Under the pieces are notes generated by a model that had not been told where the DNA came from, searched no databases, and worked only from the letters and a program-made list of their open reading frames with translations. A program made the position numbers and the translations under genes. A stretch of DNA of 64,000 nt from Cryobacterium sp. BB307 (GTDB taxonomy: Bacteria > Actinomycetota > Actinomycetes > Actinomycetales > Microbacteriaceae). Positions 1 to 64,000 of the stretch are shown one piece after another (positions within the stretch are counted from its first letter, which is position 1; every line of letters starts with the position of its first letter). Where the stretch lies: NCBI RefSeq assembly GCF_012274275.1, contig NZ_JAANZA010000001.1, forward strand, positions 434,001 through 498,000, in the 5' to 3' direction.

Positions 1-2
1 GT

Positions 3-218
3 CTCTACGAGCTCACCGTTGCCGGCGACACCGGATGGCTGCGCTCGGAGCCCGGCGTGCGGGTCGTCGACTTCGACGGCGGACACGCGGTGTTCGAGAC
101 CGACTCGACCGAGACCGCTCAGCGCGTGCTGAAGCGCGCCGCGGCATCCGGCGACGTGCAGCGCTTTGCGCCTCGCCAGCCATCACTCGCCCAGATTTTC
201 AAGGAGGTAGTCCAGTGA
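3..218 (+). CDS. ABC transporter ATP-binding protein, C-terminal end (partial)
   Basis: Only the last 71 codons are inside the window; the 5' part lies upstream. The frame opens at base 3 and reads through the small C-terminal domain that follows the nucleotide-binding domain in drug/Na+-type ABC-2 exporters, ending in the family-typical SLAQIFKEVVQ (compare SLxxIFxEVV). No Walker motifs are visible because they are upstream. The TGA stop overlaps the GTG start of the permease gene (GTGA), so the two are translationally coupled and presumably form one exporter. Substrate cannot be told. Confidence 0.85.
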   Translation, partial: LYELTVAGDTGWLRSEPGVRVVDFDGGHAVFETDSTETAQRVLKRAAASGDVQRFAPRQPSLAQIFKEVVQ

Positions 219-1306
219 GCCGCTACACCAGCCCCGGACTCGCTCAGGCCACGTGGCTGATCGCCGAGCGGGAGATCCGGATGCGCCTGCGCAGCAAGGC
301 GTTCCTGATCTCCACCGGCATCCTGCTGCTGATGGTGCTCGCAAGCGTTCTGTTCGGCGGGTTCGCCAGCCAGAACGTTGACCTGCCCAAGGTCGCAGCG
401 GTCGGCTCGGCCGTCGCCGTCGCGGAGGACACCGGTGCGCTCGAGGTCACCGAGGCCGCCACCGTGGAAGAGGCGGAGGAGCTGGTTCGATCCGAGGAGG
501 TCGAGGCGGCGCTCGTGCCGGATCCGGATGCGCCGCTCGAGCTGACCGTGATCGGCCTCGACGAGGCACCCACCTCGGTGCTCGCCGTGCTGAGCGTCAC
601 CCCGGGCATCGAGGTGCTCGAACCAAGCGGACAGAACCCGTTCCTGATCTACCTGGTGGCGCTCGGGTTCGGACTGGTGTTCTTCGTCTCCGCCCTCACG
701 TTCGGCTCGATCATCGCGCAGAGCGTTGTGGAGGAGAAGCAGACGCGGATCGTGGAGATCCTGATGGCGACCGTGCCGGTGCGCGCACTGATGGCGGGCA
801 AGGTGCTCGGCAACAGCATCCTCGCGTTCGGTCAGATCGCGCTCATCGCCGTGCTCGCCGGGGTCGGGATGCTCGCATCCGGTCAGGACCTCCTGCTCGC
901 CGATATCGGGCCGTCGCTGGTGTGGTTCGTGGTGTTCTTCCTGTTCGGGTTCGTGCTGCTCGCCGCGCTGTTCGCGGCCACCGCGGCGCTGGTGTCCCGA
1001 GTCGAGGACGTCGGCTCGGTCACCTCCCCGGTGACGATGCTCGTGATGATCCCCTACTTCCTGGTGATCTTCTTCAACGACAACCCGGTCGTGCTGGGCG
1101 TGATGTCGTACGTGCCGTTCTCTGCACCGGTGGGCATGCCGATGCGGGTGTTCCTCGGCACCGCCGAGTGGTGGGAGCCGCTGCTGTCGCTCGGCATCCT
1201 GGTGGCGACGACCGCGCTCGTGGTCTGGATCGGCGAGCGGATGTACCGCAACTCGCTGCTGCGCACCGGCGCCCGGGTGACCCTGAAGGAAGCCCTGGTC
1301 GGCTAG
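215..1306 (+). CDS. ABC-2 type exporter permease (NatB-like)
   Basis: 363 aa. The open frame extends further upstream, but the real start is the GTG at 215: AAGGAGGT lies at 201-208 and the GTG overlaps the stop of the ATPase gene. One N-terminal membrane helix (about residues 31-49) is followed by an extracytoplasmic domain of about 100 residues rich in Glu and Ala, then five hydrophobic segments. The cytoplasmic motif EEKQTRIVEILMAT near residue 185 is the signature of ABC-2 permeases of the NatB/YhaP type. With the upstream ATPase it should form a homodimeric exporter; sodium or drug export is known for relatives, but the substrate here is unknown. Confidence 0.85.
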   Translation: MSRYTSPGLAQATWLIAEREIRMRLRSKAFLISTGILLLMVLASVLFGGFASQNVDLPKVAAVGSAVAVAEDTGALEVTEAATVEEAEELVRSEEVEAALVPDPDAPLELTVIGLDEAPTSVLAVLSVTPGIEVLEPSGQNPFLIYLVALGFGLVFFVSALTFGSIIAQSVVEEKQTRIVEILMATVPVRALMAGKVLGNSILAFGQIALIAVLAGVGMLASGQDLLLADIGPSLVWFVVFFLFGFVLLAALFAATAALVSRVEDVGSVTSPVTMLVMIPYFLVIFFNDNPVVLGVMSYVPFSAPVGMPMRVFLGTAEWWEPLLSLGILVATTALVVWIGERMYRNSLLRTGARVTLKEALVG

Positions 1307-1345
1307 ACCGTCAGCGTGGTTGTCGGATGCGGGCAGAATGGTGGG

Positions 1346-2419
1346 GTGAGCACACTCCACGACCAGAATCGCCGCGGCTTCGCATCCGACAACTACGCGG
1401 GAGCGCACCCCGAGATCATCCAGGCCATCGCGGATGCGAACGGCGGGCACCAGGTCTCCTACGGCGAGGACGTGTACACCGAGCGTCTGCAAGAGGTGAT
1501 GCGGCAGCACTTCGGTGAGCAGGCAGAGACCTTCCCGGTGTTCAACGGCACCGGAGCCAACGTCACGGCGCTGACCGCGATGGTGCCGAGGTGGGGTGCG
1601 GTGATCTCCGCCCAGACCGCACACATCAACACCGATGAGGGCGGCGCGCCCGAGCGGGTCAGCGGGCTGAAGCTGCTCACCGTAGAGACCAGCGACGGCA
1701 AGCTCACCCCGGAGCTCATCGATCGCGAGGCGTGGGGCTGGGGCGATGAGCACCGCGCCCAGCCGCTTGCGGTCAGCATCACCCAGACCACAGAGCTCGG
1801 CACCCTCTACACGGTGGAGGAGCTCCGCTCGATCAGCGAGCACGCCCACGCGAAGGGCATGCTCGTGCACATGGACGGCGCTCGCATCGCCAACGCCGCG
1901 GCCGCGCTGGGCGAGCCGCTGCGTGAGTTCACCACCGACGCGGGCATCGACGTGCTCAGCTTCGGTGGCACCAAGAATGGCCTCCTCTTCGGTGAGGCGA
2001 TCGTCGCGTTGAATCCGGATGCCGCACCCGGCTTGGTCTACCTGCGCAAGTTGAACATGCAGCTCGCATCGAAGATGCGCTTCGTGTCCGCGCAGCTCGT
2101 CGCGCTGCTCGAGGGAGGCCTGTGGTTGAGGTCGGCGACGCACGCGAACCGGATGGCGCTGCGCTTGCGGGAAGCGCTCGCGCGGGAGGTCGCCTCCGGA
2201 AACCTGCGCGGGATCTCGTTCACCCAGGCGACGGAGTCGAATGCCGTGTTCGCGGTGCTGCCGCCGGGTGTCGCCGATCGGCTGCGGGAGCGATTCCGGT
2301 TCTACGACTGGAACCCGGCGACCGGCGAGGTGCGCTGGATGTGCTCGTTCGACACCACAGAGGACGACATCGACTCGTTCGTGACCGCGATCCGCGAGGA
2401 ACTCGTCGCGGCTGGTTGA
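1346..2419 (+). CDS. low-specificity threonine aldolase / beta-eliminating lyase family PLP enzyme
   Basis: 357 aa, PLP-dependent fold-type I enzyme of the Beta_elim_lyase (threonine aldolase) family, which splits L-threonine or allo-threonine to glycine and acetaldehyde. Landmarks are the N-terminal SDNYAGAHP, the substrate loop YGEDVYT, the Asp of VHMDGARI that pairs with the pyridine nitrogen, and the presumed Schiff-base lysine in FGGTKNG near residue 202. The frame opens at 1316, but the GTG at 1346, preceded by a G-rich stretch, gives the family's usual N-terminus. The stop codon lies inside a repeat element (2411-2450). Exact substrate is inferred from family only. Confidence 0.85.
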   Translation: MSTLHDQNRRGFASDNYAGAHPEIIQAIADANGGHQVSYGEDVYTERLQEVMRQHFGEQAETFPVFNGTGANVTALTAMVPRWGAVISAQTAHINTDEGGAPERVSGLKLLTVETSDGKLTPELIDREAWGWGDEHRAQPLAVSITQTTELGTLYTVEELRSISEHAHAKGMLVHMDGARIANAAAALGEPLREFTTDAGIDVLSFGGTKNGLLFGEAIVALNPDAAPGLVYLRKLNMQLASKMRFVSAQLVALLEGGLWLRSATHANRMALRLREALAREVASGNLRGISFTQATESNAVFAVLPPGVADRLRERFRFYDWNPATGEVRWMCSFDTTEDDIDSFVTAIREELVAAG

Positions 2420-2450
2420 GGGATCGCGAAGGGATCGTCTCGAAACGCTG
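2411..2450 (+). repeat. dispersed palindromic repeat, copy 1
   Basis: GCTGGTTGAGGGATCGCGAA followed by GGGATCGTCT; its reverse complement matches the element at 21467-21504 with few changes. The core GATCGCGAAGxGATC can fold back on itself. It begins inside the aldolase stop codon, so it may act as a 3' processing or termination signal. Confidence 0.7.
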
Positions 2451-2454
2451 GGCA

Positions 2455-2479
2455 GGGATCTCGAAAAGCTCGATCACCG
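2455..2479 (+). repeat. left flanking direct repeat of the accessory segment
   Basis: A 25-base stretch (GGGATCTCG, five variable bases, CTCGATCACCG) that recurs in the same orientation at 4222-4246 with 22 of 25 bases identical. The two copies bracket the orphan ATPase gene and could be the outer edges of an inserted segment. Confidence 0.55.
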
Positions 2480-2608
2480 AGCCCCGAGCTGACATCCTTA
2501 GTCGAGGTTGCGGGACGACCAAGGCCCGACTCATCCATTTGGTGCCTCGACTCAAACAGTTACCTTCGATGGTTCAACCGCACTCCCGAGGTACCTGGCG
2601 TACTCAAG

Positions 2609-3943
2609 TCAAGAGCGCGCTTCGCGCGCCGCCGGGAAACGGAAGCGGGAACGGAAAAAGTAGACGAGCCAACCCAACGGGGTAACAGAGTTCACAGTTT
2701 TGGTTCCGTCATCCGGGTCGGTCTCCCGCGATACGAGGTTGACCTCGGATAGCTGCGTTACGGCACCGACCATCTGCTGTTGAACACCAAACCCGAATCG
2801 CTCCCAGTCGGAGGAACCGGCCCGACCATCAGCACGACACAGCTCCTCAAAGAACTGCCAGTTCCGAGCCTGCACTCGACCCGCGTCCGCGAAAGCGCTC
2901 TCAGCGCGCTCCAGCAGCCAAGACTCTAGGTACGCGTCACAGTCCTCCGGCGACGGAACGCCTCGGCCCGACACGACAAATTCCTCATGTAACCACTGCG
3001 CAAACTGTTGCGCCGTTGCCAACGATTCACGCAGGTTTGAATTCAGCGCTTGGTAAAGATATGCGAAGCCCCTAGGCGTAACCGGTGCAGCCGCTGAGGG
3101 TCCACCGAAACTCTCGATTCGCTTTTGAATCGCCGCAACCGCCTGCCTATCATCTAGCGGACGGAGAACTAGTGGAGCCTGAAACACTCCGCTGAGCCGT
3201 TCGCTTCTCGCCCGAGAGACGATCCCGCGCGACCCGCTAAGAACCCATCGCACGTGTGGCAAATTGAATACAGTGTCCCTAAGAAGGTCAAGCGAACGCC
3301 GTGCGGCTCCGACCGTTTCTAAAAGCTCGAGATTGTCGAGGATGATTACAATTCCGCCTCGCTGACCATCGAAGGACTCCTCGAGGAGTTGGCGAATCGC
3401 AGTTGGGAACCCAGAGCGAGAGTAACCTTCGCTGGTATTTGCGTCCTCGCCGCTTCCCCAATTTGCGCCGACGCCCAAGACCTGTCCGCCACCTTCATGG
3501 TGCCGGAACATGCTGGCGTTGAGCCACCTGTCAAGCTCATCGACTTTGGGGCGGAACATTCCCACCTGTTCGAAGTCGTCAGCGTACCTAATGAGCGTCT
3601 GCGCTATTACGCGAAGAGCATCGAACTCGAAACTCTCCGCATCAGTCCCGGGTTGCAATCTCGACACGGCGGGGACGTAGAGCTCACCGCTAGGCGAATT
3701 GAGGCATGCCTTTCGCATGCGATACGCGGAGACCTCAAGAAGGCTGCTCTTTCCGACCCCTATGGAGCCTTCCACTGTAGGAAATGAGCCGTCCGTGCCG
3801 ATGAGCCGTTGAAGACGGGCCGATTCCGAATCACGACCAACTAGGAGTTCATCTCCCACAGCATCCGCTGTAAGTGTTTCCTGGTTGTACGGATTCGCTG
3901 AGAACCCAAAATCCGGCCAAATGCTGAACAGGGACTGAGGCAT
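2609..3943 (-). CDS. orphan P-loop (AAA/STAND-like) ATPase, function unknown
   Basis: 444 aa. A P-loop GSIGVGKSS at residues 59-67, a Walker B strand VIILDN at 199-204 and a sensor-like LSGSRG at about 235-240 give an ORC/STAND-type ATPase layout. The N-terminal WPDFGFSANPY...LLVGRDSE resembles the entry segment of bacterial AAA_16-like ATPases. The C-terminal 150 residues have no motif I recognise. Base composition and codon use are visibly less GC-biased than the neighbours (many AGT, ATT, TTC/TTT and AAC/AAT choices), the gene stands alone, and short direct repeats flank it, so it is probably horizontally acquired. A defence or stress-sensing role is possible but nothing in the sequence proves it. 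Confidence 0.8.
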   Translation of the reverse strand: MPQSLFSIWPDFGFSANPYNQETLTADAVGDELLVGRDSESARLQRLIGTDGSFPTVEGSIGVGKSSLLEVSAYRMRKACLNSPSGELYVPAVSRLQPGTDAESFEFDALRVIAQTLIRYADDFEQVGMFRPKVDELDRWLNASMFRHHEGGGQVLGVGANWGSGEDANTSEGYSRSGFPTAIRQLLEESFDGQRGGIVIILDNLELLETVGAARRSLDLLRDTVFNLPHVRWVLSGSRGIVSRARSERLSGVFQAPLVLRPLDDRQAVAAIQKRIESFGGPSAAAPVTPRGFAYLYQALNSNLRESLATAQQFAQWLHEEFVVSGRGVPSPEDCDAYLESWLLERAESAFADAGRVQARNWQFFEELCRADGRAGSSDWERFGFGVQQQMVGAVTQLSEVNLVSRETDPDDGTKTVNSVTPLGWLVYFFRSRFRFPAAREARS

Positions 3944-4271
3944 AACCAGACGTTAGCGGAAACAGCGCCCGACCCCGAACCTCGCACGGCATCGAACCTG
4001 ATGAGGACAGACTCACCTGAGCGGCAAATTGGGCGCATGGGGAGTTGGGTCGTTGTCACTTCCGTGGGTCTGCTCGGCGCAGGGCTTCACGTGGTGATTT
4101 TCGCACCCGTCGGGGTGCCGTACGCGCGACGCGGTGGTAGCCGCCACGGGCGCCGGCAGCCTCCCGCGATTAGCGTTCTGTGGGTCGGCTGGTCCCTTGA
4201 GTGACAGGGCCCGTTACAGCCGGGATCTCGGAATCCTCGATCACCGGGAGAGGCGATCGCCGGGACTCCGC
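3944..4271. other. gene-poor interval
   Basis: 328 bp between the ATPase gene and the acyltransferase gene. I see no convincing coding sequence: the short open frames here lack ribosome sites and recognisable residues. It holds the right-hand flanking repeat (4222-4246); its left part probably carries the promoter of the minus-strand ATPase gene. Confidence 0.5.
4222..4246 (+). repeat. right flanking direct repeat of the accessory segment
   Basis: Matches 2455-2479 at 22 of 25 positions, same orientation; see that entry. Confidence 0.55.
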
Positions 4272-6332
4272 CTACTCCCCCGGCGAGACCACGTGCGCAA
4301 TGGCGGCGCCGATGACCGGCACCATGCTCAGGGCGAAGGTGTTGGTGAGGTGCTCCTTGTCGCGGTAGACATTCGCGCCGCCGACGACGCTGCGACAGCG
4401 CTCTTCGTCGCAGTACTTGTCGGTGAAGTCGATGAGCGTGGCGCTGGCACGTACCGCTGCCTCTCTCAGCGCATCCGTTCGAACCAGCGCGCTGTCGCGT
4501 GACTGGGTGCACTCGTCTGCCGGGTTGAAGCGCAGGCAGCGGTTGGGATCGTCCTCGAAGTCCGGGTTGTCAGCGATGGCGATGATGGAAGCTCCTCGCG
4601 CCTGTGCCCACGCGTCGACGAATCCCTGGATCGCAACCTCATCTTTCTCGGCGGCCGACACCCGATACGGGGTGCTTGCGTGCGCGGCCGTGAAGATTGC
4701 GTCAAACGCTTCACCCTCGGCCAGCTCGGTAGCGACGACGGCGCGCCACGATGAGCACGAGTCCGCATCCCCCTCGGCGAGCGCGCCGACGGGGGCATCG
4801 GTCCACGGGCACACATCCTTCAGGTGGGTGGTGAGCGACCAGCCGCGTTCCTCCGCAACCCTGATCAGCGCCTCGATGTACTGGTAGGCATGGCTGTCGC
4901 CGATGAGCGCGATCCGCGGGGCACCGGCATCCGTCGACCCGAACTGGCAACTGCGCGCCTCGATCTCGTTCGGCTGCACGAGGCACTCGACGTGACCCGG
5001 CCGGTCAGCATTGCCGAGCCCGGGGTCGGGGATGATGGCGTCCGCCAGCGCCGGATTCACGCAATCGACGCTGGTCTCGACGCCGAAACACTCCGGTGGG
5101 GTCTCGCCGACCGCCTCACGCTGAGCGGCCGCCGCGTCATACTTCGGGCTCGTGACCGCCCACGCGGTGCCGACGACCAGGCTCGAGACCGCCATGAGCG
5201 CGACGACGCCGGCGAAGGTGTAGCGCGGCTGGTTCTCGGTGAGGAAACTCCAGGTGCGGGCCGGGTCCTCGACGTACTTCTTGGTGAGCCACGCGAGCAC
5301 GATGCAGATGGCGATGAGCAGCACCCGACTAAGGTCGCCCGCCCCCCAGCCAGGCACGAACGGCAGCACGATGATGAGCGGCCAGTGCCACAGGTAGATC
5401 GAATAGGAGAGCCCGCCGATGAAGCGCTGAGGCGGCCCGCCGAGCGCGCTGCCGATGTCCCACCAGCGCTCGGCCCGGTCGCTGATGATCACGAGCGCGG
5501 TACCGACGACCGGCAGCAGCGCCATGTAGCCGGGGAACGGTGTCTCGGCGTCGAAGAACCACGCCGCCGCGAGGATCATCGCGAGACCGGTGTAGCCGAC
5601 GAGATTGTGGGCGAGCTCACCGTGCGGGCGGAACCGCGGAAGCAGCGCGAGTGCAGCGCCGGCGCCGAACTCCCAGATGCGCGTGAACGTGACGAAGTAG
5701 GCCTCAGCCGGGTTGGTCATGGTGAAGATGACGGATGCGCCAAGCGACAGCACGCTGACGACCCCGATCACCGCGATCAGCGATGTCCACTTGCGGTCGG
5801 CCGCATATCTCGCGCCGAGCCAGGTCGCCCCGAGCAGCAGCAGCGGCCAGATGATGGAGAACTGCCCGGCGAGCGAAAGCGCCCAGAAGTGCTGCGCGGT
5901 GGTCACATCCTGATCGGCCGAGCCGAAGGCGAGTGCCCAGTTCTCGACATAGAAGGTGCTGGCGAGAATCTCGCGAACTTCGCCGGGAAGCGCACTGAGC
6001 GGAAGGATGAACAGCACAGCGAGCCCGCAGAACACGAGCACGGTGATCGACGCGGGCAGCAGCCGTCGCGCGCGTTTCGCCCAGAACGCCGGCAGGTCGA
6101 GTCGCCCACTCTGCTCGAGCTCGATGGCGAGCTGCCCGGTGATGAGGAACCCGGAAATGACGAAGAACACGTCGACACCGACGTAACCGCCGGTTAGCCG
6201 GTCCGGCCACACGTGATGCAGCACGACCAGCAGCACCGCGATCGCTCGCAGTCCCTGAAGGCGTGGCTGGAAGCGAGCCGGTGTCGGCGGGTGCTCCGCT
6301 CGAGTGTGTACCGACTGGCGCTGATCAGTCAT
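4272..6332 (-). CDS. membrane acyltransferase 3 with C-terminal SGNH domain (OafA-like)
   Basis: 686 aa, two-part protein. The N-terminal 370 residues are an acyltransferase-3 domain with about ten membrane segments; the catalytic His region is LLVVLHHVWPD and the fold signature is GGYVGVDVFFVISGFLI. A linker helix leads to an extracytoplasmic SGNH hydrolase-like domain with the block I serine in ALIGDSHAYQY and the late Asp/His pair as DKEHLTN. Such proteins O-acetylate cell-wall glycans, exopolysaccharide or lipids. The gene starts only 16 bp after the clpB stop on the same strand, so it may be read through from the heat-shock operon. Confidence 0.88.
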   Translation of the reverse strand: MTDQRQSVHTRAEHPPTPARFQPRLQGLRAIAVLLVVLHHVWPDRLTGGYVGVDVFFVISGFLITGQLAIELEQSGRLDLPAFWAKRARRLLPASITVLVFCGLAVLFILPLSALPGEVREILASTFYVENWALAFGSADQDVTTAQHFWALSLAGQFSIIWPLLLLGATWLGARYAADRKWTSLIAVIGVVSVLSLGASVIFTMTNPAEAYFVTFTRIWEFGAGAALALLPRFRPHGELAHNLVGYTGLAMILAAAWFFDAETPFPGYMALLPVVGTALVIISDRAERWWDIGSALGGPPQRFIGGLSYSIYLWHWPLIIVLPFVPGWGAGDLSRVLLIAICIVLAWLTKKYVEDPARTWSFLTENQPRYTFAGVVALMAVSSLVVGTAWAVTSPKYDAAAAQREAVGETPPECFGVETSVDCVNPALADAIIPDPGLGNADRPGHVECLVQPNEIEARSCQFGSTDAGAPRIALIGDSHAYQYIEALIRVAEERGWSLTTHLKDVCPWTDAPVGALAEGDADSCSSWRAVVATELAEGEAFDAIFTAAHASTPYRVSAAEKDEVAIQGFVDAWAQARGASIIAIADNPDFEDDPNRCLRFNPADECTQSRDSALVRTDALREAAVRASATLIDFTDKYCDEERCRSVVGGANVYRDKEHLTNTFALSMVPVIGAAIAHVVSPGE

Positions 6333-6348
6333 CGCCAGTCAGGGTATC

Positions 6349-8511
6349 TCACGCCGGTTCGTGCTCCGCGCTCCGGATGCTGAGCTCATCGGCATCCGGA
6401 TTCAACTCGACCAGCACGGTGTCGCCGTCCCGGATCTCACCGGCCAGGATGGCACTCGCGAGCCGGTCGTCGATCTCGTGCTGCATGAGCCGGCGCAGCG
6501 GCCGGGCGCCATAGATCGCGTCGAAGCCGCGCTCGGCAAGCCAGGTCCGCGCATCCGGCACCACCGCGAGGTCGAGCCGACGCTCGGTCAGCCTGCGCTG
6601 CAGCCGATCGATGTACAGCTCCACGATCTGGCCCAGATCGTCGGTGGACAGCGGCGAGAAGATGACGATGTCGTCGAGCCGGTTGATGAACTCCGGCTTG
6701 AACGCCTGCCGCACCGCGAGCTGGACCGCCTCCTCCTTCTGCTCCCAGGACAGGTCGGTGTCGACCAGGAACTGGCTGCCGAGGTTGGAGGTGAGGATCA
6801 GGATGACGTTGCGGAAGTCGACAGTGCGGCCCTGACCGTCGGTCAGGCGACCGTCGTCGAGCACCTGCAGCAGCACGTCGAATACGTCGCCGTGCGCCTT
6901 CTCAACCTCATCGAGCAGCACCACGGAGTACGGGCGCCGGCGCACCGCCTCGGTGAGCTGACCGCCCTGCTCGAAGCCGATGTATCCGGGTGGGGCGCCG
7001 ATGAGCCGCGCGACCGAGTGCCGCTCGGCGTACTCGCTCATGTCGATCCGGATCATCGCCTTCTCATCGTCGAAGAGGAACTCGGCGAGCGCCTTGGCCA
7101 GCTCGGTCTTGCCCACCCCGGTGGGGCCGAGGAACAGGAAAGAACCGGTCGGCCGGTCTGGATCGGCGATGCCGGCGCGGCTGCGGCGAACCGCCTCCGA
7201 CACGGCGCGCACCGCCTGCTTCTGCCCCACCACCCGGCGGGCGAGCTCACCCTCGAGATTCAGCAGCTTCTCGGTCTCGCCTTGCATGAGGCGACCCACC
7301 GGGATGCCGGTCCACGCGGCGACCACTGCGGCGATGTCCTCATCGGTGACCTGCTCGTTGACCATCCGCTCGCCCGAGCTCTCGGCCTTCTCTGCCGCGG
7401 TGAGGTCATCCTCGATCTTCTTGATGACCTCGTAGTTCAGTCGGGCGGCATCCTCATAGCGTCCCTCCCGGATGGCTCGGTCGAGGTCGATGCGGGCATC
7501 GTTGAGCTTCATCTTCAGCTCACCGATGTCCTGCAGTTCGGCCTTCTCCGAGCGCCAGCGCTCCTCGAGCTCGTCCAGGGAGGCCTGCTTCTCGCTCATC
7601 TCCTCGCGCAGCTTCTTCAACCGCTGCTTGGAGGCCTCGTCCTTCTCCTTCTTCAGGGCGAGCTCCTCGATCTTCATCCGGTCGACCTGCCGCTTGAGCT
7701 GGTCGATCTCCACCGGGGACGAGTCGATCTCCATCTTCAGCCGGGAGGCCGCCTCATCGACGAGGTCGATCGCCTTGTCCGGCAGCTGCCGGCCGGAGAT
7801 GTAGCGGTTGCTGAGGGTCGCCGCGGCCACGAGCGCGGTGTCCGCGATCGCGACCTTGTGGTGCGCCTCGTAGCGCTCCTTCAAGCCGCGCAGGATGGCG
7901 ATGGTGTCTTCGACGCTCGGCTCGCCGACGAAGACCTGCTGGAACCGCCGCTCGAGGGCGGCATCCTTCTCGATGTACTCGCGGTACTCGTCCAGCGTCG
8001 TCGCACCGATAAGGCGCAGCTCGCCGCGGGCCAGCATGGGCTTCAGCATGTTGGATGCGGCGACCGAGCCCTCTCCACCGCCTGCGCCCATAAGTGTGTG
8101 CAGTTCGTCGACGAAAGTGATGATCTGGCCGTCGGCGTCGTTGATCTCCTTCAGCACCGCCTTGAGTCGCTCTTCGAACTCACCGCGGTACTTGGCGCCC
8201 GCGACCAGCGCAGCAAGGTCGAGGGAGACGAGTCGCTTGTCCTTCAGCGAGTCGGCGACGTCGCCAGCGACGATGCGCTGCGCGAGCCCCTCGACCACCG
8301 CGGTCTTGCCGACGCCGGGCTCGCCGATGAGCACCGGGTTGTTCTTGGTGCGTCGGGTGAGCACCTGACTGACCCGTCGGATCTCCGCGTCGCGGCCGAT
8401 GACCGGATCGAGTTTGCCCGTGCGGGCGATCGCCGTGAGGTCGACCCCGTACTGCTCGAGCGCGGTCTTCTGTTCCTCATCGGTCGCCGGAGCGCCCTGC
8501 ATGTTCGCCAT
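6349..8511 (-). CDS. clpB: ClpB disaggregase lacking the N-terminal domain
   Basis: 720 aa Hsp100 ATPase with two AAA+ modules. D1 has Walker A GEPGVGKT and the pore loop [10 protein letters not shown]. The coiled-coil middle domain (about residues 245-370) marks ClpB rather than ClpC/ClpA. D2 has GPTGVGKT, pore loop GYIG and the sensor-2 GARPLRR. The protein begins 20 residues before [20 protein letters not shown], so the Clp_N double repeat of full-length ClpB (850-870 aa) is absent. The start fits: the upstream gene ends 27 bp away. With DnaK/DnaJ/GrpE it resolubilises aggregated protein. It sits last of the chaperones in the dnaK operon, so it should be HspR-controlled. Confidence 0.93.
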
Positions 8512-8538
8512 AGCTTTCGCGTTTCTTTCTCTTGGTTC

Positions 8539-9276
8539 TTAGGGAATTACTGTTGTCCTCGGCTCGGATGTCGCAGTCTCAAGGCCGGAGCGCATCACGT
8601 GCGCCATCCACCACCAGCTCAGCCAGCCGATGACCGAGTTGACGATGAACCCGAGCAGGAAGCCGACGACGCCGAGCACGGCGGCGATGGCTCCACCGTC
8701 GAGGCCGCCTGCCGACAGTGCACCGCCTCCCAGCTGGAGGCCGAAGCTCGTGAACGACTGGACGACCCAGAACGCCGCGACGGCGACACCCGCCCCGGCC
8801 CAGGTCACCGGCCACGGCCGATTGACGTCGTGCCGGGCGAGGATGACCTTGCTCAGGTATAGGCCGAGCCACATGATGCCGAGGCCGACGATCGAGATGA
8901 TGATGAGCGGGATGACCCACGCACTGAGGTTGACGTTCTCGACGAACTCCTCGAGTCCGGCGTACTGGCCGTAGTCGGTGCTCACGCGGGCGATCCAGGC
9001 GAAAAGCCCCGCGAACAGGCCGAGGATGATCGGCACGATGAACAGCCCGAAGCCGATCGTCAGGAGGTTGAAGCCGACGATGCCTGCCCACGCGGCGCCG
9101 ATCTTCTGCCGACTGCCCAGTGGGGGGCGGGGTGGGGTTGCCGGCGCGTACTGCGGGGCATACGGCTGCCCGGGTGCGGGCTGCTGCCCGTAAGGCTGCG
9201 TGGGCTGCTCTCCGTAGGGCTGCCCGGGCGTTGGCTGCTGACCGTAGGGCTGCTGGTTCGGGTCTTCGGTGGTCAT
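8539..9276 (-). CDS. membrane protein with Pro/Gln/Tyr-rich N-terminal repeats
   Basis: 245 aa. The first 50 residues are cytoplasmic-type low-complexity repeats of the form QPYGQQP-xPGQ (four to five copies). Hydrophobic segments follow at about 60-95, 115-140, 155-175 and 195-230, giving a small multi-pass membrane protein. I do not recognise a named family beyond the Gln/Pro-rich-tail membrane proteins common in Actinobacteria. It lies between hspR and clpB with gaps of 32 and 27 bp, so it is co-transcribed with the chaperones; a link to envelope stress is a guess. Confidence 0.75.
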   Translation of the reverse strand: MTTEDPNQQPYGQQPTPGQPYGEQPTQPYGQQPAPGQPYAPQYAPATPPRPPLGSRQKIGAAWAGIVGFNLLTIGFGLFIVPIILGLFAGLFAWIARVSTDYGQYAGLEEFVENVNLSAWVIPLIIISIVGLGIMWLGLYLSKVILARHDVNRPWPVTWAGAGVAVAAFWVVQSFTSFGLQLGGGALSAGGLDGGAIAAVLGVVGFLLGFIVNSVIGWLSWWWMAHVMRSGLETATSEPRTTVIP

Positions 9277-9308
9277 GGTCTCCTACTCCTTTGTCGAGCT
9301 CTCATGAG

Positions 9309-9734
9309 TCATCGGGTGAAGGGTTTCCACAGCACGACCTGTGTATTGCGTTGTGTTCTCGTTCCGGCGCGCAACGGGATGACGTCGCCAGCCTCGTCCG
9401 CGGCGAACACCCGCCGGCCGGGGCGGTTCAGCAGTTCGTCGGCGAGTGCGGTTTCCAGTTCCCGCACGCGTTGCGCGAGCTCGTTGACCTGGTTCTCCAG
9501 GTCGAGCACCCTGCGGATGCCTTCGAGACTGACCCCTTCGGAGCTGAGCCGGGCGATCTCCCGCAGCTGGGCGACATCCCGCATCGAGTAGCGGCGCGAC
9601 TTGCCCGCGGTGCGCTTCGGGCTCACCAGCCCGAGTCGGTCATACTGCCGCAGCGTCTGCGGGTGCATCTCTGACAACTCGGCCGCGATGGCGATCGCGA
9701 ACAGCGGCGAGTTCTCGTCCATGTCCATCATCAT
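9309..9734 (-). CDS. hspR: HspR, MerR-family heat-shock repressor
   Basis: 141 aa. The N-terminal MerR-type winged helix (about residues 8-75) contains [19 protein letters not shown] and [14 protein letters not shown], the HspR signature, followed by a dimerising helix ([19 protein letters not shown]). HspR represses dnaK operons by binding HAIR sites with DnaK as co-repressor; a perfect HAIR lies at 13248-13268. Its ATG overlaps the dnaJ stop (ATGA). Several in-frame ATGs (MMMDMD) leave the exact start open by a few codons. Confidence 0.93.
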
Positions 9735-10708
9735 CCGGCCCTCGCCATCAGCTCATCCCGGGGGTTCTCCTTGGGCATCGCCTTCTCGAACGCTTCCAGG
9801 TGCTTCTTCGCGTCAGCCGGCACGTGACGCGGCACGACGATGTGGATGGTTGCGAGCAGGTCGCCGGTGCCCTTCTTGGTCGTGACCCCGCGGCCCTTGA
9901 CGCGCATCACGCGTCCGCTGGGTGTCGCGGCCGGCACCTTGAGCTTGACCGGCGGCCCGTCCAGGGTCGGCACCTCGATGGTCGCGCCGAGGGTGGCCTC
10001 GGCAAAGGTGACGGGCACATCGACGCGCAGGTTCAGCCCCTCCCGCTCGAACACCGGATGCTTGCGCACGGTGACCGTGATCACCAGGTCCCCGGCTTCA
10101 CCGCCATCCGGGCTGGGCTCTCCCTTGCCCTTCAGTCGGATCTTCTGCCCGTCGGCGACTCCGGCTGGGATGCGGACGCTGATGGGCTTCCCGCCGGCCG
10201 GTTGCAGCCGGATGGTGTCGCCGTTGATGGCCGTAACGAAGTCGAGAGTCGTGGTGGCGCTCAGGTCGCGGCCCCTGGTTGGGCCACCGAACCCGCGGAA
10301 GCCGCCGGTCGACTGCCCGAACCCGCCGCCGCCGAACATGCTGCCGAAGATGTCCTCGAAGTCGCTGCTGCTGTAGCTCTGGCGGCCACCGGAGCCGCTC
10401 TGGCCGAACATGCCGCCGAAGACGTCCTCGAAGCCACCGCCGCGACCGCCGGTCGCAAAGCGCGGCGCACCGGCGCCGAGCGCGCGCATCTGGTCGTACT
10501 CCGCCCGCTGCTCGGCGTCGGAAAGCACGGCGTACGCCTCGCTGATCTCCTTGAACTTCGCTTCGGCCGCAGTATCACCCGGGTTAGAATCCGGGTGATA
10601 CTTGCGCGCCAGCTTGCGGTAGGTCTTCTTCAGGTCGGCCTCGGAGACGCCCTTCGACACGCCAAGGGCCTTGTAGAAGTCCTTCTCGAACCAATCCTGA
10701 CTTGCCAC
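9731..10708 (-). CDS. dnaJ: DnaJ-family co-chaperone without zinc finger (CbpA/DnaJ type II)
   Basis: 325 aa. J domain in residues 9-75 with the HPD motif ([10 protein letters not shown]), then a Gly/Phe-rich linker with [15 protein letters not shown] (about 80-155), then two beta-barrel substrate-binding domains (DnaJ_C). The CxxCxGxG zinc repeats of canonical DnaJ are absent, so this is the DnaJ1/CbpA-like form commonly linked to grpE and hspR in Actinobacteria. It stimulates DnaK ATPase and delivers substrate. GTG start at 10708, one base from the grpE stop. Confidence 0.92.
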
Positions 10709-10709
10709 G

Positions 10710-11339
10710 TCAGCCTGCCGGAACTGTGACCGCTACCTTGGCGGGCCGAAGCAGACGCTCGCCGATGCGATAGCCGGGCAGCACGACATCCGCCACCGTC
10801 TCCACCGTCGCATCCGCGGACGGCAGCTGCGCTATCGCTTCGTGGATGTTCGGGTCGAACGGCTCGCCGACCTCCCCGACGCGCTCCAGCCCGTACTTCT
10901 CAAACGCCACCTTGAGCTTCTGCGCGATGAGCTCGAGCGGACTGCCCTCGAGGTCGCCGTGTTTGTCGGCAAGATCGAGATCGTCCAACAGCGGCAGGAT
11001 GCCGCTGATGACGTCGGCTATCGCTCGCTCGCGGGCCACCGCCCGGTCGCGCTCGACGCGCTTGCGGTAGTTGGCGTACTCGGCCTGCACCCGTTTGAGG
11101 TCGTTCAGCAGGTCGGACTCGGGCTCGCGCTCTGCCACTGGTTCCTCCAGCAGCCGAGCGAGGTCCTCGTCCGTCAACTTCTCACCCTCGGACAGTTCCG
11201 CGGATGCCTGCTCTGCCTGCTCGTCCGCCTTCGCCTCCGGCTCGCGCAGGTCACCGGTCTCGGGGTCGACCCGCCGCTTGTCGCGGATGACCGGCTCGTC
11301 CTTCGGCTCTTTGTCCTTGTCCTTGCCCTTGTCAGCCAT
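10710..11339 (-). CDS. grpE: GrpE nucleotide-exchange factor
   Basis: 209 aa. A highly charged N-terminus (about 75 residues of Lys/Asp/Glu) precedes the long dimerisation helix ([24 protein letters not shown]) and the beta domain ending [17 protein letters not shown], both diagnostic of GrpE. It releases ADP from DnaK. Two bases separate it from the dnaK stop, so dnaK and grpE are co-transcribed. Confidence 0.96.
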
Positions 11340-11341
11340 TG

Positions 11342-13210
11342 TTACTTCCGGCCGCCTTCTGGCTCGTCGTCGACAACCTCAGCGTCGACGATGTCCTCGT
11401 CGTCGGTTCCGCTCGTCGGCTCAGACGGTGCGCCCTCATCGGTCGGGTTCGCGTTCGCGGTCTCCGACTGCTGGTACAGCGCCTCGCCGATCTTGCTTTG
11501 GCTCGCGTTGAGCTTGTCGAACGCGGCACGCACCGCGTCGTCGTCCTCGCCCGCGAGCGCCGAGTTGAGCGCGTCGACATCCGCCTGGATCTCGGTCTTC
11601 ACGTCTTCCGGCAGCTTGTCGGCGTTGTCCTTGAGCAGCTTGTCGGTCGAGAACGCCAGCTGCTCGGAGCTGTTGCGCATCTCTGCCGTTTCACGACGGG
11701 CCTTGTCCTCTGCCGCGTGCTCCTCGGCCTCGCGGACCATCCGGTCGATGTCTTCGCGCGGCAGCGACGAGCCGCCGGTGATGGTCATCGACTGCTCCTT
11801 GCCGGTGCCCTTGTCCTTGGCGGACACGTGCACGATGCCGTTCGCGTCGAGGTCGAAGGTGACCTCGATCTGCGGGACGCCGCGCGGGGCGGGGGCGATA
11901 CCGGTCAGCTCGAACGTGCCGAGCGGCTTGTTGTCGCGAGTGAACTCGCGCTCGCCCTGGAAGACCTGGATGGCGACGGATGGCTGGTTGTCGTCCGCCG
12001 TGGTGAAGGTCTCGCTGCGCTTGGTCGGAATCGCGGTGTTGCGCTCGATGAGCTTGGTCATGATTCCGCCCTTGGTCTCGATACCGAGGCTCAGGGGGGT
12101 GACGTCTATGAGCAGGACGTCCTTGCGCTCGCCCATCAGCACACCGGCCTGGATGGCGGCGCCAACGGCGACGACCTCATCCGGGTTCACGCCCTTGTTG
12201 GGCTCCTGCCCGGTCTCCTTCTTCACGAGGTCGCTGACCGACGGCATGCGGGTCGAACCACCGACCAGCACGACGTGCGCGATGTCGGACACCTTGATGC
12301 CGGCTTCGCGGATGACATCCTCGAACGGCTTCTTGGTGCGGTCGAGCAGGTCGGACGTCATGTTCTCGAACTGCGCGCGGGTCAGGGTCTCGTCGAGGTT
12401 GGCCGGGCCGTTCTCGGTGAGAGACAGGTACGGCAGCTGGATGCTGGTGCTCGTTGAGGAGCTGAGCTCCTTCTTCGCCTGCTCCGCGGCCTCCTTGAGG
12501 CGCTGGCGGGCGATCTTGTCACCCGTCACGTCGACGCCGGTGGTCTCCTTGAAGCGCTTGATCAGGTGTTCGACGATGCGCTGGTCCCAGTCGTCGCCAC
12601 CGAGCCGGTTGTCACCGGCGGTCGCGCGCACCTGGATGGTGGAGAAGTCATCGTCCTTGCCAACCTCGAGCAGGGACACGTCGAACGTTCCACCACCGAG
12701 GTCGAAGACCAGGATGAGCTCGTCTTCCTTGCCGCGGTCGAGGCCGTAGGCCAGTGCGGCCGCGGTCGGCTCGTTGATGATGCGAAGCACGTTGAGGCCG
12801 GCGATCTCGCCCGCCTCCTTGGTTGCCTGGCGCTCGGCGTCGTTGAAGTACGCGGGAACGGTGATGACGGCATCCGTCACGGTCTCGCCCAGGTACTGCT
12901 CGGCGTCGCGCTTCAGCTTCTGCAGGATGCGCGCCGAGATCTCTTGCGGCGTGTACCGCTTGGCGTCGATGTCGTGGTTCCAGTCAGTGCCCATGTGGCG
13001 CTTGACGGATGCGATGGTGCGGTCGACGTTGGTCACGGCCTGCCGCTTGGCGGTCTCCCCAACGAGCACCTCTCCGTCCTTCGTGAATGCCACAACCGAC
13101 GGGGTGGTGCGGAAACCCTCCGCATTGGCGATCACCGTCGGCTCGCCACCCTCGAGAACCGAAACAACCGAGTTCGTCGTTCCGAGGTCAATTCCTACTG
13201 CTCGAGCCAT
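11342..13210 (-). CDS. dnaK: DnaK (Hsp70) chaperone
   Basis: 622 aa. The open frame runs 19 codons further upstream, but [14 protein letters not shown] starts at 13210. All three Hsp70 signatures are visible: IDLGTTNS at the N-terminus, [13 protein letters not shown] mid-domain and [13 protein letters not shown]. The substrate domain and a lid with an acidic tail ([19 protein letters not shown]) follow. It is the first gene of dnaK-grpE-dnaJ-hspR-orf-clpB. The only candidate promoter has a HAIR operator over its start region, so it is repressed by HspR and released on heat shock. Confidence 0.97.
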
Positions 13211-13247
13211 GTGCTCTGTTCTCCTCACGGTGTAAATCTCTTTGAGA

Positions 13248-13268
13248 CTTGAGTCTGTCGAACTCAAG
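13248..13268 (-). promoter_or_regulatory. HAIR operator (HspR binding site) of the dnaK operon
   Basis: Perfect CTTGAGT-N7-ACTCAAG, the textbook HAIR consensus; arms extend to 8 bp each (13247-13269). It lies 38 bp upstream of the dnaK ATG, between the promoter and the gene. Confidence 0.95.
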
Positions 13269-13295
13269 TTTCGTCCTTGATAGTAACGCTGTCAA
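13267..13295 (-). promoter_or_regulatory. probable vegetative promoter of the dnaK operon
   Basis: On the minus strand TTGACA (13295-13290), a 17-base spacer, then GAAACT (13272-13267) as a weak -10. The HAIR site starts within or directly after this -10. The divergent transporter gene shares this intergenic region. Confidence 0.5.
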
Positions 13296-13361
13296 GTTCG
13301 GGTCCATTCCCCCCGATCGTGGAATACCGATTGTTTACCGGTCGCCACTAGCCTGAGTCGC

Positions 13362-14801
13362 ATGAGCGAGAAGGTTCCCGACAACGAAGTCACCACCACC
13401 CCCTCGACCGCCAAGAAGGTTCCCGTGGTGGCCAACACCGGGGCCGTAGCGGTCGCCGGACTGGACCTGCAGGAAGGCAGGGTCGTTCCGCGCAAGCAGG
13501 TCTTCTCCTGGGCGCTGTGGGACTGGGCGACCCAGCCGTTCAACTCGGTGATCCTCACCTTCGTCTTCGTGGCGCTGTACCTGGTCGGCGATGACTTCAT
13601 GGATCCGGCGATCCGCGCGCTCGGGCCGCAGCATCCGGATTACGTCGCCGCAGCAGCACAGCTCGACAGCCAATTCGGATTCGCCCTGTTCATCGGCGGC
13701 CTGCTGATCATGCTGATCGCGCCGGTCATGGGACAGCGCGGTGACGCCTCCGGCAGTCGGAAGAAGTGGCTTCTGGTCAACACGGCCATCCTCATCATCT
13801 GCATGGCGCTGCTGTTCTTCGTCGAGGCCTCGCCGGCGTACTTCCTGTTCGGCATCTCGCTCATCTCCGCCGCGAGCGTCTTCAGCGAGATCGCGGGAGT
13901 CAACTACAACGCGATGCTGTCCCAGGTGTCGACGCGCAAGACGGTCGGCAGGGTGAGCGGCCTCGGCTGGGGCTTCGGCTACCTCGGTGGCATCGTCGCG
14001 CTCGTGATCGTGGTCGTGATCACCCAGCTCAACTGGTTCGGCATGGACACCAGCAACGGCATGGCGTACCGGATGATCGCGCTGGGCAGCGCCGTCTGGG
14101 CGATCCTGTTCACCATCCCGCTGCTGCTCAACGTGCCCGAGGTCGCTCCGACGCCTGGCCGACCGCAGGTCAGCTTTTTCCGCAGCTACGTCGTGCTCTG
14201 GCACGACATCGTCCGGTTGTTCCGGATGAGCCGATCGACGTTCTGGTTCCTGATCGCCGCCGCGATCTACCGGGACGGCCTCGCCGGCGTGTTCGCGTTC
14301 GGTGCGATCATCGCCGCAAAGGTGTTCGGGTTCTCCAACAACGAGGTCATGATCTTCGGCATCGTCGCGAACCTGGTTGCCGGGGTCTCGACCATCATCT
14401 CCGGCCGCTTCGACGATCGCTTCGGCGCTCGCGCGGTCATCCTGTTCGCGCTCGGCGGCTTGCTCGTCACCGGCCTGGCGGTGTTCTTCCTGCACGATGC
14501 AGGCAGCACCGTGTTCTGGGTCGCCGGTCTCATCCTGTGCCTCTTCGTCGGGCCGGCGCAGGCGTCGAGCCGCGCACTCCTGGCGCGCCTGTCGCCCCCT
14601 GGGCACGAGGGTGAGATCTTCGGTCTCTATGCCACGACCGGTCGGGCGGCGAGCTTCATGGCACCCGGGTTGTGGGCGCTGTTCACCGGCGTGTTCGCCG
14701 CGACGCACTGGGGCATCCTCGGAATCATGATCGTGGTCGCGGTCGGGTTCGTGCTCATGCTGTTCGTGAAAGTGGGTAAGGACCCGGTTCCGGCCAGCTG
14801 A
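13362..14801 (+). CDS. MFS transporter of the UMF1 / Atg22-like group
   Basis: 479 aa with about twelve membrane segments after a 45-residue hydrophilic N-terminus. The opening SWALWDWATQPFNSVILTF is the hallmark of UMF1/Atg22-type permeases, which export amino acids from vacuoles in yeast; bacterial substrates are unknown. The MFS loop motif appears as GQRGDASGSRKKWL and the second half begins around residue 285. It is transcribed divergently from dnaK. The family is clear, the substrate is not. Confidence 0.85.
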   Translation: MSEKVPDNEVTTTPSTAKKVPVVANTGAVAVAGLDLQEGRVVPRKQVFSWALWDWATQPFNSVILTFVFVALYLVGDDFMDPAIRALGPQHPDYVAAAAQLDSQFGFALFIGGLLIMLIAPVMGQRGDASGSRKKWLLVNTAILIICMALLFFVEASPAYFLFGISLISAASVFSEIAGVNYNAMLSQVSTRKTVGRVSGLGWGFGYLGGIVALVIVVVITQLNWFGMDTSNGMAYRMIALGSAVWAILFTIPLLLNVPEVAPTPGRPQVSFFRSYVVLWHDIVRLFRMSRSTFWFLIAAAIYRDGLAGVFAFGAIIAAKVFGFSNNEVMIFGIVANLVAGVSTIISGRFDDRFGARAVILFALGGLLVTGLAVFFLHDAGSTVFWVAGLILCLFVGPAQASSRALLARLSPPGHEGEIFGLYATTGRAASFMAPGLWALFTGVFAATHWGILGIMIVVAVGFVLMLFVKVGKDPVPAS

Positions 14802-14850
14802 TGCGCGTCGCATGATTGCCAGCGGCTCGAAGCGCGCTTAGGGTCGAGCC

Positions 14851-15270
14851 ATGGCGGATCAGCGGCCGATCGGATTCTGGTTGAAGCTCGTCGACCGGCT
14901 CATCGACGAGCAGTTCGCGACGACGCTCGAGGAGCACGGAATCACGCGGCGACAGTGGCAACTACTGAATGCGCTCTCGCACAACCCTGCGACGGCCACC
15001 CAGCTGGACGCTGCCCTCGAGCCGTTCCTCGACACCGCCGGCGGCGAGTCATCCGCCGACCATCTCGGCGAACTGATCGAGAGCGAGTGGGTCGTGCTCA
15101 ACGACGACCGCTACGACCTGACCGAGCGTGGCATGACGGCATTCGCTCGGCTGTCCGAGGTCGTGAACGACAACCGGGCGGCGGTGACCAAGGACGTGTC
15201 CGAGGAAGAGTACTCGGCGACCATCGACGTGCTCGAGCGGCTCGCCCGGAACCTGGGCTGGAGCGAGTGA
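14851..15270 (+). CDS. MarR-like winged-helix regulator
   Basis: 139 aa. A compact all-helical protein with a MarR-type winged helix: recognition region ITRRQWQLLNALSHNPAT, wing region LIESEWVVLNDDRYDLTERG, and a C-terminal dimer helix (IDVLERLARNLGW). Target genes are unknown; the adjacent transporter (13362-14801, 49 bp upstream, same strand) is the obvious candidate. Ligand unknown. Confidence 0.75.
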   Translation: MADQRPIGFWLKLVDRLIDEQFATTLEEHGITRRQWQLLNALSHNPATATQLDAALEPFLDTAGGESSADHLGELIESEWVVLNDDRYDLTERGMTAFARLSEVVNDNRAAVTKDVSEEEYSATIDVLERLARNLGWSE

Positions 15271-15292
15271 GTCACGGCTCGTTCACCGGGTC

Positions 15293-15832
15293 ATGCGTTT
15301 TCATGATCGGATGACCGTGGTCGCTGAAGAGGTTGTGCTGCTCGCCGAGGACGGCACCCCGGTCGGTACCGCGCCGAAGGCGACCGTGCACACGCGGGAC
15401 ACCGCGCTGCACCTGGCCTTCTCGTGCCACCTGTTCGACCCGACTGGGCTAGTGCTGGTGACGCGGCGTGCCCTGTCCAAGGCGACCTGGCCGGGAGTGT
15501 GGACGAACGCGTTCTGCGGGCATCCGCTGCCCGACGAGCCGCTGGAGGATGCCGTGCGCGGCCGGGCCGTGCACGAACTGGGCGTCAATGTTGGCGAACT
15601 TCAACCACTGCTGCCGGACTTCCGCTACCGGGCGACCGACGCATCCGGGATCGTCGAGAACGAGGTGTGCCCGGTGTTCCGGGCCGTCGTCACCGACACG
15701 CTTGAGCCGAACCCGGACGAGGTGGCGGAGTGGCGCTGGGTGGAGCCGGATGCGCTGCGCCGCGCGGTCGACGCCGCACCGTTCGCGTTCAGCCCGTGGC
15801 TGGTGCTGCAGTTGCAGCAGTTGGAGCGCTGA
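15293..15832 (+). CDS. idi: isopentenyl-diphosphate delta-isomerase, type 1
   Basis: 179 aa Nudix-fold isomerase that interconverts IPP and DMAPP in isoprenoid synthesis. The catalytic cysteine is in TNAFCGHP (residue 75), the metal/catalytic Glu region is VENEVCPVF (about 121-129), and the Nudix-like helix is AVRGRAVHELGV. Length is typical of bacterial type 1 enzymes. A second ATG at 15311 (MTVVAEEVVLL) is an equally plausible start; neither has a strong Shine-Dalgarno. It ends three bases before the convergent dcd gene. Confidence 0.93.
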   Translation: MRFHDRMTVVAEEVVLLAEDGTPVGTAPKATVHTRDTALHLAFSCHLFDPTGLVLVTRRALSKATWPGVWTNAFCGHPLPDEPLEDAVRGRAVHELGVNVGELQPLLPDFRYRATDASGIVENEVCPVFRAVVTDTLEPNPDEVAEWRWVEPDALRRAVDAAPFAFSPWLVLQLQQLER

Positions 15833-15835
15833 GGG

Positions 15836-16441
15836 TCAGCCGCCGGTGCTGCCAGCACTCGTCACCGAGACGTCGGTGCGGTGGAAGTTCTTGTGCGAGC
15901 GGGAGGCGGTGGGGCCGCGCTGGCCCAGGTAGCGGGAACCGTACTTCTCGGAACCGTACGGGTGCTCGGCGGGCGAGCTCAGGCGGAAGAAGCACAGCTG
16001 GCCGATCTTCATGCCCGGCCACAGCTTGATCGGCAGCGTCGCGACGTTGCTCAGTTCTAGGGTGACGTGGCCGCTGAAGCCGGGGTCGATGAAGCCGGCG
16101 GTGGAGTGCGTGAGCAGGCCGAGGCGGCCGAGCGAGCTCTTGCCTTCGAGGCGCGCCGCGATGTCGTCGGGGAGGGTGACGGCCTCGAAGGTGGAGGCGA
16201 GCACGAACTCGCCGGGGTGAAGGATGAACGGCCGGGTGGCGTCGACCTCGAGGAGGCGGGTGAGCTCGGGCTGGTCTTCGGCGGGGTCGATGTAGGGGTA
16301 CTTGTGGTTGTCGAACAGGCGGAAGTAGCGGTCGATGCGCACGTCGACGCTCGAGGGCTGAACCATGGCCGGCTCAAACGGGTCGAGGCGCACCCGCCCG
16401 GCGTCGAGTTCGGCCAGGATATCGCGGTCGCTCAGCAGCAT
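15836..16441 (-). CDS. dcd: dCTP deaminase (possibly bifunctional deaminase/dUTPase)
   Basis: 201 aa trimeric dUTPase-fold enzyme. Key motifs are [34 protein letters not shown] (the Ser-Ser-x-x-Arg and catalytic Glu region) and [13 protein letters not shown]. The C-terminal arm [14 protein letters not shown] closes over the nucleotide. It deaminates dCTP to dUTP for thymidylate synthesis; several actinobacterial members also hydrolyse dUTP to dUMP, which sequence alone cannot settle. Confidence 0.94.
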
Positions 16442-16531
16442 GGTGGACAGCCTATCGAGGCGCGCATCCGGATGTAGACGCGGAGGCGGGGCGCGCTAAC
16501 ATGGGTGAACCGACGCCGAATGGCCCGGTGT

Positions 16532-16605
16532 GCGGATGTAGTTTAATGGCAGAACTTCAGCTTCCCAAGCTGATAGCGCGGGTTCGATTCCCGTCATCCG
16601 CTCCA
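16532..16605 (+). tRNA. tRNA-Gly, anticodon CCC, CCA end encoded
   Basis: Full cloverleaf: acceptor GCGGATG/CATCCGC, D stem GTTT/GAAC, anticodon stem TCAGC/GCTGA with loop TTCCCAA (anticodon CCC, reading GGG), T stem GCGGG/CCCGT with loop TTCGATT, discriminator T, then CCA at 16603-16605. No second copy of its 3' end is visible downstream. Confidence 0.97.
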
Positions 16606-16640
16606 CAAAGTGACGACTGCTGTTCTCGCTCTGTTGTCGG

Positions 16641-16702
16641 ACGCAAAGTTACTTTTCGCGCGCCCAAGGTTAGTTTTCGTGAACGCAAGAATGTTTTCGC
16701 GG
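16641..16702 (+). repeat. three tandem ~21-bp units; left end of an inverted-repeat pair
   Basis: Units start at 16641, 16662 and 16683, each of the form xCGCAAxxTTAxTTTTCGxGx (period 21, the last unit one base short). Bases 16670-16699 match the reverse complement of 17668-17696 at 25 of 30 positions with one gap. The ACGAAAACT core on the complementary strand resembles Tn3-family transposon ends. Confidence 0.65.
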
Positions 16703-16806
16703 TCGCGCCGAGTGAGTGATCGAAGAATCGTCGATCGCACTCCAGGTAACGCCCGGTCGTGAGATACTCCGCCGAGAGCACCCCATTGCTAGGGTCGCTC
16801 ATATAA

Positions 16807-17493
16807 ATGGATGACATGAGGACGGACACGCATCGAGTAGACAACGCTGCGCGGTCCCGTCACCGTCTTGCTGCTGCGCTTTGGGTGCTCGGCAGCGGGC
16901 TCCTCGCATTCCTGTTCGGCTGGTCGGCCATTTCGCTCACACGAGACCAGTTGCACATCAGATGCAGCATGGGTCCACCTGGTTCTGAGGGTGCGGATAG
17001 CTGGCATTGCAGCGACGGCATCGGATATGTCGGTGTAGCCGTCGTTCTCGGAGTGATGTGGTTCCTTGTGGTTCTGGCTGGCTCCCTCGTCGCGCTGCTC
17101 GTCGAGCGGAATCGAACGGCGCGCGTGCTTCTTGTTCTACTTGCCGCGATTTCGACCGCGTGGATTCTCGGATGGACCTGGTACGGATCCAGCGAGCTTG
17201 TTCAGGATGAGTACGCTCCGATGACAGGAACAGAGTATTGGGCACACGCGGTCGGGCCGGCTGCCGCCGTCAGCACCCTCAGCGTTGCAGCTGGGCTGGT
17301 CACTCTCGTGCTGACCAGGCGGCTCTCATGGATCATAGGGATCGGCGCCGCCCTCGGTCTCGCCGTTGCGACCATTCTCCAGCCGGGACTGAGCCTAAAT
17401 ACCTTGCCGGCGGTGGGGTTACTCGCCTCCGCAGCCGTCCGAGGTGTCCACGACGGTCGCCCTCATCGTCCCGCCGCTTCCCCTCGGCCGTAA
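16807..17493 (+). CDS. orphan multi-pass membrane protein
   Basis: 228 aa. Four to five hydrophobic segments (about residues 22-43, 75-98, 106-125, 148-168, 172-205). A loop after the first helix carries two cysteines (IRCSMG...WHCSDG), which could pair outside the cell. I recognise no family. The gene is the only one between a pair of inverted repeats (16641-16702 and 17661-17700) just downstream of tRNA-Gly, and its GC bias is lower than that of neighbouring housekeeping genes, so it may be cargo of a small mobile element. The ATG at 16807 lacks a good ribosome site; the in-frame ATG at 16816 is an alternative. Confidence 0.55.
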   Translation: MDDMRTDTHRVDNAARSRHRLAAALWVLGSGLLAFLFGWSAISLTRDQLHIRCSMGPPGSEGADSWHCSDGIGYVGVAVVLGVMWFLVVLAGSLVALLVERNRTARVLLVLLAAISTAWILGWTWYGSSELVQDEYAPMTGTEYWAHAVGPAAAVSTLSVAAGLVTLVLTRRLSWIIGIGAALGLAVATILQPGLSLNTLPAVGLLASAAVRGVHDGRPHRPAASPRP

Positions 17494-17660
17494 GAGGCGA
17501 AGTGTGGCACGAGACGGGGAATCTGCGACCAGCGGCGCTAGTAAGCTCGAGCACTCCTGTCGCCTCGCTCGGAGACGGACAGCAGTTCCGTGTTCGGAGA
17601 GGGTCAGGGAGTCGCAACGCGGACCATGAGCTCCTCACTACGGAGCTTCAGGGCGCGCTG

Positions 17661-17700
17661 CTGCTTACGAAAACTTTTCTGCGCTCACGAAACTAAACGT
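17661..17700 (-). repeat. right end of the inverted-repeat pair
   Basis: The reverse complement carries two of the units seen at 16641-16702; see that entry. The outward-facing pair spans 1.06 kb. Confidence 0.65.
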
Positions 17701-17813
17701 GATTCCTACAGTTGGTGAGCCTCGCCGCATGCGTGACCACGCCTCCAGCGGCAAGGCTACCTACCTTGCCTCAGCCCCTAGCGCACAAGAAATCCCCACG
17801 GGCTGGATCCCTC

Positions 17814-17835
17814 TGAATGAAAATCTGATCATTCA
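17814..17835. promoter_or_regulatory. operator-like palindrome
   Basis: TGAATGA-N8-TCATTCA, 7-bp perfect arms, about 200 bp upstream of the serine hydrolase gene. Binding protein unknown. Confidence 0.35.
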
Positions 17836-17944
17836 TCCGGCCCACTAACCCCGGGGATCCTTGATCGCGCGTATGTCTCAACCTGTCTGAGAACCCGGCT
17901 AAGTCCCTGAAGCCGAGACGGCCGAGCCCTCGCCCGAATCCGAG

Positions 17945-17974
17945 GGTTAACCCCCGGTTGTCAGGGGGTTAGCC
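17945..17974. terminator. GC-rich hairpin
   Basis: Arms GGTTAACCCCC and GGGGGTTAGCC (10 of 11 pair) around an 8-base loop, no T tract. It may be a terminator or a leader structure, being 60 bp before the next gene. Confidence 0.4.
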
Positions 17975-18033
17975 AGATTGTTGCCGTTTGCCCCACCGCC
18001 ATAGCTTGATAATTACGCAGTTTCATATCGAGA

Positions 18034-19506
18034 ATGGATAGAACACAAGTGACCAGCCCGCATCCTGCCGCCGAGCACATGCTGCATCCCACCAATACCG
18101 ATGATCCTTTTCCGTCGGCTCGCACGCTGGACCACGAGCTCACGTTCGAGGGTGCGGAGGACCCTCAGGGATCGAAGCCAGGTGCGACGCCCCAACAGCC
18201 TGCGCCGGAAAGCAAAACCCGGAGATCCAGGGTCCGCGCGGCGTTGCGTCGCCGGCCACTGAGCCTCGTGTGGATGCGGGACACCGAATCCTTCGCCCGC
18301 CGGTGGCCCGGGAAGCTGCTGATCGCACTCGTCATGCTCGTGCTTCCGATCGCCGTGCTCCAGCTTTCGCTCAGCTCAGGCGGGTACGCCGACATCTGGC
18401 CCGCACCGTTGATGGCCGTCGCACTCGCCGGCGTGTACCTCATCTCGCGTCGGCTCATCGTGACGGTCGTGGTCTCCACGCTGATCGTCGGCGTCTCCTC
18501 CGCACTACTCGCCCCAACCCTGTCCACATCAGGCACCGGCGACCCGGTGCTCCTCGACCAGCTCAAGGCCGAGCAACTGGTGGGCGCCTTGAATGGCTTC
18601 GAGAACATCGCGGTCGCCCAGATCGATTTGGACGCGCCACAACCGGTGCGTTTGGCAGGCTTTGGAGCTGTCGAGACAACGCGCATGGAGGCCGGGTCGC
18701 TGACCAAGGCGATGACCGGCCTCGTCATCGCCGATGCCGTGGCCCGTGGAGAGGTCGAGCTGGATGCGCCTGTTTCCCGCTACCTTCCGGAGCTCATCGG
18801 ATCGCCCGCCGGCGAAGTCACCCTCGCCGAGCTCGTAACTCATACCGCCGGATATGCCGACTTCGGATCGTCGACCGAGCACCGAGCCGCTTGGAGCGCC
18901 CCGCTGGGCCTCAACTTCCTCACCACCACCGCTGAGGAAATGACAGAGGAGATCCGAGAGCAATACTTGTTCGGCCGCGGCTCATGGGCATACTCGAACC
19001 TGGGCGCGGCGACCGCGGGGCAGGCCGTCGCCGCAGCGACCGGCATGAGCTACTCCGAGCTCATGCGCACGCGACTGTTCGAGCCCCTCAAAATGAACGA
19101 CACCGCCATCCAAGACGACGAGGCGCTCGTCCCGGGTGGAAGATCGCAGTCAGGGCTCATCGTGCACCCGTGGGTGATCAACGCGTACGCACCATCCGGT
19201 GCCATTGTCTCCACCACCGAAGACCTGGCCCGACTGGCCACAGCTCTCCTGGACGGAACAGCACCGGGCATGGCGGCCCTTGACCCAACCATCACAATCG
19301 GGACCGACATGGACATGGGTGTCTTCTGGTTGATCTCACCGTCGACAGACGACCAAACGATCACCTGGCACACGGGTGAGACGGGCGGGTACAGCTCCTA
19401 TTTCGCCCTGGACCGCACCAATAACAAGGCGGTGATAGTGCTCTCGGACGTCGTCACCCCCGCGACCGCGACTCTCGGCACGCGCCTCCTGACCGCCAAC
19501 GGCTGA
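18034..19506 (+). CDS. membrane-anchored serine beta-lactamase-like hydrolase
   Basis: 490 aa. A 90-residue hydrophilic, Pro-rich N-terminus is followed by three membrane helices (about 94-112, 122-138, 140-160), then a beta-lactamase/transpeptidase-like domain. Catalytic residues are visible: SxxK as S222-L-T-K225, YxN as Y320-S-N322, and HTG near residue 445 in place of KTG. These are the class C / DD-peptidase / esterase family marks. Relatives act on cell-wall peptides, esters or lactams; the substrate is undetermined. A strong hairpin terminator follows. The GTG at 18049 is an alternative start. Confidence 0.82.
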   Translation: MDRTQVTSPHPAAEHMLHPTNTDDPFPSARTLDHELTFEGAEDPQGSKPGATPQQPAPESKTRRSRVRAALRRRPLSLVWMRDTESFARRWPGKLLIALVMLVLPIAVLQLSLSSGGYADIWPAPLMAVALAGVYLISRRLIVTVVVSTLIVGVSSALLAPTLSTSGTGDPVLLDQLKAEQLVGALNGFENIAVAQIDLDAPQPVRLAGFGAVETTRMEAGSLTKAMTGLVIADAVARGEVELDAPVSRYLPELIGSPAGEVTLAELVTHTAGYADFGSSTEHRAAWSAPLGLNFLTTTAEEMTEEIREQYLFGRGSWAYSNLGAATAGQAVAAATGMSYSELMRTRLFEPLKMNDTAIQDDEALVPGGRSQSGLIVHPWVINAYAPSGAIVSTTEDLARLATALLDGTAPGMAALDPTITIGTDMDMGVFWLISPSTDDQTITWHTGETGGYSSYFALDRTNNKAVIVLSDVVTPATATLGTRLLTANG

Positions 19507-19519
19507 CCGACCTCGATTA

Positions 19520-19556
19520 GCCTCAACCGGGGCAGCCTTCCTGCCCCGGTTGAGGC
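19520..19556 (+). terminator. perfect 16-bp hairpin terminator
   Basis: GCCTCAACCGGGGCAG pairs perfectly with CTGCCCCGGTTGAGGC around a 5-base loop, 14 bp after the hydrolase stop. No U tract, as is usual in high-GC genomes. Confidence 0.85.
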
Positions 19557-19670
19557 CGGTCCGCAGCACAGCGCAGCTTGCTCCGGCGCCCTTGGCCGAG
19601 TGCGCCCGAAATGTTCGAGCGCGTGCGCACTATCCCGTGCGCTCGCACAATCGGGCGGCGCTCGCGAGCA

Positions 19671-20438
19671 CTAGGCGGGCACAGTGCCGCGCGCGGCCCA
19701 CGCCACCGCGGTCACCGTGAACGGACCATCCGGCAGTTCGGCGCGACAGCGCTCGCGGATGTGATCCCGACGATCAGCATCAGCCCGCGCAAGGTACTCC
19801 CCCGCCGGCCCGACCCCGGCCGTGTACGGCTGCCACCACTCGTCGAAGCCGGCGTGCTCCATGCTGACCTCGAGCGCCGAGCCGACAATGTCAGCGAAGC
19901 CTGCCGCGCCGAAAAGTCTCTCCAGATCGCCTTCGCTGGTCCCGGCGCGTTTGGACTCATCGAAAAGTCCCGGATCAAACTCCCCCGCGACCCTCCAAAA
20001 CAGGCTCAGCGGTGAGCGACCGCCAGTGAAATCCCACACGCACGCCGCGACGACACCGCCGTTTCGTGTCACGCGACGCATCTCCGACAGCCCGACCACC
20101 GGATCCCGCATGAAATGCACCACGAGCTGGGCGAGCGCTACGTCGAATGCGTCGTCACCGAACGGCAAGTCCTCAGCTCTCGCCTGGACAACCTTGGCAC
20201 CCGGATGCCGCTGCTGAGTTGCCTCAACGAACCGGGGGGCCGGATCGATCGCTGCAACCGCATCCTCGCCGAGGCGGGCGGACAACTCAGCCGTCAGCGC
20301 ACCGGTGCCGCATCCGACATCCAACGCACGCTGGCCAGCTGCCACTCCGGCGAAGTCGGCGAGCTGCGGGGAGAGCAGCCGCGAGTAGCGGCCCATGAAA
20401 CGGTCGTAGGCGTCTGCGGCCACGGTGTCGAAGCTCAC
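19671..20438 (-). CDS. SAM-dependent class I methyltransferase
   Basis: 255 aa. The SAM-binding motif I is ALDVGCGTGALTAELS (about residues 38-53), with the acidic motif VAAIDPAP and motif IV DVALAQLVVHFM. This is the Methyltransf_11/25 group, Rossmann-like. The C-terminal third is the less conserved substrate cap. The substrate cannot be inferred; the neighbours are unrelated. The start gives the usual family N-terminus (a YDRFMGRYS segment). Confidence 0.85.
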   Translation of the reverse strand: MSFDTVAADAYDRFMGRYSRLLSPQLADFAGVAAGQRALDVGCGTGALTAELSARLGEDAVAAIDPAPRFVEATQQRHPGAKVVQARAEDLPFGDDAFDVALAQLVVHFMRDPVVGLSEMRRVTRNGGVVAACVWDFTGGRSPLSLFWRVAGEFDPGLFDESKRAGTSEGDLERLFGAAGFADIVGSALEVSMEHAGFDEWWQPYTAGVGPAGEYLARADADRRDHIRERCRAELPDGPFTVTAVAWAARGTVPA

Positions 20439-20497
20439 GCGCGCAGTCTACGTTCGCACCCCGCATCCGCACCCCACGGCTCGGCTAGATTGGCGAT

Positions 20498-21454
20498 ATG
20501 AGCCACCCCATCGAGATCCCCACAATCAGCATCGACCGCGACCCGGCCGTCGTCGGCCACGAAATCGACCAGACGCTGCGTGAGGTCGGTTTCTTCCAGA
20601 TCGTCGATCACGGCGTGCCGGATGCTGTCACCGACCGTTGCTGGGAGATCACGCGCACCTTCTTCGACCTGCCCCTCGATCGCAAGCTCGAGGTGGAGCG
20701 ACCGGCTGGCGGGCTCTATGGGTACTTCCCGATGCTGTCGGAGTCGCTCGCCAATTCGCTCGACGCGATGGCCCCCGGCGACCTGAAGGAGAGCTTCAAC
20801 ATGGGCCCGGGTGCCACCAGCCGCACCCTCGCCGACGAGACCGAGGCCAGCCTGTTCTCGCCCAACGTGTGGCCTACCGCGCTGCCGGAGATGCGCGAGG
20901 CCTGGGATGCCTACTTCGCCGCGATGACGGACCTGTCGAACCGCCTGATGTCGATCTTCGCGCTCGGCCTCGACCTGCCGGCCGACTTCTTCGCGGACAA
21001 GATCGACGCCAGCCCGAGCGCACTGCGCGCCATCAACTACCCCGAGCAGACCACTCCTCCAGAGGAGGGCCAGCAGCGCGCCGGCGCCCACACCGACTAC
21101 GGCACGCTGACCATCCTGCGCCAGGAGCTCGGCAAGGGCGGCCTACAGGTGCGCGACGACAAGTCGGATGCCTGGGTGGACGTTCCGCCGACCGCGGGCG
21201 CCTACGTCATCAACATCGGCGACCTGATGGCCCGGTGGACCAACGACCGCTGGACGTCCACCCTGCACCGCGTGGTGAACCCGGATGCCGGCTCCTCGAA
21301 GTCTCAACGTCGCCAGAGCATGCCCTTCTTCCACAACGCCAACTACTCGACCATCGTGGAGTGCATCGCCACGGGCGAGGAGCCGAAGTACGAGCCGGTG
21401 ATGGCCGGCCCGCACCTGGCCGGAAAGTCGCACAAGAGCATCGTCGGCTCCTAG
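20498..21454 (+). CDS. 2-oxoglutarate/Fe(II) oxygenase, isopenicillin N synthase family
   Basis: 318 aa. N-terminal DIOX_N segment (EVGFFQIVDHGV) and C-terminal 2OG-FeII_Oxy domain. The metal triad is H198-x-D200 (AGAHTDYG) and H257 (STLHRVV), with R272 in RRQSMPF as the 2-oxoglutarate anchor. Bacterial relatives oxidise small molecules, often in catabolism or natural-product pathways; no partner genes are nearby. The ATG at 20498 is well placed. A dispersed repeat element follows the stop. Confidence 0.88.
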   Translation: MSHPIEIPTISIDRDPAVVGHEIDQTLREVGFFQIVDHGVPDAVTDRCWEITRTFFDLPLDRKLEVERPAGGLYGYFPMLSESLANSLDAMAPGDLKESFNMGPGATSRTLADETEASLFSPNVWPTALPEMREAWDAYFAAMTDLSNRLMSIFALGLDLPADFFADKIDASPSALRAINYPEQTTPPEEGQQRAGAHTDYGTLTILRQELGKGGLQVRDDKSDAWVDVPPTAGAYVINIGDLMARWTNDRWTSTLHRVVNPDAGSSKSQRRQSMPFFHNANYSTIVECIATGEEPKYEPVMAGPHLAGKSHKSIVGS

Positions 21455-21466
21455 GCCGGCGCTGAA

Positions 21467-21504
21467 GCTGGTTTAGACGATCGCTTCGCGATCCCTCAAC
21501 CAGC
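21467..21504 (-). repeat. dispersed palindromic repeat, copy 2
   Basis: GCTGGTTTAGACGATCGCTT then CGCGATCCCTCAACCAGC: nearly the reverse complement of 2411-2450. Terminal GCTGGTT/AACCAGC and GATCGC/GCGATC pair to form a hairpin. It lies 13 bp after the oxygenase stop, again at a gene end. Confidence 0.7.
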
Positions 21505-21533
21505 GGTGGGCGGTAACGCGATAGTGTCTCGAC

Positions 21534-21767
21534 ATGAGCGAGACACGCGTGCCCTCCCGTGCCGCCACGATCGCGCTCTACGTGGTCGCCGTGCCCTTCC
21601 TGGCGCTTGGTCTGTTCATGATCGTCGGCTCGCTGTGGGGTTCAACCGGTTCGCCGATCCCGCTGTGGATGCTGCTCGGCGTGTCGTTCGTGCCGCTGGT
21701 CATCGGCGTTGTGGTTGTCAGTTTCGCGATCCGCAACCAACGCCGCATCCGTGGTTTCAGCGGGTGA
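21534..21767 (+). CDS. small two-helix membrane protein
   Basis: 77 aa: hydrophilic N-terminus, two hydrophobic helices (about 12-33 and 43-66) and a basic tail (RNQRRIRGFSG). No recognised family. Its 3' end overlaps the convergent VOC gene by 11 bp. Confidence 0.65.
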   Translation: MSETRVPSRAATIALYVVAVPFLALGLFMIVGSLWGSTGSPIPLWMLLGVSFVPLVIGVVVVSFAIRNQRRIRGFSG

Positions 21768-22116
21768 CGTCGACCACGCAGAAGCGGTTGCCCTCCGGGT
21801 CGGCCATGATCTCGTAGTCGGCGTCATCCGGGCGTTTGTCCCAGTGCACGCGCGTGGCGCCCAGCGACTCGAGCCGCGCGATCTCCTCGGCCTGATGCTC
21901 GGTGTACAGGTCCAGGTGGATGCGCGGTGGAATCGGCAACCCCGTCGGATGGGCGTCGAGTGACACGTTCGGTCCGACACCATCCCGCGGCCGCAGCACG
22001 ATGAAATCGTCGTCCCGCGTCGGCTCGCGCGGCTCATAGTCGAGCGCGGCGGTCCAGAACGCCTCCTGACGCGGCAGGTCCGTGACCCGCACCACAATCG
22101 AGCCGACCCTCAGCAT
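21757..22116 (-). CDS. VOC/glyoxalase-like domain protein
   Basis: 119 aa. Paired beta-alpha-beta-beta-beta motifs of the vicinal-oxygen-chelate fold: GSIVVRVTDLPRQEAFW at the N-terminus, HLDLYTEHQ mid-protein and DPEGNRFCVVD at the end. This is the Glyoxalase_6 type common in Actinobacteria. Function of such single-domain members (thiol transfer, resistance) is usually unknown, and nothing adjacent narrows it. Confidence 0.82.
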   Translation of the reverse strand: MLRVGSIVVRVTDLPRQEAFWTAALDYEPREPTRDDDFIVLRPRDGVGPNVSLDAHPTGLPIPPRIHLDLYTEHQAEEIARLESLGATRVHWDKRPDDADYEIMADPEGNRFCVVDVTR

Positions 22117-22154
22117 CCCTCCACGCTAGTTCGCGTGATCTCCGACGACAATCA

Positions 22155-22221
22155 CCCCGCGAGACTGCGCAAATGGGCGTTCTCGAGGCTGAGAGCGCAG
22201 GTTTTTGCAGTCTCGGCGGGG
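22155..22221 (-). terminator. nested stem-loop downstream of the MFS gene
   Basis: Outer arms CCCCGCGAGACTGC (22155-22168) and GCAGTCTCGGCGGGG (22207-22221) enclose an inner stem GCGTTCTC/GAGAGCGC (7 of 8 pair). It lies just past the stop of the minus-strand transporter gene, the position of a terminator. Confidence 0.6.
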
Positions 22222-22241
22222 CGGGGCGGGGCTCGCGCCGC

Positions 22242-23489
22242 TTACGGCACGGCGTCCTGCTCCGCGGCATCCATCGCGCGGTCGGTCAGGATGTACATGA
22301 ACGCCAGCAGCGACAGCGACAGCACCGCCGAGAGCCCGAACACCCAGGTCAGACCGAGCCATTCGCCGACCAGCCCGCCGAGCGCCGCACCGAGCGGCAT
22401 TGTGCCCCACGCGATCAGCCGGTAGCCGCTGTTCACCCGGCCGAGCAGACGGTCCGGCGTGATGCGCTGCCGCAGCGACACGACGACGACGTTCCACAGC
22501 ACGACCGTGACCCCGCCGAGGAAGAACCCGATGCCGATGAGCCAGACGTCGGTGGTGAACGCCGGGACACCGAGCATGATTGCGCCACCGACAGTCCCGA
22601 TCATGAGCGAGCGCGACCTGCCGACCCAGTCCTCGATCCGCTCGGCGACCAGCGAGCCGAGCAGGCTGCCGATCGCGCTCGCGGTCAGCAAGACACCGAA
22701 GGCCGGCTCGTTCAGGCCCATCGCTGATTCGGGTCCAACCGCGTACAGCACGAACACCGCGAACGAGGCGCTGGAGGCCAGGTTGAAGATGCCGGTCATG
22801 ATCGCGAGCGTGCGCAGGATGCGGTGCCCGAGCAGGAAGCGCAAACCCTCGGCGATGTCCGCGCGAATGGTGGTCTTCTCGCCCTCGCGCTGCACCTTGA
22901 AGCTGCCCCGGATGAGCAGCAGCACCCCGACCGCAGCAAGCCACATTCCCGCGGGCACGGTGAACGCGATCGCCGCGCCGGCGGCGACCAGGAACCCGCC
23001 GAGCGGCGGCCCGACGAACTGGTTGGCGGTCAGCTCGACTGCGTACAGGCGACCGTTCGCCCGCGACAGTTGATCGCGGCCGACGATCTGCGGCATGATC
23101 GACTGCGCCGATGTGTCGTAGATCGTCTCGGCGAACCCGATGGCCAGCCCGACGACGTAGATCAGCAAGATCGACCCGAGACCCATCAACGCGGCGACGG
23201 CGAGCGTGACCAGCGCAAGCGCGCGCGTGGTGTTGGCGACGACCATGAGGGTCCGCCGGTCCATTCGGTCGGCGAGCGCGCCGGCCTGGAGCGCGAAGAT
23301 CAACCAGGGCAGCCGCAGCGCGAGCGACACGCCCGCGATCAGAATCGGTGATTGCGTGTAGGTGATCGCGACAAGCGGCAGGGCGACGCTGAACACGCCG
23401 TCAGCCAGGTTGGAGAGCCCGGAGGAGCTCCACAGCTTCCAGTACGAGGCACCGAGCGGTCGCCGCGCGACCGGATCACGTTTCGTCAC
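22242..23489 (-). CDS. MFS exporter, DHA3 (EntS-like) type
   Basis: About 415 aa with twelve membrane segments. The N-terminal SYWKLWSSSGLSNLADGVF and the loop GALADRMDRR (motif A) match the MFS_3/DHA3 drug and siderophore exporters. The frame is open to 23531; I place the start at the GTG at 23489 (VTKRDPVARR), giving the usual family N-terminus, but GTG 23492 and ATG 23507 are possible. Substrate unknown. Confidence 0.8.
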   Translation of the reverse strand: MTKRDPVARRPLGASYWKLWSSSGLSNLADGVFSVALPLVAITYTQSPILIAGVSLALRLPWLIFALQAGALADRMDRRTLMVVANTTRALALVTLAVAALMGLGSILLIYVVGLAIGFAETIYDTSAQSIMPQIVGRDQLSRANGRLYAVELTANQFVGPPLGGFLVAAGAAIAFTVPAGMWLAAVGVLLLIRGSFKVQREGEKTTIRADIAEGLRFLLGHRILRTLAIMTGIFNLASSASFAVFVLYAVGPESAMGLNEPAFGVLLTASAIGSLLGSLVAERIEDWVGRSRSLMIGTVGGAIMLGVPAFTTDVWLIGIGFFLGGVTVVLWNVVVVSLRQRITPDRLLGRVNSGYRLIAWGTMPLGAALGGLVGEWLGLTWVFGLSAVLSLSLLAFMYILTDRAMDAAEQDAVP

Positions 23490-23549
23490 CACGGAACAGT
23501 GACACATTCGACCACCGAGCACCACTACCACGCGGCTCGGAACAGCGAA

Positions 23550-23795
23550 TCAGCTGGTCGGCGCCTCCGGCAGGCCGAGCGCGGCACGGATGCGATCCTC
23601 GGCATCCGGTGCGCCCTGCGCTGCTTCGACGTTCGCCTCGGTCACGGCGCGAACAATCTCCTCGCGCTGGATGCGAACCCCGCGCGGGGCGTCGATGCCG
23701 ATCCGGACGCCATCCGACCTGGTCTCGAGGATGGTGATGACGATGTCATCGCCGACGAGCAGCCGCTCGCCCGTTCTCCTCGTCAACACCAGCAC
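23550..23795 (-). CDS. csrA: CsrA translational regulator
   Basis: 81 aa. MLVLTRRTGERLLVGDDIVITIL...RIGIDAPRGVRIQREEI contains all conserved CsrA strands and the RNA-contacting residues (R6/R7, the GVRIQR segment). The C-terminus is about 15 residues longer than in E. coli. CsrA binds GGA motifs in mRNA leaders; in flagellated Gram-positives it represses flagellin translation and is titrated by FliW. fliW is at 49969-50346 and a CsrA-type leader precedes fliC. It is last in the long flbD-to-csrA unit. Confidence 0.96.
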   Translation of the reverse strand: MLVLTRRTGERLLVGDDIVITILETRSDGVRIGIDAPRGVRIQREEIVRAVTEANVEAAQGAPDAEDRIRAALGLPEAPTS

Positions 23796-23799
23796 GTTG

Positions 23800-24663
23800 T
23801 CAGCCTATCCAAGCGTCGAACGCCCAACTCACCGGCAGGTTCAGCGACTCCACCGTTTCCGGGGTGTCGGTCGAACGGCGACGCATCGCCGCGATCGCGT
23901 CAACCCGCACCACGGCGTCGAGTTCACGCACCCAGGCCGCGGTGTCGGCGGGCTTCTTACCGGCGTCGACGACCGCCCACACCTGATCGGCGCGCAACGC
24001 TTCGAGCATGCCCGCATGCTCACGCACCGATGCCGCGGCGTGCCCCAGCCCGACCGCTATGAAAACCGGTCGGCCCGCCCGCACACCGGTCGCCCTCGCG
24101 GCGATCGCGGCCTGCCTGTCCTCGACCCGTTTGGCATCCGGGATCACCAGCCCACCGGCTACCGAGATGGCTGCGCTCCTCCCCATCATCCGGGTAACAG
24201 GGAGGGCGTCGCCGTCGAGGCCGGCCACGATGACCAGGTCCCCCGCGTTCCCGAGCGGCAGGGGCGTGCTCGGCACCGCGACGGCGGGGGCGGCGGCCGG
24301 GATATCCGTCACCGAGGCCAGTTCGCCGAGGATGTCGGCGAACTCGCGCGACGACGTCGACAGGCTCGCCCGCGACTCCGTCCCGTTCACGTGCACCTCG
24401 GCCGCATCCGCATCGTCCAGCAGCGCCGCAATGCCGACCCGCGCGGGCAGGTCCAGCTCGTGCGAGTCGATCGGCCGGGTGTCAAGCGGCCGGTCCGGCA
24501 CCTCAACGGTCGCCACGAACCGCCGGGTGGCGAAGAACCCGCCGATGCCGCCGACGGTGACCTCGTCGACGGCGACGATGGTGGCCCGCGGGCCGTAGCT
24601 GGCCATGACGCGCGAATTCAGCTCGCCGAGGCTGGGGCTTTCAAGCTGCAATCGCCGAGGCAC
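23800..24663 (-). CDS. FlhF-like protein with degenerate GTPase region
   Basis: 287 aa. The N-terminus (LGELNSRVMASYGPRATIVA...VGGIGGFFATRRF) resembles the FlhF N-domain pattern ELGPDAVILSTRxxxxGGxxGFF. From about residue 140 the region that in FlhF/SRP GTPases holds the P-loop reads LVIVAGLDGDALPVTRMM, with no GxxxxGKT. Later segments resemble G4/closing positions (WAVVDAGKK, ESLNLPVSWAFDAW). The gene follows flhA, where flhF normally sits, and overlaps it by 23 bp. I infer a nucleotide-binding-dead FlhF relative; similarity is by eye and needs a profile search. Confidence 0.5.
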   Translation of the reverse strand: MPRRLQLESPSLGELNSRVMASYGPRATIVAVDEVTVGGIGGFFATRRFVATVEVPDRPLDTRPIDSHELDLPARVGIAALLDDADAAEVHVNGTESRASLSTSSREFADILGELASVTDIPAAAPAVAVPSTPLPLGNAGDLVIVAGLDGDALPVTRMMGRSAAISVAGGLVIPDAKRVEDRQAAIAARATGVRAGRPVFIAVGLGHAAASVREHAGMLEALRADQVWAVVDAGKKPADTAAWVRELDAVVRVDAIAAMRRRSTDTPETVESLNLPVSWAFDAWIG

Positions 24664-26683
24664 TGCGGATCACCCCCACCGTCTCGATCTCAGCGTTCAC
24701 CGCGGTGACCTCCTGATACGAGAGCACAGGCAGCCCGCCGTGCTGCGGCGACACCAGGCGCCGGATGGCGGGACGCAGGGCGGGCGCACACACCAGGATC
24801 GCGCCGTTGCCTCTCGCCTGAACAACCTCGAGCGACTCCCGCACCGAGCCGAGCACCGCTTCGATCGTCTTCGCGTCGAGCACGATCTGGCTTCCGTTCT
24901 CGCTGGGGCGCAGCTGCTCCAGCATCGTCTGCTCGAGCAGCGGGTCGATCATGATGACACGCAACAGCCCACCATCGAGATGGCGGGCGGCGATGGTCGG
25001 CCCAAGCGCCATCCGCGCCGTCTCGATCAGCCCCTCCGGGTCACCGGAGACCTTGGCGCGCAATGCGAGGGCCTCGTAGATGCGCGGCAGGTCGTTGATC
25101 GGAACCTGCTCGACCAGGAGCCCCTGCAGGACACGCTGCACCTCCGCCAGGGTCAGCAATGACGGCACCAGTTCGTCCACCGCCGACGGGTTCACCTGCT
25201 TCACGCCCTCGGTGAGCACGCGCACGTCCTCCCTGGTGAGCAGCCGGGCGGCGTTCTGGGTGATCAACGACGACAAGTGGGTGACGAGCACCGACACCCG
25301 GTCGATCACCGTGGCGCCGCTGAGCTCGGCACTGTGCCGCAGCTCGCTGGAGACCCACTTTCCGTTCAGTCCGAACACCGGCTCGGTGGTGGACGGTCCG
25401 GGCAGGCTGGAGAGCTCGTCGCCGAGCGCGAGAACCTTGCCCCGCGGGGCAGAGCCGCGGCCCGCCTCGACCCCGGCGATCCGGATGGCGTACGTCCCGG
25501 ACGGCAGGTCGATGCTGTCCCGCGTGCGCACGGGCGGCACGACAATGCCCAGCTCGAAGGCGATCTTGCGGCGCAGCGCGCGCACACGGGCGAGCAGGTC
25601 GTCGGATGCCCCCGTGACCAGGTCGATGAGATCCGGTGCCAGCTGGATCTCCAGCGCGTGCACCCGCATCTGCTCGATCAGGTCTTCGGTGGTCTCCGCC
25701 TCCGGAGTGACCGCCTCGACCTCGGCGGCCTTCGCCTGCTCCCTGGCGGCCGACGCCTTGAGGCGCTGCGACACCAGGATCAGCGCGGCGCCGATGATGA
25801 CGAACGGGATCATCGGCATGCCGGGGATCAGCGCCATCACGATGGACGCGCATCCGGTGATCATCAACGCCATCCGCGACTGGGTCAGCTGCGACGTCGC
25901 GGTGGACCCCATGTCGGCCTCGACGTTGGACCGGGTCACGATCATGCCGGTGGACACCGCCATCAACAGCGCGGGAATCTGCGTGACCAGGCCGTCGCCG
26001 ATGGTCAACAGCGTGTAGGTGTTCAGCGCGTCGCCGAAGTCCATGCCCCGCTGCACCAGGCCGATCGCGACGCCGCCGATCGAGTTGATGATGATGATCA
26101 CCAGACCGGCGATGGCGTCGCCCTTCACGAACTTGGAGGCGCCGTCCATCGCGCCGTAGAAGTCGGCCTCAGCGGCCACCGCGGCGCGGCGCTCCCTGGC
26201 CTCGGCGTCGGTGATCAGCCCGGCGTTCAGGTCGGCGTCGATCGCCATCTGCTTGCCCGGCATCGCGTCGAGCGTGAACCGCGCACCGACCTCGGCGACC
26301 CGCTCCGCACCCTTGGTCACGACCACGAACTGGATGACCACCAGGATGAGGAACACCACGGCACCGATGATCAGCGACCCGCCGACGGCAACGTGGCCGA
26401 ACGCCTCGATGACCTGGCCGGCGTAGGCGTCACCGAGCACAAGCCGGGTGGATGCGACGTTGATGCCGAGCCGGAACAGGGTCGCGACCAGCAGCAGCGA
26501 CGGGAACACCGAGAAGTCCAGCGGCTTCTTGACGAACATGCTCGTGAGCAGGATGACGAGCGCGAACAGGATGTTCACGATGATCAGCACGTCAAGCAGG
26601 AACGCAGGCACCGGCACAACCAGCAGCAGGATGATGCCGACAACGCCCACCGGCACGCCGAGCATCGCAAAGGCGCTTTTCAC
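24641..26683 (-). CDS. flhA: FlhA, export gate protein
   Basis: 680 aa. Eight N-terminal membrane helices with the conserved cytoplasmic FHIPEP-type loop (RFTLDAMPGKQMAIDADLNAGLI), then the large cytoplasmic domain that forms the nonameric ring and docks FliS/FlgN chaperones. The frame extends upstream, but the GTG at 26683 has GGAGG six bases before it, so I start there. It uses the proton motive force in flagellar type III export together with FlhB/FliPQR. Confidence 0.96.
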   Translation of the reverse strand: MKSAFAMLGVPVGVVGIILLLVVPVPAFLLDVLIIVNILFALVILLTSMFVKKPLDFSVFPSLLLVATLFRLGINVASTRLVLGDAYAGQVIEAFGHVAVGGSLIIGAVVFLILVVIQFVVVTKGAERVAEVGARFTLDAMPGKQMAIDADLNAGLITDAEARERRAAVAAEADFYGAMDGASKFVKGDAIAGLVIIIINSIGGVAIGLVQRGMDFGDALNTYTLLTIGDGLVTQIPALLMAVSTGMIVTRSNVEADMGSTATSQLTQSRMALMITGCASIVMALIPGMPMIPFVIIGAALILVSQRLKASAAREQAKAAEVEAVTPEAETTEDLIEQMRVHALEIQLAPDLIDLVTGASDDLLARVRALRRKIAFELGIVVPPVRTRDSIDLPSGTYAIRIAGVEAGRGSAPRGKVLALGDELSSLPGPSTTEPVFGLNGKWVSSELRHSAELSGATVIDRVSVLVTHLSSLITQNAARLLTREDVRVLTEGVKQVNPSAVDELVPSLLTLAEVQRVLQGLLVEQVPINDLPRIYEALALRAKVSGDPEGLIETARMALGPTIAARHLDGGLLRVIMIDPLLEQTMLEQLRPSENGSQIVLDAKTIEAVLGSVRESLEVVQARGNGAILVCAPALRPAIRRLVSPQHGGLPVLSYQEVTAVNAEIETVGVIRSASAIAA

Positions 26684-26699
26684 CAGATACCTCCAGAAC

Positions 26700-27788
26700 T
26701 CATGCCGACAACACCGGCTGGGGAAGGATGTGCACGCCCCGCGTGCCACGAGAATTCAGTGCCATCACGAATGCGAGCACCCGCGCGACCGCGTCGTAGA
26801 GCTCGACCGGGATCTCCTGGCCGAGCTCGCACGACGCGTGCAGTGCTCGCGCAAGGGGAATGTCCTTGACCATCGGCACGCGCTTGCTCTCGGCTTCCTC
26901 GCGGATACGGGCGGCGATCGCCCCAGCCCCCTTGGCGACGACGCGGGGAGCCGACTTTCCAGGCTCGTAGCGCAACGCGACGGCGAAGTGCACGGGGTTG
27001 ACCAGGACGACGTCGGCGTCGGCGATGGCGGCCATCATCCGGTTGCGGCTGAGCAACAGCTGCCGTGAGCGGCGCTGGGCCTTGATGAGCGGGTCGCCGT
27101 CCTGCGACTTGTTCTCGTCGCGTACCTCTTTCTTGGTCATCCGGGTGCGCTTCCGGTTTCTCCGGATGACGACCCAGACATCCGCGACGGCGAGCGCCAA
27201 CCCGGCGATGACCGCGAACTGCACGAGCGTCGCCGCGCCCTGCCCGGCGGCATCCAGCAGTGCACTGACCGACTGCGAACCGGCGCCCATGAGCACAGGC
27301 ATCAAAGACTGCACGACGAGGTACAGCACCAGGCCGACGACCGCGGTCTTCAGCACCGCCTTGGCACCATTCCACAGTGCCTGCATGCCGAAGGTGCGCT
27401 TGAGTCCGCTGACGAGGTTGAACTGCTCGAACTTGCCCTTGAACTTCCGGAAGTGGATGCCGCCCTGCAACGCGGCACCGATGAGCACCGCGATGGCGAC
27501 CACCGCGAGCAGCGGGCCGATCGTGGACAGCACCGATGACATCCCGTGCCACAGCGACTGAACCGCGACCGACGGCTCCGGCGACGCGGCGACCGCGCCG
27601 AGCCGGAACAGCTGGTCGGTGCCGGCCGACGCGCCGTTTGCGAGCGCCATCGGCAGCAGCACCGCGGCGGCGCCGATGCCGAGCCATGCGGTGAGGTCCT
27701 GCGACTTGGAGAGCTGGCCCTTGGACCGCACCTCCTTCATCCGCTTGTCGGTGGCCTGCTCTGTGCGCTCTTCCGAGGTATCCGACAT
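26700..27788 (-). CDS. flhB: FlhB, export switch protein
   Basis: 362 aa. Four membrane helices and a cytoplasmic domain with the autocleavage site NPVH at about residues 264-267, the switch that changes export from hook to filament subunits in concert with FliK. The N-terminal EERTEQATDKRMKEVRSKGQ is the family signature. It starts immediately after the fliR stop. Confidence 0.96.
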   Translation of the reverse strand: MSDTSEERTEQATDKRMKEVRSKGQLSKSQDLTAWLGIGAAAVLLPMALANGASAGTDQLFRLGAVAASPEPSVAVQSLWHGMSSVLSTIGPLLAVVAIAVLIGAALQGGIHFRKFKGKFEQFNLVSGLKRTFGMQALWNGAKAVLKTAVVGLVLYLVVQSLMPVLMGAGSQSVSALLDAAGQGAATLVQFAVIAGLALAVADVWVVIRRNRKRTRMTKKEVRDENKSQDGDPLIKAQRRSRQLLLSRNRMMAAIADADVVLVNPVHFAVALRYEPGKSAPRVVAKGAGAIAARIREEAESKRVPMVKDIPLARALHASCELGQEIPVELYDAVARVLAFVMALNSRGTRGVHILPQPVLSA

Positions 27789-28547
27789 CTAGTTCACCCC
27801 TGTCAGCAGCTTCAGCGCGTCGCCGGTCAGCGACTCGATGATCTGCGGCAGCGCCACGAACACGGTCACGGCGAAGGTCAGTGTGAGCAGGATCTTGAGC
27901 GGGAAGCCGAGCGCGAACGCGTTAAGCGCTGGCGCGACACGCGTGAGCAGGCCAAGCCCCACGTCGGCGAGGAACAGGATGACGATGAGCGGCCCGGCGA
28001 TCTGCACCGATGACAGGAACAGCTCGGTGATCCCGGTCGTCATCGCCTCGACCGGACGGCCGAGATCGATCGCACCCCCGATCGGCAGGGCACGGAAGCT
28101 CCGGGTCAGCCCGCCGATGATCAGCTGGTACGCCCCGGTGCTGAAGATGAGCACCACCGCGGCCATGTTGAACAGCCGCGCGAACTGCGCGCCGTTGACC
28201 ATCGACTGCGGGTCGAAGCCCTGAGCGAGCTGGAACCCGCCGAACAGGTCGATCAGGCTGCCGGCCGACTGCACGGCCGAGAAGACGATCATCACGAGGA
28301 ATCCGAGCAGCGCGCCCATGAGCAGTTCGAGCGCCAGCGCGGCCAGGAAGCCGGCGGTGTCCAGCGAGGTGTAGCCGGCGGTGACCGCAGGCGACACCGC
28401 GAGGGCGAGCCCGATCGCCAGCATCGCCTTGATGCGGGCCGGGAACGCGCGGGACGAGAACGGTGGGGCGATGACGAGGAAGGTGGTCATCCGCACCGCG
28501 GCCAGCATGACCGCTTCCATCCAGGCGGGGTTGATCGCGAGCTGCAT
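27789..28547 (-). CDS. fliR: FliR, export gate protein
   Basis: 252 aa, six hydrophobic segments. It contains the FliR landmarks RMTTFLVIAPPFSSRAFPARIK near the N-terminus and GLLTRVAPALNAFALGFPLKI near the C-terminus. It forms the export gate core with FliP5 and FliQ4. It is one base from fliQ and abuts flhB. Confidence 0.95.
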   Translation of the reverse strand: MQLAINPAWMEAVMLAAVRMTTFLVIAPPFSSRAFPARIKAMLAIGLALAVSPAVTAGYTSLDTAGFLAALALELLMGALLGFLVMIVFSAVQSAGSLIDLFGGFQLAQGFDPQSMVNGAQFARLFNMAAVVLIFSTGAYQLIIGGLTRSFRALPIGGAIDLGRPVEAMTTGITELFLSSVQIAGPLIVILFLADVGLGLLTRVAPALNAFALGFPLKILLTLTFAVTVFVALPQIIESLTGDALKLLTGVN

Positions 28548-28548
28548 G

Positions 28549-28824
28549 TCAACCGCTCCCGATGAGCGACGGGATCGAGTCGAACAGGCCGTTCGTGAAG
28601 GCCACCATCTCCGAGATCATCCAGTGCCCGCTGATCAGCAACGCCAGGCCGACGGCGACCACTTTGGGCACGAACGACAGCGTCACCTCCTGCACCTGGG
28701 TGATCGACTGCAGCAGCGAGATGGCGAAGCCGACGACGAGCGCGGTGACCAGCAGCGGCGCGCCCAGCTTGGCCGCGACCAGCAGCCCCTGCACCCCGAT
28801 GTCGAGAACGGCATTGGAATCCAT
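28549..28824 (-). CDS. fliQ: FliQ, export gate protein
   Basis: 91 aa, two membrane hairpin helices. MDSNAVLDIGVQGLLVAAKLGAPLL and QVQEVTLSFVPK are typical. The frame is open 17 codons further, but the ATG at 28824 overlaps the fliP stop (ATGA) and gives the family's normal length. Confidence 0.95.
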   Translation of the reverse strand: MDSNAVLDIGVQGLLVAAKLGAPLLVTALVVGFAISLLQSITQVQEVTLSFVPKVVAVGLALLISGHWMISEMVAFTNGLFDSIPSLIGSG

Positions 28825-29666
28825 CAGCCACCGCCGTTGTAGCTGCTGATCAGCGACGTGATAATGAGGCCCCACCCGTCGACGAGCACGAACAGCAGGA
28901 TCTTGAACGGCAGCGAGATCATCACCGGCGGGAGCATCATCATGCCCATCGCCATGAGCGCCGAGGCTACGACGAGGTCGATCACCAGGAAGGGCACGAA
29001 CACGACGAATCCGATGATGAACGCCGCGCGCAGCTCAGAGATCAGGAACGCCGGGATGAGGGTGAGCATCGGCACCGACGCCGGATCATCCGGGTTCGGC
29101 AGCTCGGCCGCGCGGGTCATCAGGGCAAGGTCCTCTTCGCGTGTGAACGACAGCATGAACGAGCGCAGTGGCCCGGATGCCGCGTCAACGGCCTCCGCGA
29201 ACGTCATGGTCCCAGCCAGGTAGGGCTGAACCCCGACGTCGTTCATTTCTGTGAGCACCGGGCTCATGATGAACAGCGACAGGAACAGGGCGAGCCCTGC
29301 GATGACCTGGTTCGGTGGGATGGACGGCAGCGACAGCGCGTTCCTCGCCATCGCGAGCACCACGAAGATCTTCGTGAATGAGGTCATCATCAGCAGCAAC
29401 GCGGGCGCGACCGAGAGCAGGGTGATGCCGATGAGGGTGAGGATCGAGGCCGACGGCGCACCGTTGGGGCCGTTGATGTCGATGGTGATGCCGCCGAACC
29501 CATCGGTCGGCGGTGTCGGATCGGTCGGCGGCACCGGGTCGACGGTCACCGCGCCGGCCGCGACCGGATCGAGGAGCACGAGACCGGCGAGCACGACGGC
29601 AGCCGCGACCGCTGGCGCAAGACGCCGCCGCGTGCCGCGTGGTGCCGCTGCCGACGAGGTGGTCAC
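28824..29666 (-). CDS. fliP: FliP, export gate protein
   Basis: 280 aa. The chosen start is the GTG at 29666, which overlaps the fliO stop (GTGA); upstream codons of the frame belong to fliO. The first 40 residues form a cleavable signal sequence (basic VTTSSAAAPRGTRRR, then an Ala/Leu core), as known for FliP. Four membrane helices follow, with the motifs FTKIFVVLAMARNAL and LIPAFLISELRAAF. Confidence 0.95.
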   Translation of the reverse strand: MTTSSAAAPRGTRRRLAPAVAAAVVLAGLVLLDPVAAGAVTVDPVPPTDPTPPTDGFGGITIDINGPNGAPSASILTLIGITLLSVAPALLLMMTSFTKIFVVLAMARNALSLPSIPPNQVIAGLALFLSLFIMSPVLTEMNDVGVQPYLAGTMTFAEAVDAASGPLRSFMLSFTREEDLALMTRAAELPNPDDPASVPMLTLIPAFLISELRAAFIIGFVVFVPFLVIDLVVASALMAMGMMMLPPVMISLPFKILLFVLVDGWGLIITSLISSYNGGG

Positions 29667-30118
29667 CGGACCGGCCGCAGCGCCTCGACCGTCTGCCGCC
29701 AGGTCGTCGGCGACAGGATGGAGCCGGCCAGCACGGTCGGCTGCTTGTGCCTGCCGCCGAGCTGACGGCGGGAGACGGCACGCAATGCGGGGACGGGCGC
29801 GGCATCCGGCGACCACACCGCGTTCTCGAGCGCGTGCTCGAAGCTGTCGTCCGCTGCGGGAGCGGCAACCGGTTCGTCGGCGTGCAGCACATTGACCGAC
29901 TGCTCGGTGACGCCAAGCAGCAGTCGTCGCCCCTCGAGTTCGATCACGACGACGTATGCCTTGGGAGTGATGGTCTGCCGGCTGACGACGGTCACTGCGT
30001 CAGGGGTGGTGCGCGCCGTGCGCATCTTGCCGCCGATTCGGCGCTGCAAGTACCAGAGCAGGGCGAGCACGACCGCGAGCGAGACGAGCACCCGCCCCGC
30101 GACGAGAAGGGTGTCCAC
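29663..30118 (-). CDS. fliO: FliO, export apparatus assembly protein
   Basis: 151 aa with one N-terminal membrane helix (about residues 5-24) and a FliO-type cytoplasmic domain (VVSRQTITPKAYVVVIELEGRRLLLGVTEQSVNVLH resembles the conserved core; quoted here only as the 50-90 region). It helps FliP assemble. GTG start. It follows fliN directly. Confidence 0.85.
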   Translation of the reverse strand: MDTLLVAGRVLVSLAVVLALLWYLQRRIGGKMRTARTTPDAVTVVSRQTITPKAYVVVIELEGRRLLLGVTEQSVNVLHADEPVAAPAADDSFEHALENAVWSPDAAPVPALRAVSRRQLGGRHKQPTVLAGSILSPTTWRQTVEALRPVR

Positions 30119-30829
30119 TCAGCTCAACCCGTCATTCACGTCGATGATCTCGGTGATGCGAACCGCATAGTCCTGATCGACGACGACGATCTCACCGTGC
30201 GCGATGAGCCGACCGTTGAGCAGGATGTCGGCGGGCGCGCCGGCCGAGCGATCCAGTTCGACGACGCCACCCGGCTCGAGGTTGAGCACGTCGCGCACGG
30301 ACATCCGGGTGCGCCCGATCTCGACGGTCATTGCCATTTCGACGTTGCTGATGCGGCCAAGCTTGTCCGCGACGGACCCCTCGGTCGCGATGGTCGGCTG
30401 GCTCGGGTCTGGCTCGCGAACGCGGATGCCGAACCAGCCGGCCGGAGTGCCGGTGTCGGTCGCCAACTGGAAGAGCGCGCTGGCCGGGTCGTCGAACACG
30501 CCTAGGTCACCGTCCGCGCTCACTCCGCCGAGCACCCCCGCGCCGAAGACTGCGGTAGCTGCCTCGAGGGCCGGCCGGAGCACATCCGCAACGGACACCA
30601 TGGCGGAATCGGTCCCGGCCGCCTCCGCGATCAGCTCGGAATCGCCCAGCATCAGGGCGACATCGGCTGACACGGCGCCGACGAAGGATGCGGCGATCGC
30701 GCCAGCGCGCTCCCGGTCCACCGTTGCGCCCGACGGAAGCCGGGTGGCGCTGAGGACACGCGCGGTCGGCAGCTGGAGCACCAGCGCGGCCGCCGCTTCG
30801 GTGACGTTGGCAGTCGCCGTGTTGGTCAT
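30119..30829 (-). CDS. fliN: FliN-type switch protein with long N-terminal extension
   Basis: 236 aa, against about 130 for enteric FliN. The C-terminal 90 residues are the SpoA/FliN domain (NVEMAMTVEIGRTRMSVRDVL ... GEIVVVDQDYAVRITEI). The first 130 residues resemble a worn CheC-like domain (DVLRPALEAATAVFGAG), as in FliY, but I do not see the full phosphatase motif. It forms the C-ring with FliM and FliG and gates rotation direction and export. Confidence 0.88.
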   Translation of the reverse strand: MTNTATANVTEAAAALVLQLPTARVLSATRLPSGATVDRERAGAIAASFVGAVSADVALMLGDSELIAEAAGTDSAMVSVADVLRPALEAATAVFGAGVLGGVSADGDLGVFDDPASALFQLATDTGTPAGWFGIRVREPDPSQPTIATEGSVADKLGRISNVEMAMTVEIGRTRMSVRDVLNLEPGGVVELDRSAGAPADILLNGRLIAHGEIVVVDQDYAVRITEIIDVNDGLS

Positions 30830-30873
30830 TGTCTATCTCCTCGAGTGAGTGGTGTGTGCCCGGTGGCCGTGGT

Positions 30874-31773
30874 TCAGAAGTCCGCGTCGACGACGACACA
30901 CGCCAGCCGGGAGGCGTTGGAGCCGGCTGCGGCGCGGGCGATCGGCATGCCCTGCACCGCGAGCTCGAGAGGTCGATGCTGTGGGTGTGGGACCCGCAGG
31001 ATGTCACCGACGGCGAGGTTCAGGATGCGTGCGGGCCGCACCATGACCGGCGTGAGGCGCAGGCTGACATCGACGGGCGCCATCGCGACGTGCGCGTGCA
31101 GGTGGTCTGCGGCATCCTCCGCCGTGCGGATGGGGTTGGCGTCGCCGAGCTGCGAGAGCACCAGCGCGGCCGGAATGGCGACGGTCGCGGTCGTGGTGGT
31201 CTCTCCGACCCGGATGTCGAAGGTCGCGACGATCATCAGGTCGGTGGTCGCGGCGGCTTGCGCGAACTGCGAGTTGTACTGGAAGGCGTCGAATACGATC
31301 GGCCGCGCAAGGACCGGACCGAGCGAGTAGCGCAGGTCTTCCAGCGCGTCGTCGATGAGCCGCTTGACGAGCGCCTGTTCGATGAGCGTGAACTTGCGTT
31401 CCTCGGCCACCGGCCTGCCGTGACCGCCGAGCATCGAGTTCACCCAGGCCAGCGCAGCAGTGGTCGGGAACTGGATGACCGCCTTGGCCGCGCTGTCCTC
31501 CATGGCACACAGCACCATGGCGGTCGCCGACGGGAGGCTCGCAGCGTACTCGTCGTACGGCTGCATCAGCACCTGCTCGCAGGTCACCTGAGACATGGCG
31601 CGCACGGTGGCGGTCAGCTGGGTGCCCCACTGCCGGGCAAACGTCTCGAATGCGAGCTCAAGCACCCGCGCGTGCTCACGCGCAAGCGTCGACGGTCGCC
31701 GGAAGTCGTACAGCTCCGCCGTTCTGCCCGCTCGTGCGGGCACGTCGACACGCTGTTGTTCCTGGACCGTCAC
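30874..31773 (-). CDS. fliM: FliM, flagellar motor switch protein
   Basis: About 299 aa. The middle CheC-like domain (YDFRRPSTLAREHARVLEL...LPSATAMVLCAMED...ALAWVNSMLGG) and C-terminal SpoA domain are clear. The N-terminal CheY-P binding peptide (EIDxLL) of other FliM proteins is missing or very short. The frame allows a GTG at 31782, but that codon overlaps the -10 box of a sigma-28-like promoter (31782-31808); the GTG at 31773 would be nearly leaderless from it, so I prefer that start. GTG 31743 is a third option. Confidence 0.88.
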   Translation of the reverse strand: MTVQEQQRVDVPARAGRTAELYDFRRPSTLAREHARVLELAFETFARQWGTQLTATVRAMSQVTCEQVLMQPYDEYAASLPSATAMVLCAMEDSAAKAVIQFPTTAALAWVNSMLGGHGRPVAEERKFTLIEQALVKRLIDDALEDLRYSLGPVLARPIVFDAFQYNSQFAQAAATTDLMIVATFDIRVGETTTTATVAIPAALVLSQLGDANPIRTAEDAADHLHAHVAMAPVDVSLRLTPVMVRPARILNLAVGDILRVPHPQHRPLELAVQGMPIARAAAGSNASRLACVVVDADF

Positions 31774-31781
31774 ACCGAGCA

Positions 31782-31808
31782 CTATCGGCAGACGTCCCGC
31801 CGCCGTTA
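31782..31808 (-). promoter_or_regulatory. sigma-28-type promoter before fliM
   Basis: Minus strand TAAC-N15-GCCGATAG, an exact match to the flagellar sigma-factor pattern seen at four other sites in this window. The TAA of the -35 box is the motB stop codon. The predicted transcription start is 2-3 bases before the GTG at 31773. Confidence 0.75.
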
Positions 31809-32648
31809 GCCGCCGCCTGCCGCCCCGTCCAGCGTGGCGGGAATCAGCTCGCGCACTGCTTCCGGCTCATCGGAGAGCACCATGATGTCCACGCGCCGGT
31901 TCAGAGCCAGGCTCTCGTCGGACGAGCCGGATGCGAGCGGACGAGCCGAGCCGAATCCGACGGATGCGATCCGCTCCGGCGGCATCCCTCCGTGCTCGAC
32001 CAGGTGCCGAAGCACCCCGGTCGCGCGGCCGGACGACAGTTCCCAGTTCGTCGGGAACGGGTGCACCGACTGCCGGTAGTCGGCGTGCCCCTCTACCGAG
32101 ACCGTGTAGTCGCTCGCGGCCAGGATGGGGCCGATGCTGTCCAGAACGCGCACCGCGACTCCGCTCAGCGCGGTCCGGTTGGATTCGAAGAAGGTCTCGG
32201 AGCCGACAAGCCGCACCGTCAGTCCCCGCTCGTCGAGTTCGAAGTCGACGGTGTGCTCGAGCCCGGATGCGACGAGTGCTGCCCGCAGCTGCTCGCGCAG
32301 CGCGACGAGGCGATCGGATTCGAGGACCGCGAGTTCGAGCGCGCGCTTCTCCCGGTCGCTGTTGGCCACGACGGTGAAGCCCTCACCGTCCTCGTGAACC
32401 TTCTCCGGCGGGACGATGACGCCGTCAGAGTCGTCTACGAGCTCCGAGGGGACCGAGCCGAACCCGGTGGCGAGCGAGGTGCGCAGCTGCTCGAACTTCT
32501 CCTGGTCGACCACCGACATCGCGAACAGCACGATGAACATGCACATGAGCACGGTGACCATGTCCATGTAGGAGGCCATCCAGCGCTCGTCGTTGGCGGG
32601 TTCCTCCTCGGACTCCCCGCCGCGGCGACGCCTCGAGCGCGTGCTCAC
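31806..32648 (-). CDS. motB: MotB, stator protein
   Basis: 280 aa. Short basic cytoplasmic tail, a single membrane helix with the proton-binding D29 (YMDMVTVLMCMFIVLFAM), a linker/plug, and a C-terminal OmpA-like peptidoglycan-binding domain (VEGHADYRQ...NWELSSGRATGVLRHL). With MotA it forms the proton-driven stator. GTG start overlapping the motA stop. Confidence 0.95.
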   Translation of the reverse strand: MSTRSRRRRGGESEEEPANDERWMASYMDMVTVLMCMFIVLFAMSVVDQEKFEQLRTSLATGFGSVPSELVDDSDGVIVPPEKVHEDGEGFTVVANSDREKRALELAVLESDRLVALREQLRAALVASGLEHTVDFELDERGLTVRLVGSETFFESNRTALSGVAVRVLDSIGPILAASDYTVSVEGHADYRQSVHPFPTNWELSSGRATGVLRHLVEHGGMPPERIASVGFGSARPLASGSSDESLALNRRVDIMVLSDEPEAVRELIPATLDGAAGGG

Positions 32649-33412
32649 GCCGCATCCGCAGGCAGCTCGTTCGCTGGCACCATGGCACGCAGCCGCTCAC
32701 CGAGAAGTCGGGGCTGGCTGCCCGACTGGACGGCGAGGACGCCTTCCATCAGCAGGGTCATCCGCTCGACCTCGAGGTCGCTGAGCCTGCGCAGCCGGGC
32801 ACCGAGCGGCAGCCACATGAAGTTGGCCGACAGCAGTCCCCAGAGGGTCGCAACGAACGCGGTGGCGATCATCGGGCCGAGCGTGTCCGGGGAGGACAGG
32901 TTTTCGAGCACGTGGGTCAGCGAGACCACGGTGCCGATGATGCCGACGGTCGGCGCGTACCCGCCGAGGCTCGAATAGAACTTCGCGGCGGTGCGGCCCG
33001 CCTTCGCGCGGGTCTCGATCTCGTCCTCGAGGAGGATCCGGAGCTCGTCGCCGTCGGTGCCGTCCGCGATGTTCTGCAGCGCACCGCGTAGGAATGGGTC
33101 CTCGACGGTGTCGGCCTCTTTCTCCAGCGAGAGCAGCCCCTCGCGCCGCGCGGTCTCGGCGAGCGCGACCAGGTTGTCGATCAGTTCGTGAGCTCGGGCG
33201 ACCTTGCCGCGGAACGCGTGCGGTATCGCCTTCACCGCGGTGATGAAGTCCCGGAGTGTGCCGCCCGCGACGCCGACCGCGATCGTACCGACCAGCACGA
33301 GGATCATCGGCGCCGGCAGGAGGATCGCCGTGACGTGCGCGCCCTCCATGGTGATCATGGCGAACAGGGCGCCGAACGCGACGAGGATGCCGATCAGGGT
33401 TGCCGGATCCAT
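32645..33412 (-). CDS. motA: MotA, stator protein
   Basis: 255 aa, four membrane helices and a cytoplasmic loop. The signature GGYAPTVGIIGTVVSLTHVLENL (about residues 150-172) and the last-helix KxxxE-type region match the MotA/TolQ/ExbB channel. Its ATG overlaps the flbD stop and its stop overlaps motB, so stator subunits are translationally coupled. Confidence 0.95.
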   Translation of the reverse strand: MDPATLIGILVAFGALFAMITMEGAHVTAILLPAPMILVLVGTIAVGVAGGTLRDFITAVKAIPHAFRGKVARAHELIDNLVALAETARREGLLSLEKEADTVEDPFLRGALQNIADGTDGDELRILLEDEIETRAKAGRTAAKFYSSLGGYAPTVGIIGTVVSLTHVLENLSSPDTLGPMIATAFVATLWGLLSANFMWLPLGARLRRLSDLEVERMTLLMEGVLAVQSGSQPRLLGERLRAMVPANELPADAA

Positions 33413-33702
33413 CAGATCCTCCGCGGGCGACGCAGCTCGGCCGCGCCCTCGTCTGGCGGTTCGACGATGCCAAGCTGCCGGCCGGCATCCAGAGTCCGCC
33501 CGCTCGACATGGAGTTCGCCAGCGACACGACACGAGCGCGGTAGGCCGCGATCCGGTCGACGACCTCGGCGATGGACTCGGTGACGATGTATTTGGCGCC
33601 GTCGACCATGACCAGGGTGGTGTCCGGGTGGGCGTGGATGCGCTCGATCAGGTCAGGATTGATCGCGAATTGACTGTCGTTCAGTCGCGTGACAACGATC
33701 AT
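33412..33702 (-). CDS. flbD: FlbD family protein
   Basis: 96 aa from the ATG at 33702 (MIVVTRLNDSQFAINPDLIERI), with an AGGGA sequence 9 bases upstream; ATG 33711 is an alternative. The small FlbD domain (I-x-V-T-R-L-N...ATPDT-like HPDTTLVMVDGAKYIV) is found next to motAB in Gram-positive and spirochaete flagellar clusters; its role is not settled. It is the first gene after a sigma-28-type promoter. Confidence 0.85.
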   Translation of the reverse strand: MIVVTRLNDSQFAINPDLIERIHAHPDTTLVMVDGAKYIVTESIAEVVDRIAAYRARVVSLANSMSSGRTLDAGRQLGIVEPPDEGAAELRRPRRI

Positions 33703-33754
33703 CTGATCCATCCCTGGGTTATGCGCCAGGCTCATCCTGAGCCATCACGTGCAA

Positions 33755-33781
33755 CTGTCGGCCGCTGAAGGCGATGCGTTA
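33755..33781 (-). promoter_or_regulatory. sigma-28-type promoter before flbD-motAB
   Basis: Minus strand TAAC-N15-GCCGACAG, 53 bp upstream of the flbD ATG and downstream of the terminator that ends the flgB-flgE unit. Confidence 0.75.
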
Positions 33782-33819
33782 GGCGCGAGCGCTCACCCGA
33801 TCCGCCCGGTAACGCCCAA

Positions 33820-33870
33820 TTGCCCACTTCGGCCCCTGAATCGCACGGAAACAGGGGCCAAAGTGGGCAA
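33820..33870 (-). terminator. strong hairpin between flgE and flbD
   Basis: TTGCCCACTTCGGCCCCTG pairs with CAGGGGCCAAAGTGGGCAA (18 of 19) around a 13-base loop, 15 bp after the flgE stop. It separates two flagellar transcription units. Confidence 0.8.
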
Positions 33871-33884
33871 CTCGAGGGTTGTGG

Positions 33885-35057
33885 CTAGCGCTTCAGGTTC
33901 GTGAGCTCCTGGAGCACCTCATCGGAGGTGGTGATGATGCGCGCGTTGGCCTGGAAGCCGCGCTGCGCGACGATGAGGTTGGTGAACTCCTGCGAGAGGT
34001 CGACGTTCGACATCTCGAGCGCCCCTCCCGTGAGGCTGCCGAATCCGGCAGCGCCAGGGGTGCCCAGCTCGGCTGCACCGGAGTTGAACGTGCCACGGTA
34101 GGCGGAGGCTCCCGCCTTCTCCAGGCCGGCCGGGTTGGTGAAGGTCGCGAGCGCGATGCGTCCGATCGCCTCGGATGCTCCGTTGCTGAACGACCCGATG
34201 ATCGTGCCGTCCTTGGCCAGCGTGAACGAATCGAGGCTGCCGGCGGTGCGCCCGTCCTGTCCGGTCACCGACACGGTGGTCATGCCGGCGTACCCCGTGG
34301 CGCTGGTGAGGTCGACCGCGATGCCGCCGACAGTGAGCGAGCCGCCCGCCGTCAGGACACCGTCGACGAAGGTCAGCGCGTCGGTGCCGGTCGCCACCCC
34401 GTCGTCGGCGGCGACATCCCAGGTTCCGGCACCGGTGTTGGTGAAGGTGAGGGTCAGGGTGCGTGCAGCGCCGGTGGCGTCGAAGACGTCGACGTCCCTG
34501 ACGAGGACATCGCCCACGGCGGCCTCCCCCGGCAGGTTGCCGCCGACCGTGGCGGCCGACGTTGCGATAGCGGGAGCGACCGCCTGCAGCGGGAGGCTGA
34601 TGTCACCGACCGCGCCACCGGTGTTGATGACCCCACCGACCGCGGTCCAGCCCTGCACGATGGCGCCGCCCGGTCCGACCAGGCGTCCCTGCGCGTCGAA
34701 GTCGAACGAGCCTGAGCGCGTGTAGAGAGTCTCGCCACCGAGGTTCGTCACGAAGAAGCCGTCGCCGGAGATCATGATGTCGGTCGCGCGGCCCGTCGCC
34801 TGCGCCGAGCCCTGGGCGAAGTTCGTGGTGATGCCCGCGACCTGCACGCCGAGCCCGATCTGCGCGGGGTTGGTGCCGCCGACCTGCGCCTGCGGTGCGC
34901 CGGCGCCCTGCGTCATCTGCGAGAGGGTGTCCTGGAACTGGGTTGCGGACGCCTTGAACGCGGTGGTGTTGACGTTGGCGATGTTGTTGCCGGTGACGTC
35001 GAGCATGGTCTGGTGGGAGCGGAGACCGGAGATTCCGGAGTAGAGCGAACGGAGCAT
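33885..35057 (-). CDS. flgE: FlgE, hook protein
   Basis: 390 aa. The N-terminal MLRSLYSGISGLRSHQTMLD and the rod/hook motif NNIANVNTTAFKAS, plus the C-terminal LSQEFTNLIVAQRGFQANARII, are the paired coiled-coil ends of axial proteins. The variable Ala/Gly/Thr-rich middle (about 140-300) is the exposed hook domain. It polymerises into the universal joint. It ends the flgB operon. Confidence 0.95.
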   Translation of the reverse strand: MLRSLYSGISGLRSHQTMLDVTGNNIANVNTTAFKASATQFQDTLSQMTQGAGAPQAQVGGTNPAQIGLGVQVAGITTNFAQGSAQATGRATDIMISGDGFFVTNLGGETLYTRSGSFDFDAQGRLVGPGGAIVQGWTAVGGVINTGGAVGDISLPLQAVAPAIATSAATVGGNLPGEAAVGDVLVRDVDVFDATGAARTLTLTFTNTGAGTWDVAADDGVATGTDALTFVDGVLTAGGSLTVGGIAVDLTSATGYAGMTTVSVTGQDGRTAGSLDSFTLAKDGTIIGSFSNGASEAIGRIALATFTNPAGLEKAGASAYRGTFNSGAAELGTPGAAGFGSLTGGALEMSNVDLSQEFTNLIVAQRGFQANARIITTSDEVLQELTNLKR

Positions 35058-35083
35058 TTCTATGCCTTTCGTTGGTGGTCGAG

Positions 35084-35512
35084 TCAGGATGCGGCGCGGT
35101 TGACGCCGGAAATCAGGTCGAGATTCACTGCAGCACCGTCGATGGTGACGGTGGGGATCTGGTTCGCGAACGACACCGCCGAGGCGATGCCGGAGCGGAT
35201 CTGGCCGTTCTCGCCGGCGTAGCTGACTTCCTGGCCGATGAGGGCCGCCGCGGCCATGCGCATCTGCAGCGAGAAGTTCTCCTCGCCCAGCGTCGACAGC
35301 CGGGTGAGTTGTTCCATCGAAGCCAGCTGGGTGGTCTGGGTGATCATCTGGTTGCTGTCCATCGGCGAGCTGGGGTCCTGATTGCGCAGCTGGGTGACCA
35401 GCAGCGACAGGAACACTTCGCTGTCCATCGTCTGCTTGGGCGTGCGCGTCGGCTGGGTCGTGTAGATCCCGGTGGCCTTTGCCGGTTCGTTGGTCAGTGC
35501 TTCGACAGTCAC
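35084..35512 (-). CDS. flgD: FlgD, hook cap scaffold
   Basis: 142 aa. The conserved FlgD N-terminal region is complete (TMDSEVFLSLLVTQLRNQDPSSPMD and QTTQLASMEQL), while the C-terminal Tudor/FnIII-like domain of longer FlgD proteins is absent, as is common in Gram-positives. It caps the growing hook. It lies between fliK and flgE. Confidence 0.93.
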   Translation of the reverse strand: MTVEALTNEPAKATGIYTTQPTRTPKQTMDSEVFLSLLVTQLRNQDPSSPMDSNQMITQTTQLASMEQLTRLSTLGEENFSLQMRMAAAALIGQEVSYAGENGQIRSGIASAVSFANQIPTVTIDGAAVNLDLISGVNRAAS

Positions 35513-35527
35513 AGTTGCTCCTTCTTC

Positions 35528-36685
35528 TCAGGCGATGACGTCGAGGATCGAGGTCAGCTGGGCCGGGTGCGGCTCGGATCGCAGCGGGGTGTCAGCTGTG
35601 GCGGGCTTCTCGGCGAGCCGGCCGGGAAGGTTGCCTCCGGGTTCCTCCCGCTGCCGGTCACGGGCATCCGGTTCCGACTGCGCAGACACGTCGAGCTGCG
35701 CCTGCAGCCCGGTGGCGGCGAGATCCCGACGAAGGTCCGGAAGGATGGCCCGCAACGCGTCCCTTCCCACATCGAGTGGCGCGAACAGTTCCACCCGAAC
35801 GCCGTCGGGTCCGACGTGGGCTCGCACCGTGACAGGACCGAGGTTCTCCGGCGTGACCGTGACCGTGACGACGTGGTCACCGTGCGGTGCGCGGGCCAGG
35901 GTGACGATCGGGGTGAGCACCTGGCCGGCGAACGGCACCGGCCGCTGGGCGGGGACGGCGGATGCGACGGCGACCGTCGGTGGTGAGACCGGCTGGGTGA
36001 CGGGGGTGATGGGGGCCGCCGGCGGCGGCTCGACGGTCTCGGCCGGCGGTGCCGCAGCGGGCTGTGCGGGAGCGCTCTGTCCCGATGCGTTCGTGGTCCC
36101 AGAGGCTGAGATCGGCGTCGGGGCGGCTTCGCCGTGTACTGGAGCGACGGATGCCGGTGTTGGCGCTGCGACGCGAGTCGCCGTCGGTTCGCCTGCCGGC
36201 TCGTCGGCGGTGGTGAGCGGCGGCGCGGACGGGGTGCCATCGTCGTTCACCGCGGCCCTGCGCAGAACCGGCGGCGCTGCGGTCGGTGCGGCTGGCTCGT
36301 CGGCCCGCGGCTGCGTGCCCAACGGGGTGGAATCGGGTGCCGTCGCATCCAACTCGGTCCACGCCTCGGCCCCGGTTGCCGGGATCGGTGTGGGCCGGTC
36401 CCCGCTCGAGGCTTCCGGAACCAATGCAACCTGGGTCGACTGAGGCAATCCGACCGGGTTCGTCGCGGGCTGCGTCGACGCAGCGGATTCCGGGGTCTCC
36501 TCAGGCTCTGACGGCAGTTCGGCGTCGCCTCCCGGCGCCGCGGTGGTCACTTCGGCGAGCACTGCGATGGCCGAGCTCATGATCGCGGCGAAGGCGTCGA
36601 TCGACTTCTCATCGCCTGCCGGCGCTGCTGCAGTCGGTCGAGTCGACGCGACCGGCGTCGCCACGGGTAGGTTCAGGATCGTCAT
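35528..36685 (-). CDS. fliK: FliK, hook-length control protein
   Basis: 385 aa. About 250 residues of Pro/Ala/Thr-rich disordered sequence serve as the molecular ruler. The C-terminal Flg_hook domain (LARAPHGDHVVTVTVTPENLGPVTVRAHV) is the part that contacts FlhB to switch export specificity. Its ATG overlaps the fliJ stop. The N-terminal part is poorly conserved, as expected. Confidence 0.9.
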   Translation of the reverse strand: MTILNLPVATPVASTRPTAAAPAGDEKSIDAFAAIMSSAIAVLAEVTTAAPGGDAELPSEPEETPESAASTQPATNPVGLPQSTQVALVPEASSGDRPTPIPATGAEAWTELDATAPDSTPLGTQPRADEPAAPTAAPPVLRRAAVNDDGTPSAPPLTTADEPAGEPTATRVAAPTPASVAPVHGEAAPTPISASGTTNASGQSAPAQPAAAPPAETVEPPPAAPITPVTQPVSPPTVAVASAVPAQRPVPFAGQVLTPIVTLARAPHGDHVVTVTVTPENLGPVTVRAHVGPDGVRVELFAPLDVGRDALRAILPDLRRDLAATGLQAQLDVSAQSEPDARDRQREEPGGNLPGRLAEKPATADTPLRSEPHPAQLTSILDVIA

Positions 36686-37098
36686 CGCGCGGCCCCCCTG
36701 CCGGCGCTCGCGAACTCGTCAAGCAGGTGCTGCTCGGCGCGTAGTTCCTCGTCGTCGAGAGCGCTGCGGTGCCGGGCCTCGAGCTTCTCGAGTCCGAGCG
36801 CGTCGGCACGCGACCGGTTCAGTCTGACGCCTGCCTCGTCCGCTTCCGCGCGGTGCACCGCCGCGAGGTCGGCCAGGTCGGCGAGCGCCGCTTGTGTCGC
36901 GGAACGCGCCGCGGCGATCGCAACCAGGGAAGCGGTGCTCACCGCATCCGGAGCAATGCCGGAAAGCACGGTGCGCTCGCCAGCGGCGCGATCCGCGGTG
37001 GCGGCGAGCCTGGCGTTGGCGAGCGCAAGGTCACCGGCAGCGACATCCTTCTCCAGCTGCCGCAGGCGCAGCAGACCGGACAGCGGGAACCTGGCCAT
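36682..37098 (-). CDS. fliJ: FliJ, export chaperone-escort protein
   Basis: 138 aa, almost entirely alpha-helical coiled coil (MARFPLSGLLRLRQLEKDVAAGDLA ... LEKLEARHRSALDDEE). The frame is open upstream but the ATG at 37098 overlaps the fliI stop. FliJ sits in the FliI ring like the gamma subunit in F1-ATPase. Sequence similarity is weak; position and coiled coil support the call. Confidence 0.85.
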   Translation of the reverse strand: MARFPLSGLLRLRQLEKDVAAGDLALANARLAATADRAAGERTVLSGIAPDAVSTASLVAIAAARSATQAALADLADLAAVHRAEADEAGVRLNRSRADALGLEKLEARHRSALDDEELRAEQHLLDEFASAGRGAAR

Positions 37099-38423
37099 CA
37101 CATCACCCCTAACTGCCCGACGAGGGCACGCAACCGACCCCACGACTCCCCAGTCCCGGCGGCTTCGTCGACTCCCTGCCGAAGGAAGTCGTTGATCGCA
37201 TCCTCGTGAGCGATCGCGGCATCGACCCACCGGTTGCTGCCCTGCTTGTAGGCGCCGACGTCGATGAGGTCCTGCGCCGACTTGCGCGCGGCGAGCACAG
37301 TGCGCAGTGCCGTCGCGGTGAGCGCATCCTCTGGGCTGACGAGCTTGCCCGCGACCCGGGAGACGGATGCGAGCGAGTCGACAGCGGGGAAATGCCCGGT
37401 CACCGCGAGCTTGCGGTCGAGCACGACGTGGCCATCGAGGATCGAGCGCGCGGCATCCGCGATCGGCTCGTTGTGATCGTCGCCGTCGACCAGCACGGTG
37501 TAGATCCCGGTGACGGATCCGGTCTCCGCTGTGCCGGCCCGCTCGAGCAGGCGGGCGAGCAACGAGAACGTCGACGGCGGGTAGCCGCGAGTCGCAGGGG
37601 GCTCACCGACGGAGAGCCCGATCTCGCGCTGTGCCATCGCCACGCGCGTGAGCGAGTCCATCATGAGCAGCACGTCAGCGCCGGTGTCCCTGAACGATTC
37701 GGCGATGCGAGTAGCGACGAACGCGGCCCGCTGCCGCATCAGCGCCGGCTCATCCGACGTCGAGACCACCACGATGGAACGCGCGAGTCCGGCCGGGCCG
37801 AGGTCGTCCTCGAGGAACTCGCGCACCTCGCGACCCCGCTCGCCGACGAGCGCGATCACCGACACCGTCGCATCCGTGCCTCTGGCGATCATCGACAGCA
37901 GCGAAGACTTGCCTACCCCCGACCCAGCGAACAGGCCGAGTCGCTGCCCGCGGCCGACGGTCGTGAGCGTGTCGAGCACGCGAACCCCGAGCGGCAGTTC
38001 GGTGTCGATGCGCGCACGGCGCATCGCCGATGGTGTGTCGTTGTCGATCGGCACCAGCCCGCCGTGCGCGAGGGGTCCCTTGTCGTCGATCGGACGGCCG
38101 AGGCCGTCGATGACCCGGCCGAGCAGACCACGACCGGTCGGCACGAGCTGCGGCCGCAGGCTCGCGCGCGCCGGGGCGCCGGCGCTGACACCGTTCATCC
38201 GGGTGAGCGGCATGCACCGGATGCCGTCGCGCGTGGTCGCGATCACCTCGGCGTCGATGAACGGGCCGTCGCCGATGGTGATCAACTCGCCAATCGCGCA
38301 GTCCAGCCCGACCACCTCGATCCCGAGGCCGACCACCGAGGTGACGGTGCCGACCTTCTGCGGCCGGGCAGCGAGAGCCGCCTCGGCGAACTGAGCCCGA
38401 ATGGTGGTGTCTGTCAGCGTCAC
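37098..38423 (-). CDS. fliI: FliI, flagellum-specific ATPase
   Basis: 441 aa, F1-beta-like ATPase. Walker A GSGVGKSS at residues 167-174, Walker B VLLMMDSLTRVAMAQREIG, and the downstream YPPSTFSLLARLLERAG segment typical of type III ATPases. It powers unfolding and delivery of export substrates; FliH regulates it. Its start overlaps the fliH stop and its end overlaps fliJ. Confidence 0.96.
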   Translation of the reverse strand: MTLTDTTIRAQFAEAALAARPQKVGTVTSVVGLGIEVVGLDCAIGELITIGDGPFIDAEVIATTRDGIRCMPLTRMNGVSAGAPARASLRPQLVPTGRGLLGRVIDGLGRPIDDKGPLAHGGLVPIDNDTPSAMRRARIDTELPLGVRVLDTLTTVGRGQRLGLFAGSGVGKSSLLSMIARGTDATVSVIALVGERGREVREFLEDDLGPAGLARSIVVVSTSDEPALMRQRAAFVATRIAESFRDTGADVLLMMDSLTRVAMAQREIGLSVGEPPATRGYPPSTFSLLARLLERAGTAETGSVTGIYTVLVDGDDHNEPIADAARSILDGHVVLDRKLAVTGHFPAVDSLASVSRVAGKLVSPEDALTATALRTVLAARKSAQDLIDVGAYKQGSNRWVDAAIAHEDAINDFLRQGVDEAAGTGESWGRLRALVGQLGVM

Positions 38424-39022
38424 GATCCCTCCCCGAGCAGCACGCCGCGAGCGCGCTCGATGGCGCTGGTGATCCCGGCGTCCAGGAAGCCATCCGGAAG
38501 CTCTGCGATCGCATCGCCGCGCCGCAGTGACGGGTCGGCGCGATACTCGAGGCCGGCCGTCTCGGCGGGATCAAGCGCCGCAAGATCGGAGGGGTTCAGG
38601 CGCACCGACACCACGACCGCGGTGTCGGTGTGCGCGAGCACGCGGTGTACTACGGCGCGCGCAGAAGCGGTGTCGTCGCGCAATTCGCGTCCGACGACGG
38701 CCTCCGCCAGGTCGATGGCACCGGCCGCGATCAGGTCCTGCGCGTCTGCCAGCACCGGGGTGGTGCAGTCACGCACCGCGCGCGCCGCAGCCTCGAGAAC
38801 CGCGCGGGCCCCCCGGCGCTCGGCGTCGTGTTGCGCGATCCTCGCCGCATACTCCGCTTCCTTGCGGGCCAGCCACTCCTCCTGCTCGCGAGCTGCGGCG
38901 CGCAGCCCAGCGGCGAACCCTGCGGCGTGCCCCCGGATGCGTTCGCCCGCGTCACGTGAGGACGGCACCCCGACCCGCACGGCGGGGAAGGCCGCGGGCG
39001 AGAACTCGGCATCAGTAGACAT
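38420..39022 (-). CDS. fliH: FliH, regulator of FliI
   Basis: 200 aa from the ATG at 39022 (MSTDAEFSPAAFPAVRV), which lies 11 bp inside the fliG end. A helical, Ala/Arg/Glu-rich middle (GxxxG-like AAGFAAGLRAAAREQEEW) leads to a C-terminal stator-like domain (ELPDGFLDAGITSAIERARGVL). It anchors the ATPase to the C-ring and inhibits FliI. Confidence 0.88.
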   Translation of the reverse strand: MSTDAEFSPAAFPAVRVGVPSSRDAGERIRGHAAGFAAGLRAAAREQEEWLARKEAEYAARIAQHDAERRGARAVLEAAARAVRDCTTPVLADAQDLIAAGAIDLAEAVVGRELRDDTASARAVVHRVLAHTDTAVVVSVRLNPSDLAALDPAETAGLEYRADPSLRRGDAIAELPDGFLDAGITSAIERARGVLLGEGS

Positions 39023-40037
39023 ACTCGTCCTCGTCGACGCGTTGCACCGTGATCGCACCCTGCGACTCCATGTCGCGGATCGCGCGCACGACCTCTGCGC
39101 GGGCCTCCTCGACCTGGGACAGGCGCACAGGGCCGAGAGCCGCGGCCTCGCCGTCGAGCAGTTCCCGGTTGCGTTCGGACAGGTTGCTGCGGATGACCTC
39201 GATGACCGCCTCGTTCGTGCCCTTCATCGCGGTCGCCAGCACTGTCGGGTCGATGCCGCGCAGCACCTGCTGTACGTCGCGGCGCTCGAATTTCACGATG
39301 TCCGAGAACGTCAGCATCCGGGATCGCACCTCTTCGGCGAGTTCCGGGTCGCGTTCCTCTAGTGCCTCGAGCAGCGCCCGCTCCGTCGCGACATCTGCCC
39401 GGTTGATGATGTCCACCAGCGGTTGGATGCCGCCGACCACCTGGTTGGCTTCGCGCGAGGAGACGACGGCTCCGGCGCGCTGCTTGAGCGTGTCGGTGAC
39501 GATGCGCACAGCCTCCGGCGGCGCCGGGTTCATGGTCGCGATGCACTCGGCGACATCGGTGCGCAGCACCTCGTCCAGTCCGGACATCACCTGGGAGGCG
39601 AGCTCCGGACGCAGGTGGGCGAGGACCAGCGCGATGGTCTGCGGCAGTTCGCCCTCGAGCATGCCCTGCACTTGCGCCGGTTCGGCGGCATCCAGGAACT
39701 CGAACGCCTTGCCCGCCATCGACGACGTCACACGGCTCATGAGCCCAGCCGCCCGCTCGGCACCGAAGGAGGCCTCGAGCAGGCCGGTCGCGACATCCTT
39801 GCCGCCGCGCGCTGCGGTGGTGCCGCGCATCGCCAACTGGTGGAACTCAGCGAGCGCCGCTTGCGCGACCTGGGGATCCACGCGCCGCAGGCGCACGATC
39901 TCGGCGACGATCTCTTCCGCCTCGGCCTCGCTGAAGCGCTTCAGAACCTCGGCCGCCCTCTGGGGGTCGAGGTTCATCAGCACGACGGCAACCTTTTGCG
40001 TGCCGTTCAGAGCGGTTGGTGTTGTGACTTCGCTCAT
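39012..40037 (-). CDS. fliG: FliG, motor switch/torque protein
   Basis: 341 aa. N-domain binding FliF, middle domain with the EHPQ-like LAHLRPELASQVM region, and C-terminal torque domain with charged residues (LTFSDIVKFERRDVQQVLRGID; RNLSERNRE). It couples to MotA and FliM. Its ATG overlaps the fliF stop. Confidence 0.95.
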   Translation of the reverse strand: MSEVTTPTALNGTQKVAVVLMNLDPQRAAEVLKRFSEAEAEEIVAEIVRLRRVDPQVAQAALAEFHQLAMRGTTAARGGKDVATGLLEASFGAERAAGLMSRVTSSMAGKAFEFLDAAEPAQVQGMLEGELPQTIALVLAHLRPELASQVMSGLDEVLRTDVAECIATMNPAPPEAVRIVTDTLKQRAGAVVSSREANQVVGGIQPLVDIINRADVATERALLEALEERDPELAEEVRSRMLTFSDIVKFERRDVQQVLRGIDPTVLATAMKGTNEAVIEVIRSNLSERNRELLDGEAAALGPVRLSQVEEARAEVVRAIRDMESQGAITVQRVDEDEYVY

Positions 40038-41614
40038 GCGGGCTGCCGATCGTCCATGAGACTGCGCAGGAACTCGGCGGTGCGCTGCGGGTCGCGCTCG
40101 GCAAGCGCTTCGATCTCTGCGCGGGCGCGCGCGGAGTCACTTCCGGCATCCGGGGCTGGCGGAGCTGCCGGCAGCTCGGCCGGCGGTGGGGTGGCTCCGA
40201 GCAGCGGCACCGTCTGGGCCGGTCCGTAGAGCATGTCCTTCAGCTCGCCGATCTCGACCGCGTCACGCTCTCGCTGCGACCGTCGCGACAGCAGGACGAT
40301 GGCGACGACGATGAGCACCGCGAGTCCGAGCACGATGGCGACGTTGGTGATCAGGGTGGTGAGCCGTTCCGCGGCCGCTTCCGCCTCCGCTGCGGCCAGC
40401 GCCTCGGCTGCCGCCGCAGCGCCAGCAGCGTTGAACGGCACGACCTCGACGGTGACCTCGTCGCCCCGGTCGGTGTTGATGCCCGCCGCCGCGGCGACCA
40501 GTGCGGAGATGTTGGTGATGTTCAGGTCGGATGCCGCGGCTTCGTTGAGCGCGACCGAGACGGTCTGCCTGGTGATCGCGCCAGCCGGGATGGTGCGGGT
40601 TTCAGTGACCTTGTTAACGGCGTTGTTCCGGGTGACCGACTCCGACGTGTAGACGCCGTCCTGCTCGCCGCCGGGAACCGCGATGTTGTCGGGACCGAGC
40701 ACGCCGGTCGCGGCACGGCCGCCGTCATGCGTCTCGGTGTGGGTGGACTCGTTGAGTGCCGGTGCGTCATCCGGGACCGTGAACTGCTCCTCGAGACGCT
40801 GAGCGGACTCGTAGCTCATGTCGGCGGAGACGACGACGGTCGCGTTGCCGACACCGGCGACACGGTCGAGCATCGCCTGCACCGCCTGGCGGACGCGTTC
40901 CTCATAATCGGACCCGCGTTGGTCGGCGGTGCCCGTCGCACCGACTCCGACGGCCGAGAGCACCGTTCCGTCGGCGTCGACGACCGCGACGTTGGCTGCC
41001 TTCATGCCATCGATCGACGCCGACGTGAGCTGCACGATCGCCTGAACCTGCTCGGCGCTGAGGTCGACTCCGCGCTCGGTCTCCACGAAAACCGACGCGG
41101 TCGGTTCCTGACGTTCTGACACGAAGACGCTGTCTTCTGGGATGGCAAGGCGCACCGATGCCACCTTGACGTCCTTCATCGCGCCGATCGTCGCGGCGAG
41201 CTCCCCTTCGAGCGCCCGCTTGTAGGTGACCGACTGCTGGAAGTCCGACGACGTGACGCCCATGTCATCGAGCAGCGAGTAGCCGCCGTTGCTGGATGAC
41301 GGGAGCCCGGCAGCGGCGGCCTTCAGGCGCTGGTCGTAGACGTACTGCTCGGGCACGAGGATGCTCCCCCCGCCGCCGGTGAGCTCGTATGGCACGCTCT
41401 CGGCGCGCAGCTGCTCGACGATCGCGCTCGCATCCTTGGGCGCCAACCCTGAGAACAGGGGCGTGTAGGTGGGGCGGCTCAGCCAGATGCCCAGCGTTGC
41501 CACGCCGAGCACAAGCACCGCGAGCCCGATGATCGCGAGGGTGCGCTGGGCGATGGTGAACTCACGGACGCCCGAAACGAACCGCTTGAGCGCGGTGGAG
41601 ACTTGGGTCGGCAT
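40034..41614 (-). CDS. fliF: FliF, MS-ring protein
   Basis: 526 aa. The frame is open far upstream, but the ATG at 41614 (MPTQVSTALKRFV) overlaps the fliE stop. Two membrane helices (about 23-43 and 445-467) flank the periplasmic-side YscJ/FliF domains (YTPLFSGLAPKDASAIVEQL; SVRLAIPEDSVFVSERQEPTASV region). It is the base on which the motor and export gate assemble. Confidence 0.95.
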   Translation of the reverse strand: MPTQVSTALKRFVSGVREFTIAQRTLAIIGLAVLVLGVATLGIWLSRPTYTPLFSGLAPKDASAIVEQLRAESVPYELTGGGGSILVPEQYVYDQRLKAAAAGLPSSSNGGYSLLDDMGVTSSDFQQSVTYKRALEGELAATIGAMKDVKVASVRLAIPEDSVFVSERQEPTASVFVETERGVDLSAEQVQAIVQLTSASIDGMKAANVAVVDADGTVLSAVGVGATGTADQRGSDYEERVRQAVQAMLDRVAGVGNATVVVSADMSYESAQRLEEQFTVPDDAPALNESTHTETHDGGRAATGVLGPDNIAVPGGEQDGVYTSESVTRNNAVNKVTETRTIPAGAITRQTVSVALNEAAASDLNITNISALVAAAAGINTDRGDEVTVEVVPFNAAGAAAAAEALAAAEAEAAAERLTTLITNVAIVLGLAVLIVVAIVLLSRRSQRERDAVEIGELKDMLYGPAQTVPLLGATPPPAELPAAPPAPDAGSDSARARAEIEALAERDPQRTAEFLRSLMDDRQPA

Positions 41615-41919
41615 CAGGCCTGCATCCTCATGATCTCGTTGAAGGCGTCGACACCCTTGTTCCGCACCGCGGCGATCAGCTCGAGGGTGACCTGCGCGCG
41701 GGTCGCGGCGATGGTGGCCTGGTGGATGTCGGCGAGGTCGCCGGTGACCGCCTTGATCGCGAGCCGATCGGCGTCGGCCTGCAGCCCGGCAAGGCCGTCG
41801 ATCGCGGTCGAGAGCGATCCGGCGAAGGCGCCGTCGCCTGCGGCACCCGCGGACCGCGACGGGTCGACATAGCCGGTCGGGGTGACGCCCGTGACGGAGC
41901 TGACGGCGGGGATCATCAT
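41614..41919 (-). CDS. fliE: FliE, rod-MS-ring junction protein
   Basis: 101 aa. The C-terminal half carries the FliE pattern DIHQATIAATRAQVTLELIAAVRNK and ends FNEIMRMQA (family: AYxEIMRMQV). It links the MS ring to the proximal rod. Overlaps both neighbours by four bases. Confidence 0.95.
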   Translation of the reverse strand: MMIPAVSSVTGVTPTGYVDPSRSAGAAGDGAFAGSLSTAIDGLAGLQADADRLAIKAVTGDLADIHQATIAATRAQVTLELIAAVRNKGVDAFNEIMRMQA

Positions 41920-42308
41920 GCGCGTCCGATCTGCAGTGCGGCCTGGTAGGACTCCTTGGCCCGGTCGACGACCGCGGCATTCGCCTGGTAGCCGCGCTGG
42001 GCGAGGATGAGCTGGCTCATCTGTGACGCCAGGTCGATGTCGGGGTAGCGCACGTATCCCGCTTCGTCCGCGAGCGGGTGGTCAGGCTCGTAGACGACAC
42101 GGCCCTCGCCGTCCCCGAACGCGGCTCCGGCGACATAGACGCCTGAAGTGCCGCGGCCCTCCTCCGCGATGACATAACGGGCGCGGAACGCCTCACCGTC
42201 TGTGCTCGCCGCGGTGTTGATGTTCGCGAGGTTGTCGGATACGGCATCCAGCCACTTCCGGTGCACGTTGAGGCCGGTGCCGGCGATGCCGATCGCGTCG
42301 AAGGTCAT
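41916..42308 (-). CDS. flgC: FlgC, proximal rod protein
   Basis: 130 aa. N-terminal IAGTGLNVHRKWLDAVSDNLANINT and C-terminal DIDLASQMSQLILAQRGYQANA are the rod-protein ends; the DPSHPLADEAGYVxxPN-like segment reads YEPDHPLADEAGYVRYPDID. Start overlaps the flgB stop. Confidence 0.95.
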   Translation of the reverse strand: MTFDAIGIAGTGLNVHRKWLDAVSDNLANINTAASTDGEAFRARYVIAEEGRGTSGVYVAGAAFGDGEGRVVYEPDHPLADEAGYVRYPDIDLASQMSQLILAQRGYQANAAVVDRAKESYQAALQIGRA

Positions 42309-42649
42309 GAGTTGGTCCTCATCGCTGCGCGCAGCTTGGCTGTTTCGCCATCGATCGCGCGCGCGGCGAACTGGAAGCGGAGCACCGTGTCGATGTTGGA
42401 CAGCGTCTCGGTGTCGAGGTTGACGTTGTTGCCGTCGAGCCGGGTCGGTTCGAGTGAGCGGGCCACTGTCGCCTCGGCGCTTCCGTCACCGCGGCTCACG
42501 GACTGGGCGAGGGCATCCTCGAACAGCACCCGCTTGGCCTGGTAGCCGGGCGTGTTGACGTTGGCGATGTTGTTCGCGATCGTGCGCTGCCGCAACGCGA
42601 GGCCATCGAGGGCGCTGGTCAGCGCGAGCGAGGTGACCGAATTGAACAC
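42305..42649 (-). CDS. flgB: FlgB, proximal rod protein
   Basis: 114 aa. LTSALDGLALRQRTIANNIANVNTPGYQAKRV is the FlgB N-terminal motif region; the C-terminal helix is RFQFAARAIDGETAKLRAAM. First gene of flgBC-fliEFGHIJK-flgDE, 77 bp downstream of a sigma-28-type promoter. Confidence 0.95.
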   Translation of the reverse strand: MFNSVTSLALTSALDGLALRQRTIANNIANVNTPGYQAKRVLFEDALAQSVSRGDGSAEATVARSLEPTRLDGNNVNLDTETLSNIDTVLRFQFAARAIDGETAKLRAAMRTNS

Positions 42650-42725
42650 GCAGATCCCGTTTCGTAAGGTGCAACGTCGGCCGGTCCCTGGCCATCACGA
42701 GAACGATCCCTGTCCTCGTCTCTTG

Positions 42726-42752
42726 CTATCGGCCGCTATTGGCCGGGCGTTA
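42726..42752 (-). promoter_or_regulatory. sigma-28-type promoter of the flgB operon
   Basis: Minus strand TAAC-N15-GCCGATAG, preceded by CC as at fliC. It lies in the 109-bp gap between the FliT-like gene and flgB. Confidence 0.8.
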
Positions 42753-42758
42753 GGAGAG

Positions 42759-43046
42759 TCACCCTGTGACATCCAGGTAGACGGATGCTGCATCCGGTCG
42801 CAGCGCGGGCACAGCCCGGATCGCGGCGAGGTGGCCGGCGGTCTCGACCTGCAGGTCGCTGAGCTTGCGGATGGCTCGCTCCTGCACCTCGAGGACCCGG
42901 CTGGCCCGCTCGTGCAGGTCGTCAGGCAATGCGCCGAGGTCGCCGGGCGGGTTCCAGCTCGTCGGGACGCCGTATGGCGCCGACTTCGCAGCCAGCTCGA
43001 GAGCGGCGAGGGCGCGCTCCCACGCCTCGAAATCCTTCTCAGGCAA
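42759..43046 (-). CDS. small helical protein downstream of fliS, FliT-like by position
   Basis: About 95 aa from a TTG at 43046 that overlaps the fliS stop; the frame also has a start at 43109. It is helical and amphipathic (DFEAWERALAALELAAKSA; DLHERASRVLEVQERAIRKL). FliT-family chaperones have this size and location, but I see no diagnostic residues, so function is inferred from context. It ends next to the flgB promoter. Confidence 0.55.
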   Translation of the reverse strand: MPEKDFEAWERALAALELAAKSAPYGVPTSWNPPGDLGALPDDLHERASRVLEVQERAIRKLSDLQVETAGHLAAIRAVPALRPDAASVYLDVTG

Positions 43047-43470
43047 TGATGATCGTTCCCGTGGGGCGTGCGGAGGCGGTGCTTTCCGCGAGTCGATCGG
43101 CCGCCTCATGCCAAGTGAGGCGCAGCGGCTCGAGGAGTTCTGCGCAGGTCCGGGTCGCGATGGCGTCGCGATGGGTGTTGGCGTGCACGAGAGAGCTGGA
43201 GACGTAGTTGTACAGTCCGAGCAGCCCCTGCGCGCCGTCCCACACGTCGAGCCGGAGCGACGAGGTCAGCTCGGCGACGATGGCCTGCGCGTGCAGCAGG
43301 TTCTCGGATGCTGTGGACCAGTCCTCCGCCAGCTGCGCCCTTTCCGCGCGGTGCAGGTCGAGCAGCAGCCGGTCGTAGAGCATGGTCAGCAGTCGCGCCG
43401 GGCTGGCCGAGAGGATCGCCTCCCGGTTGTAGCGTGAGCGCAGCTGCTCGCCTGCGACGTTCACGCTCAT
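43039..43470 (-). CDS. fliS: FliS, flagellin export chaperone
   Basis: 143 aa. The frame is open upstream inside fliD, but the ATG at 43470 overlaps the fliD stop. FliS features are YNREAILSASPARLLTMLYDRLLLDLHRAE (residues about 14-43) and the four-helix bundle with YNYVSSSLVHANTHRD. It binds the flagellin C-terminus and docks on FlhA. The C-terminal SARPTGTIIIA tail is slightly longer than usual. Confidence 0.93.
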   Translation of the reverse strand: MSVNVAGEQLRSRYNREAILSASPARLLTMLYDRLLLDLHRAERAQLAEDWSTASENLLHAQAIVAELTSSLRLDVWDGAQGLLGLYNYVSSSLVHANTHRDAIATRTCAELLEPLRLTWHEAADRLAESTASARPTGTIIIA

Positions 43471-44807
43471 GACGCGCTCTGCATCTTCGGCAGGCTGTTC
43501 ACCTGGGAGGCGAGCCACGCCGATTGGGCGTTCATGGTGCTCAGCTGCACCTCGAGGGCGGCATAGGTGCGCTCGAGCGTCGCTCGGCGGGTCGCGAGCC
43601 TGGTGTCCCAGTTGTCGATCTGGTTGCTCAATTGGCCTACGAGGGATTCTTGCCCGGTGATCTTGGTGGTGAGCAGGCCGTCGAAGCGGTCGGATGCCTG
43701 GTCCGCGGCACCGGCGACCCGTGCGGCGAGCTGCTGAACGATGTTCGTGGTGCGAGCCGGGTCCTTCTCGAGCGCCGCGGCGAATCGTTCCTCGTCGAAT
43801 TCGAGTACGCCGTCCTTGGTGAGGCTGATTCCGATCGTCGACGGCGACACGCCGTCCACTGGGAGCGTGGCGGTGCTCACGAGCCACTGGTTCACCGCGC
43901 GAATGCCGCTGTCGCCCGTGAACGGTCCGCTGCCGACTACGGGCTTGCCGTTGCTGCCGGTCCTGGACGTGACTGCGGACTTCGCGGCGATCTCGGCGAG
44001 CGCACCGGCGATGGAGTCGACGAACTTCTTCGCCGCCTCACCGATCGCGGTGTCGTCGCGTTGCACGGTGATGGTGACCGGTGCGGCGGATGCCTCTCCG
44101 ACGGTCACGTCGACGCCCGGCAGGAGCCGGGTGAAGGTGTTGCTCGGGGAGGTGATCACCTGCTCGGCCGCGGTGCCCGCCCACAGCCGGAGCTGCGCAT
44201 CCTGGGCACTCACGATGTCGGTCACGGTGGCGGCGGTGCCGCCGATGCTGAACGCGCCAGCCGTTCCGCTGTCGGTTGCAGTGAACTGCACGCGGAACAG
44301 CGGATCGCCGGTCACCGCGTCGGTGCCGGCTGCCACCTTCATTGCGCTGACGCCTGCGCTGGCCTTGTTGACCGCGGTGACGATGTCATCGAGCGAGTCG
44401 GATGCCGCCGTGACCGTCACCGGGTCGGCCGAGCCGACGGTGATGGTCAGCGCGGTGTCCGGCCAGGCGCTGATCCGCTCTGACAGCGAGATCTGCCGCG
44501 CGCTGAGCTGGTCGACGACGATGCTCGTCTCGCCCGCGGCTGCGGAACGGCCGGCGGTGGCGGTCACTTTGTCGGAACTCGACGTGGTGCGCAGCAGGTC
44601 GAGGGCGGCGGGCTTGGCCGTGTCTTTCGCGAGCGTGCCGAGTTCGGCGATCTTGGTGTTCAGGCCCTTGAGCGCGGCGATCATGCCGTTGGTAGCGCTG
44701 ACCTTGCGCTTCAGGAGGGTCTGCGGGGCAGCCTCGAGCTGCATGAGGGAGTTGATGAGCGACGTGGTGTCGAGCCCGCTGGCGAGGCCGTCTATCGAAA
44801 GTGCCAT
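43467..44807 (-). CDS. fliD: FliD, filament cap protein
   Basis: 446 aa. N-terminal D0/D1 region (LSIDGLASGLDTTSLINSLMQLE) and C-terminal coiled coil (DNWDTRLATRRATLERTYAALEVQLSTMN) match FliD; the Ser/Thr/Ala-rich middle forms the cap domains. It follows fliC across a terminator hairpin, so it may rely partly on read-through. Confidence 0.95.
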   Translation of the reverse strand: MALSIDGLASGLDTTSLINSLMQLEAAPQTLLKRKVSATNGMIAALKGLNTKIAELGTLAKDTAKPAALDLLRTTSSSDKVTATAGRSAAAGETSIVVDQLSARQISLSERISAWPDTALTITVGSADPVTVTAASDSLDDIVTAVNKASAGVSAMKVAAGTDAVTGDPLFRVQFTATDSGTAGAFSIGGTAATVTDIVSAQDAQLRLWAGTAAEQVITSPSNTFTRLLPGVDVTVGEASAAPVTITVQRDDTAIGEAAKKFVDSIAGALAEIAAKSAVTSRTGSNGKPVVGSGPFTGDSGIRAVNQWLVSTATLPVDGVSPSTIGISLTKDGVLEFDEERFAAALEKDPARTTNIVQQLAARVAGAADQASDRFDGLLTTKITGQESLVGQLSNQIDNWDTRLATRRATLERTYAALEVQLSTMNAQSAWLASQVNSLPKMQSAS

Positions 44808-44841
44808 GCTCGTCCGTCCCTACTCGTGTGTGAGATTCGAA

Positions 44842-44896
44842 ACGCCCGGGACGACCGAAGCGAGAGGTCCAGTTCCCCTTCGGCCATCCCGGGCGT
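44842..44896 (-). terminator. fliC terminator hairpin
   Basis: ACGCCCGGGACGACCGAAG pairs with CTTCGGCCATCCCGGGCGT (17 of 19), just after the flagellin stop on the minus strand. It would set fliC apart from fliD in expression level. Confidence 0.75.
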
Positions 44897-44905
44897 GGTC
44901 AGTGC

Positions 44906-45748
44906 TTAGCCCAGGAGCTGCAGCACGCCCTGGTTCGACGCGTTTGCCTGAGCGAGCATCGCGGTGCCCGCCTGCGACAGGATGTTCGAACGGGTGTAGT
45001 TGACCATCTCCTGCGCCATGTCCGTGTCGCGGATGCGCGACTCGGCTGCCGAGAGGTTCTCCTTCGACACGTTGAGGCTGTTGATGGTCGACTCGAAGCG
45101 GTTCTGCACCGCACCGAGCTCGGCGCGAGCGGTGGACACTGACTTGATGTGCCCGTCGATGGCCGCGATGGTTGTGAGTGCGTTCACCGCGTCGTCGAAT
45201 CCGGTACCCGTGGCCAGGCCAGTGATAGCCGTGCCAATAGTCGCGACGTTCGCGCCCGCAAGGTCGACGCCGATCTGGTCTTCCGCAGCAACGCCACCCG
45301 CACCAACCTGGAAGGTGAGGTTTGCGCTGCCGTTGAGCAGCTTGATGCCGTTGAAGTTGGTCGAAGCACCGATTCTCGAGAGTTCCGCTCCGAGCGCCTC
45401 GACCTCAGTGGCGATCGCCGCACGAGAGTCAGCGTTGTTCGAGTCGTTGCCGGCCTGAACAGCGAGGTCACGCACGCGCTGCAGGATCGAGTGAACCTCG
45501 GTCAGGGCGCCTTCCGCGGTCTGGATGACCGAGATGCCGTCCTGGGCGTTGCGGGCAGCAACGTTGAGGCCGCCGATCTGCGAACGGAGGCCCTCGGAGA
45601 TCGCGAGGCCCGCTGCGTCATCCGCTGCGCGGTTGATGCGGAGACCACTGGACAGCTTCTCCAGCGACTTCGAGAGATCGTTCTGCGTGTTGGACAGGTT
45701 GCGGTACGCGTTGAGCGCCGCAACGTTGGTGTTGATCTGCATACCCAT
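44906..45748 (-). CDS. fliC: flagellin
   Basis: 280 aa, a short flagellin with only D0/D1 domains and a small insertion. N-terminal MGMQINTNVAALNAYRNL...LSSGLRINRAADDAAGL and C-terminal ALTTIAAIDGHIKSVSTARAELG...NILSQAGTAMLAQAN...VLQLLG are canonical. The frame runs 12 codons upstream, but GGAGG lies 8 bases before the ATG at 45748. Expression should be controlled by sigma-28 (promoter 45812-45838) and CsrA (leader hairpin 45785-45800). Confidence 0.96.
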   Translation of the reverse strand: MGMQINTNVAALNAYRNLSNTQNDLSKSLEKLSSGLRINRAADDAAGLAISEGLRSQIGGLNVAARNAQDGISVIQTAEGALTEVHSILQRVRDLAVQAGNDSNNADSRAAIATEVEALGAELSRIGASTNFNGIKLLNGSANLTFQVGAGGVAAEDQIGVDLAGANVATIGTAITGLATGTGFDDAVNALTTIAAIDGHIKSVSTARAELGAVQNRFESTINSLNVSKENLSAAESRIRDTDMAQEMVNYTRSNILSQAGTAMLAQANASNQGVLQLLG

Positions 45749-45756
45749 TGTGGTTT

Positions 45757-45800
45757 CCTCCGTGATCTGGGTGTTGTGCTGCACAGCCCGTCCATGGGCT
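45757..45800 (-). promoter_or_regulatory. CsrA-type binding leader of fliC mRNA
   Basis: On the minus strand a 5-bp stem AGCCC/GGGCT (45800-45785) presents the loop AUGGAC, placing GGA in a hairpin loop. Twenty-odd bases later the Shine-Dalgarno GGAGG (45761-45757) carries a second GGA. Two GGA sites, one looped and one over the ribosome site, is the layout of the Bacillus hag leader bound by CsrA. Confidence 0.6.
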
Positions 45801-45811
45801 GTCGCGAGAAG

Positions 45812-45838
45812 CTATCGGCTGCGCCGCGGCATCCGTTA
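45812..45838 (-). promoter_or_regulatory. sigma-28-type promoter of fliC
   Basis: Minus strand TAAC-N15-GCCGATAG, 64 bp upstream of the flagellin ATG. The predicted transcript starts just before the CsrA-type hairpin. Confidence 0.85.
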
Positions 45839-45910
45839 GGAGAATCGAGTCGGGAGTTTTTCGCGGTATCGCCTCGCTCAAAGTGGGCAAACGTCCCGAC
45901 TCGATTAGGA

Positions 45911-46735
45911 TCAGGACGCTGCGGTGGTGCCGGCGATCAGCGGACTTTTCGCCATCCGGCTCATGCCCGCTGCCGCGCGGTCGGCGAGCCGGCCGAGGTA
46001 CGCGCTGCGGCTCGACACCGCGATGCGGGACTCCAGCTCGACCTCACCTGGCCCATCGGCGTAATGCGTGCGCAGTCCGTCGCGGAGCAGCCGGATGGCC
46101 TCCGTGCGCTGCTGCGAAACCGCGGAGTGAGTGATCCCGAGTTCCGCCGCAACGTCCCCGACCGAGCGGTCCTCGAAGTACACCTCCCGGACGATGTGGC
46201 GCATCTTCGGAGGGAGCGCCTCGATTGCGGCATGAAGGTACGCGATTCGCTCGTCGTGCAGGAGCGAATCCTCCGGCAACACGGTTTCGGCTTCCAGGAA
46301 CTCGGCGGTCAGGTCGTCCAGCGGCGAGACGGTCCGCGATGCGTCGGCAACGGCCTCAGAGGCGCTCTTGCGATCGACGCCCATGGCCGCAGCCAGCTCG
46401 TCCACGCTCGGAGAGCGGCCCAGCGCTGCATTGAGCGACTCCTGAACGGCGAGGGTCTCTTTGATCCGCTTCCGGGCGGAACGTGTGGCCCAATCGCTGG
46501 ACCGCAGCTCGTCGGCGAAGGCGCCGAGCACACGCTGCCGAGCGTACGCGCCAAACGGAACACCGAGCTCCGGGTTGAAGGAGTCGGCGGCGGAGATCAG
46601 CCCCAGTGCGCCAGCGGAGGCGAGGTCATCGCGGGAGAGATGAGTGGCTTTCGCCACCAATTCGGAGACGAGATAGCCCACCAATGGCAGGTTCTCGACC
46701 ACCAGCTTGTTGCGCTCGGTGCGATTCAACGACAA
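45911..46735 (-). CDS. fliA: flagellar sigma factor (sigma-28/FliA/SigD type)
   Basis: 274 aa sigma-70-family protein. Region 2 reads NLPLVGYLVSELVAKATHLSRDDLASAGALGLISAADSFNPELG (about 15-58) with FGAYARQRVLGAFADELRSSDW; regions 3 and 4 follow, with the HTH VGDVAAELGITHSAVSQQRTEAI. Lacking region 1.1 and lying inside the flagellar cluster, it is the likely reader of the five TAAC-N15-GCCGAYAG sites. The start appears to be TTG at 46735 behind a GGGGG stretch. The last 60 residues extend past region 4 and are unusual. No flgM gene is in the window. Confidence 0.88.
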   Translation of the reverse strand: MSLNRTERNKLVVENLPLVGYLVSELVAKATHLSRDDLASAGALGLISAADSFNPELGVPFGAYARQRVLGAFADELRSSDWATRSARKRIKETLAVQESLNAALGRSPSVDELAAAMGVDRKSASEAVADASRTVSPLDDLTAEFLEAETVLPEDSLLHDERIAYLHAAIEALPPKMRHIVREVYFEDRSVGDVAAELGITHSAVSQQRTEAIRLLRDGLRTHYADGPGEVELESRIAVSSRSAYLGRLADRAAAGMSRMAKSPLIAGTTAAS

Positions 46736-46980
46736 GACCCCCGTCTGAGACGAATTCGGAAACTGATTCGAAGGCGGGTAAGCGCGTGGTTGTTGAGTTG
46801 ATCATTTGCGAGCGGTCGATCGGTTGGACCTGGGGTGGCATGTTTCGGGTGCCGGGTGCGTCGGGAGTGATGCGGCGCGGTCGTGGTGCAACCTTCGTCA
46901 CTCCTGTCGGGCGGACTGGTCTGTTCACTCCGCCTGTCAGTGACACTTTCACTGTTTTTGAGCGCAAAACAAAGCACCGT

Positions 46981-47023
46981 TCTCCCCCAGTTCGGGGGAA
47001 CGTATCCCTCTTTTTGGGGGAGA
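46981..47023. other. mutually exclusive hairpins
   Basis: CCCCC at 46984-46988 can pair with GGGGG at 46994-46998 (5-base loop) or, as TCTCCCCCA/TGGGGGAGA, with 47015-47023 (9 bp perfect). If transcribed on the minus strand it would be in the leader of the sigma gene. Confidence 0.45.
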
Positions 47024-47057
47024 CAGGAGGGTCCTTCGAGTGGGATCGAGCGATCGC

Positions 47058-47084
47058 TAACCGTTGTACGCGTCCGGCCGACAG
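47058..47084 (+). promoter_or_regulatory. sigma-28-type promoter of flgN-flgK-flgL-fliW
   Basis: Plus strand TAAC-N15-GCCGACAG, 80 bp upstream of the flgN GTG. Confidence 0.8.
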
Positions 47085-47163
47085 TTGCCATTGGAAGCGA
47101 GTCGACCCCAGCCGCAAGGCATCCGGCGATACGCTGACACGACCCGGCTGACTGGAGGCATTC

Positions 47164-47649
47164 GTGAGCGCAAACGACGTTTCGGCGCTGCTGTGGCGCG
47201 AACGCGAACTGCTCGAGATGCTGCTGTTCAAGCTTGAGGAGGAGCAGCTGCTCCTCACCGCAGGCAAGACCCGGTGGCTGCAACACGCGACCCGCGAGGT
47301 GGAGCAGGTTCTCGACCGGCTGCGCGCCGCCGGCCTGACCCGCACGATCGAGGTCTCCGCTCTCGCTCAGGAGTGGGGCGCGCGCGAGGATGCGACCCTG
47401 CGCGACCTGGTCGCCGCAGCGCCGGAGGGAACCTGGACGGATATCTTCCAGGGCCACCTGAGTGCGATGACGGAGCTCGCGGCGCAGATCAAGGAGGTCA
47501 GGGACGGCAACGAGCGGCACCTGCGGGCCGCGGTGCGGTCGACCCAGGAGACGATCGCCGACCTCAACCCCGACGCAGGCATCTACACCGCCGACGGGGC
47601 AAGCTCAGCGTCCACCGGCAGCGCGAACCTGGTCGACACGAGTCTGTGA
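47164..47649 (+). CDS. flgN: FlgN-type chaperone
   Basis: 161 aa. Long helices with Leu heptads (LLWRERELLEMLLFKLEEEQLLL) typical of FlgN, the export chaperone for the hook-filament junction proteins FlgK and FlgL, which follow directly. GTG start with GGAGG upstream (47152-47156). The Ser/Ala-rich C-terminal 25 residues are probably flexible. Confidence 0.85.
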   Translation: MSANDVSALLWRERELLEMLLFKLEEEQLLLTAGKTRWLQHATREVEQVLDRLRAAGLTRTIEVSALAQEWGAREDATLRDLVAAAPEGTWTDIFQGHLSAMTELAAQIKEVRDGNERHLRAAVRSTQETIADLNPDAGIYTADGASSASTGSANLVDTSL

Positions 47650-47659
47650 GGAGCACCCC

Positions 47660-49084
47660 GTGAGTACGTTCAGTGGCCTGTCGACGGCATATTCCGGCCT
47701 CTCCGCGGCACGCGCGGGACTGGATGTCGTCGCGCAGAACATCGTCAACGCCAACACCGACGGCTACACGCGCCAGCGCATCTCCACCTCAGCGGTGGGT
47801 CCGGTCGCCGAAACCGGGCTGCTGACCACGGTCGGCCGGGCCGGGCAGGGCGTCTCGGTCGACGGGATCACCCGCATCGGCAACATCTTCCTCGACGCGC
47901 GAGTGCGTGGCACGTCCGCGGCATCCGGTTACTGGAGCGTTCGCGACACTGCCATGTCGAAGCTCGAGGCCGCCCTGCAGGAGCCGGGGCGGCACGGCCT
48001 CTCCGCGCAACTGGGCGAGTTCTGGGCGGCGTGGCAGGACCTCGGCAACCGGGCCGGAGAGCCTGCCTCAGCTGGGGTTCTCCTCGAGCACACCGGTGTG
48101 CTGACGTCCGGCATCGCCCGCGCCTACCGCAACGTCGAGGGCCAGTGGGCCCGGCTTCGAACGGAAGCCGACGGCATGGTCGCCGACCTGAACGAGGCGG
48201 GCGCGCGTGTCGCCGACCTGAACGCGCGCATCCGGGCAGGACTCGCCACCGGTGCGAACGTCAACGAACTGCTCGACCAGCGCAGTGCGCTGACCACGTC
48301 GATCGCCGAACTCGCGGGCGGAACCGTGCGCGAGACCGGCGACGGCACCGTCGAGGTCCTGATCGGCGGCAACGCCCTCGTCTCGGGCGACCGCTTCCGC
48401 GCCGTGCAGGTTGCCGGCGGCTACCGGATGGAGGACGCCCCGAGCTCACCGGTGCGACTGGAGTGGGCACACCGGCCCGGTGAAGCCGTCTCCCTCGACG
48501 CCGGCCGGATCGGCGGCGCGGTCGCGATGCTTGCACCCGCCGATGGATCAGGCACCGGCGGACCACTCGCCGAGGCGGCAGCCTCGTACAACGTGTTCGC
48601 GACCCAACTCGCTGACGCCGTCAATCAGGTGCACCGCACCGGCGAGACCGTCTCCGGCGCCACCGGTCTCGACTTCTTCGAGTTCGACGCCGCACTGCCC
48701 GCGGCGCTCGGGATGCGTGTCGTGCCCACCGATGTGAACGGCATCGCCGCCGCATTGCCAGGATCGGGTGCGCTTGGCGGCGGCATCGCCGACGCGATCG
48801 GACAATTGGGCGTCGGGCCCGGTTCACCCGACTCGCTGTGGTCGACGATCGTCACCGGAATCGGCGTGGCCAGCCGCAGCGCCGCCACCCAGTCGGCGCT
48901 GGCCGACGTGGCGAGCAACGCCGCGTGGACCGCCCAACAGTCCCAGGCCGGGGTCGACCTGGACGAGGAGAACGTCAACCTCCTCACCTTCCAGGTCGCG
49001 TATCAGGGTGCTGCTCGCGTCATCACCGCTGTCGATGAACTGCTCGACACGCTGATCAACCGCACCGGCATCGTCGGGAGGTAA
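47660..49084 (+). CDS. flgK: FlgK, hook-filament junction protein 1
   Basis: 474 aa. N-terminal FSGLSTAYSGLSAARAGLDVVAQNIVNANTDGYTRQRI region and C-terminal DLDEENVNLLTFQVAYQGAARVITAVDELLDTLIN region are the paired axial helices. Ends three bases before flgL. GTG start. Confidence 0.95.
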   Translation: MSTFSGLSTAYSGLSAARAGLDVVAQNIVNANTDGYTRQRISTSAVGPVAETGLLTTVGRAGQGVSVDGITRIGNIFLDARVRGTSAASGYWSVRDTAMSKLEAALQEPGRHGLSAQLGEFWAAWQDLGNRAGEPASAGVLLEHTGVLTSGIARAYRNVEGQWARLRTEADGMVADLNEAGARVADLNARIRAGLATGANVNELLDQRSALTTSIAELAGGTVRETGDGTVEVLIGGNALVSGDRFRAVQVAGGYRMEDAPSSPVRLEWAHRPGEAVSLDAGRIGGAVAMLAPADGSGTGGPLAEAAASYNVFATQLADAVNQVHRTGETVSGATGLDFFEFDAALPAALGMRVVPTDVNGIAAALPGSGALGGGIADAIGQLGVGPGSPDSLWSTIVTGIGVASRSAATQSALADVASNAAWTAQQSQAGVDLDEENVNLLTFQVAYQGAARVITAVDELLDTLINRTGIVGR

Positions 49085-49087
49085 CGG

Positions 49088-49972
49088 ATGATCTCCCGGA
49101 CAACCAGCCAGAGCATGGTGCGCACCGCCCAGCACAACCTGCAGGCGAGCATGTCCGCGCTCGCGAAGCTGCAGGACCAGGCATCCAGCCGGAAGGCCAT
49201 CACGCGACCATCAGATGACCCGACCGCCACCGCTCAGGCGCTGCAGGTGCGTGCTGAACAGCGGGCAACCAGCCAGTACAGCCGCAACATCGCTGACGGC
49301 ACGGGCTGGCTGACGACGGTCGACTCCGCTCTCAGCGCGACCACGGGCATCCTGAACCGCGTGCGCGACCTCACCGTGCGCGGCGCGAACGAGGGCGCGA
49401 TGTCGCCGACCGCGCTCGAGGCGATCGCCGTCGAACTCGACAATATGCGCGCGGAGCTGCTCAAGCAGGCGAACACGACGTACCTCGGCCGAAGCGTCTT
49501 CGCGGGGAACTCGGATGCCTCGGTCGCGTTCAACCCCGACTACAGCTACACCGGTGCGGCAGGGAGCACCGTCGAGCGTCGCATCGACGCCAACAACACG
49601 GTCCGGGTGGACGGCGATGGAGCGGCCGTCTTCGGTGTCGGCGCTGGCTCCGTCTTCGCGCTCGTCGACGCCATCGCGGCTGACTTGCGTTCCGGTGTCA
49701 ACGTCGGCCCCCGCCTGCAGGAGATCGATGACAGGCTTACGGCGATGCTGGGCGAGCAGGCCGCGGTAGGAACACGTCACGCCCAGATGCAGTCCGCTGA
49801 GGAGTCGAACATGGAACAGTCGGTCGCGCTCGAAGCGCAGAGGTCGGGCGTTGAGGACGTCGACCTCGCGGGGATCATCCTCGACCTGAAACTGCAGGAA
49901 GTGGCGTACCAGTCCGCCCTCGCGGTCACAGCGCGCGCCTTGCAGCCCTCCCTGATGGACTTCCTGCGATGA
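49088..49972 (+). CDS. flgL: FlgL, hook-filament junction protein 2
   Basis: 294 aa flagellin-like junction protein: N-terminal MISRTTSQSMVRTAQHNLQASMSALAKLQDQ with ITRPSDDPTATAQAL, and the C-terminal helix LQEVAYQSALAVTARALQPSLMDFL. Its stop overlaps the fliW ATG (ATGA). Confidence 0.95.
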   Translation: MISRTTSQSMVRTAQHNLQASMSALAKLQDQASSRKAITRPSDDPTATAQALQVRAEQRATSQYSRNIADGTGWLTTVDSALSATTGILNRVRDLTVRGANEGAMSPTALEAIAVELDNMRAELLKQANTTYLGRSVFAGNSDASVAFNPDYSYTGAAGSTVERRIDANNTVRVDGDGAAVFGVGAGSVFALVDAIAADLRSGVNVGPRLQEIDDRLTAMLGEQAAVGTRHAQMQSAEESNMEQSVALEAQRSGVEDVDLAGIILDLKLQEVAYQSALAVTARALQPSLMDFLR

Positions 49973-50346
49973 CCGCATCCCTGACTTTCATCGAGTCGCC
50001 GCCCGGGTTCGACGCCCTGGTCGACTTCACCCTCGAGGATGTCGCTGGGGCGCCTGGGCTGTTCGTGCTTCGGCCAGACTCCGAGCGCGGCATCCGGATG
50101 TTCGTGATCGATGCCTCCCTCTACCTTCCGGACTATGCGCCGGTCCTCTCGGACACTCAAGCGGCCGCGCTCGAGCTGACGCGGGCAGAGGATGCGCTGC
50201 TGCTCGTCGTGGCGAATCCCGGCGATGACGGCACGACGGTCAACCTGATGGCACCGATCGTGGTGAACTCGACCACCGGACGCTGCGCCCAGGTGATTCT
50301 GGACGATGCGGTGTGGCCGCTGCGCGCACCGCTGCGCGCTGCCTGA
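49969..50346 (+). CDS. fliW: FliW, flagellar assembly factor and CsrA antagonist
   Basis: 125 aa beta-rich protein. PPGFDALVDFTLEDV, LDADAP-like RMFVIDASLYLPDY and VNLMAPIVVNSTTGRCAQVIL are FliW family segments. FliW binds either flagellin or CsrA; when flagellin is exported FliW is freed and blocks CsrA. csrA (23550-23795) and a CsrA-type fliC leader complete the loop here. Confidence 0.93.
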   Translation: MTASLTFIESPPGFDALVDFTLEDVAGAPGLFVLRPDSERGIRMFVIDASLYLPDYAPVLSDTQAAALELTRAEDALLLVVANPGDDGTTVNLMAPIVVNSTTGRCAQVILDDAVWPLRAPLRAA

Positions 50347-50370
50347 ATTGCTGGCTGGGAGAATCGGTTC

Positions 50371-50877
50371 ATGACCGATACCCGCACGCCGGCCGCTGAG
50401 CCGGACCTGGCCGCAGCGGCCGCTATGTGGGCGCTCTACGCACACGCGCATCCGGATGCCATCCGCGGCGAGGACTATACGGTCGACCGGTTCGGCGACT
50501 CCGCAGAGCTCGCGGACCTGCTGCTGCGTCAGGTCACCCACGGCCCGAAGCGCGCCACGTCAACGCTTGTCGCCGACTTTGCCGCCGAAGGCGAGGAGTC
50601 GCCTCGCATCGGGTCCCACTGGGTCGCGTGTGATGGCGCCGGAGCGCCTCGTGCGATTCTCCGGACCCTCGAGCTGCGTATCGGCGACTTCGGCAGCGCC
50701 GACGAGTTGTTCGCGTTCGATGAGGGCGAAGACGACCGCTCGCTGGAGAGCTGGCGGGCGGAGCACCGCCGGTACTGGCAGCGCACGAGCGCTGCGCGCG
50801 GGGCGACCTGGTCGGAAGCCGACGAGATCGTGTTCGAGCGTTTCGCGGTGGTCTGGCCCCCCGAACTCGCCGACTGA
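50371..50877 (+). CDS. ASCH domain protein
   Basis: 168 aa. The ASCH (PUA-like) fold is shown by the basic-residue segment [36 protein letters not shown] and [20 protein letters not shown]. Such proteins bind RNA or modified nucleosides; YqfB-like members hydrolyse acetylcytidine. The exact substrate is not inferable. It lies 24 bp after fliW on the same strand but is unlikely to be flagellar. Confidence 0.82.
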
Positions 50878-50924
50878 CCGCTGGGCAGTCCTCTCCCCCG
50901 ACAAGCGCTCGCGCGGGTGTTTCT

Positions 50925-50958
50925 TGCTCGCGCGGGTGCTGCAACAACCGCGCGAGCA
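50925..50958 (+). terminator. hairpin terminator after the ASCH gene
   Basis: TGCTCGCGCGG pairs with CCGCGCGAGCA around a 12-base loop. A direct repeat of GCTCGCGCGGGTG (50907 and 50927) precedes it, so the downstream arm has two possible partners. Confidence 0.6.
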
Positions 50959-51083
50959 CAATTCACCGCGCGGTGGCGCGGTGGGCGACAACGGGCCGCG
51001 CGGCGAAGGCGCCGACTACACTTGCCGAAGGTGCGCCGGGAAGTCTGGTCGGCAATGAGACCGCCGACCCCGGAAGGCACCTT

Positions 51084-52394
51084 GTGACCCAGCAACGCTT
51101 CCCCGCTCGCGGCAGCTGGCCAGAGGCCAGGCGCATCGCCGAGGTGCTCCGCAAGGAGACAGTCGGCGGCATTCTCTTGGTGGTCGCCGCGGCCATCGCG
51201 CTTGTCGTGGCCAACTCCCCGCTCGCAGACGGCTACTTCGCCGTGCGCGACTTCAGAGTGGGACCCGCCGAGTGGAGCCTCGACCTGACCATCGGCCAGT
51301 GGGCCTCCGATGGACTGCTCGCGATTTTCTTCTTCCTGATCGGGCTCGAGCTGAAACGCGAGTTCGTCGCCGGTGACCTGCGCCACCCGCGCACCGCGGT
51401 CGTGCCCGTGGTCGCGGCTGCCGGCGGTGTGCTCGTGCCAGCCGTCATCTTCGTCGCCGTCACCTGGGGCGATGCGCTCGCGTTCCGCGGGTGGGCGGTG
51501 CCCACCGCGACCGACATCGCGTTCGCCGTCGCGGTGCTCGCCATCATCGGGTCGCACCTGCCGAGTGCGTTGCGCATCTTCCTGCTCACCCTCGCGGTGG
51601 TCGACGACCTCATCGCGATCACCATCATCGCGGTCTTCTACACCGAGGCCGTCATGCCGCTGTACCTCCTGCTGGCGCTCATCCCGATCGGCGCGCACCT
51701 GCTGCTCGCCCGGCGGTTCTCTTCGACCCTCGCTCGACACCGCCTCGCGGCGTGGGGAATGCTCGTGCCTCTCGGAGTGATCGCCTGGCTGCTCGTGCAC
51801 GCATCGGGAGTGCACGCGACCGTCGCCGGCGTGCTGCTCGCGTTCACCATCCCGGTGCTGCGACCCGGCGGCGCGGCCGGGCCGGGCCTGGCGGAGGTTT
51901 TCGAGCATCGTCTGCGACCCCTCTCCGCTGGCTTCGCGCTGCCGGTGTTCGCGTTCTTCGCTGCGGGGGTGGCCATCGGTGGCGCCGACGGCTTCTTCAC
52001 CGCGCTCGCGCATCCGGTCACCCTCGGCATCATGGCGGCGCTGGTTCTCGGCAAGCCGATCGGGATCGCCGGAAGCACGTGGCTGGTCACGCGGTTCACG
52101 ACCGCAGAACTCGAGCGGTCGTACGGCTGGATCGACCTGGTCGGCATCGCGACCCTCGCCGGGATCGGGTTCACCGTGTCATTGCTGATCGGAGAACTGG
52201 CATTCGGCCACGACGACTACGGAGACCTCGCGAAGGTCGGCGTGCTCACGGCGTCAGTGGCCGCAGCCGTGCTCGCGGCCCTCATCCTCACCGCACGCAA
52301 TGGGCGCTACCGGCGGATCGAGCGCGCGGAGAGCGCGGACGACGACCGGAACGGCATCCCGGATGTCTATGAGACCGGCGGGACCGCTTCCTGA
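51084..52394 (+). CDS. nhaA: NhaA Na+/H+ antiporter
   Basis: 436 aa, eleven to twelve membrane helices. Typical NhaA segments are [41 protein letters not shown] and [18 protein letters not shown], the last holding the ion-binding Asp-Asp pair. The frame opens upstream, but GTG 51084 follows GGAAGG with six bases. The C-terminal tail is odd: [12 protein letters not shown] matches the DxDxNGxxD pattern of calcium-binding loops. Its 3' end overlaps the convergent DinB gene by 28 bp. Confidence 0.94.
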
Positions 52395-52915
52395 CGCGGC
52401 TTGGTGACGTCCCAGAGGTGATGCTCGGGGTCGTGAATCAGGTACTTCGCGAGCGTCGCAACGCTGAACTGGGCTCCGTCGCCGCGCGTGCCGGGGCGAG
52501 ACCAGGCGGCATTCGGGACCGCGTCGAGCGCGTCGGCCAGCTCCTGCCCGGCGACCAGCAGCTCATCGGCGACCACGGCCGGGTCCTGCTCGTTGTACCG
52601 TTCGGCGGCCGCGGTCTCGTCCTGGTCCCAGCTGGGGAACGTCGGGTTGTCCTCGGTCAGCATGAGGTCCAGTCGCACCCGGAAGATCCGGAACACGTCC
52701 CGCACGTGCGCTGCGTACTCGAGCGGCGACCAAGTGTGCTCATCCGGTCGCACCCGCACGTCGGGGCGATCCAGCACGCCCGGCCAGAGGTCCGCGACAC
52801 CCCGCACCAGGTTCGCGACATCGTGCTCGCTCGTCGTGGACGCGTCGAACGTGCACTCGGGACACGGGCGCTCGAGCACCCAGGTCCAATCCTTGGTGTC
52901 CGCAGGGATCCTCAT
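52367..52915 (-). CDS. DinB-like four-helix protein
   Basis: 182 aa. DinB_2-type bundle: [22 protein letters not shown], metal-binding His at YAAHVRD and the C-terminal [13 protein letters not shown]. An N-terminal 25-residue segment carries CPECTF, which could form a thiol pair. Relatives are metal- and mycothiol/bacillithiol-dependent enzymes. Function here unknown; it is transcribed away from the DUF2470 gene. Confidence 0.8.
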
Positions 52916-52958
52916 CCATCAATCGTGCACCAGTTGGCTCCGAGGTACCGTAGATTTC

Positions 52959-53255
52959 ATGCCAACCTTCTCCCCCGACGTCATCAGCGCTGTGCTCGCT
53001 CACATGAACGGCGACCACTCGGATGACAACCTGCTGATCGCGCGGGCGTTCGGGAGCCCGGATGCCGACACCGCGACCATGACAGGGCTGGACGACGTCA
53101 GCGGTCACTGGGAGTACGCGATCGGCGACGACGAGCACGAGTTGAGCGTGCCGTGGTCGGTCACGATCAGCGAGCGACCGGAGATCCGGCGGGAGATCGT
53201 AGCCCTGTACGACGCCGCGTGCGCAAAGCTCGGCATCGAACCGCGGCCGCACTGA
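52959..53255 (+). CDS. DUF2470 protein, probable heme-handling
   Basis: 98 aa. FSPDVISAVLAHMNGDHSDDNLLIARAF is the DUF2470 signature, the domain found at the C-terminus of HugZ-type heme-utilisation proteins; here it stands alone. The heme oxygenase gene follows 166 bp downstream beyond a hairpin and an iron box. The ATG at 52959 begins the domain; the open frame upstream is antisense to the DinB gene. Confidence 0.85.
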   Translation: MPTFSPDVISAVLAHMNGDHSDDNLLIARAFGSPDADTATMTGLDDVSGHWEYAIGDDEHELSVPWSVTISERPEIRREIVALYDAACAKLGIEPRPH

Positions 53256-53332
53256 CTCGCACCTCGCCGGCATTTGACCCATCCCAAGGAAATCCGGCCA
53301 CGAAGGTGTCGACACCAGGCATCCGGACCCGA

Positions 53333-53363
53333 CTGAACCCGAATCTCCTTGAAACGGGTTCAG
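53333..53363 (+). terminator. hairpin after the DUF2470 gene
   Basis: CTGAACCC pairs with GGGTTCAG around a 15-base loop, followed by a pyrimidine-rich GGCTTTCTTC. Confidence 0.6.
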
Positions 53364-53394
53364 GGCTTTCTTCAGGTTGGACGCCTGGGTAAGC

Positions 53395-53413
53395 TTAGGG
53401 TTACCTAACCTAA
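53395..53413 (+). promoter_or_regulatory. DtxR/IdeR iron box
   Basis: TTAGGGTTACCTAACCTAA, 19 bp, close to the DtxR consensus TTAGGTTAGSCTAACCTAA (16 of 19). It ends 8 bases before the heme oxygenase ATG, so a bound repressor would cover the start of transcription and the ribosome site. Confidence 0.85.
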
Positions 53414-53421
53414 GGAACTCG

Positions 53422-54066
53422 ATGAGCGTCATCCCCTTCTCGCAAGCGCTGCGCGAACGCACCTGGACCGATCACGGCAGCACCGAGAGCGAGACGTTCA
53501 TGTCCGACCTCATGCGCGGCAAGGGGACCCGCGACGACTACATTGCCCTCGTCGAGCAGCACTACTTCATCTACGCGGCGCTCGAATCGGCGGCTGAGCG
53601 GATGGCGGACGATCCTGTCGCCGCGCCGTTCATCTCGCCGCAACTGACCCGGATGCCCGCGCTGGAAGCGGACCTCGAGTTCCTGATCGGTCCCGATTGG
53701 GCGGCGCGCATCCGGCCGTTGCCCAGCACGCAACGCTATGTCGATCGCATCACGGAGGTCGGCAGCAGTTGGCCGGGCGGATTCATCGCGCACCACTACA
53801 CGCGCTACCTGGGCGACCTGTCGGGCGGTCAGGTAATCCGCCGCCTCATGCAGCGCCAGTTCGGGTTCGAGACCAACGGCGTGGGCTTCTACCTGTTCGA
53901 CCAGATCGCCGACCCGAAGCAGTTCAAGAACACCTACCGCGAACAGCTCGACTCCGTCGACTGGGACGCGGATGAATGCGCTCGCGTGATTGACGAAGTG
54001 GTGCTCGCCTACCGGTTCAACGCCGACCTGTTCGTCGACCTCTCCGCAGCCAAGGCCGCCGCCTGA
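53422..54066 (+). CDS. hmuO: heme oxygenase
   Basis: 214 aa. HmuO-type enzyme that opens heme to biliverdin, Fe2+ and CO. The likely proximal ligand is H18 in LRERTWTDHGSTES; the distal-helix signature is IAHHYTRYLGDLSGGQVI. The start at 53422 follows AAGGA; upstream in-frame codons overlap the DtxR box. The box predicts expression only when iron is scarce. The nearby DUF2470 protein fits heme-iron acquisition. Confidence 0.95.
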   Translation: MSVIPFSQALRERTWTDHGSTESETFMSDLMRGKGTRDDYIALVEQHYFIYAALESAAERMADDPVAAPFISPQLTRMPALEADLEFLIGPDWAARIRPLPSTQRYVDRITEVGSSWPGGFIAHHYTRYLGDLSGGQVIRRLMQRQFGFETNGVGFYLFDQIADPKQFKNTYREQLDSVDWDADECARVIDEVVLAYRFNADLFVDLSAAKAAA

Positions 54067-54067
54067 C

Positions 54068-55366
54068 TCAGGTCGCCGCGGCCGCCTCGATGCCGGGGAT
54101 GCGCTGCACGCCCGACATGAACCGCCGCACGTTCTCGTCGACGATGATGTCGGATGGCCGCAGCGGCCTGGTCAGGTAGAGCCCGTCGAGGTCGGTGATG
54201 CGGCTGAGCGCGACGTAGGTCTGCCCTGGCGCGAACGACCGTTGGCCCAGGTCGACGATTGCGCGCTCGTAGGTCTTGCCCTGCGATTTGTGGATCGTCA
54301 CCGCCCACGCGAGCCGCAACGGGAACTGGGTGAACTCGGCGACGATGTCCCGCCGCAGCTGCTTCGTCGCCGGCGAGTAGGAGTACTTGTACTTCTCCCA
54401 CACCGCCGGCTGCACCTCATGCACCTCACCGTCGATGTCGACCCAGACGGTGTCGGCGATCTTCTCCACGGTCCCGACGGTGCCGTTGACCCAGCGCTGG
54501 TCGCTGTCGTTGCGCAGGAACATCACTCGCGCACCGACCTTGAGTTCGAGCCGGTCGTCAGCCGGGAAGGACCGTCCACCGAAGTCGCCGTTGATCTCCG
54601 CGTTGGCGGTCAGTGCCCGCCCTGGCAGTCGGCCGAGTTCGGATGCGTTGATCCGGTTGACCGTGTCGTTGCGGGTCGCCAGCGTGATCGCGTCATCCGT
54701 CGGCGCCGGCCGCGCGCCCACCGCGTTCAGCCGCCCCGCTATCTCCGCCGTGACCATGCCGTGCCGCACCGCGTTCAGGAGGTACTTGAACTCCTCCTCA
54801 TGCTGACGGTGGATCGTGGTGAGCTCGACGATCTTCAGCTCGGCTTCGGCCCAGACCCGGGCGTCAAAGAACCACATCGACCGGTATTGGTCGGCGAAGT
54901 AGGCCCGCTCGTCGCCGTCACCCGGCACAGGAGCGAGCTGGTACGGGTCGCCGAACAGCACAATCTGCACGCCGCCGAACGGTTCATGCCTCCGCGCCCT
55001 GGCTTGCCGGAGGCTGCGGTCGATCGCATCGAGCAGGTCGGCGTTGACCATCGACACCTCGTCGATGACGAGGGTGTCGATGGTGTTCAGCAGTTTGCGC
55101 AGCTCGGCGCTCTGCTCCAGCTCGTGGTCGGCGATGACCCCGATGGGGAGCCGGAACAGCGAGTGGATGGTCTGCCCGCCGACGTTCAGCGCCGCCACCC
55201 CTGTCGGGGCTGCGATCACGAGCTGCTTTGACGTGTGCCAAGACAGGTGGTTCAGCAGCGTCGACTTACCGGTGCCCGCACGCCCGGTCACGAAGACATG
55301 GTCGCGCGTGCCCTCGATCATCTCGAAAACCGCCGCTTGCTCGGCGGAGAGCTGTGGCTGGCTCAA
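54068..55366 (-). CDS. SF1B helicase, Pif1/RecD-like
   Basis: 432 aa. Motif I GRAGTGKS at residues 28-35, motif Ia APTGVAALNVGGQTIHSLFRLP (a Pif1 hallmark), motif II DEVSM at 102-106, motif III GDPYQLAPV, and late motifs AVTIHKSQGKT and YVALSRITDLDGL. It is a 5'-3' DNA helicase type; the biological role in Actinobacteria (replication barriers, recombination) is not known. The stop lies one base from the hmuO stop. Confidence 0.9.
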   Translation of the reverse strand: MSQPQLSAEQAAVFEMIEGTRDHVFVTGRAGTGKSTLLNHLSWHTSKQLVIAAPTGVAALNVGGQTIHSLFRLPIGVIADHELEQSAELRKLLNTIDTLVIDEVSMVNADLLDAIDRSLRQARARRHEPFGGVQIVLFGDPYQLAPVPGDGDERAYFADQYRSMWFFDARVWAEAELKIVELTTIHRQHEEEFKYLLNAVRHGMVTAEIAGRLNAVGARPAPTDDAITLATRNDTVNRINASELGRLPGRALTANAEINGDFGGRSFPADDRLELKVGARVMFLRNDSDQRWVNGTVGTVEKIADTVWVDIDGEVHEVQPAVWEKYKYSYSPATKQLRRDIVAEFTQFPLRLAWAVTIHKSQGKTYERAIVDLGQRSFAPGQTYVALSRITDLDGLYLTRPLRPSDIIVDENVRRFMSGVQRIPGIEAAAAT

Positions 55367-55475
55367 TCAACTACTCCCGCCTGGTTCCGACTACCCAATC
55401 TACTGCGCGCCACCGGCACGCCCGCGCCGACCCCGCCCGTCTGTGGGTTTCGCGCCCGACCGTAGGATTGAGTGC

Positions 55476-56462
55476 ATGGCGAACGCATCCGGCACCCCCG
55501 AGCGGGGCCGGGTCATCGCCGGATGGCTCATCCTCCTCGGCCTGATCATCGCCGGGTTCATCGCCACGGTCGTGACCCTCAACCAGACGGTCTTCAGCGC
55601 GCAGGGTTTCGTCACCCACTACCTCGAGGCCCTCGAGCGACGCGACGTGCCGGCGGCGCTCGCGACCGAAGGCGTCACCGCGGTGGAGGGCGCGAGCGAC
55701 AGCCTGCTCGCCCCGGATGCGCTCGGCGAGCTGTCCGACATCGACATCGTCGCCGAGGAGGTCTTCCCCGATGTCCGCGTGCTGACCGTCGCCTACACGC
55801 TGGACGGGGTGGCAGGCGAGACCGAGTTCTTCGTTGAGCCCTCCGGCAACCGGTTCGGGCTGTTCTACGGCTGGTCCTTCGCCCGGAGCCCGATCAGCGT
55901 GCTCGAGGTGACACCGCTGCACGCCGCCGAGTTCACCGTCAACGGCATCCGGCTCTCCTCAGCCGGTGCCAACCAGCCGAGCGCCTGGCAGGTGCTGACC
56001 CCCAGCCGGTACGTGCTGAGCCACGACTCCAGGTACCTGACCGCGACTGACGTGCCGGTGCGGGTGACGACGCCGAACAGCATCGTCCCGGCCGAGGTGG
56101 ACGTGCAGGCCAGTGCCGAGTTCGTCTCTCAACTGCAGGACGAGGTCGACTCGTTTCTTCAGGACTGCGCCGCACAGCAGGTGCTGTTCCCCAGCGGATG
56201 CCCGTTCGGGCTTCCCATCGACGACCGTGTCGAGAGCGCTCCACAGTGGTCGATAGCCGAGCATCCGGTGATCAGCCTCGTGCCCGGTGACACGTCCGAC
56301 GTCTGGGTGGCGCCGGAGACCGCGGGCGTAGCGCACCTGAGCGTCGAGGTGCGGTCGCTGTTCGACGGCTCGCTGTCGCGAGTCGAAGAGGACGTGCCGT
56401 TCACGATCAGCTGGGCTGTGACGCTGCGCGAGGATGGCGGCGTCTCGATCGACGTGCTCTAA
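55476..56462 (+). CDS. membrane-anchored extracytoplasmic protein, unknown function
   Basis: 328 aa. One N-terminal membrane helix (about residues 14-35), then an NTF2-like stretch (FVTHYLEALERRDVPAALA) and about 250 residues of beta-rich extracytoplasmic sequence with two cysteines (residues about 229 and 240, DCAAQQVLFPSGC). This organisation is common in Microbacteriaceae envelope proteins of unknown function. It is convergent with the copper gene, overlapping four bases. Confidence 0.75.
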   Translation: MANASGTPERGRVIAGWLILLGLIIAGFIATVVTLNQTVFSAQGFVTHYLEALERRDVPAALATEGVTAVEGASDSLLAPDALGELSDIDIVAEEVFPDVRVLTVAYTLDGVAGETEFFVEPSGNRFGLFYGWSFARSPISVLEVTPLHAAEFTVNGIRLSSAGANQPSAWQVLTPSRYVLSHDSRYLTATDVPVRVTTPNSIVPAEVDVQASAEFVSQLQDEVDSFLQDCAAQQVLFPSGCPFGLPIDDRVESAPQWSIAEHPVISLVPGDTSDVWVAPETAGVAHLSVEVRSLFDGSLSRVEEDVPFTISWAVTLREDGGVSIDVL

Positions 56463-58417
56463 CCGCGCTTCTCGAGCTTCTGCAGCATGTCGTTGTAGGC
56501 GCTGAGCTCGGCGCCGCCGTCCCGGTCGTCCCTGCGGTCGAGGCGCTTCGCCTCCTTCTCGTCGCTGCGTGCCCACATGACGGCAACCGCGATCGCCAGG
56601 GCGATGGTGGGGATCTCGCCGACGCTCCAGGCGATCCCACCGCCGATCTGCTGATCCTCGAGCGCGCTGGGGCCCCAATCGCGACCCATCGCGCCGTACC
56701 AGTCGGCCAGCAGCAACCCGGTGCCGGTCATCAGGCCCAACCCGAAGAAGGCGTGGAACGCCATGGTGGCCAGCAGCACGATGAGCCGCATCGGGTAGGG
56801 CGCGCGGTACGGCAGCGGATCCACCCCGATGAGCGCCTGCACCAGCAGGTAACCGGTCAGCAGGAAGTGGACGATCATGAAGGTGTGGCCGATGTGGTCC
56901 TCTGCCGCCCACCGGAACAGCGGCGAGTAGTAGAAGATCCACAGCGATGACGCGAAGAACGCGCCGGCGACGATCGGGTTGGAGAAGAAGCCGGCCCACC
57001 GGGACTGCACGGTGAGCAGGATCCACTCGCGCGCGCCACGACTGCCATCCGACCGCTTCTGGATCGCCCGCATGGCGAGCGTGACCGGCGCGGCGGGGGC
57101 GAGGAAGAGCGGCACAGCCATGCCGATGAGCATGTGCGCGAGCATGTGCGAACTGAATAGGAACTGCTCGTAGACGTTCATTCCGCCGTTGGTGACGTAG
57201 AACAGCAGCGCGAGGCCGACCAGCCACAGGATCGTGCGGTACACCGGCCAGCGGTCGCCGCGGCGGCGGAGTCGCCACACGCCCGCCAGGTAGAAGAAGG
57301 CCAGGAACGCGGTGATGAGCACCCAGAGGATGTCGAAGTCCCACTCGGTGAAGTACCGCTCGAAGGTGAGCGGCGGCGGCAGGGGCTCACCGGTGAGGAG
57401 GGCGGCCGGCGACGAGTCGAACGGTTCCTGCGCCACCGGGGTCGGGGTGGCGGCGAGTCCGGCTGCGACACCCGATGCGACGCCCATAACGACCACCTCG
57501 GCGACGACCAGCCACCAGAAGCCGACTCGCTCCGGCAATCTGTCGTTGACCATCCGGCCGATCACGAAGCGGCGCTGGAAGGCGCCGAACCCGCCAAGCG
57601 TCACGAGCGCGAGCACCTTCACGATCACGAGCACGCCATAGGGCGACAGGATGCTCTCGACCGAGCCGATGCGGATGGCGGCGTTGACGGTGCCGGAAGT
57701 CGCCACGACGATGAAGCTGACCAGGGCGAGGGTCGAGTAGCGCGACAGCACCGTCACCAGCCGCCCGGGGCCGAGCGTGCCGCGGATGAGCACCAGCGTG
57801 ACCAGGCCACCGAGCCAGACGCTCACGAACACCAGGTGCAGTCCGAGGCTGCTCACGGCGGCGTCGTGGCTGGCTGCCCCGGCGGCGTGGCCCATGAGCG
57901 CCAGTGGAACCAGGCCGACAACGCCGAGTGCCGCGACCAAGGCCACCGCGGTGCGGTTGCGCACCGCGAAGCAGAGCACCGTGACGACAGCGGGCACGAC
58001 CGTGGTGGTCAGCCATAACCGGCCGATCTCGAAGTTCACGAGGTAGTTGCCGAACTGCTGCCCGAAGGTCGGGTCAAGGCTCGGCTGCAGACCGGAGACG
58101 CTCAGGTAGGTGAAGAAGGTGGCCGCACCCGCTGCGATGGTCCAGGCTGCTGCCGTCGCGGATGCGACATCCATCGCCCGGTCGAACGCGGCCTCCTTGC
58201 CAAGCGCGAAGCATGCGAGCACGAGCGCACCGATCGTCGTCGCCGCGGTCACGTCGAGCGCGAGCCGGGAGATGGGCACGCCGTAGCGCACGATCGCGCC
58301 GGGATCGAACCGCGGCGCTTCCGCGCCGCCCCCGAACTGCAGCGCGGCGACCAGCGACACCAGCGCGGCCAGCAGCAGGGCTGCGGGCGCCAGCAATCGG
58401 ATGGTTCTCGGCACCAC
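56459..58417 (-). CDS. CopD-CtaG fusion membrane protein (copper)
   Basis: 652 aa. The N-terminal half (residues about 1-320) is CopD-like with eight helices (LGLHLVFVSVWLGGLVTLVLI region); the C-terminal half is a CtaG/Caa3_CtaG domain with paired His and Met residues (EQFLFSSHMLAHMLIGMAVP; HTFMIVHFLLTGYLL). The fused form is common in Actinobacteria, tied to copper import or cytochrome oxidase CuB assembly. No copC or oxidase gene is adjacent. Ends in a charged cytoplasmic tail. Confidence 0.9.
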   Translation of the reverse strand: MVPRTIRLLAPAALLLAALVSLVAALQFGGGAEAPRFDPGAIVRYGVPISRLALDVTAATTIGALVLACFALGKEAAFDRAMDVASATAAAWTIAAGAATFFTYLSVSGLQPSLDPTFGQQFGNYLVNFEIGRLWLTTTVVPAVVTVLCFAVRNRTAVALVAALGVVGLVPLALMGHAAGAASHDAAVSSLGLHLVFVSVWLGGLVTLVLIRGTLGPGRLVTVLSRYSTLALVSFIVVATSGTVNAAIRIGSVESILSPYGVLVIVKVLALVTLGGFGAFQRRFVIGRMVNDRLPERVGFWWLVVAEVVVMGVASGVAAGLAATPTPVAQEPFDSSPAALLTGEPLPPPLTFERYFTEWDFDILWVLITAFLAFFYLAGVWRLRRRGDRWPVYRTILWLVGLALLFYVTNGGMNVYEQFLFSSHMLAHMLIGMAVPLFLAPAAPVTLAMRAIQKRSDGSRGAREWILLTVQSRWAGFFSNPIVAGAFFASSLWIFYYSPLFRWAAEDHIGHTFMIVHFLLTGYLLVQALIGVDPLPYRAPYPMRLIVLLATMAFHAFFGLGLMTGTGLLLADWYGAMGRDWGPSALEDQQIGGGIAWSVGEIPTIALAIAVAVMWARSDEKEAKRLDRRDDRDGGAELSAYNDMLQKLEKRG

Positions 58418-58468
58418 CCCAGCCTACGTACTTAGCGGAGCACGCACCGAACGCCCAAGAAACACGAA

Positions 58469-58497
58469 AGGGCGCGAGACCAGAAGTCTCGCGCCCT
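58469..58497 (-). terminator. terminator of the HU gene
   Basis: AGGGCGCGAGAC pairs perfectly with GTCTCGCGCCCT around a 5-base loop; on the minus strand the CCTTTCGTG tail follows, 16 bp after the HU stop. Confidence 0.85.
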
Positions 58498-58512
58498 CAC
58501 ACGTGGTGTACG

Positions 58513-58800
58513 TTACTTGGCGGCAGCCTTCAGCTTGCTGCCAGCGCTGACCTTCACGCCGTACCCTGCAGCGATCTGGATCGCCTCGCCGGTGGAAGGG
58601 TTGCGTCCCGCACGAGCGGCACGGTGGGTGCGCTCAACCGAGATCCAGCCCGGGATGGTCACCTTGACGTCGTTGCCGACGGACTTGGCGAGCGTGGTGA
58701 ACAGAGCGTCGAGCACACCGTTGACCGCGCTCTGGCTCTGACCGGTGTCCGCGGCAATGGCCGCGACGAGCTCGGTACGGTTTAGTGACTTGTCAGCCAT
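58513..58800 (-). CDS. hup: HU-family nucleoid protein
   Basis: 95 aa. Complete HU core: SLNRTELVAAIAADTGQSQSAVNGVLDAL, the DNA-arm RAARAGRNPSTGEAIQIAAG, then VSAGSKLKAAAK. The long Lys/Ala-rich tail of mycobacterial HupB is absent. It lies 42 bp after rpsN on the same strand and may share its transcript. Confidence 0.96.
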   Translation of the reverse strand: MADKSLNRTELVAAIAADTGQSQSAVNGVLDALFTTLAKSVGNDVKVTIPGWISVERTHRAARAGRNPSTGEAIQIAAGYGVKVSAGSKLKAAAK

Positions 58801-58842
58801 CGATTGTCCTCCTCGGACGAATGAATGTGGTGAAAACTGAAC

Positions 58843-59148
58843 TTACCAGCTTGACTTCGTGATTCCGGGCAATTCGCCGCGGTGCGCCATTTCACGGAAA
58901 CGCACACGGGAGATGCCGAATTCACTCAGGAACCCACGGGGACGGCCGTCGATCGCGTCGCGACCGCGAACACGGACCGGCGAAGCGTCGCGCGGAAGCT
59001 TCTGCAGGCCGAGGCGTGCGGCCTCGCGCTGCTCGTCGGTGGAGGTCGGGTCGACGAGTGCCTTCTTCAGCTCGGCACGACGCGCGGCGTAACGCTCGAC
59101 GATGACCTTCCGCTGCTCGTTCTTGGCGATCTTGCTCTTCTTGGCCAT
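58843..59148 (-). CDS. rpsN: ribosomal protein S14, zinc-free type
   Basis: 101 aa long-form S14. The zinc-binding CxxC...CxxC of the 61-aa form is missing: the corresponding segment reads [20 protein letters not shown] and [18 protein letters not shown]. Zinc-free paralogs let cells release zinc from ribosomes under starvation. It is grouped with zinc-free L33 and L28 next to the zur-znu genes. Confidence 0.95.
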
Positions 59149-59150
59149 GC

Positions 59151-59318
59151 TTAGCGCTCCTCGCGGAATTCGACGTGCTTGCGCACAATCGGGTCGTACT
59201 TCTTCAGCACGAGTCGGTCAGGGTTGTTGCGGCGGTTCTTGCGGGTCACGTAGGTGTACCCGGTACCGGCGGTCGACCGCAGCTTGATGATCGGGCGGAT
59301 GTCCTGTTGCTTTGCCAC
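59151..59318 (-). CDS. rpmG: ribosomal protein L33, zinc-free type
   Basis: 55 aa: [16 protein letters not shown]...[16 protein letters not shown]...[15 protein letters not shown]. The two CxxC pairs of the zinc form are absent. GTG start at 59318 overlaps the rpmB stop by one base; it stops two bases before rpsN. Too short for routine open-frame lists but unmistakable. Confidence 0.95.
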
Positions 59319-59554
59319 TAGATCTTCTCCCCACGTGCGAGCAGGTCCTTGACGACAGCCTCAATGCCACGGGCGTCGATCACCTTGATTCCCTTGGCGC
59401 TGAGCGTCAGCGTCACGTTCCGACGAAGCGACGGCACGAAGTACGTCTTCTTCTGAACGTTCGGGTCGAAGCGCCGCTTGGTGCGACGGTGCGAGTGCGA
59501 AATGCTGTGTCCGAAGCCGGGAGTGGCGCCGGTCACCTGGCAGACAGCTGCCAT
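59318..59554 (-). CDS. rpmB: ribosomal protein L28
   Basis: 78 aa from the ATG at 59554 ([19 protein letters not shown]); the frame is open upstream but this is the family N-terminus. Only one cysteine (residue 5), so no zinc site. [16 protein letters not shown] and [17 protein letters not shown] are the conserved segments. First gene of rpmB-rpmG-rpsN. I see no clear Zur box in the 100 bp upstream. Confidence 0.95.
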
Positions 59555-59659
59555 GGTGGTACTCCTGTTCTGATCTACCGTGGGACGATCGCCCCACCCA
59601 AGGTCACTTGTCGGCATGCCAGATCCGAGATTCTTTCCGCTCGGATGGCACACAAAGAA

Positions 59660-59675
59660 AGGCGGGAATCCGCCT
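59660..59675 (-). terminator. intrinsic terminator of the znu-zur operon
   Basis: Minus strand AGGCGG-ATTC-CCGCCT followed by TTCTTTGTG, a classical stem with T-rich tail, 54 bp after the zur stop. Confidence 0.8.
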
Positions 59676-59728
59676 GACCTAAAGAGAATAGTCGACGCGG
59701 CGGATGCGCGCAATGTGGCTCGGTCGGA

Positions 59729-60112
59729 CTACTTGGCGCAGTCCGGGCAGAGGCCGAAGATGTCGATGACGTGGTACTCGTGCGTGAACGAGTTGTCGGA
59801 GGCCACCTTGCGTGCCCACTTCTCCACCGCGGCGGCCTCGATCTCGACCGTCCTGCCGCATTGCCGGCAGATCAGGTGGTGGTGGTGACTGTCCGTGCGA
59901 CAGGCGCGGTACAGCGTCTCGCCGTCATCCGACTGGAGGCTGTCGGCGTCGCCGTCGCTGGCGAGGTCCGCCAGCGCACGGTAGACGGTGGCGAGCCCGA
60001 TCGCGGTGCCCTGCGTGACGAGTGTGGCGTGCAGACCCTGCGCGCTCACGAACCCGCTCTGCTGCTCGAGTTCGTCCCGCACCGCGTCACGCTGCCAGGT
60101 CTTGCGCCTCAT
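59729..60112 (-). CDS. zur: Fur-family regulator, probable Zur
   Basis: 127 aa. Winged helix (TWQRDAVRDELEQQSGFVSAQGLHATL...LATVYRALADLA), then the metal domain with HHHH at 76-79 and two CxxC pairs, CRQC 82-85 and CPDC 122-125. Its place as last gene of znuA-znuC-znuB suggests zinc sensing; ferric or other specificity cannot be excluded from sequence alone. ATG overlaps the znuB stop. Confidence 0.88.
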   Translation of the reverse strand: MRRKTWQRDAVRDELEQQSGFVSAQGLHATLVTQGTAIGLATVYRALADLASDGDADSLQSDDGETLYRACRTDSHHHHLICRQCGRTVEIEAAAVEKWARKVASDNSFTHEYHVIDIFGLCPDCAK

Positions 60113-60990
60113 GCCGACACCCTAACCCTCTCGATGCGCCGCCCGGGCTGGCCCTTCTTTGCCCGCGCCCACCCGATCAGGCGGCACACGCAATAGATGA
60201 AGAACGAGATCGTGGTCACATACGGACTGATCGGCAGGCCACCGCCGAGCGCGAGCAGGATGCCGCCGACGACCGAGATCACCGCGAACGCGACGCTGAG
60301 CAGGGGCGTGTACAGCGGCGACGTCGTCACGCGCATCGCCGCAGCCGCCGGGGTGACGAGCAGCGCGAGCACGAGCAGCGCGCCGACGATCTGGATGGAC
60401 ACGGCCGTCGCGAGCCCCAGCAGCACCATGAAGACGATGCCGATCCGGTCGACCGGCAGCCCGCGTGCCCTGGCGACATCCTCGTCAACGCTCGCGAAGG
60501 TCAGCGGCCGCCAGATCAGGAACAGGCCGATCAGCACGACGATCGAGATGCCGATCAGCAGTGTCAGCTGGGGGTCGTCCACCGACACGATCTGGCCGGT
60601 GAGCAGGCCGAACTTGTTGGCGGCGCGACCCTCGTACAGGGAGAGGCACAGGATGCCCAGGCCGAGCCCGAACGGCATGAGCACCGCGGTGATCGAATTG
60701 CGGTCCCTGGCCTTCGTACCGAGCAGGCCGAGCAGGATCGCGGCGAGCAGCGACCCGAGCAGCGAGCCGGCAACCACATTCACGCCAAACAGCAGGGCCG
60801 CGGCGGCACCCGCGAACGACAGCTCGCTGATGCCGTGCACCGCGAACGCGAGGTCGCGCATCATCACGAACGTGCCGATGAGCCCGCCGACCAGCCCCAG
60901 CATCGCGCCCGCGATGATCGAGTTCTTCACGAGGGCAAGAAGCTGGCCGTAGTCGGTGAAATTGAACAGCTGGGAGAGGAGCTCGTCCAT
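60109..60990 (-). CDS. znuB: zinc (metal) ABC transporter permease, ZnuB-like
   Basis: 293 aa, eight to nine membrane helices, ABC-3 family: AMLGLVGGLIGTFVMMRDLAFAVHGISELSFAGAA and LLVLALLVTPAAAAMRV are the signature regions. It forms the membrane channel with ZnuC. Overlaps znuC by one base and zur by four. The C-terminus is basic (RAKKGQPGRRIERVRVS). Confidence 0.93.
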   Translation of the reverse strand: MDELLSQLFNFTDYGQLLALVKNSIIAGAMLGLVGGLIGTFVMMRDLAFAVHGISELSFAGAAAALLFGVNVVAGSLLGSLLAAILLGLLGTKARDRNSITAVLMPFGLGLGILCLSLYEGRAANKFGLLTGQIVSVDDPQLTLLIGISIVVLIGLFLIWRPLTFASVDEDVARARGLPVDRIGIVFMVLLGLATAVSIQIVGALLVLALLVTPAAAAMRVTTSPLYTPLLSVAFAVISVVGGILLALGGGLPISPYVTTISFFIYCVCRLIGWARAKKGQPGRRIERVRVSA

Positions 60991-61817
60991 CAGGCGCCCC
61001 CTCCCGTCCGGTGGTGCTCGAGGTGGTCGTGCACGCCGTAACCCTCCGGCGCGCCGAGCACGGCGACTCGTCCGCGCGAGTGGATGACCTCGATCGGCGT
61101 GTTGTACATGTAGGAGAGGACCTCGGAGCGCAGCACCTCATCCGGAGTCCCGATCCGGAACCGACCGCCGGCGAGGTACAGCACCCGGTCGACGAACGGC
61201 AGCACCGGGTTCACGTCGTGCGTGACGAAGATCACCGCGGTGTCGAGCAGCCTGCGCTGCTCGTTGATCAGCTCGCTGATCGTGCGCTGGTGATGCAGGT
61301 CGAGCGACGATAGCGGCTCGTCGCAGAGCAGCAGCCTCGGTTTCGCCGCGATCGCCTGCGCGACACGGACCCGCTGCTGCTCGCCGCCGGAGAGTGTCGC
61401 GACTGGCATGTCCGCGTAGGCGGTTGCCCCGACCTGGCCGAGCACTTCCTTCACTCGTGCCCTGGTGGCGTGCATCGTCATCGGCGGGCCCCAGCGCTCG
61501 CCCTCGATCCCCAGCGCGACCAGGTCGCGCGCGCGCAACGGCGTGCCGTCCTGGAACAGCCGTTGCTGCGGGATGTAGCCGATGTCGCGGCTGCCGGTCC
61601 GGGCGGGCGCACCGAGCAGCTCGATGGTGCCGGCGGTGAGCTTCTGCTGCCCGATGACCGCACGCAGCAGGCTCGACTTGCCGGTGCCGTTGGGTCCGAG
61701 CACGGCGATGAACTCGCCGGGGGCGACGTCAAGGTTCAGGTTGTGCCACAGCTGCCGGTCACCGAAGTCGAGGGTCGCAGCCCGGATGCTGAGCACGGGT
61801 GCGCTGTCCCCGGTCAC
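60990..61817 (-). CDS. znuC: zinc (metal) ABC transporter ATPase, ZnuC-like
   Basis: 275 aa. Walker A GPNGTGKSS, signature LSGGEQQRV, Walker B LLLCDEPLSSLDL and H-loop VIFVTHDVNPVLPF. Metal-type ABC ATPase of the ABC-3 system. Its ATG overlaps the znuA stop. Confidence 0.94.
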   Translation of the reverse strand: MTGDSAPVLSIRAATLDFGDRQLWHNLNLDVAPGEFIAVLGPNGTGKSSLLRAVIGQQKLTAGTIELLGAPARTGSRDIGYIPQQRLFQDGTPLRARDLVALGIEGERWGPPMTMHATRARVKEVLGQVGATAYADMPVATLSGGEQQRVRVAQAIAAKPRLLLCDEPLSSLDLHHQRTISELINEQRRLLDTAVIFVTHDVNPVLPFVDRVLYLAGGRFRIGTPDEVLRSEVLSYMYNTPIEVIHSRGRVAVLGAPEGYGVHDHLEHHRTGGGA

Positions 61818-62737
61818 CTGTCTGCTCCCATCGCCGCGAGCACTGCCGTGACATTGGAGTCCATCCAGCCGACGTAGTCGGCGCCGTCAGGAAGCGTCTC
61901 GGTCATGGCAACCACGGGGATCCCCGCGTCGCGTGCGGCCTCGACGACGCGTTGGATCTCGGAGCCGGAGGTCTGCTCGTTGTGCACGACGAGCGAGACG
62001 CTGCCGGACTCGAGCGCCCGCAGCGCGTCGAGCAGCACCGCCGGAGCGACGTCGATGCCTCCCTCGACGGCCGCAACGAACGGCGCAGGGGTCTCGTCGA
62101 TGAAGCCGAGTTCGGCCAGCAGATACCCGGGCACCGGCTCGGTGGCGAGTGATCCGTCACCTGCAAACTGATCGCTCACCGAGTCGACCCGGTCGATGAG
62201 CCCCTCGAGTCGACCCGCGAAACCGGCGAGGTTCGCGCGATAGTCCACGGCACCGGCCGGGTCAACCTCGGCGAGTTGTGCCGCGAGCGCAGCGCTGAAC
62301 GCATCGATCACATGCAGGTCGTACCAGACGTGCTCGTTGAACTCCCCGCTGTGCGAGTGGCCGTCTTCGCCGTGCGCGCTCTTCTCCGGCGCATCCTCGG
62401 CGAACTCGGAGACCGTGAGCACCGTCGCGTCGGATGCCTCCAGCAGGTCGTCCATGAACACGTCATAGCCGCCGCCGTTCTCGATCACGACGTCAGCGCG
62501 CGCGACCGCGAGCTGGTCGCGCGCGGTGGCCTCATAGCTATGCGGATCCTGCGCGACACCGGTGATTATGCTCGTCACGTCGGCGCGGTCCCCCGCGATC
62601 GTGCGCGCGATGTCGCCGTAGACGTCGGTGGAGGCGACAATTCGGATGCCGTCGGGCGCGTTGTCCGCGCCCGGCGCCGCGCATCCGGTGAGCGCGACCG
62701 CGAGCACACCGACCAGCGCGAGGGGAGTGGTCTTCAT
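61814..62737 (-). CDS. znuA: zinc-binding lipoprotein, ZnuA-like
   Basis: 307 aa. Lipoprotein signal peptide with lipobox LTGC (about residue 20). The cluster A-I fold is shown by VASTDVYGDIARTIAGD and TGVAQDPHSYEA, with a His-rich loop HGEDGHSHSGEFNEHVWYD that collects Zn2+. Binding His residues fall at DPHSYE and NEHVWYD. The start is the ATG at 62737; a TTG one codon upstream is possible. First gene of the operon behind a promoter overlapped by a Zur-like box. Confidence 0.92.
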   Translation of the reverse strand: MKTTPLALVGVLAVALTGCAAPGADNAPDGIRIVASTDVYGDIARTIAGDRADVTSIITGVAQDPHSYEATARDQLAVARADVVIENGGGYDVFMDDLLEASDATVLTVSEFAEDAPEKSAHGEDGHSHSGEFNEHVWYDLHVIDAFSAALAAQLAEVDPAGAVDYRANLAGFAGRLEGLIDRVDSVSDQFAGDGSLATEPVPGYLLAELGFIDETPAPFVAAVEGGIDVAPAVLLDALRALESGSVSLVVHNEQTSGSEIQRVVEAARDAGIPVVAMTETLPDGADYVGWMDSNVTAVLAAMGADR

Positions 62738-62781
62738 CAAAGGGACCTGTTCTAAGGGCGGGGTTGGAGACGCCCAGACGA

Positions 62782-62811
62782 AGATTACGTGCTAATGATA
62801 ATCGTTGTCAA
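62782..62811 (-). promoter_or_regulatory. promoter of the znuACB-zur operon
   Basis: Minus strand TTGACA (62811-62806), 18-base spacer, TAATCT (62787-62782). A second TTGACA lies at 62829-62824. Confidence 0.55.
62796..62810 (-). promoter_or_regulatory. Zur/Fur-type operator
   Basis: TGACAACGATTATCA matches the actinobacterial Zur pattern TGAAAATGATTTTCA at 12 of 15 bases and covers the promoter spacer, so the operon probably represses itself through zur. Confidence 0.65.
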
Positions 62812-62863
62812 AAGTAAAGTTGCTGTCAAAAGACTCAGCAGCCAAGCCAGTCCAGGCGCGCGG

Positions 62864-64000
62864 TCAGTCGAGGAGAAGGGCGGGTTCCTCGATGATGCTC
62901 GCGACGTCGGCGAGGAAGCGGCTCGCGACGTCCCCGTCGACCACGCGGTGGTCGAAGCTCGCGCCGAGCGTGGTCACGAAGCGCGGACGCACCTCACCAT
63001 CGACGACCCACGGCTTCTGCTTGATCGTGCCCAGCGCGACGATGGCCACTTCGCCCGGGTTGAGGATCGGCGTGCCGGTGTCCATGCCGAAGACGCCGAT
63101 GTTGGTGACCGTGATGGTGCCGTTCGCCATGTCGGCCGGCTGGAGCCTGCCCTCCCTGGCGACGTTCGTCATGTGCTCGAGCGCCTGGGCCAGCTCTCGC
63201 AGCGACAACTCCTGCGCGTCCTTGACGTTCGGCACGACCAGCCCGCGGGGGGTCGCAGCCGCGAAGCCGAAGTTGACGTAGTTGTGCACGATGATCTGCT
63301 CGTCGGTCCAGGTCGAGTTGACCGTGGGGTTGCGGCGGACGGCCCAGATCATCGCCTTGGCCATGATGAGCATGGGGGAGACCTTGATGCCCGCGAAGTC
63401 CGCCGATGCCTTCAGCCGCGCGACGAACTCCATCGTGCGGGTCGCGTCGACGTCGACGAACACGCCGACGTGCGGTGCCGAGAACGCGCTGCGCACCATA
63501 CCGGTCGCGATCGCCTTGCGAACACCCTTAACCGGGATGTACTCCTCCCGGTCGGCTCCCCACTCCGGAGTCTCGATATTGCGGAACACGCTCGCCTGCT
63601 GCGCATGCCGGATGACGTCGTCGCGGGTGATCTCGCCGACCAGTCCGCTGCCGGCCACCTCGGTCAGGTCGACCCCAAGATCCTTGGCGAGTTTCCGGAT
63701 GGGCGGCTTGGCGATGACGGACGTGGCGGATGCCGCCGGCACGGCGGTGAGCCGGCGGGTGCGCCGCTGGTTCCGTCGGGTTTGCGCAGCACCGGCCTTG
63801 ACCCCGTAGCCCACGAGCACGGCGCCGGGCTTGTCCTCCGGCTCGCTGGTCACGCTGCCCGCAGCGTCGGCGAGCTCGTCGCGCACGGTCTCATCGACCG
63901 GCGCGGGGGCATCCGGTTGCCCGCCGTCGCCCTCGGTGATGACGCGGATGATCGGCGAGCCGACGTCGACCGTGTCGCCTTCGGCGACCAGCAGCTCGCG
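62864..64000 (-). CDS. 2-oxoacid dehydrogenase E2 (dihydrolipoyl acyltransferase), 5' end outside window
   Basis: 378 codons visible; the frame stays open to the window edge. Order: end of a lipoyl domain ([22 protein letters not shown]), a Pro/Ala/Glu linker, the E3/E1-binding domain ([32 protein letters not shown] region, about 70-105), another linker, then the catalytic domain ending in the active-site [19 protein letters not shown] (HRxxDG). It transfers acyl groups to CoA in a pyruvate- or branched-chain-dehydrogenase complex; which one is not decidable without its E1 partner. Confidence 0.93.

Follow-up and report, generated by a model that had tools for sequence, protein, structure and literature searches.

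Inverted repeat arrays around a membrane-protein gene beside tRNA-Gly in Cryobacterium sp. BB307: a possible Tn7-like remnant

In Cryobacterium sp. BB307, a single predicted membrane-protein gene lies between two short arrays of repeated units, with a tRNA-Gly gene immediately to the left. This arrangement raises the question of what the arrays delimit and by which kind of enzyme, if any, the enclosed DNA was moved. Here we describe the arrays, the gene, the tRNA site and a second, intact element of the same genome, and the possible explanations are weighed against each other. Positions refer to the window, that is, the whole stretch of 64,000 nucleotides that was analysed.

Two repeat arrays and the edges of the segment

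The paired repeat arrays are confirmed as real. The left array (16639-16701) consists of three tandem units of 20-21 bp, whose starts are spaced 21 and 20 bp apart, and the right array (17666-17707) of two units spaced 20 bp and inverted with respect to the left ones. This agrees with a previous sequence-only reading, which described three tandem and two inverted units around one gene; its figure of 25 matching positions out of 30 between the two sides was not reproduced, the closest left/right pair of units being identical at 16 of 22 positions. With the 22-mers of both arrays aligned on TTTTCG in a weight matrix, the left units are placed on the plus strand at 16639-16660 (unit 1, partly palindromic), 16660-16681 (unit 2) and 16680-16701 (unit 3), and the right units on the minus strand at 17666-17687 (inner) and 17686-17707 (outer). 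Pairwise identity within the left units is 16, 13 and 11 of 22.

Each array recovers the other. On both strands of the 64-kb window, a matrix trained on the left units gives the right inner unit 16.7 bits and the next site 13.3, and above it stand the three training units and one site of 16.8 bits, which overlaps unit 1 because this unit is partly palindromic. Conversely, training on the right units puts left unit 3 first among the new sites, with 19.4 bits against 14.0 for the next one. Moreover, the score of the right-hand pair (26.8 bits) was reached in none of 5000 simulated sequences (mean 6.9), the maximum of 25.6 being close, and the left triple is the top tandem triple of the window (50.1, the second being 42.6). 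A 16-base core, searched with up to 3 mismatches, occurs four times in the window, where 0.31 occurrences would be expected: at two of the left units, at a site that overlaps unit 1 on the opposite strand, and elsewhere at 59598. These statistical controls are generous, since the units had been chosen beforehand by the sequence-only reading and aligned by eye. In composition-blind ungapped repeat scans, the array pair is absent from the matches listed (the best 8 in one scan); the signal of the arrays sits on A+T positions in DNA of 67% G+C, and plain inverted-repeat scans therefore miss the pair.

Both arrays are capped on the outside by TGT at nearly equal distance, with TGTCGGA starting at 16635 and TGTAGGA running inward from 17710 on the other strand, and the edges of the segment were picked on account of these TGT. 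The putative element so delimited (16635-17710, TGT...ACA) measures 1,076 bp. Its two 24-base termini are identical at 14 of 24 positions. Of the 1043 24-mers in the window that start with TGT, a pool that contains the termini as well, 11 match the left terminus equally well. The segment has a G+C content of 60.9% in a window of 67.1%, a value as low as this being found in 6 of 315 stretches. Past the right edge, however, G+C stays low up to 18033 (58.5%), and this edge is therefore not visible in the composition. A 5-bp target duplication, for which the sequence-only reading had proposed to look, is absent around 16635-17710, where TCTGT stands against GTTGG, and all frames tried gave one 4-bp match. 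A tblastn search of the window for remnants of tns genes with two sets of Tns proteins gave nothing better than an E value of 0.15, and the open reading frames inside the segment include one likely gene and no transposase gene.

The enclosed gene and the tRNA-Gly site

The enclosed gene (16807-17493, plus strand) encodes a protein of 228 residues, predicted to be a membrane protein from long hydrophobic stretches read by eye. For this protein, Pfam yields nothing above the cut-off and NCBIfam, PADLOC and PHROGs give no match, and its structure prediction (pLDDT 54) is too poor for use. Homologues are present in 12 of 398 genomes of the family, belonging to 8 of 85 genera with the own genome counted, and a further one occurs in Microbacterium sp. 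Bi121 (64% identity), while the gene was not found in seven congeners. The dN/dS values against two homologues are 0.24 and 0.26, and therefore the reading frame codes and was under selection in its family.

The presumed attachment site is the tRNA-Gly gene with anticodon CCC (16532-16605, plus strand; ARAGORN), which is separated from the single copy of the segment by 29 bp. On the left flank, dcd is present in all seven congener stretches, and the right-flank gene at 20498 in three, which keep both flanks. The interval from tRNA-Gly to the gene at 20498 gave no blastn match in the fetched congener stretches; given that both flanks are kept and the interval is unmatched, the site looks variable. 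No empty site is readable in the three of seven stretches with both flanks, none of which resembles the window interval, and visual inspection suggests a MarR-like gene common to two of these three.

A resident tnsABC element and the search for a partner

The same genome contains an intact element of 20,634 bp (G000:C2:42579-63212; loci L149 and L152), to whose tns operon a weak rve match under the cut-off had pointed and whose ends were located by the tandem-triple scan. The operon encodes TnsA (NF033179, 154.6 bits), TnsB (Mu-transpos_C, 33 bits) and TnsC (TniB, 59.2 bits), and at the place of TniQ/TnsD a protein of 659 residues with four DUF4379 zinc-finger stretches, which, judging by this place and by its N-terminal pattern, would be the selector of the element. 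The Pfam TniQ model PF06527 reports nothing in the genome although this operon with its TniQ-like zinc-finger protein is present, a protein that the model thus overlooks and that has no match in the seven congeners. The interior of the resident element also includes a Hypoth_Ymh gene, for which a weak HEPN match was obtained, and a portion of a large restriction-modification enzyme (Mrr_cat_2, ISP coupler).

A comparison of the resident element with the window segment reveals the same host, a tRNA-Gly target and inverted repeated units at the ends (two per end by eye in the resident element). However, the resident element has a tns operon, a perfect 5-bp duplication (ATTGG on both sides), units of another sequence and a TGA terminus on the tRNA side, and it ends 2 bp, not 29 bp, from its tRNA-Gly(TCC). 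From its intact state at this tRNA and the ATTGG repeats it follows that a Tn7-like element does use tRNA-Gly in this genome. Within 80 kb around it no unit pair exceeds 14.8 bits, compared with 46-51 bits at the window segment, and its two end arrays match the window units at random level (controls as good or better in 135 of 333 and 430 of 455 cases). That the resident element would be the helper of the window segment is not supported, as their units appear to differ. A likeness between the left terminus of the segment and the resident terminus (13 of 24 positions) was dropped, being equalled by 100 of 2415 TGT-starting 24-mers.

Searches for other copies gave a similar picture. The sequence-only reading had proposed to search the genome for the 21-bp unit. 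When up to 3 mismatches are allowed, the core pattern has 10 matches there, three in the left array and seven elsewhere (2-3 mismatches), and a control pattern has 24, so the recurrence does not go beyond chance. Relatives with the same ends, for which a search had also been proposed, did not emerge: at up to 3 mismatches, no genome but the own one gave the unit pair in 398 genomes of the family and 396 of the order, two overlapping sets that both include it. Close copies of the ends (up to 3 mismatches) on an autonomous element were sought in the own and related genomes, and the window site was the only one recovered.

With scored unit pairs, the best near 13 TniQ genes reaches 21.4 bits and a control congener stretch 20.8, against the 46-51 bits of the segment, and the best at four plasmid tns loci (from among 548 plasmid records in which TnsB is matched) 12.7 bits. 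The surroundings of the 13 TniQ genes were also scanned for TGT termini flanked by exact 5-bp duplications; no clear case emerged, and the same scan missed the resident element, whose tRNA-side terminus is TGA. When eight Tn7-like end regions were compared with the units, controls were as good in 1 of 231 cases for L084 and 7 of 160 for L097; weaker results were obtained for L155 (3 of 50 and 8 of 47 on the two strands) and L157 (34 of 408 on the better strand), and L156, L158 and both resident ends were at chance. Three scans of viral contigs gave a single match, L033, of another kind. Against plasmid and phage records, the matches listed for positions 16500-17800 (20 of 211 and 20 of 230 records) correspond to the tRNA part, and the array alone gave two matches in each, with E values of about 8-9.

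Possible explanations for the segment, and other repeats noticed

Transposons of the Mu, Tn7 and IS21 kind carry inverted arrays of ~20-bp sites within TGT/ACA termini, and TGT...ACA termini are typical of Tn7-like transposons. On this background, the segment 16635-17710 is probably, though by no means securely, a non-autonomous or decayed multi-site DDE (rve) element, most likely a Tn7-like one, a reading adopted because of the inverted arrays, the TGT caps and the distance from the tRNA. In such an element, a TnsB-like transposase would bind the 20-21-bp units, of which one end has three and the other two, and would cut at the TGT/ACA termini. The position 29 bp from the tRNA gene would be the choice of a TniQ/TnsD-like selector, with tRNA-Gly as a safe site, and the membrane-protein gene would be the only cargo carried between the arrays. 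The segment may once have moved as a unit, the transposase presumably acting in trans.

In the work of Benler et al. (PMC8649781), Tn7-like elements are delimited by arrays of sites, with three on the left and four on the right in Tn7 itself, and their safe sites include positions downstream of tRNAs. The gap of 29 bp found here resembles the distance in CyCAST, whose TnsD-directed homing leads to a point around 30-33 nt beyond the end of the tRNA (PMC10293859). At each end, the Tn7-like elements that home to tRNAs (CAST I-D and I-B2, TnsD-directed) also have arrays of ~20-bp sites, the two arrays being inverted with respect to each other, and their termini are TGT/ACA. Unlike them, the segment has no tns genes and no 5-bp duplication, is 1.08 kb long with one cargo gene and has units that find no strong match at the loci scanned.

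The low G+C content, the patchy distribution of the cargo gene, the resident tRNA-Gly element and the unmatched congener interval count for the Tn7-like reading, whereas the missing 5-bp duplication, the unit sequences without a strong match at the loci scanned, the lack of a tns remnant and the scanned homologues without flanking units count against it. The segment does not qualify as a Tn7-like transposon, since tests for the core genes and for the 5-bp duplication found neither; that it works or worked like one is the best explanation, in which we have moderate confidence. A more specific version, which we consider quite unlikely, is a minimal trans-mobilizable Tn7-like cassette of ~1 kb, with two arrays, one cargo gene kept by selection and a selector encoded elsewhere, delivered to tRNA-Gly. 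If a cassette of this type moved in trans, transposase-first searches would miss such elements, and a lone cargo gene next to a tRNA could move without any mobility gene of its own. Mobile insertion cassettes and MITE-like elements with a passenger also combine transposon ends and one passenger gene with the lack of a transposase; however, their ends are typically single repeats and not multi-site arrays.

The main rival, in our estimation unlikely, takes the units as arm-type sites of a tyrosine integrase and the segment as the attL...attR of a tRNA island without its integrase, an arrangement known as a cis-mobilizable element (CIME). The location directly beside the 3' end of a tRNA, the missing recombinase gene and the mutual inversion of the arrays, like that of attL/attR arms, would fit this proposal. 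Also, partial second copies of the 3' end of tRNA-Gly(CCC) lie just downstream of it in the congeners G006 and G001 (L018 and L017, about 1580-1660); they are like leftover attachment sites, which suggests that integrases also use this tRNA. Nonetheless, the segment differs from such islands in that it has no repeated attachment core: beyond the right array, the best repeat of the tRNA 3' end (13 of 16 positions at 17833-17848, score 8.5) is equalled or exceeded in 40 of 151 control stretches. Moreover, no comparable units occur at L061, a locus of the own genome with a phage-type integrase (best pair 17.2 bits), this being the only integrase locus scanned, far fewer than the Tn7-like and IS21-type ones.

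It is very unlikely that the arrays are end pieces of another multi-site DDE element that is not Tn7-like, for example IS21. The resemblance lies in the multiple repeats at both ends, the transposase of IS21 being of the DDE type; according to PMC10122671, IS21 ends bear two or more direct repeats each and insertions by IstA show 5-bp direct repeats. However, similar units are absent from 50 IstB-type loci of the family (30 taken from a list that names many more places and 20 from a second list), where the best pair has 17.8 bits against 46-51, the units differing from those loci, and no istAB is seen by eye among the reading frames of the segment. A position adjacent to a tRNA is also not typical of IS21, and it was counted against this origin.

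A role of the units as operators or as a regulatory array of some other sort, with an incidental pairing around the gene, is highly improbable, although the partial palindrome of unit 1, with its minus-strand score of 16.8, would suit a regulator. Two of the units, in inverted orientation, are located downstream of the gene at a distance of 173-214 bp, and the six homologue loci scanned (L002 and L053-L057) have no comparable pair, the best reaching 12.9 bits in L054 at 3.6 kb from the homologue; conserved operators of the enclosed gene, an option that the sequence-only reading had itself named, are thus not favoured. Finally, that reading was right in describing a transposon-end-like segment with cargo and no transposase, whereas the Tn3-family miniature element that it derived from the short ACGAAAACT sequence, which matches the Tn3 repeat, is hardly tenable, as Tn3 ends are a single ~38-bp repeat beginning with GGGG and the segment has TGTCGGA/TGTAGGA termini, several units of 20-21 bp and no 5-bp duplication.

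Other repeats and tns loci were noticed in the course of the scans. A clear Tn7-like end array, TGTCCGATCTCACCAAAAGTGTCGG..., with units of 20-22 bp, is found at L097:6189-6284 in genome G261, where it adjoins a set of genes that by eye resembles tnsA-B-C and two TniQ genes. In a Rhodococcus plasmid (L158:8948-23859), three neighbouring tnsA-B-C-tniQ-like sets are present, two in tandem and the third divergent, and the TnsB of one set is annotated merely as a helix-turn-helix protein. At L061:10803-10911 (G000:C2 near 472.8 kb), about 0.9 kb downstream of the phage-type integrase of 388 residues, four iteron-like 21-bp repeats, three of them at a spacing of 21-22 bp, lie inside an open reading frame. 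In the window itself, the tandem scan also revealed short tandem and inverted GC-rich repeats at 50908-50965, CTCGCGCGGGTG...CCGCGCGAGCA.
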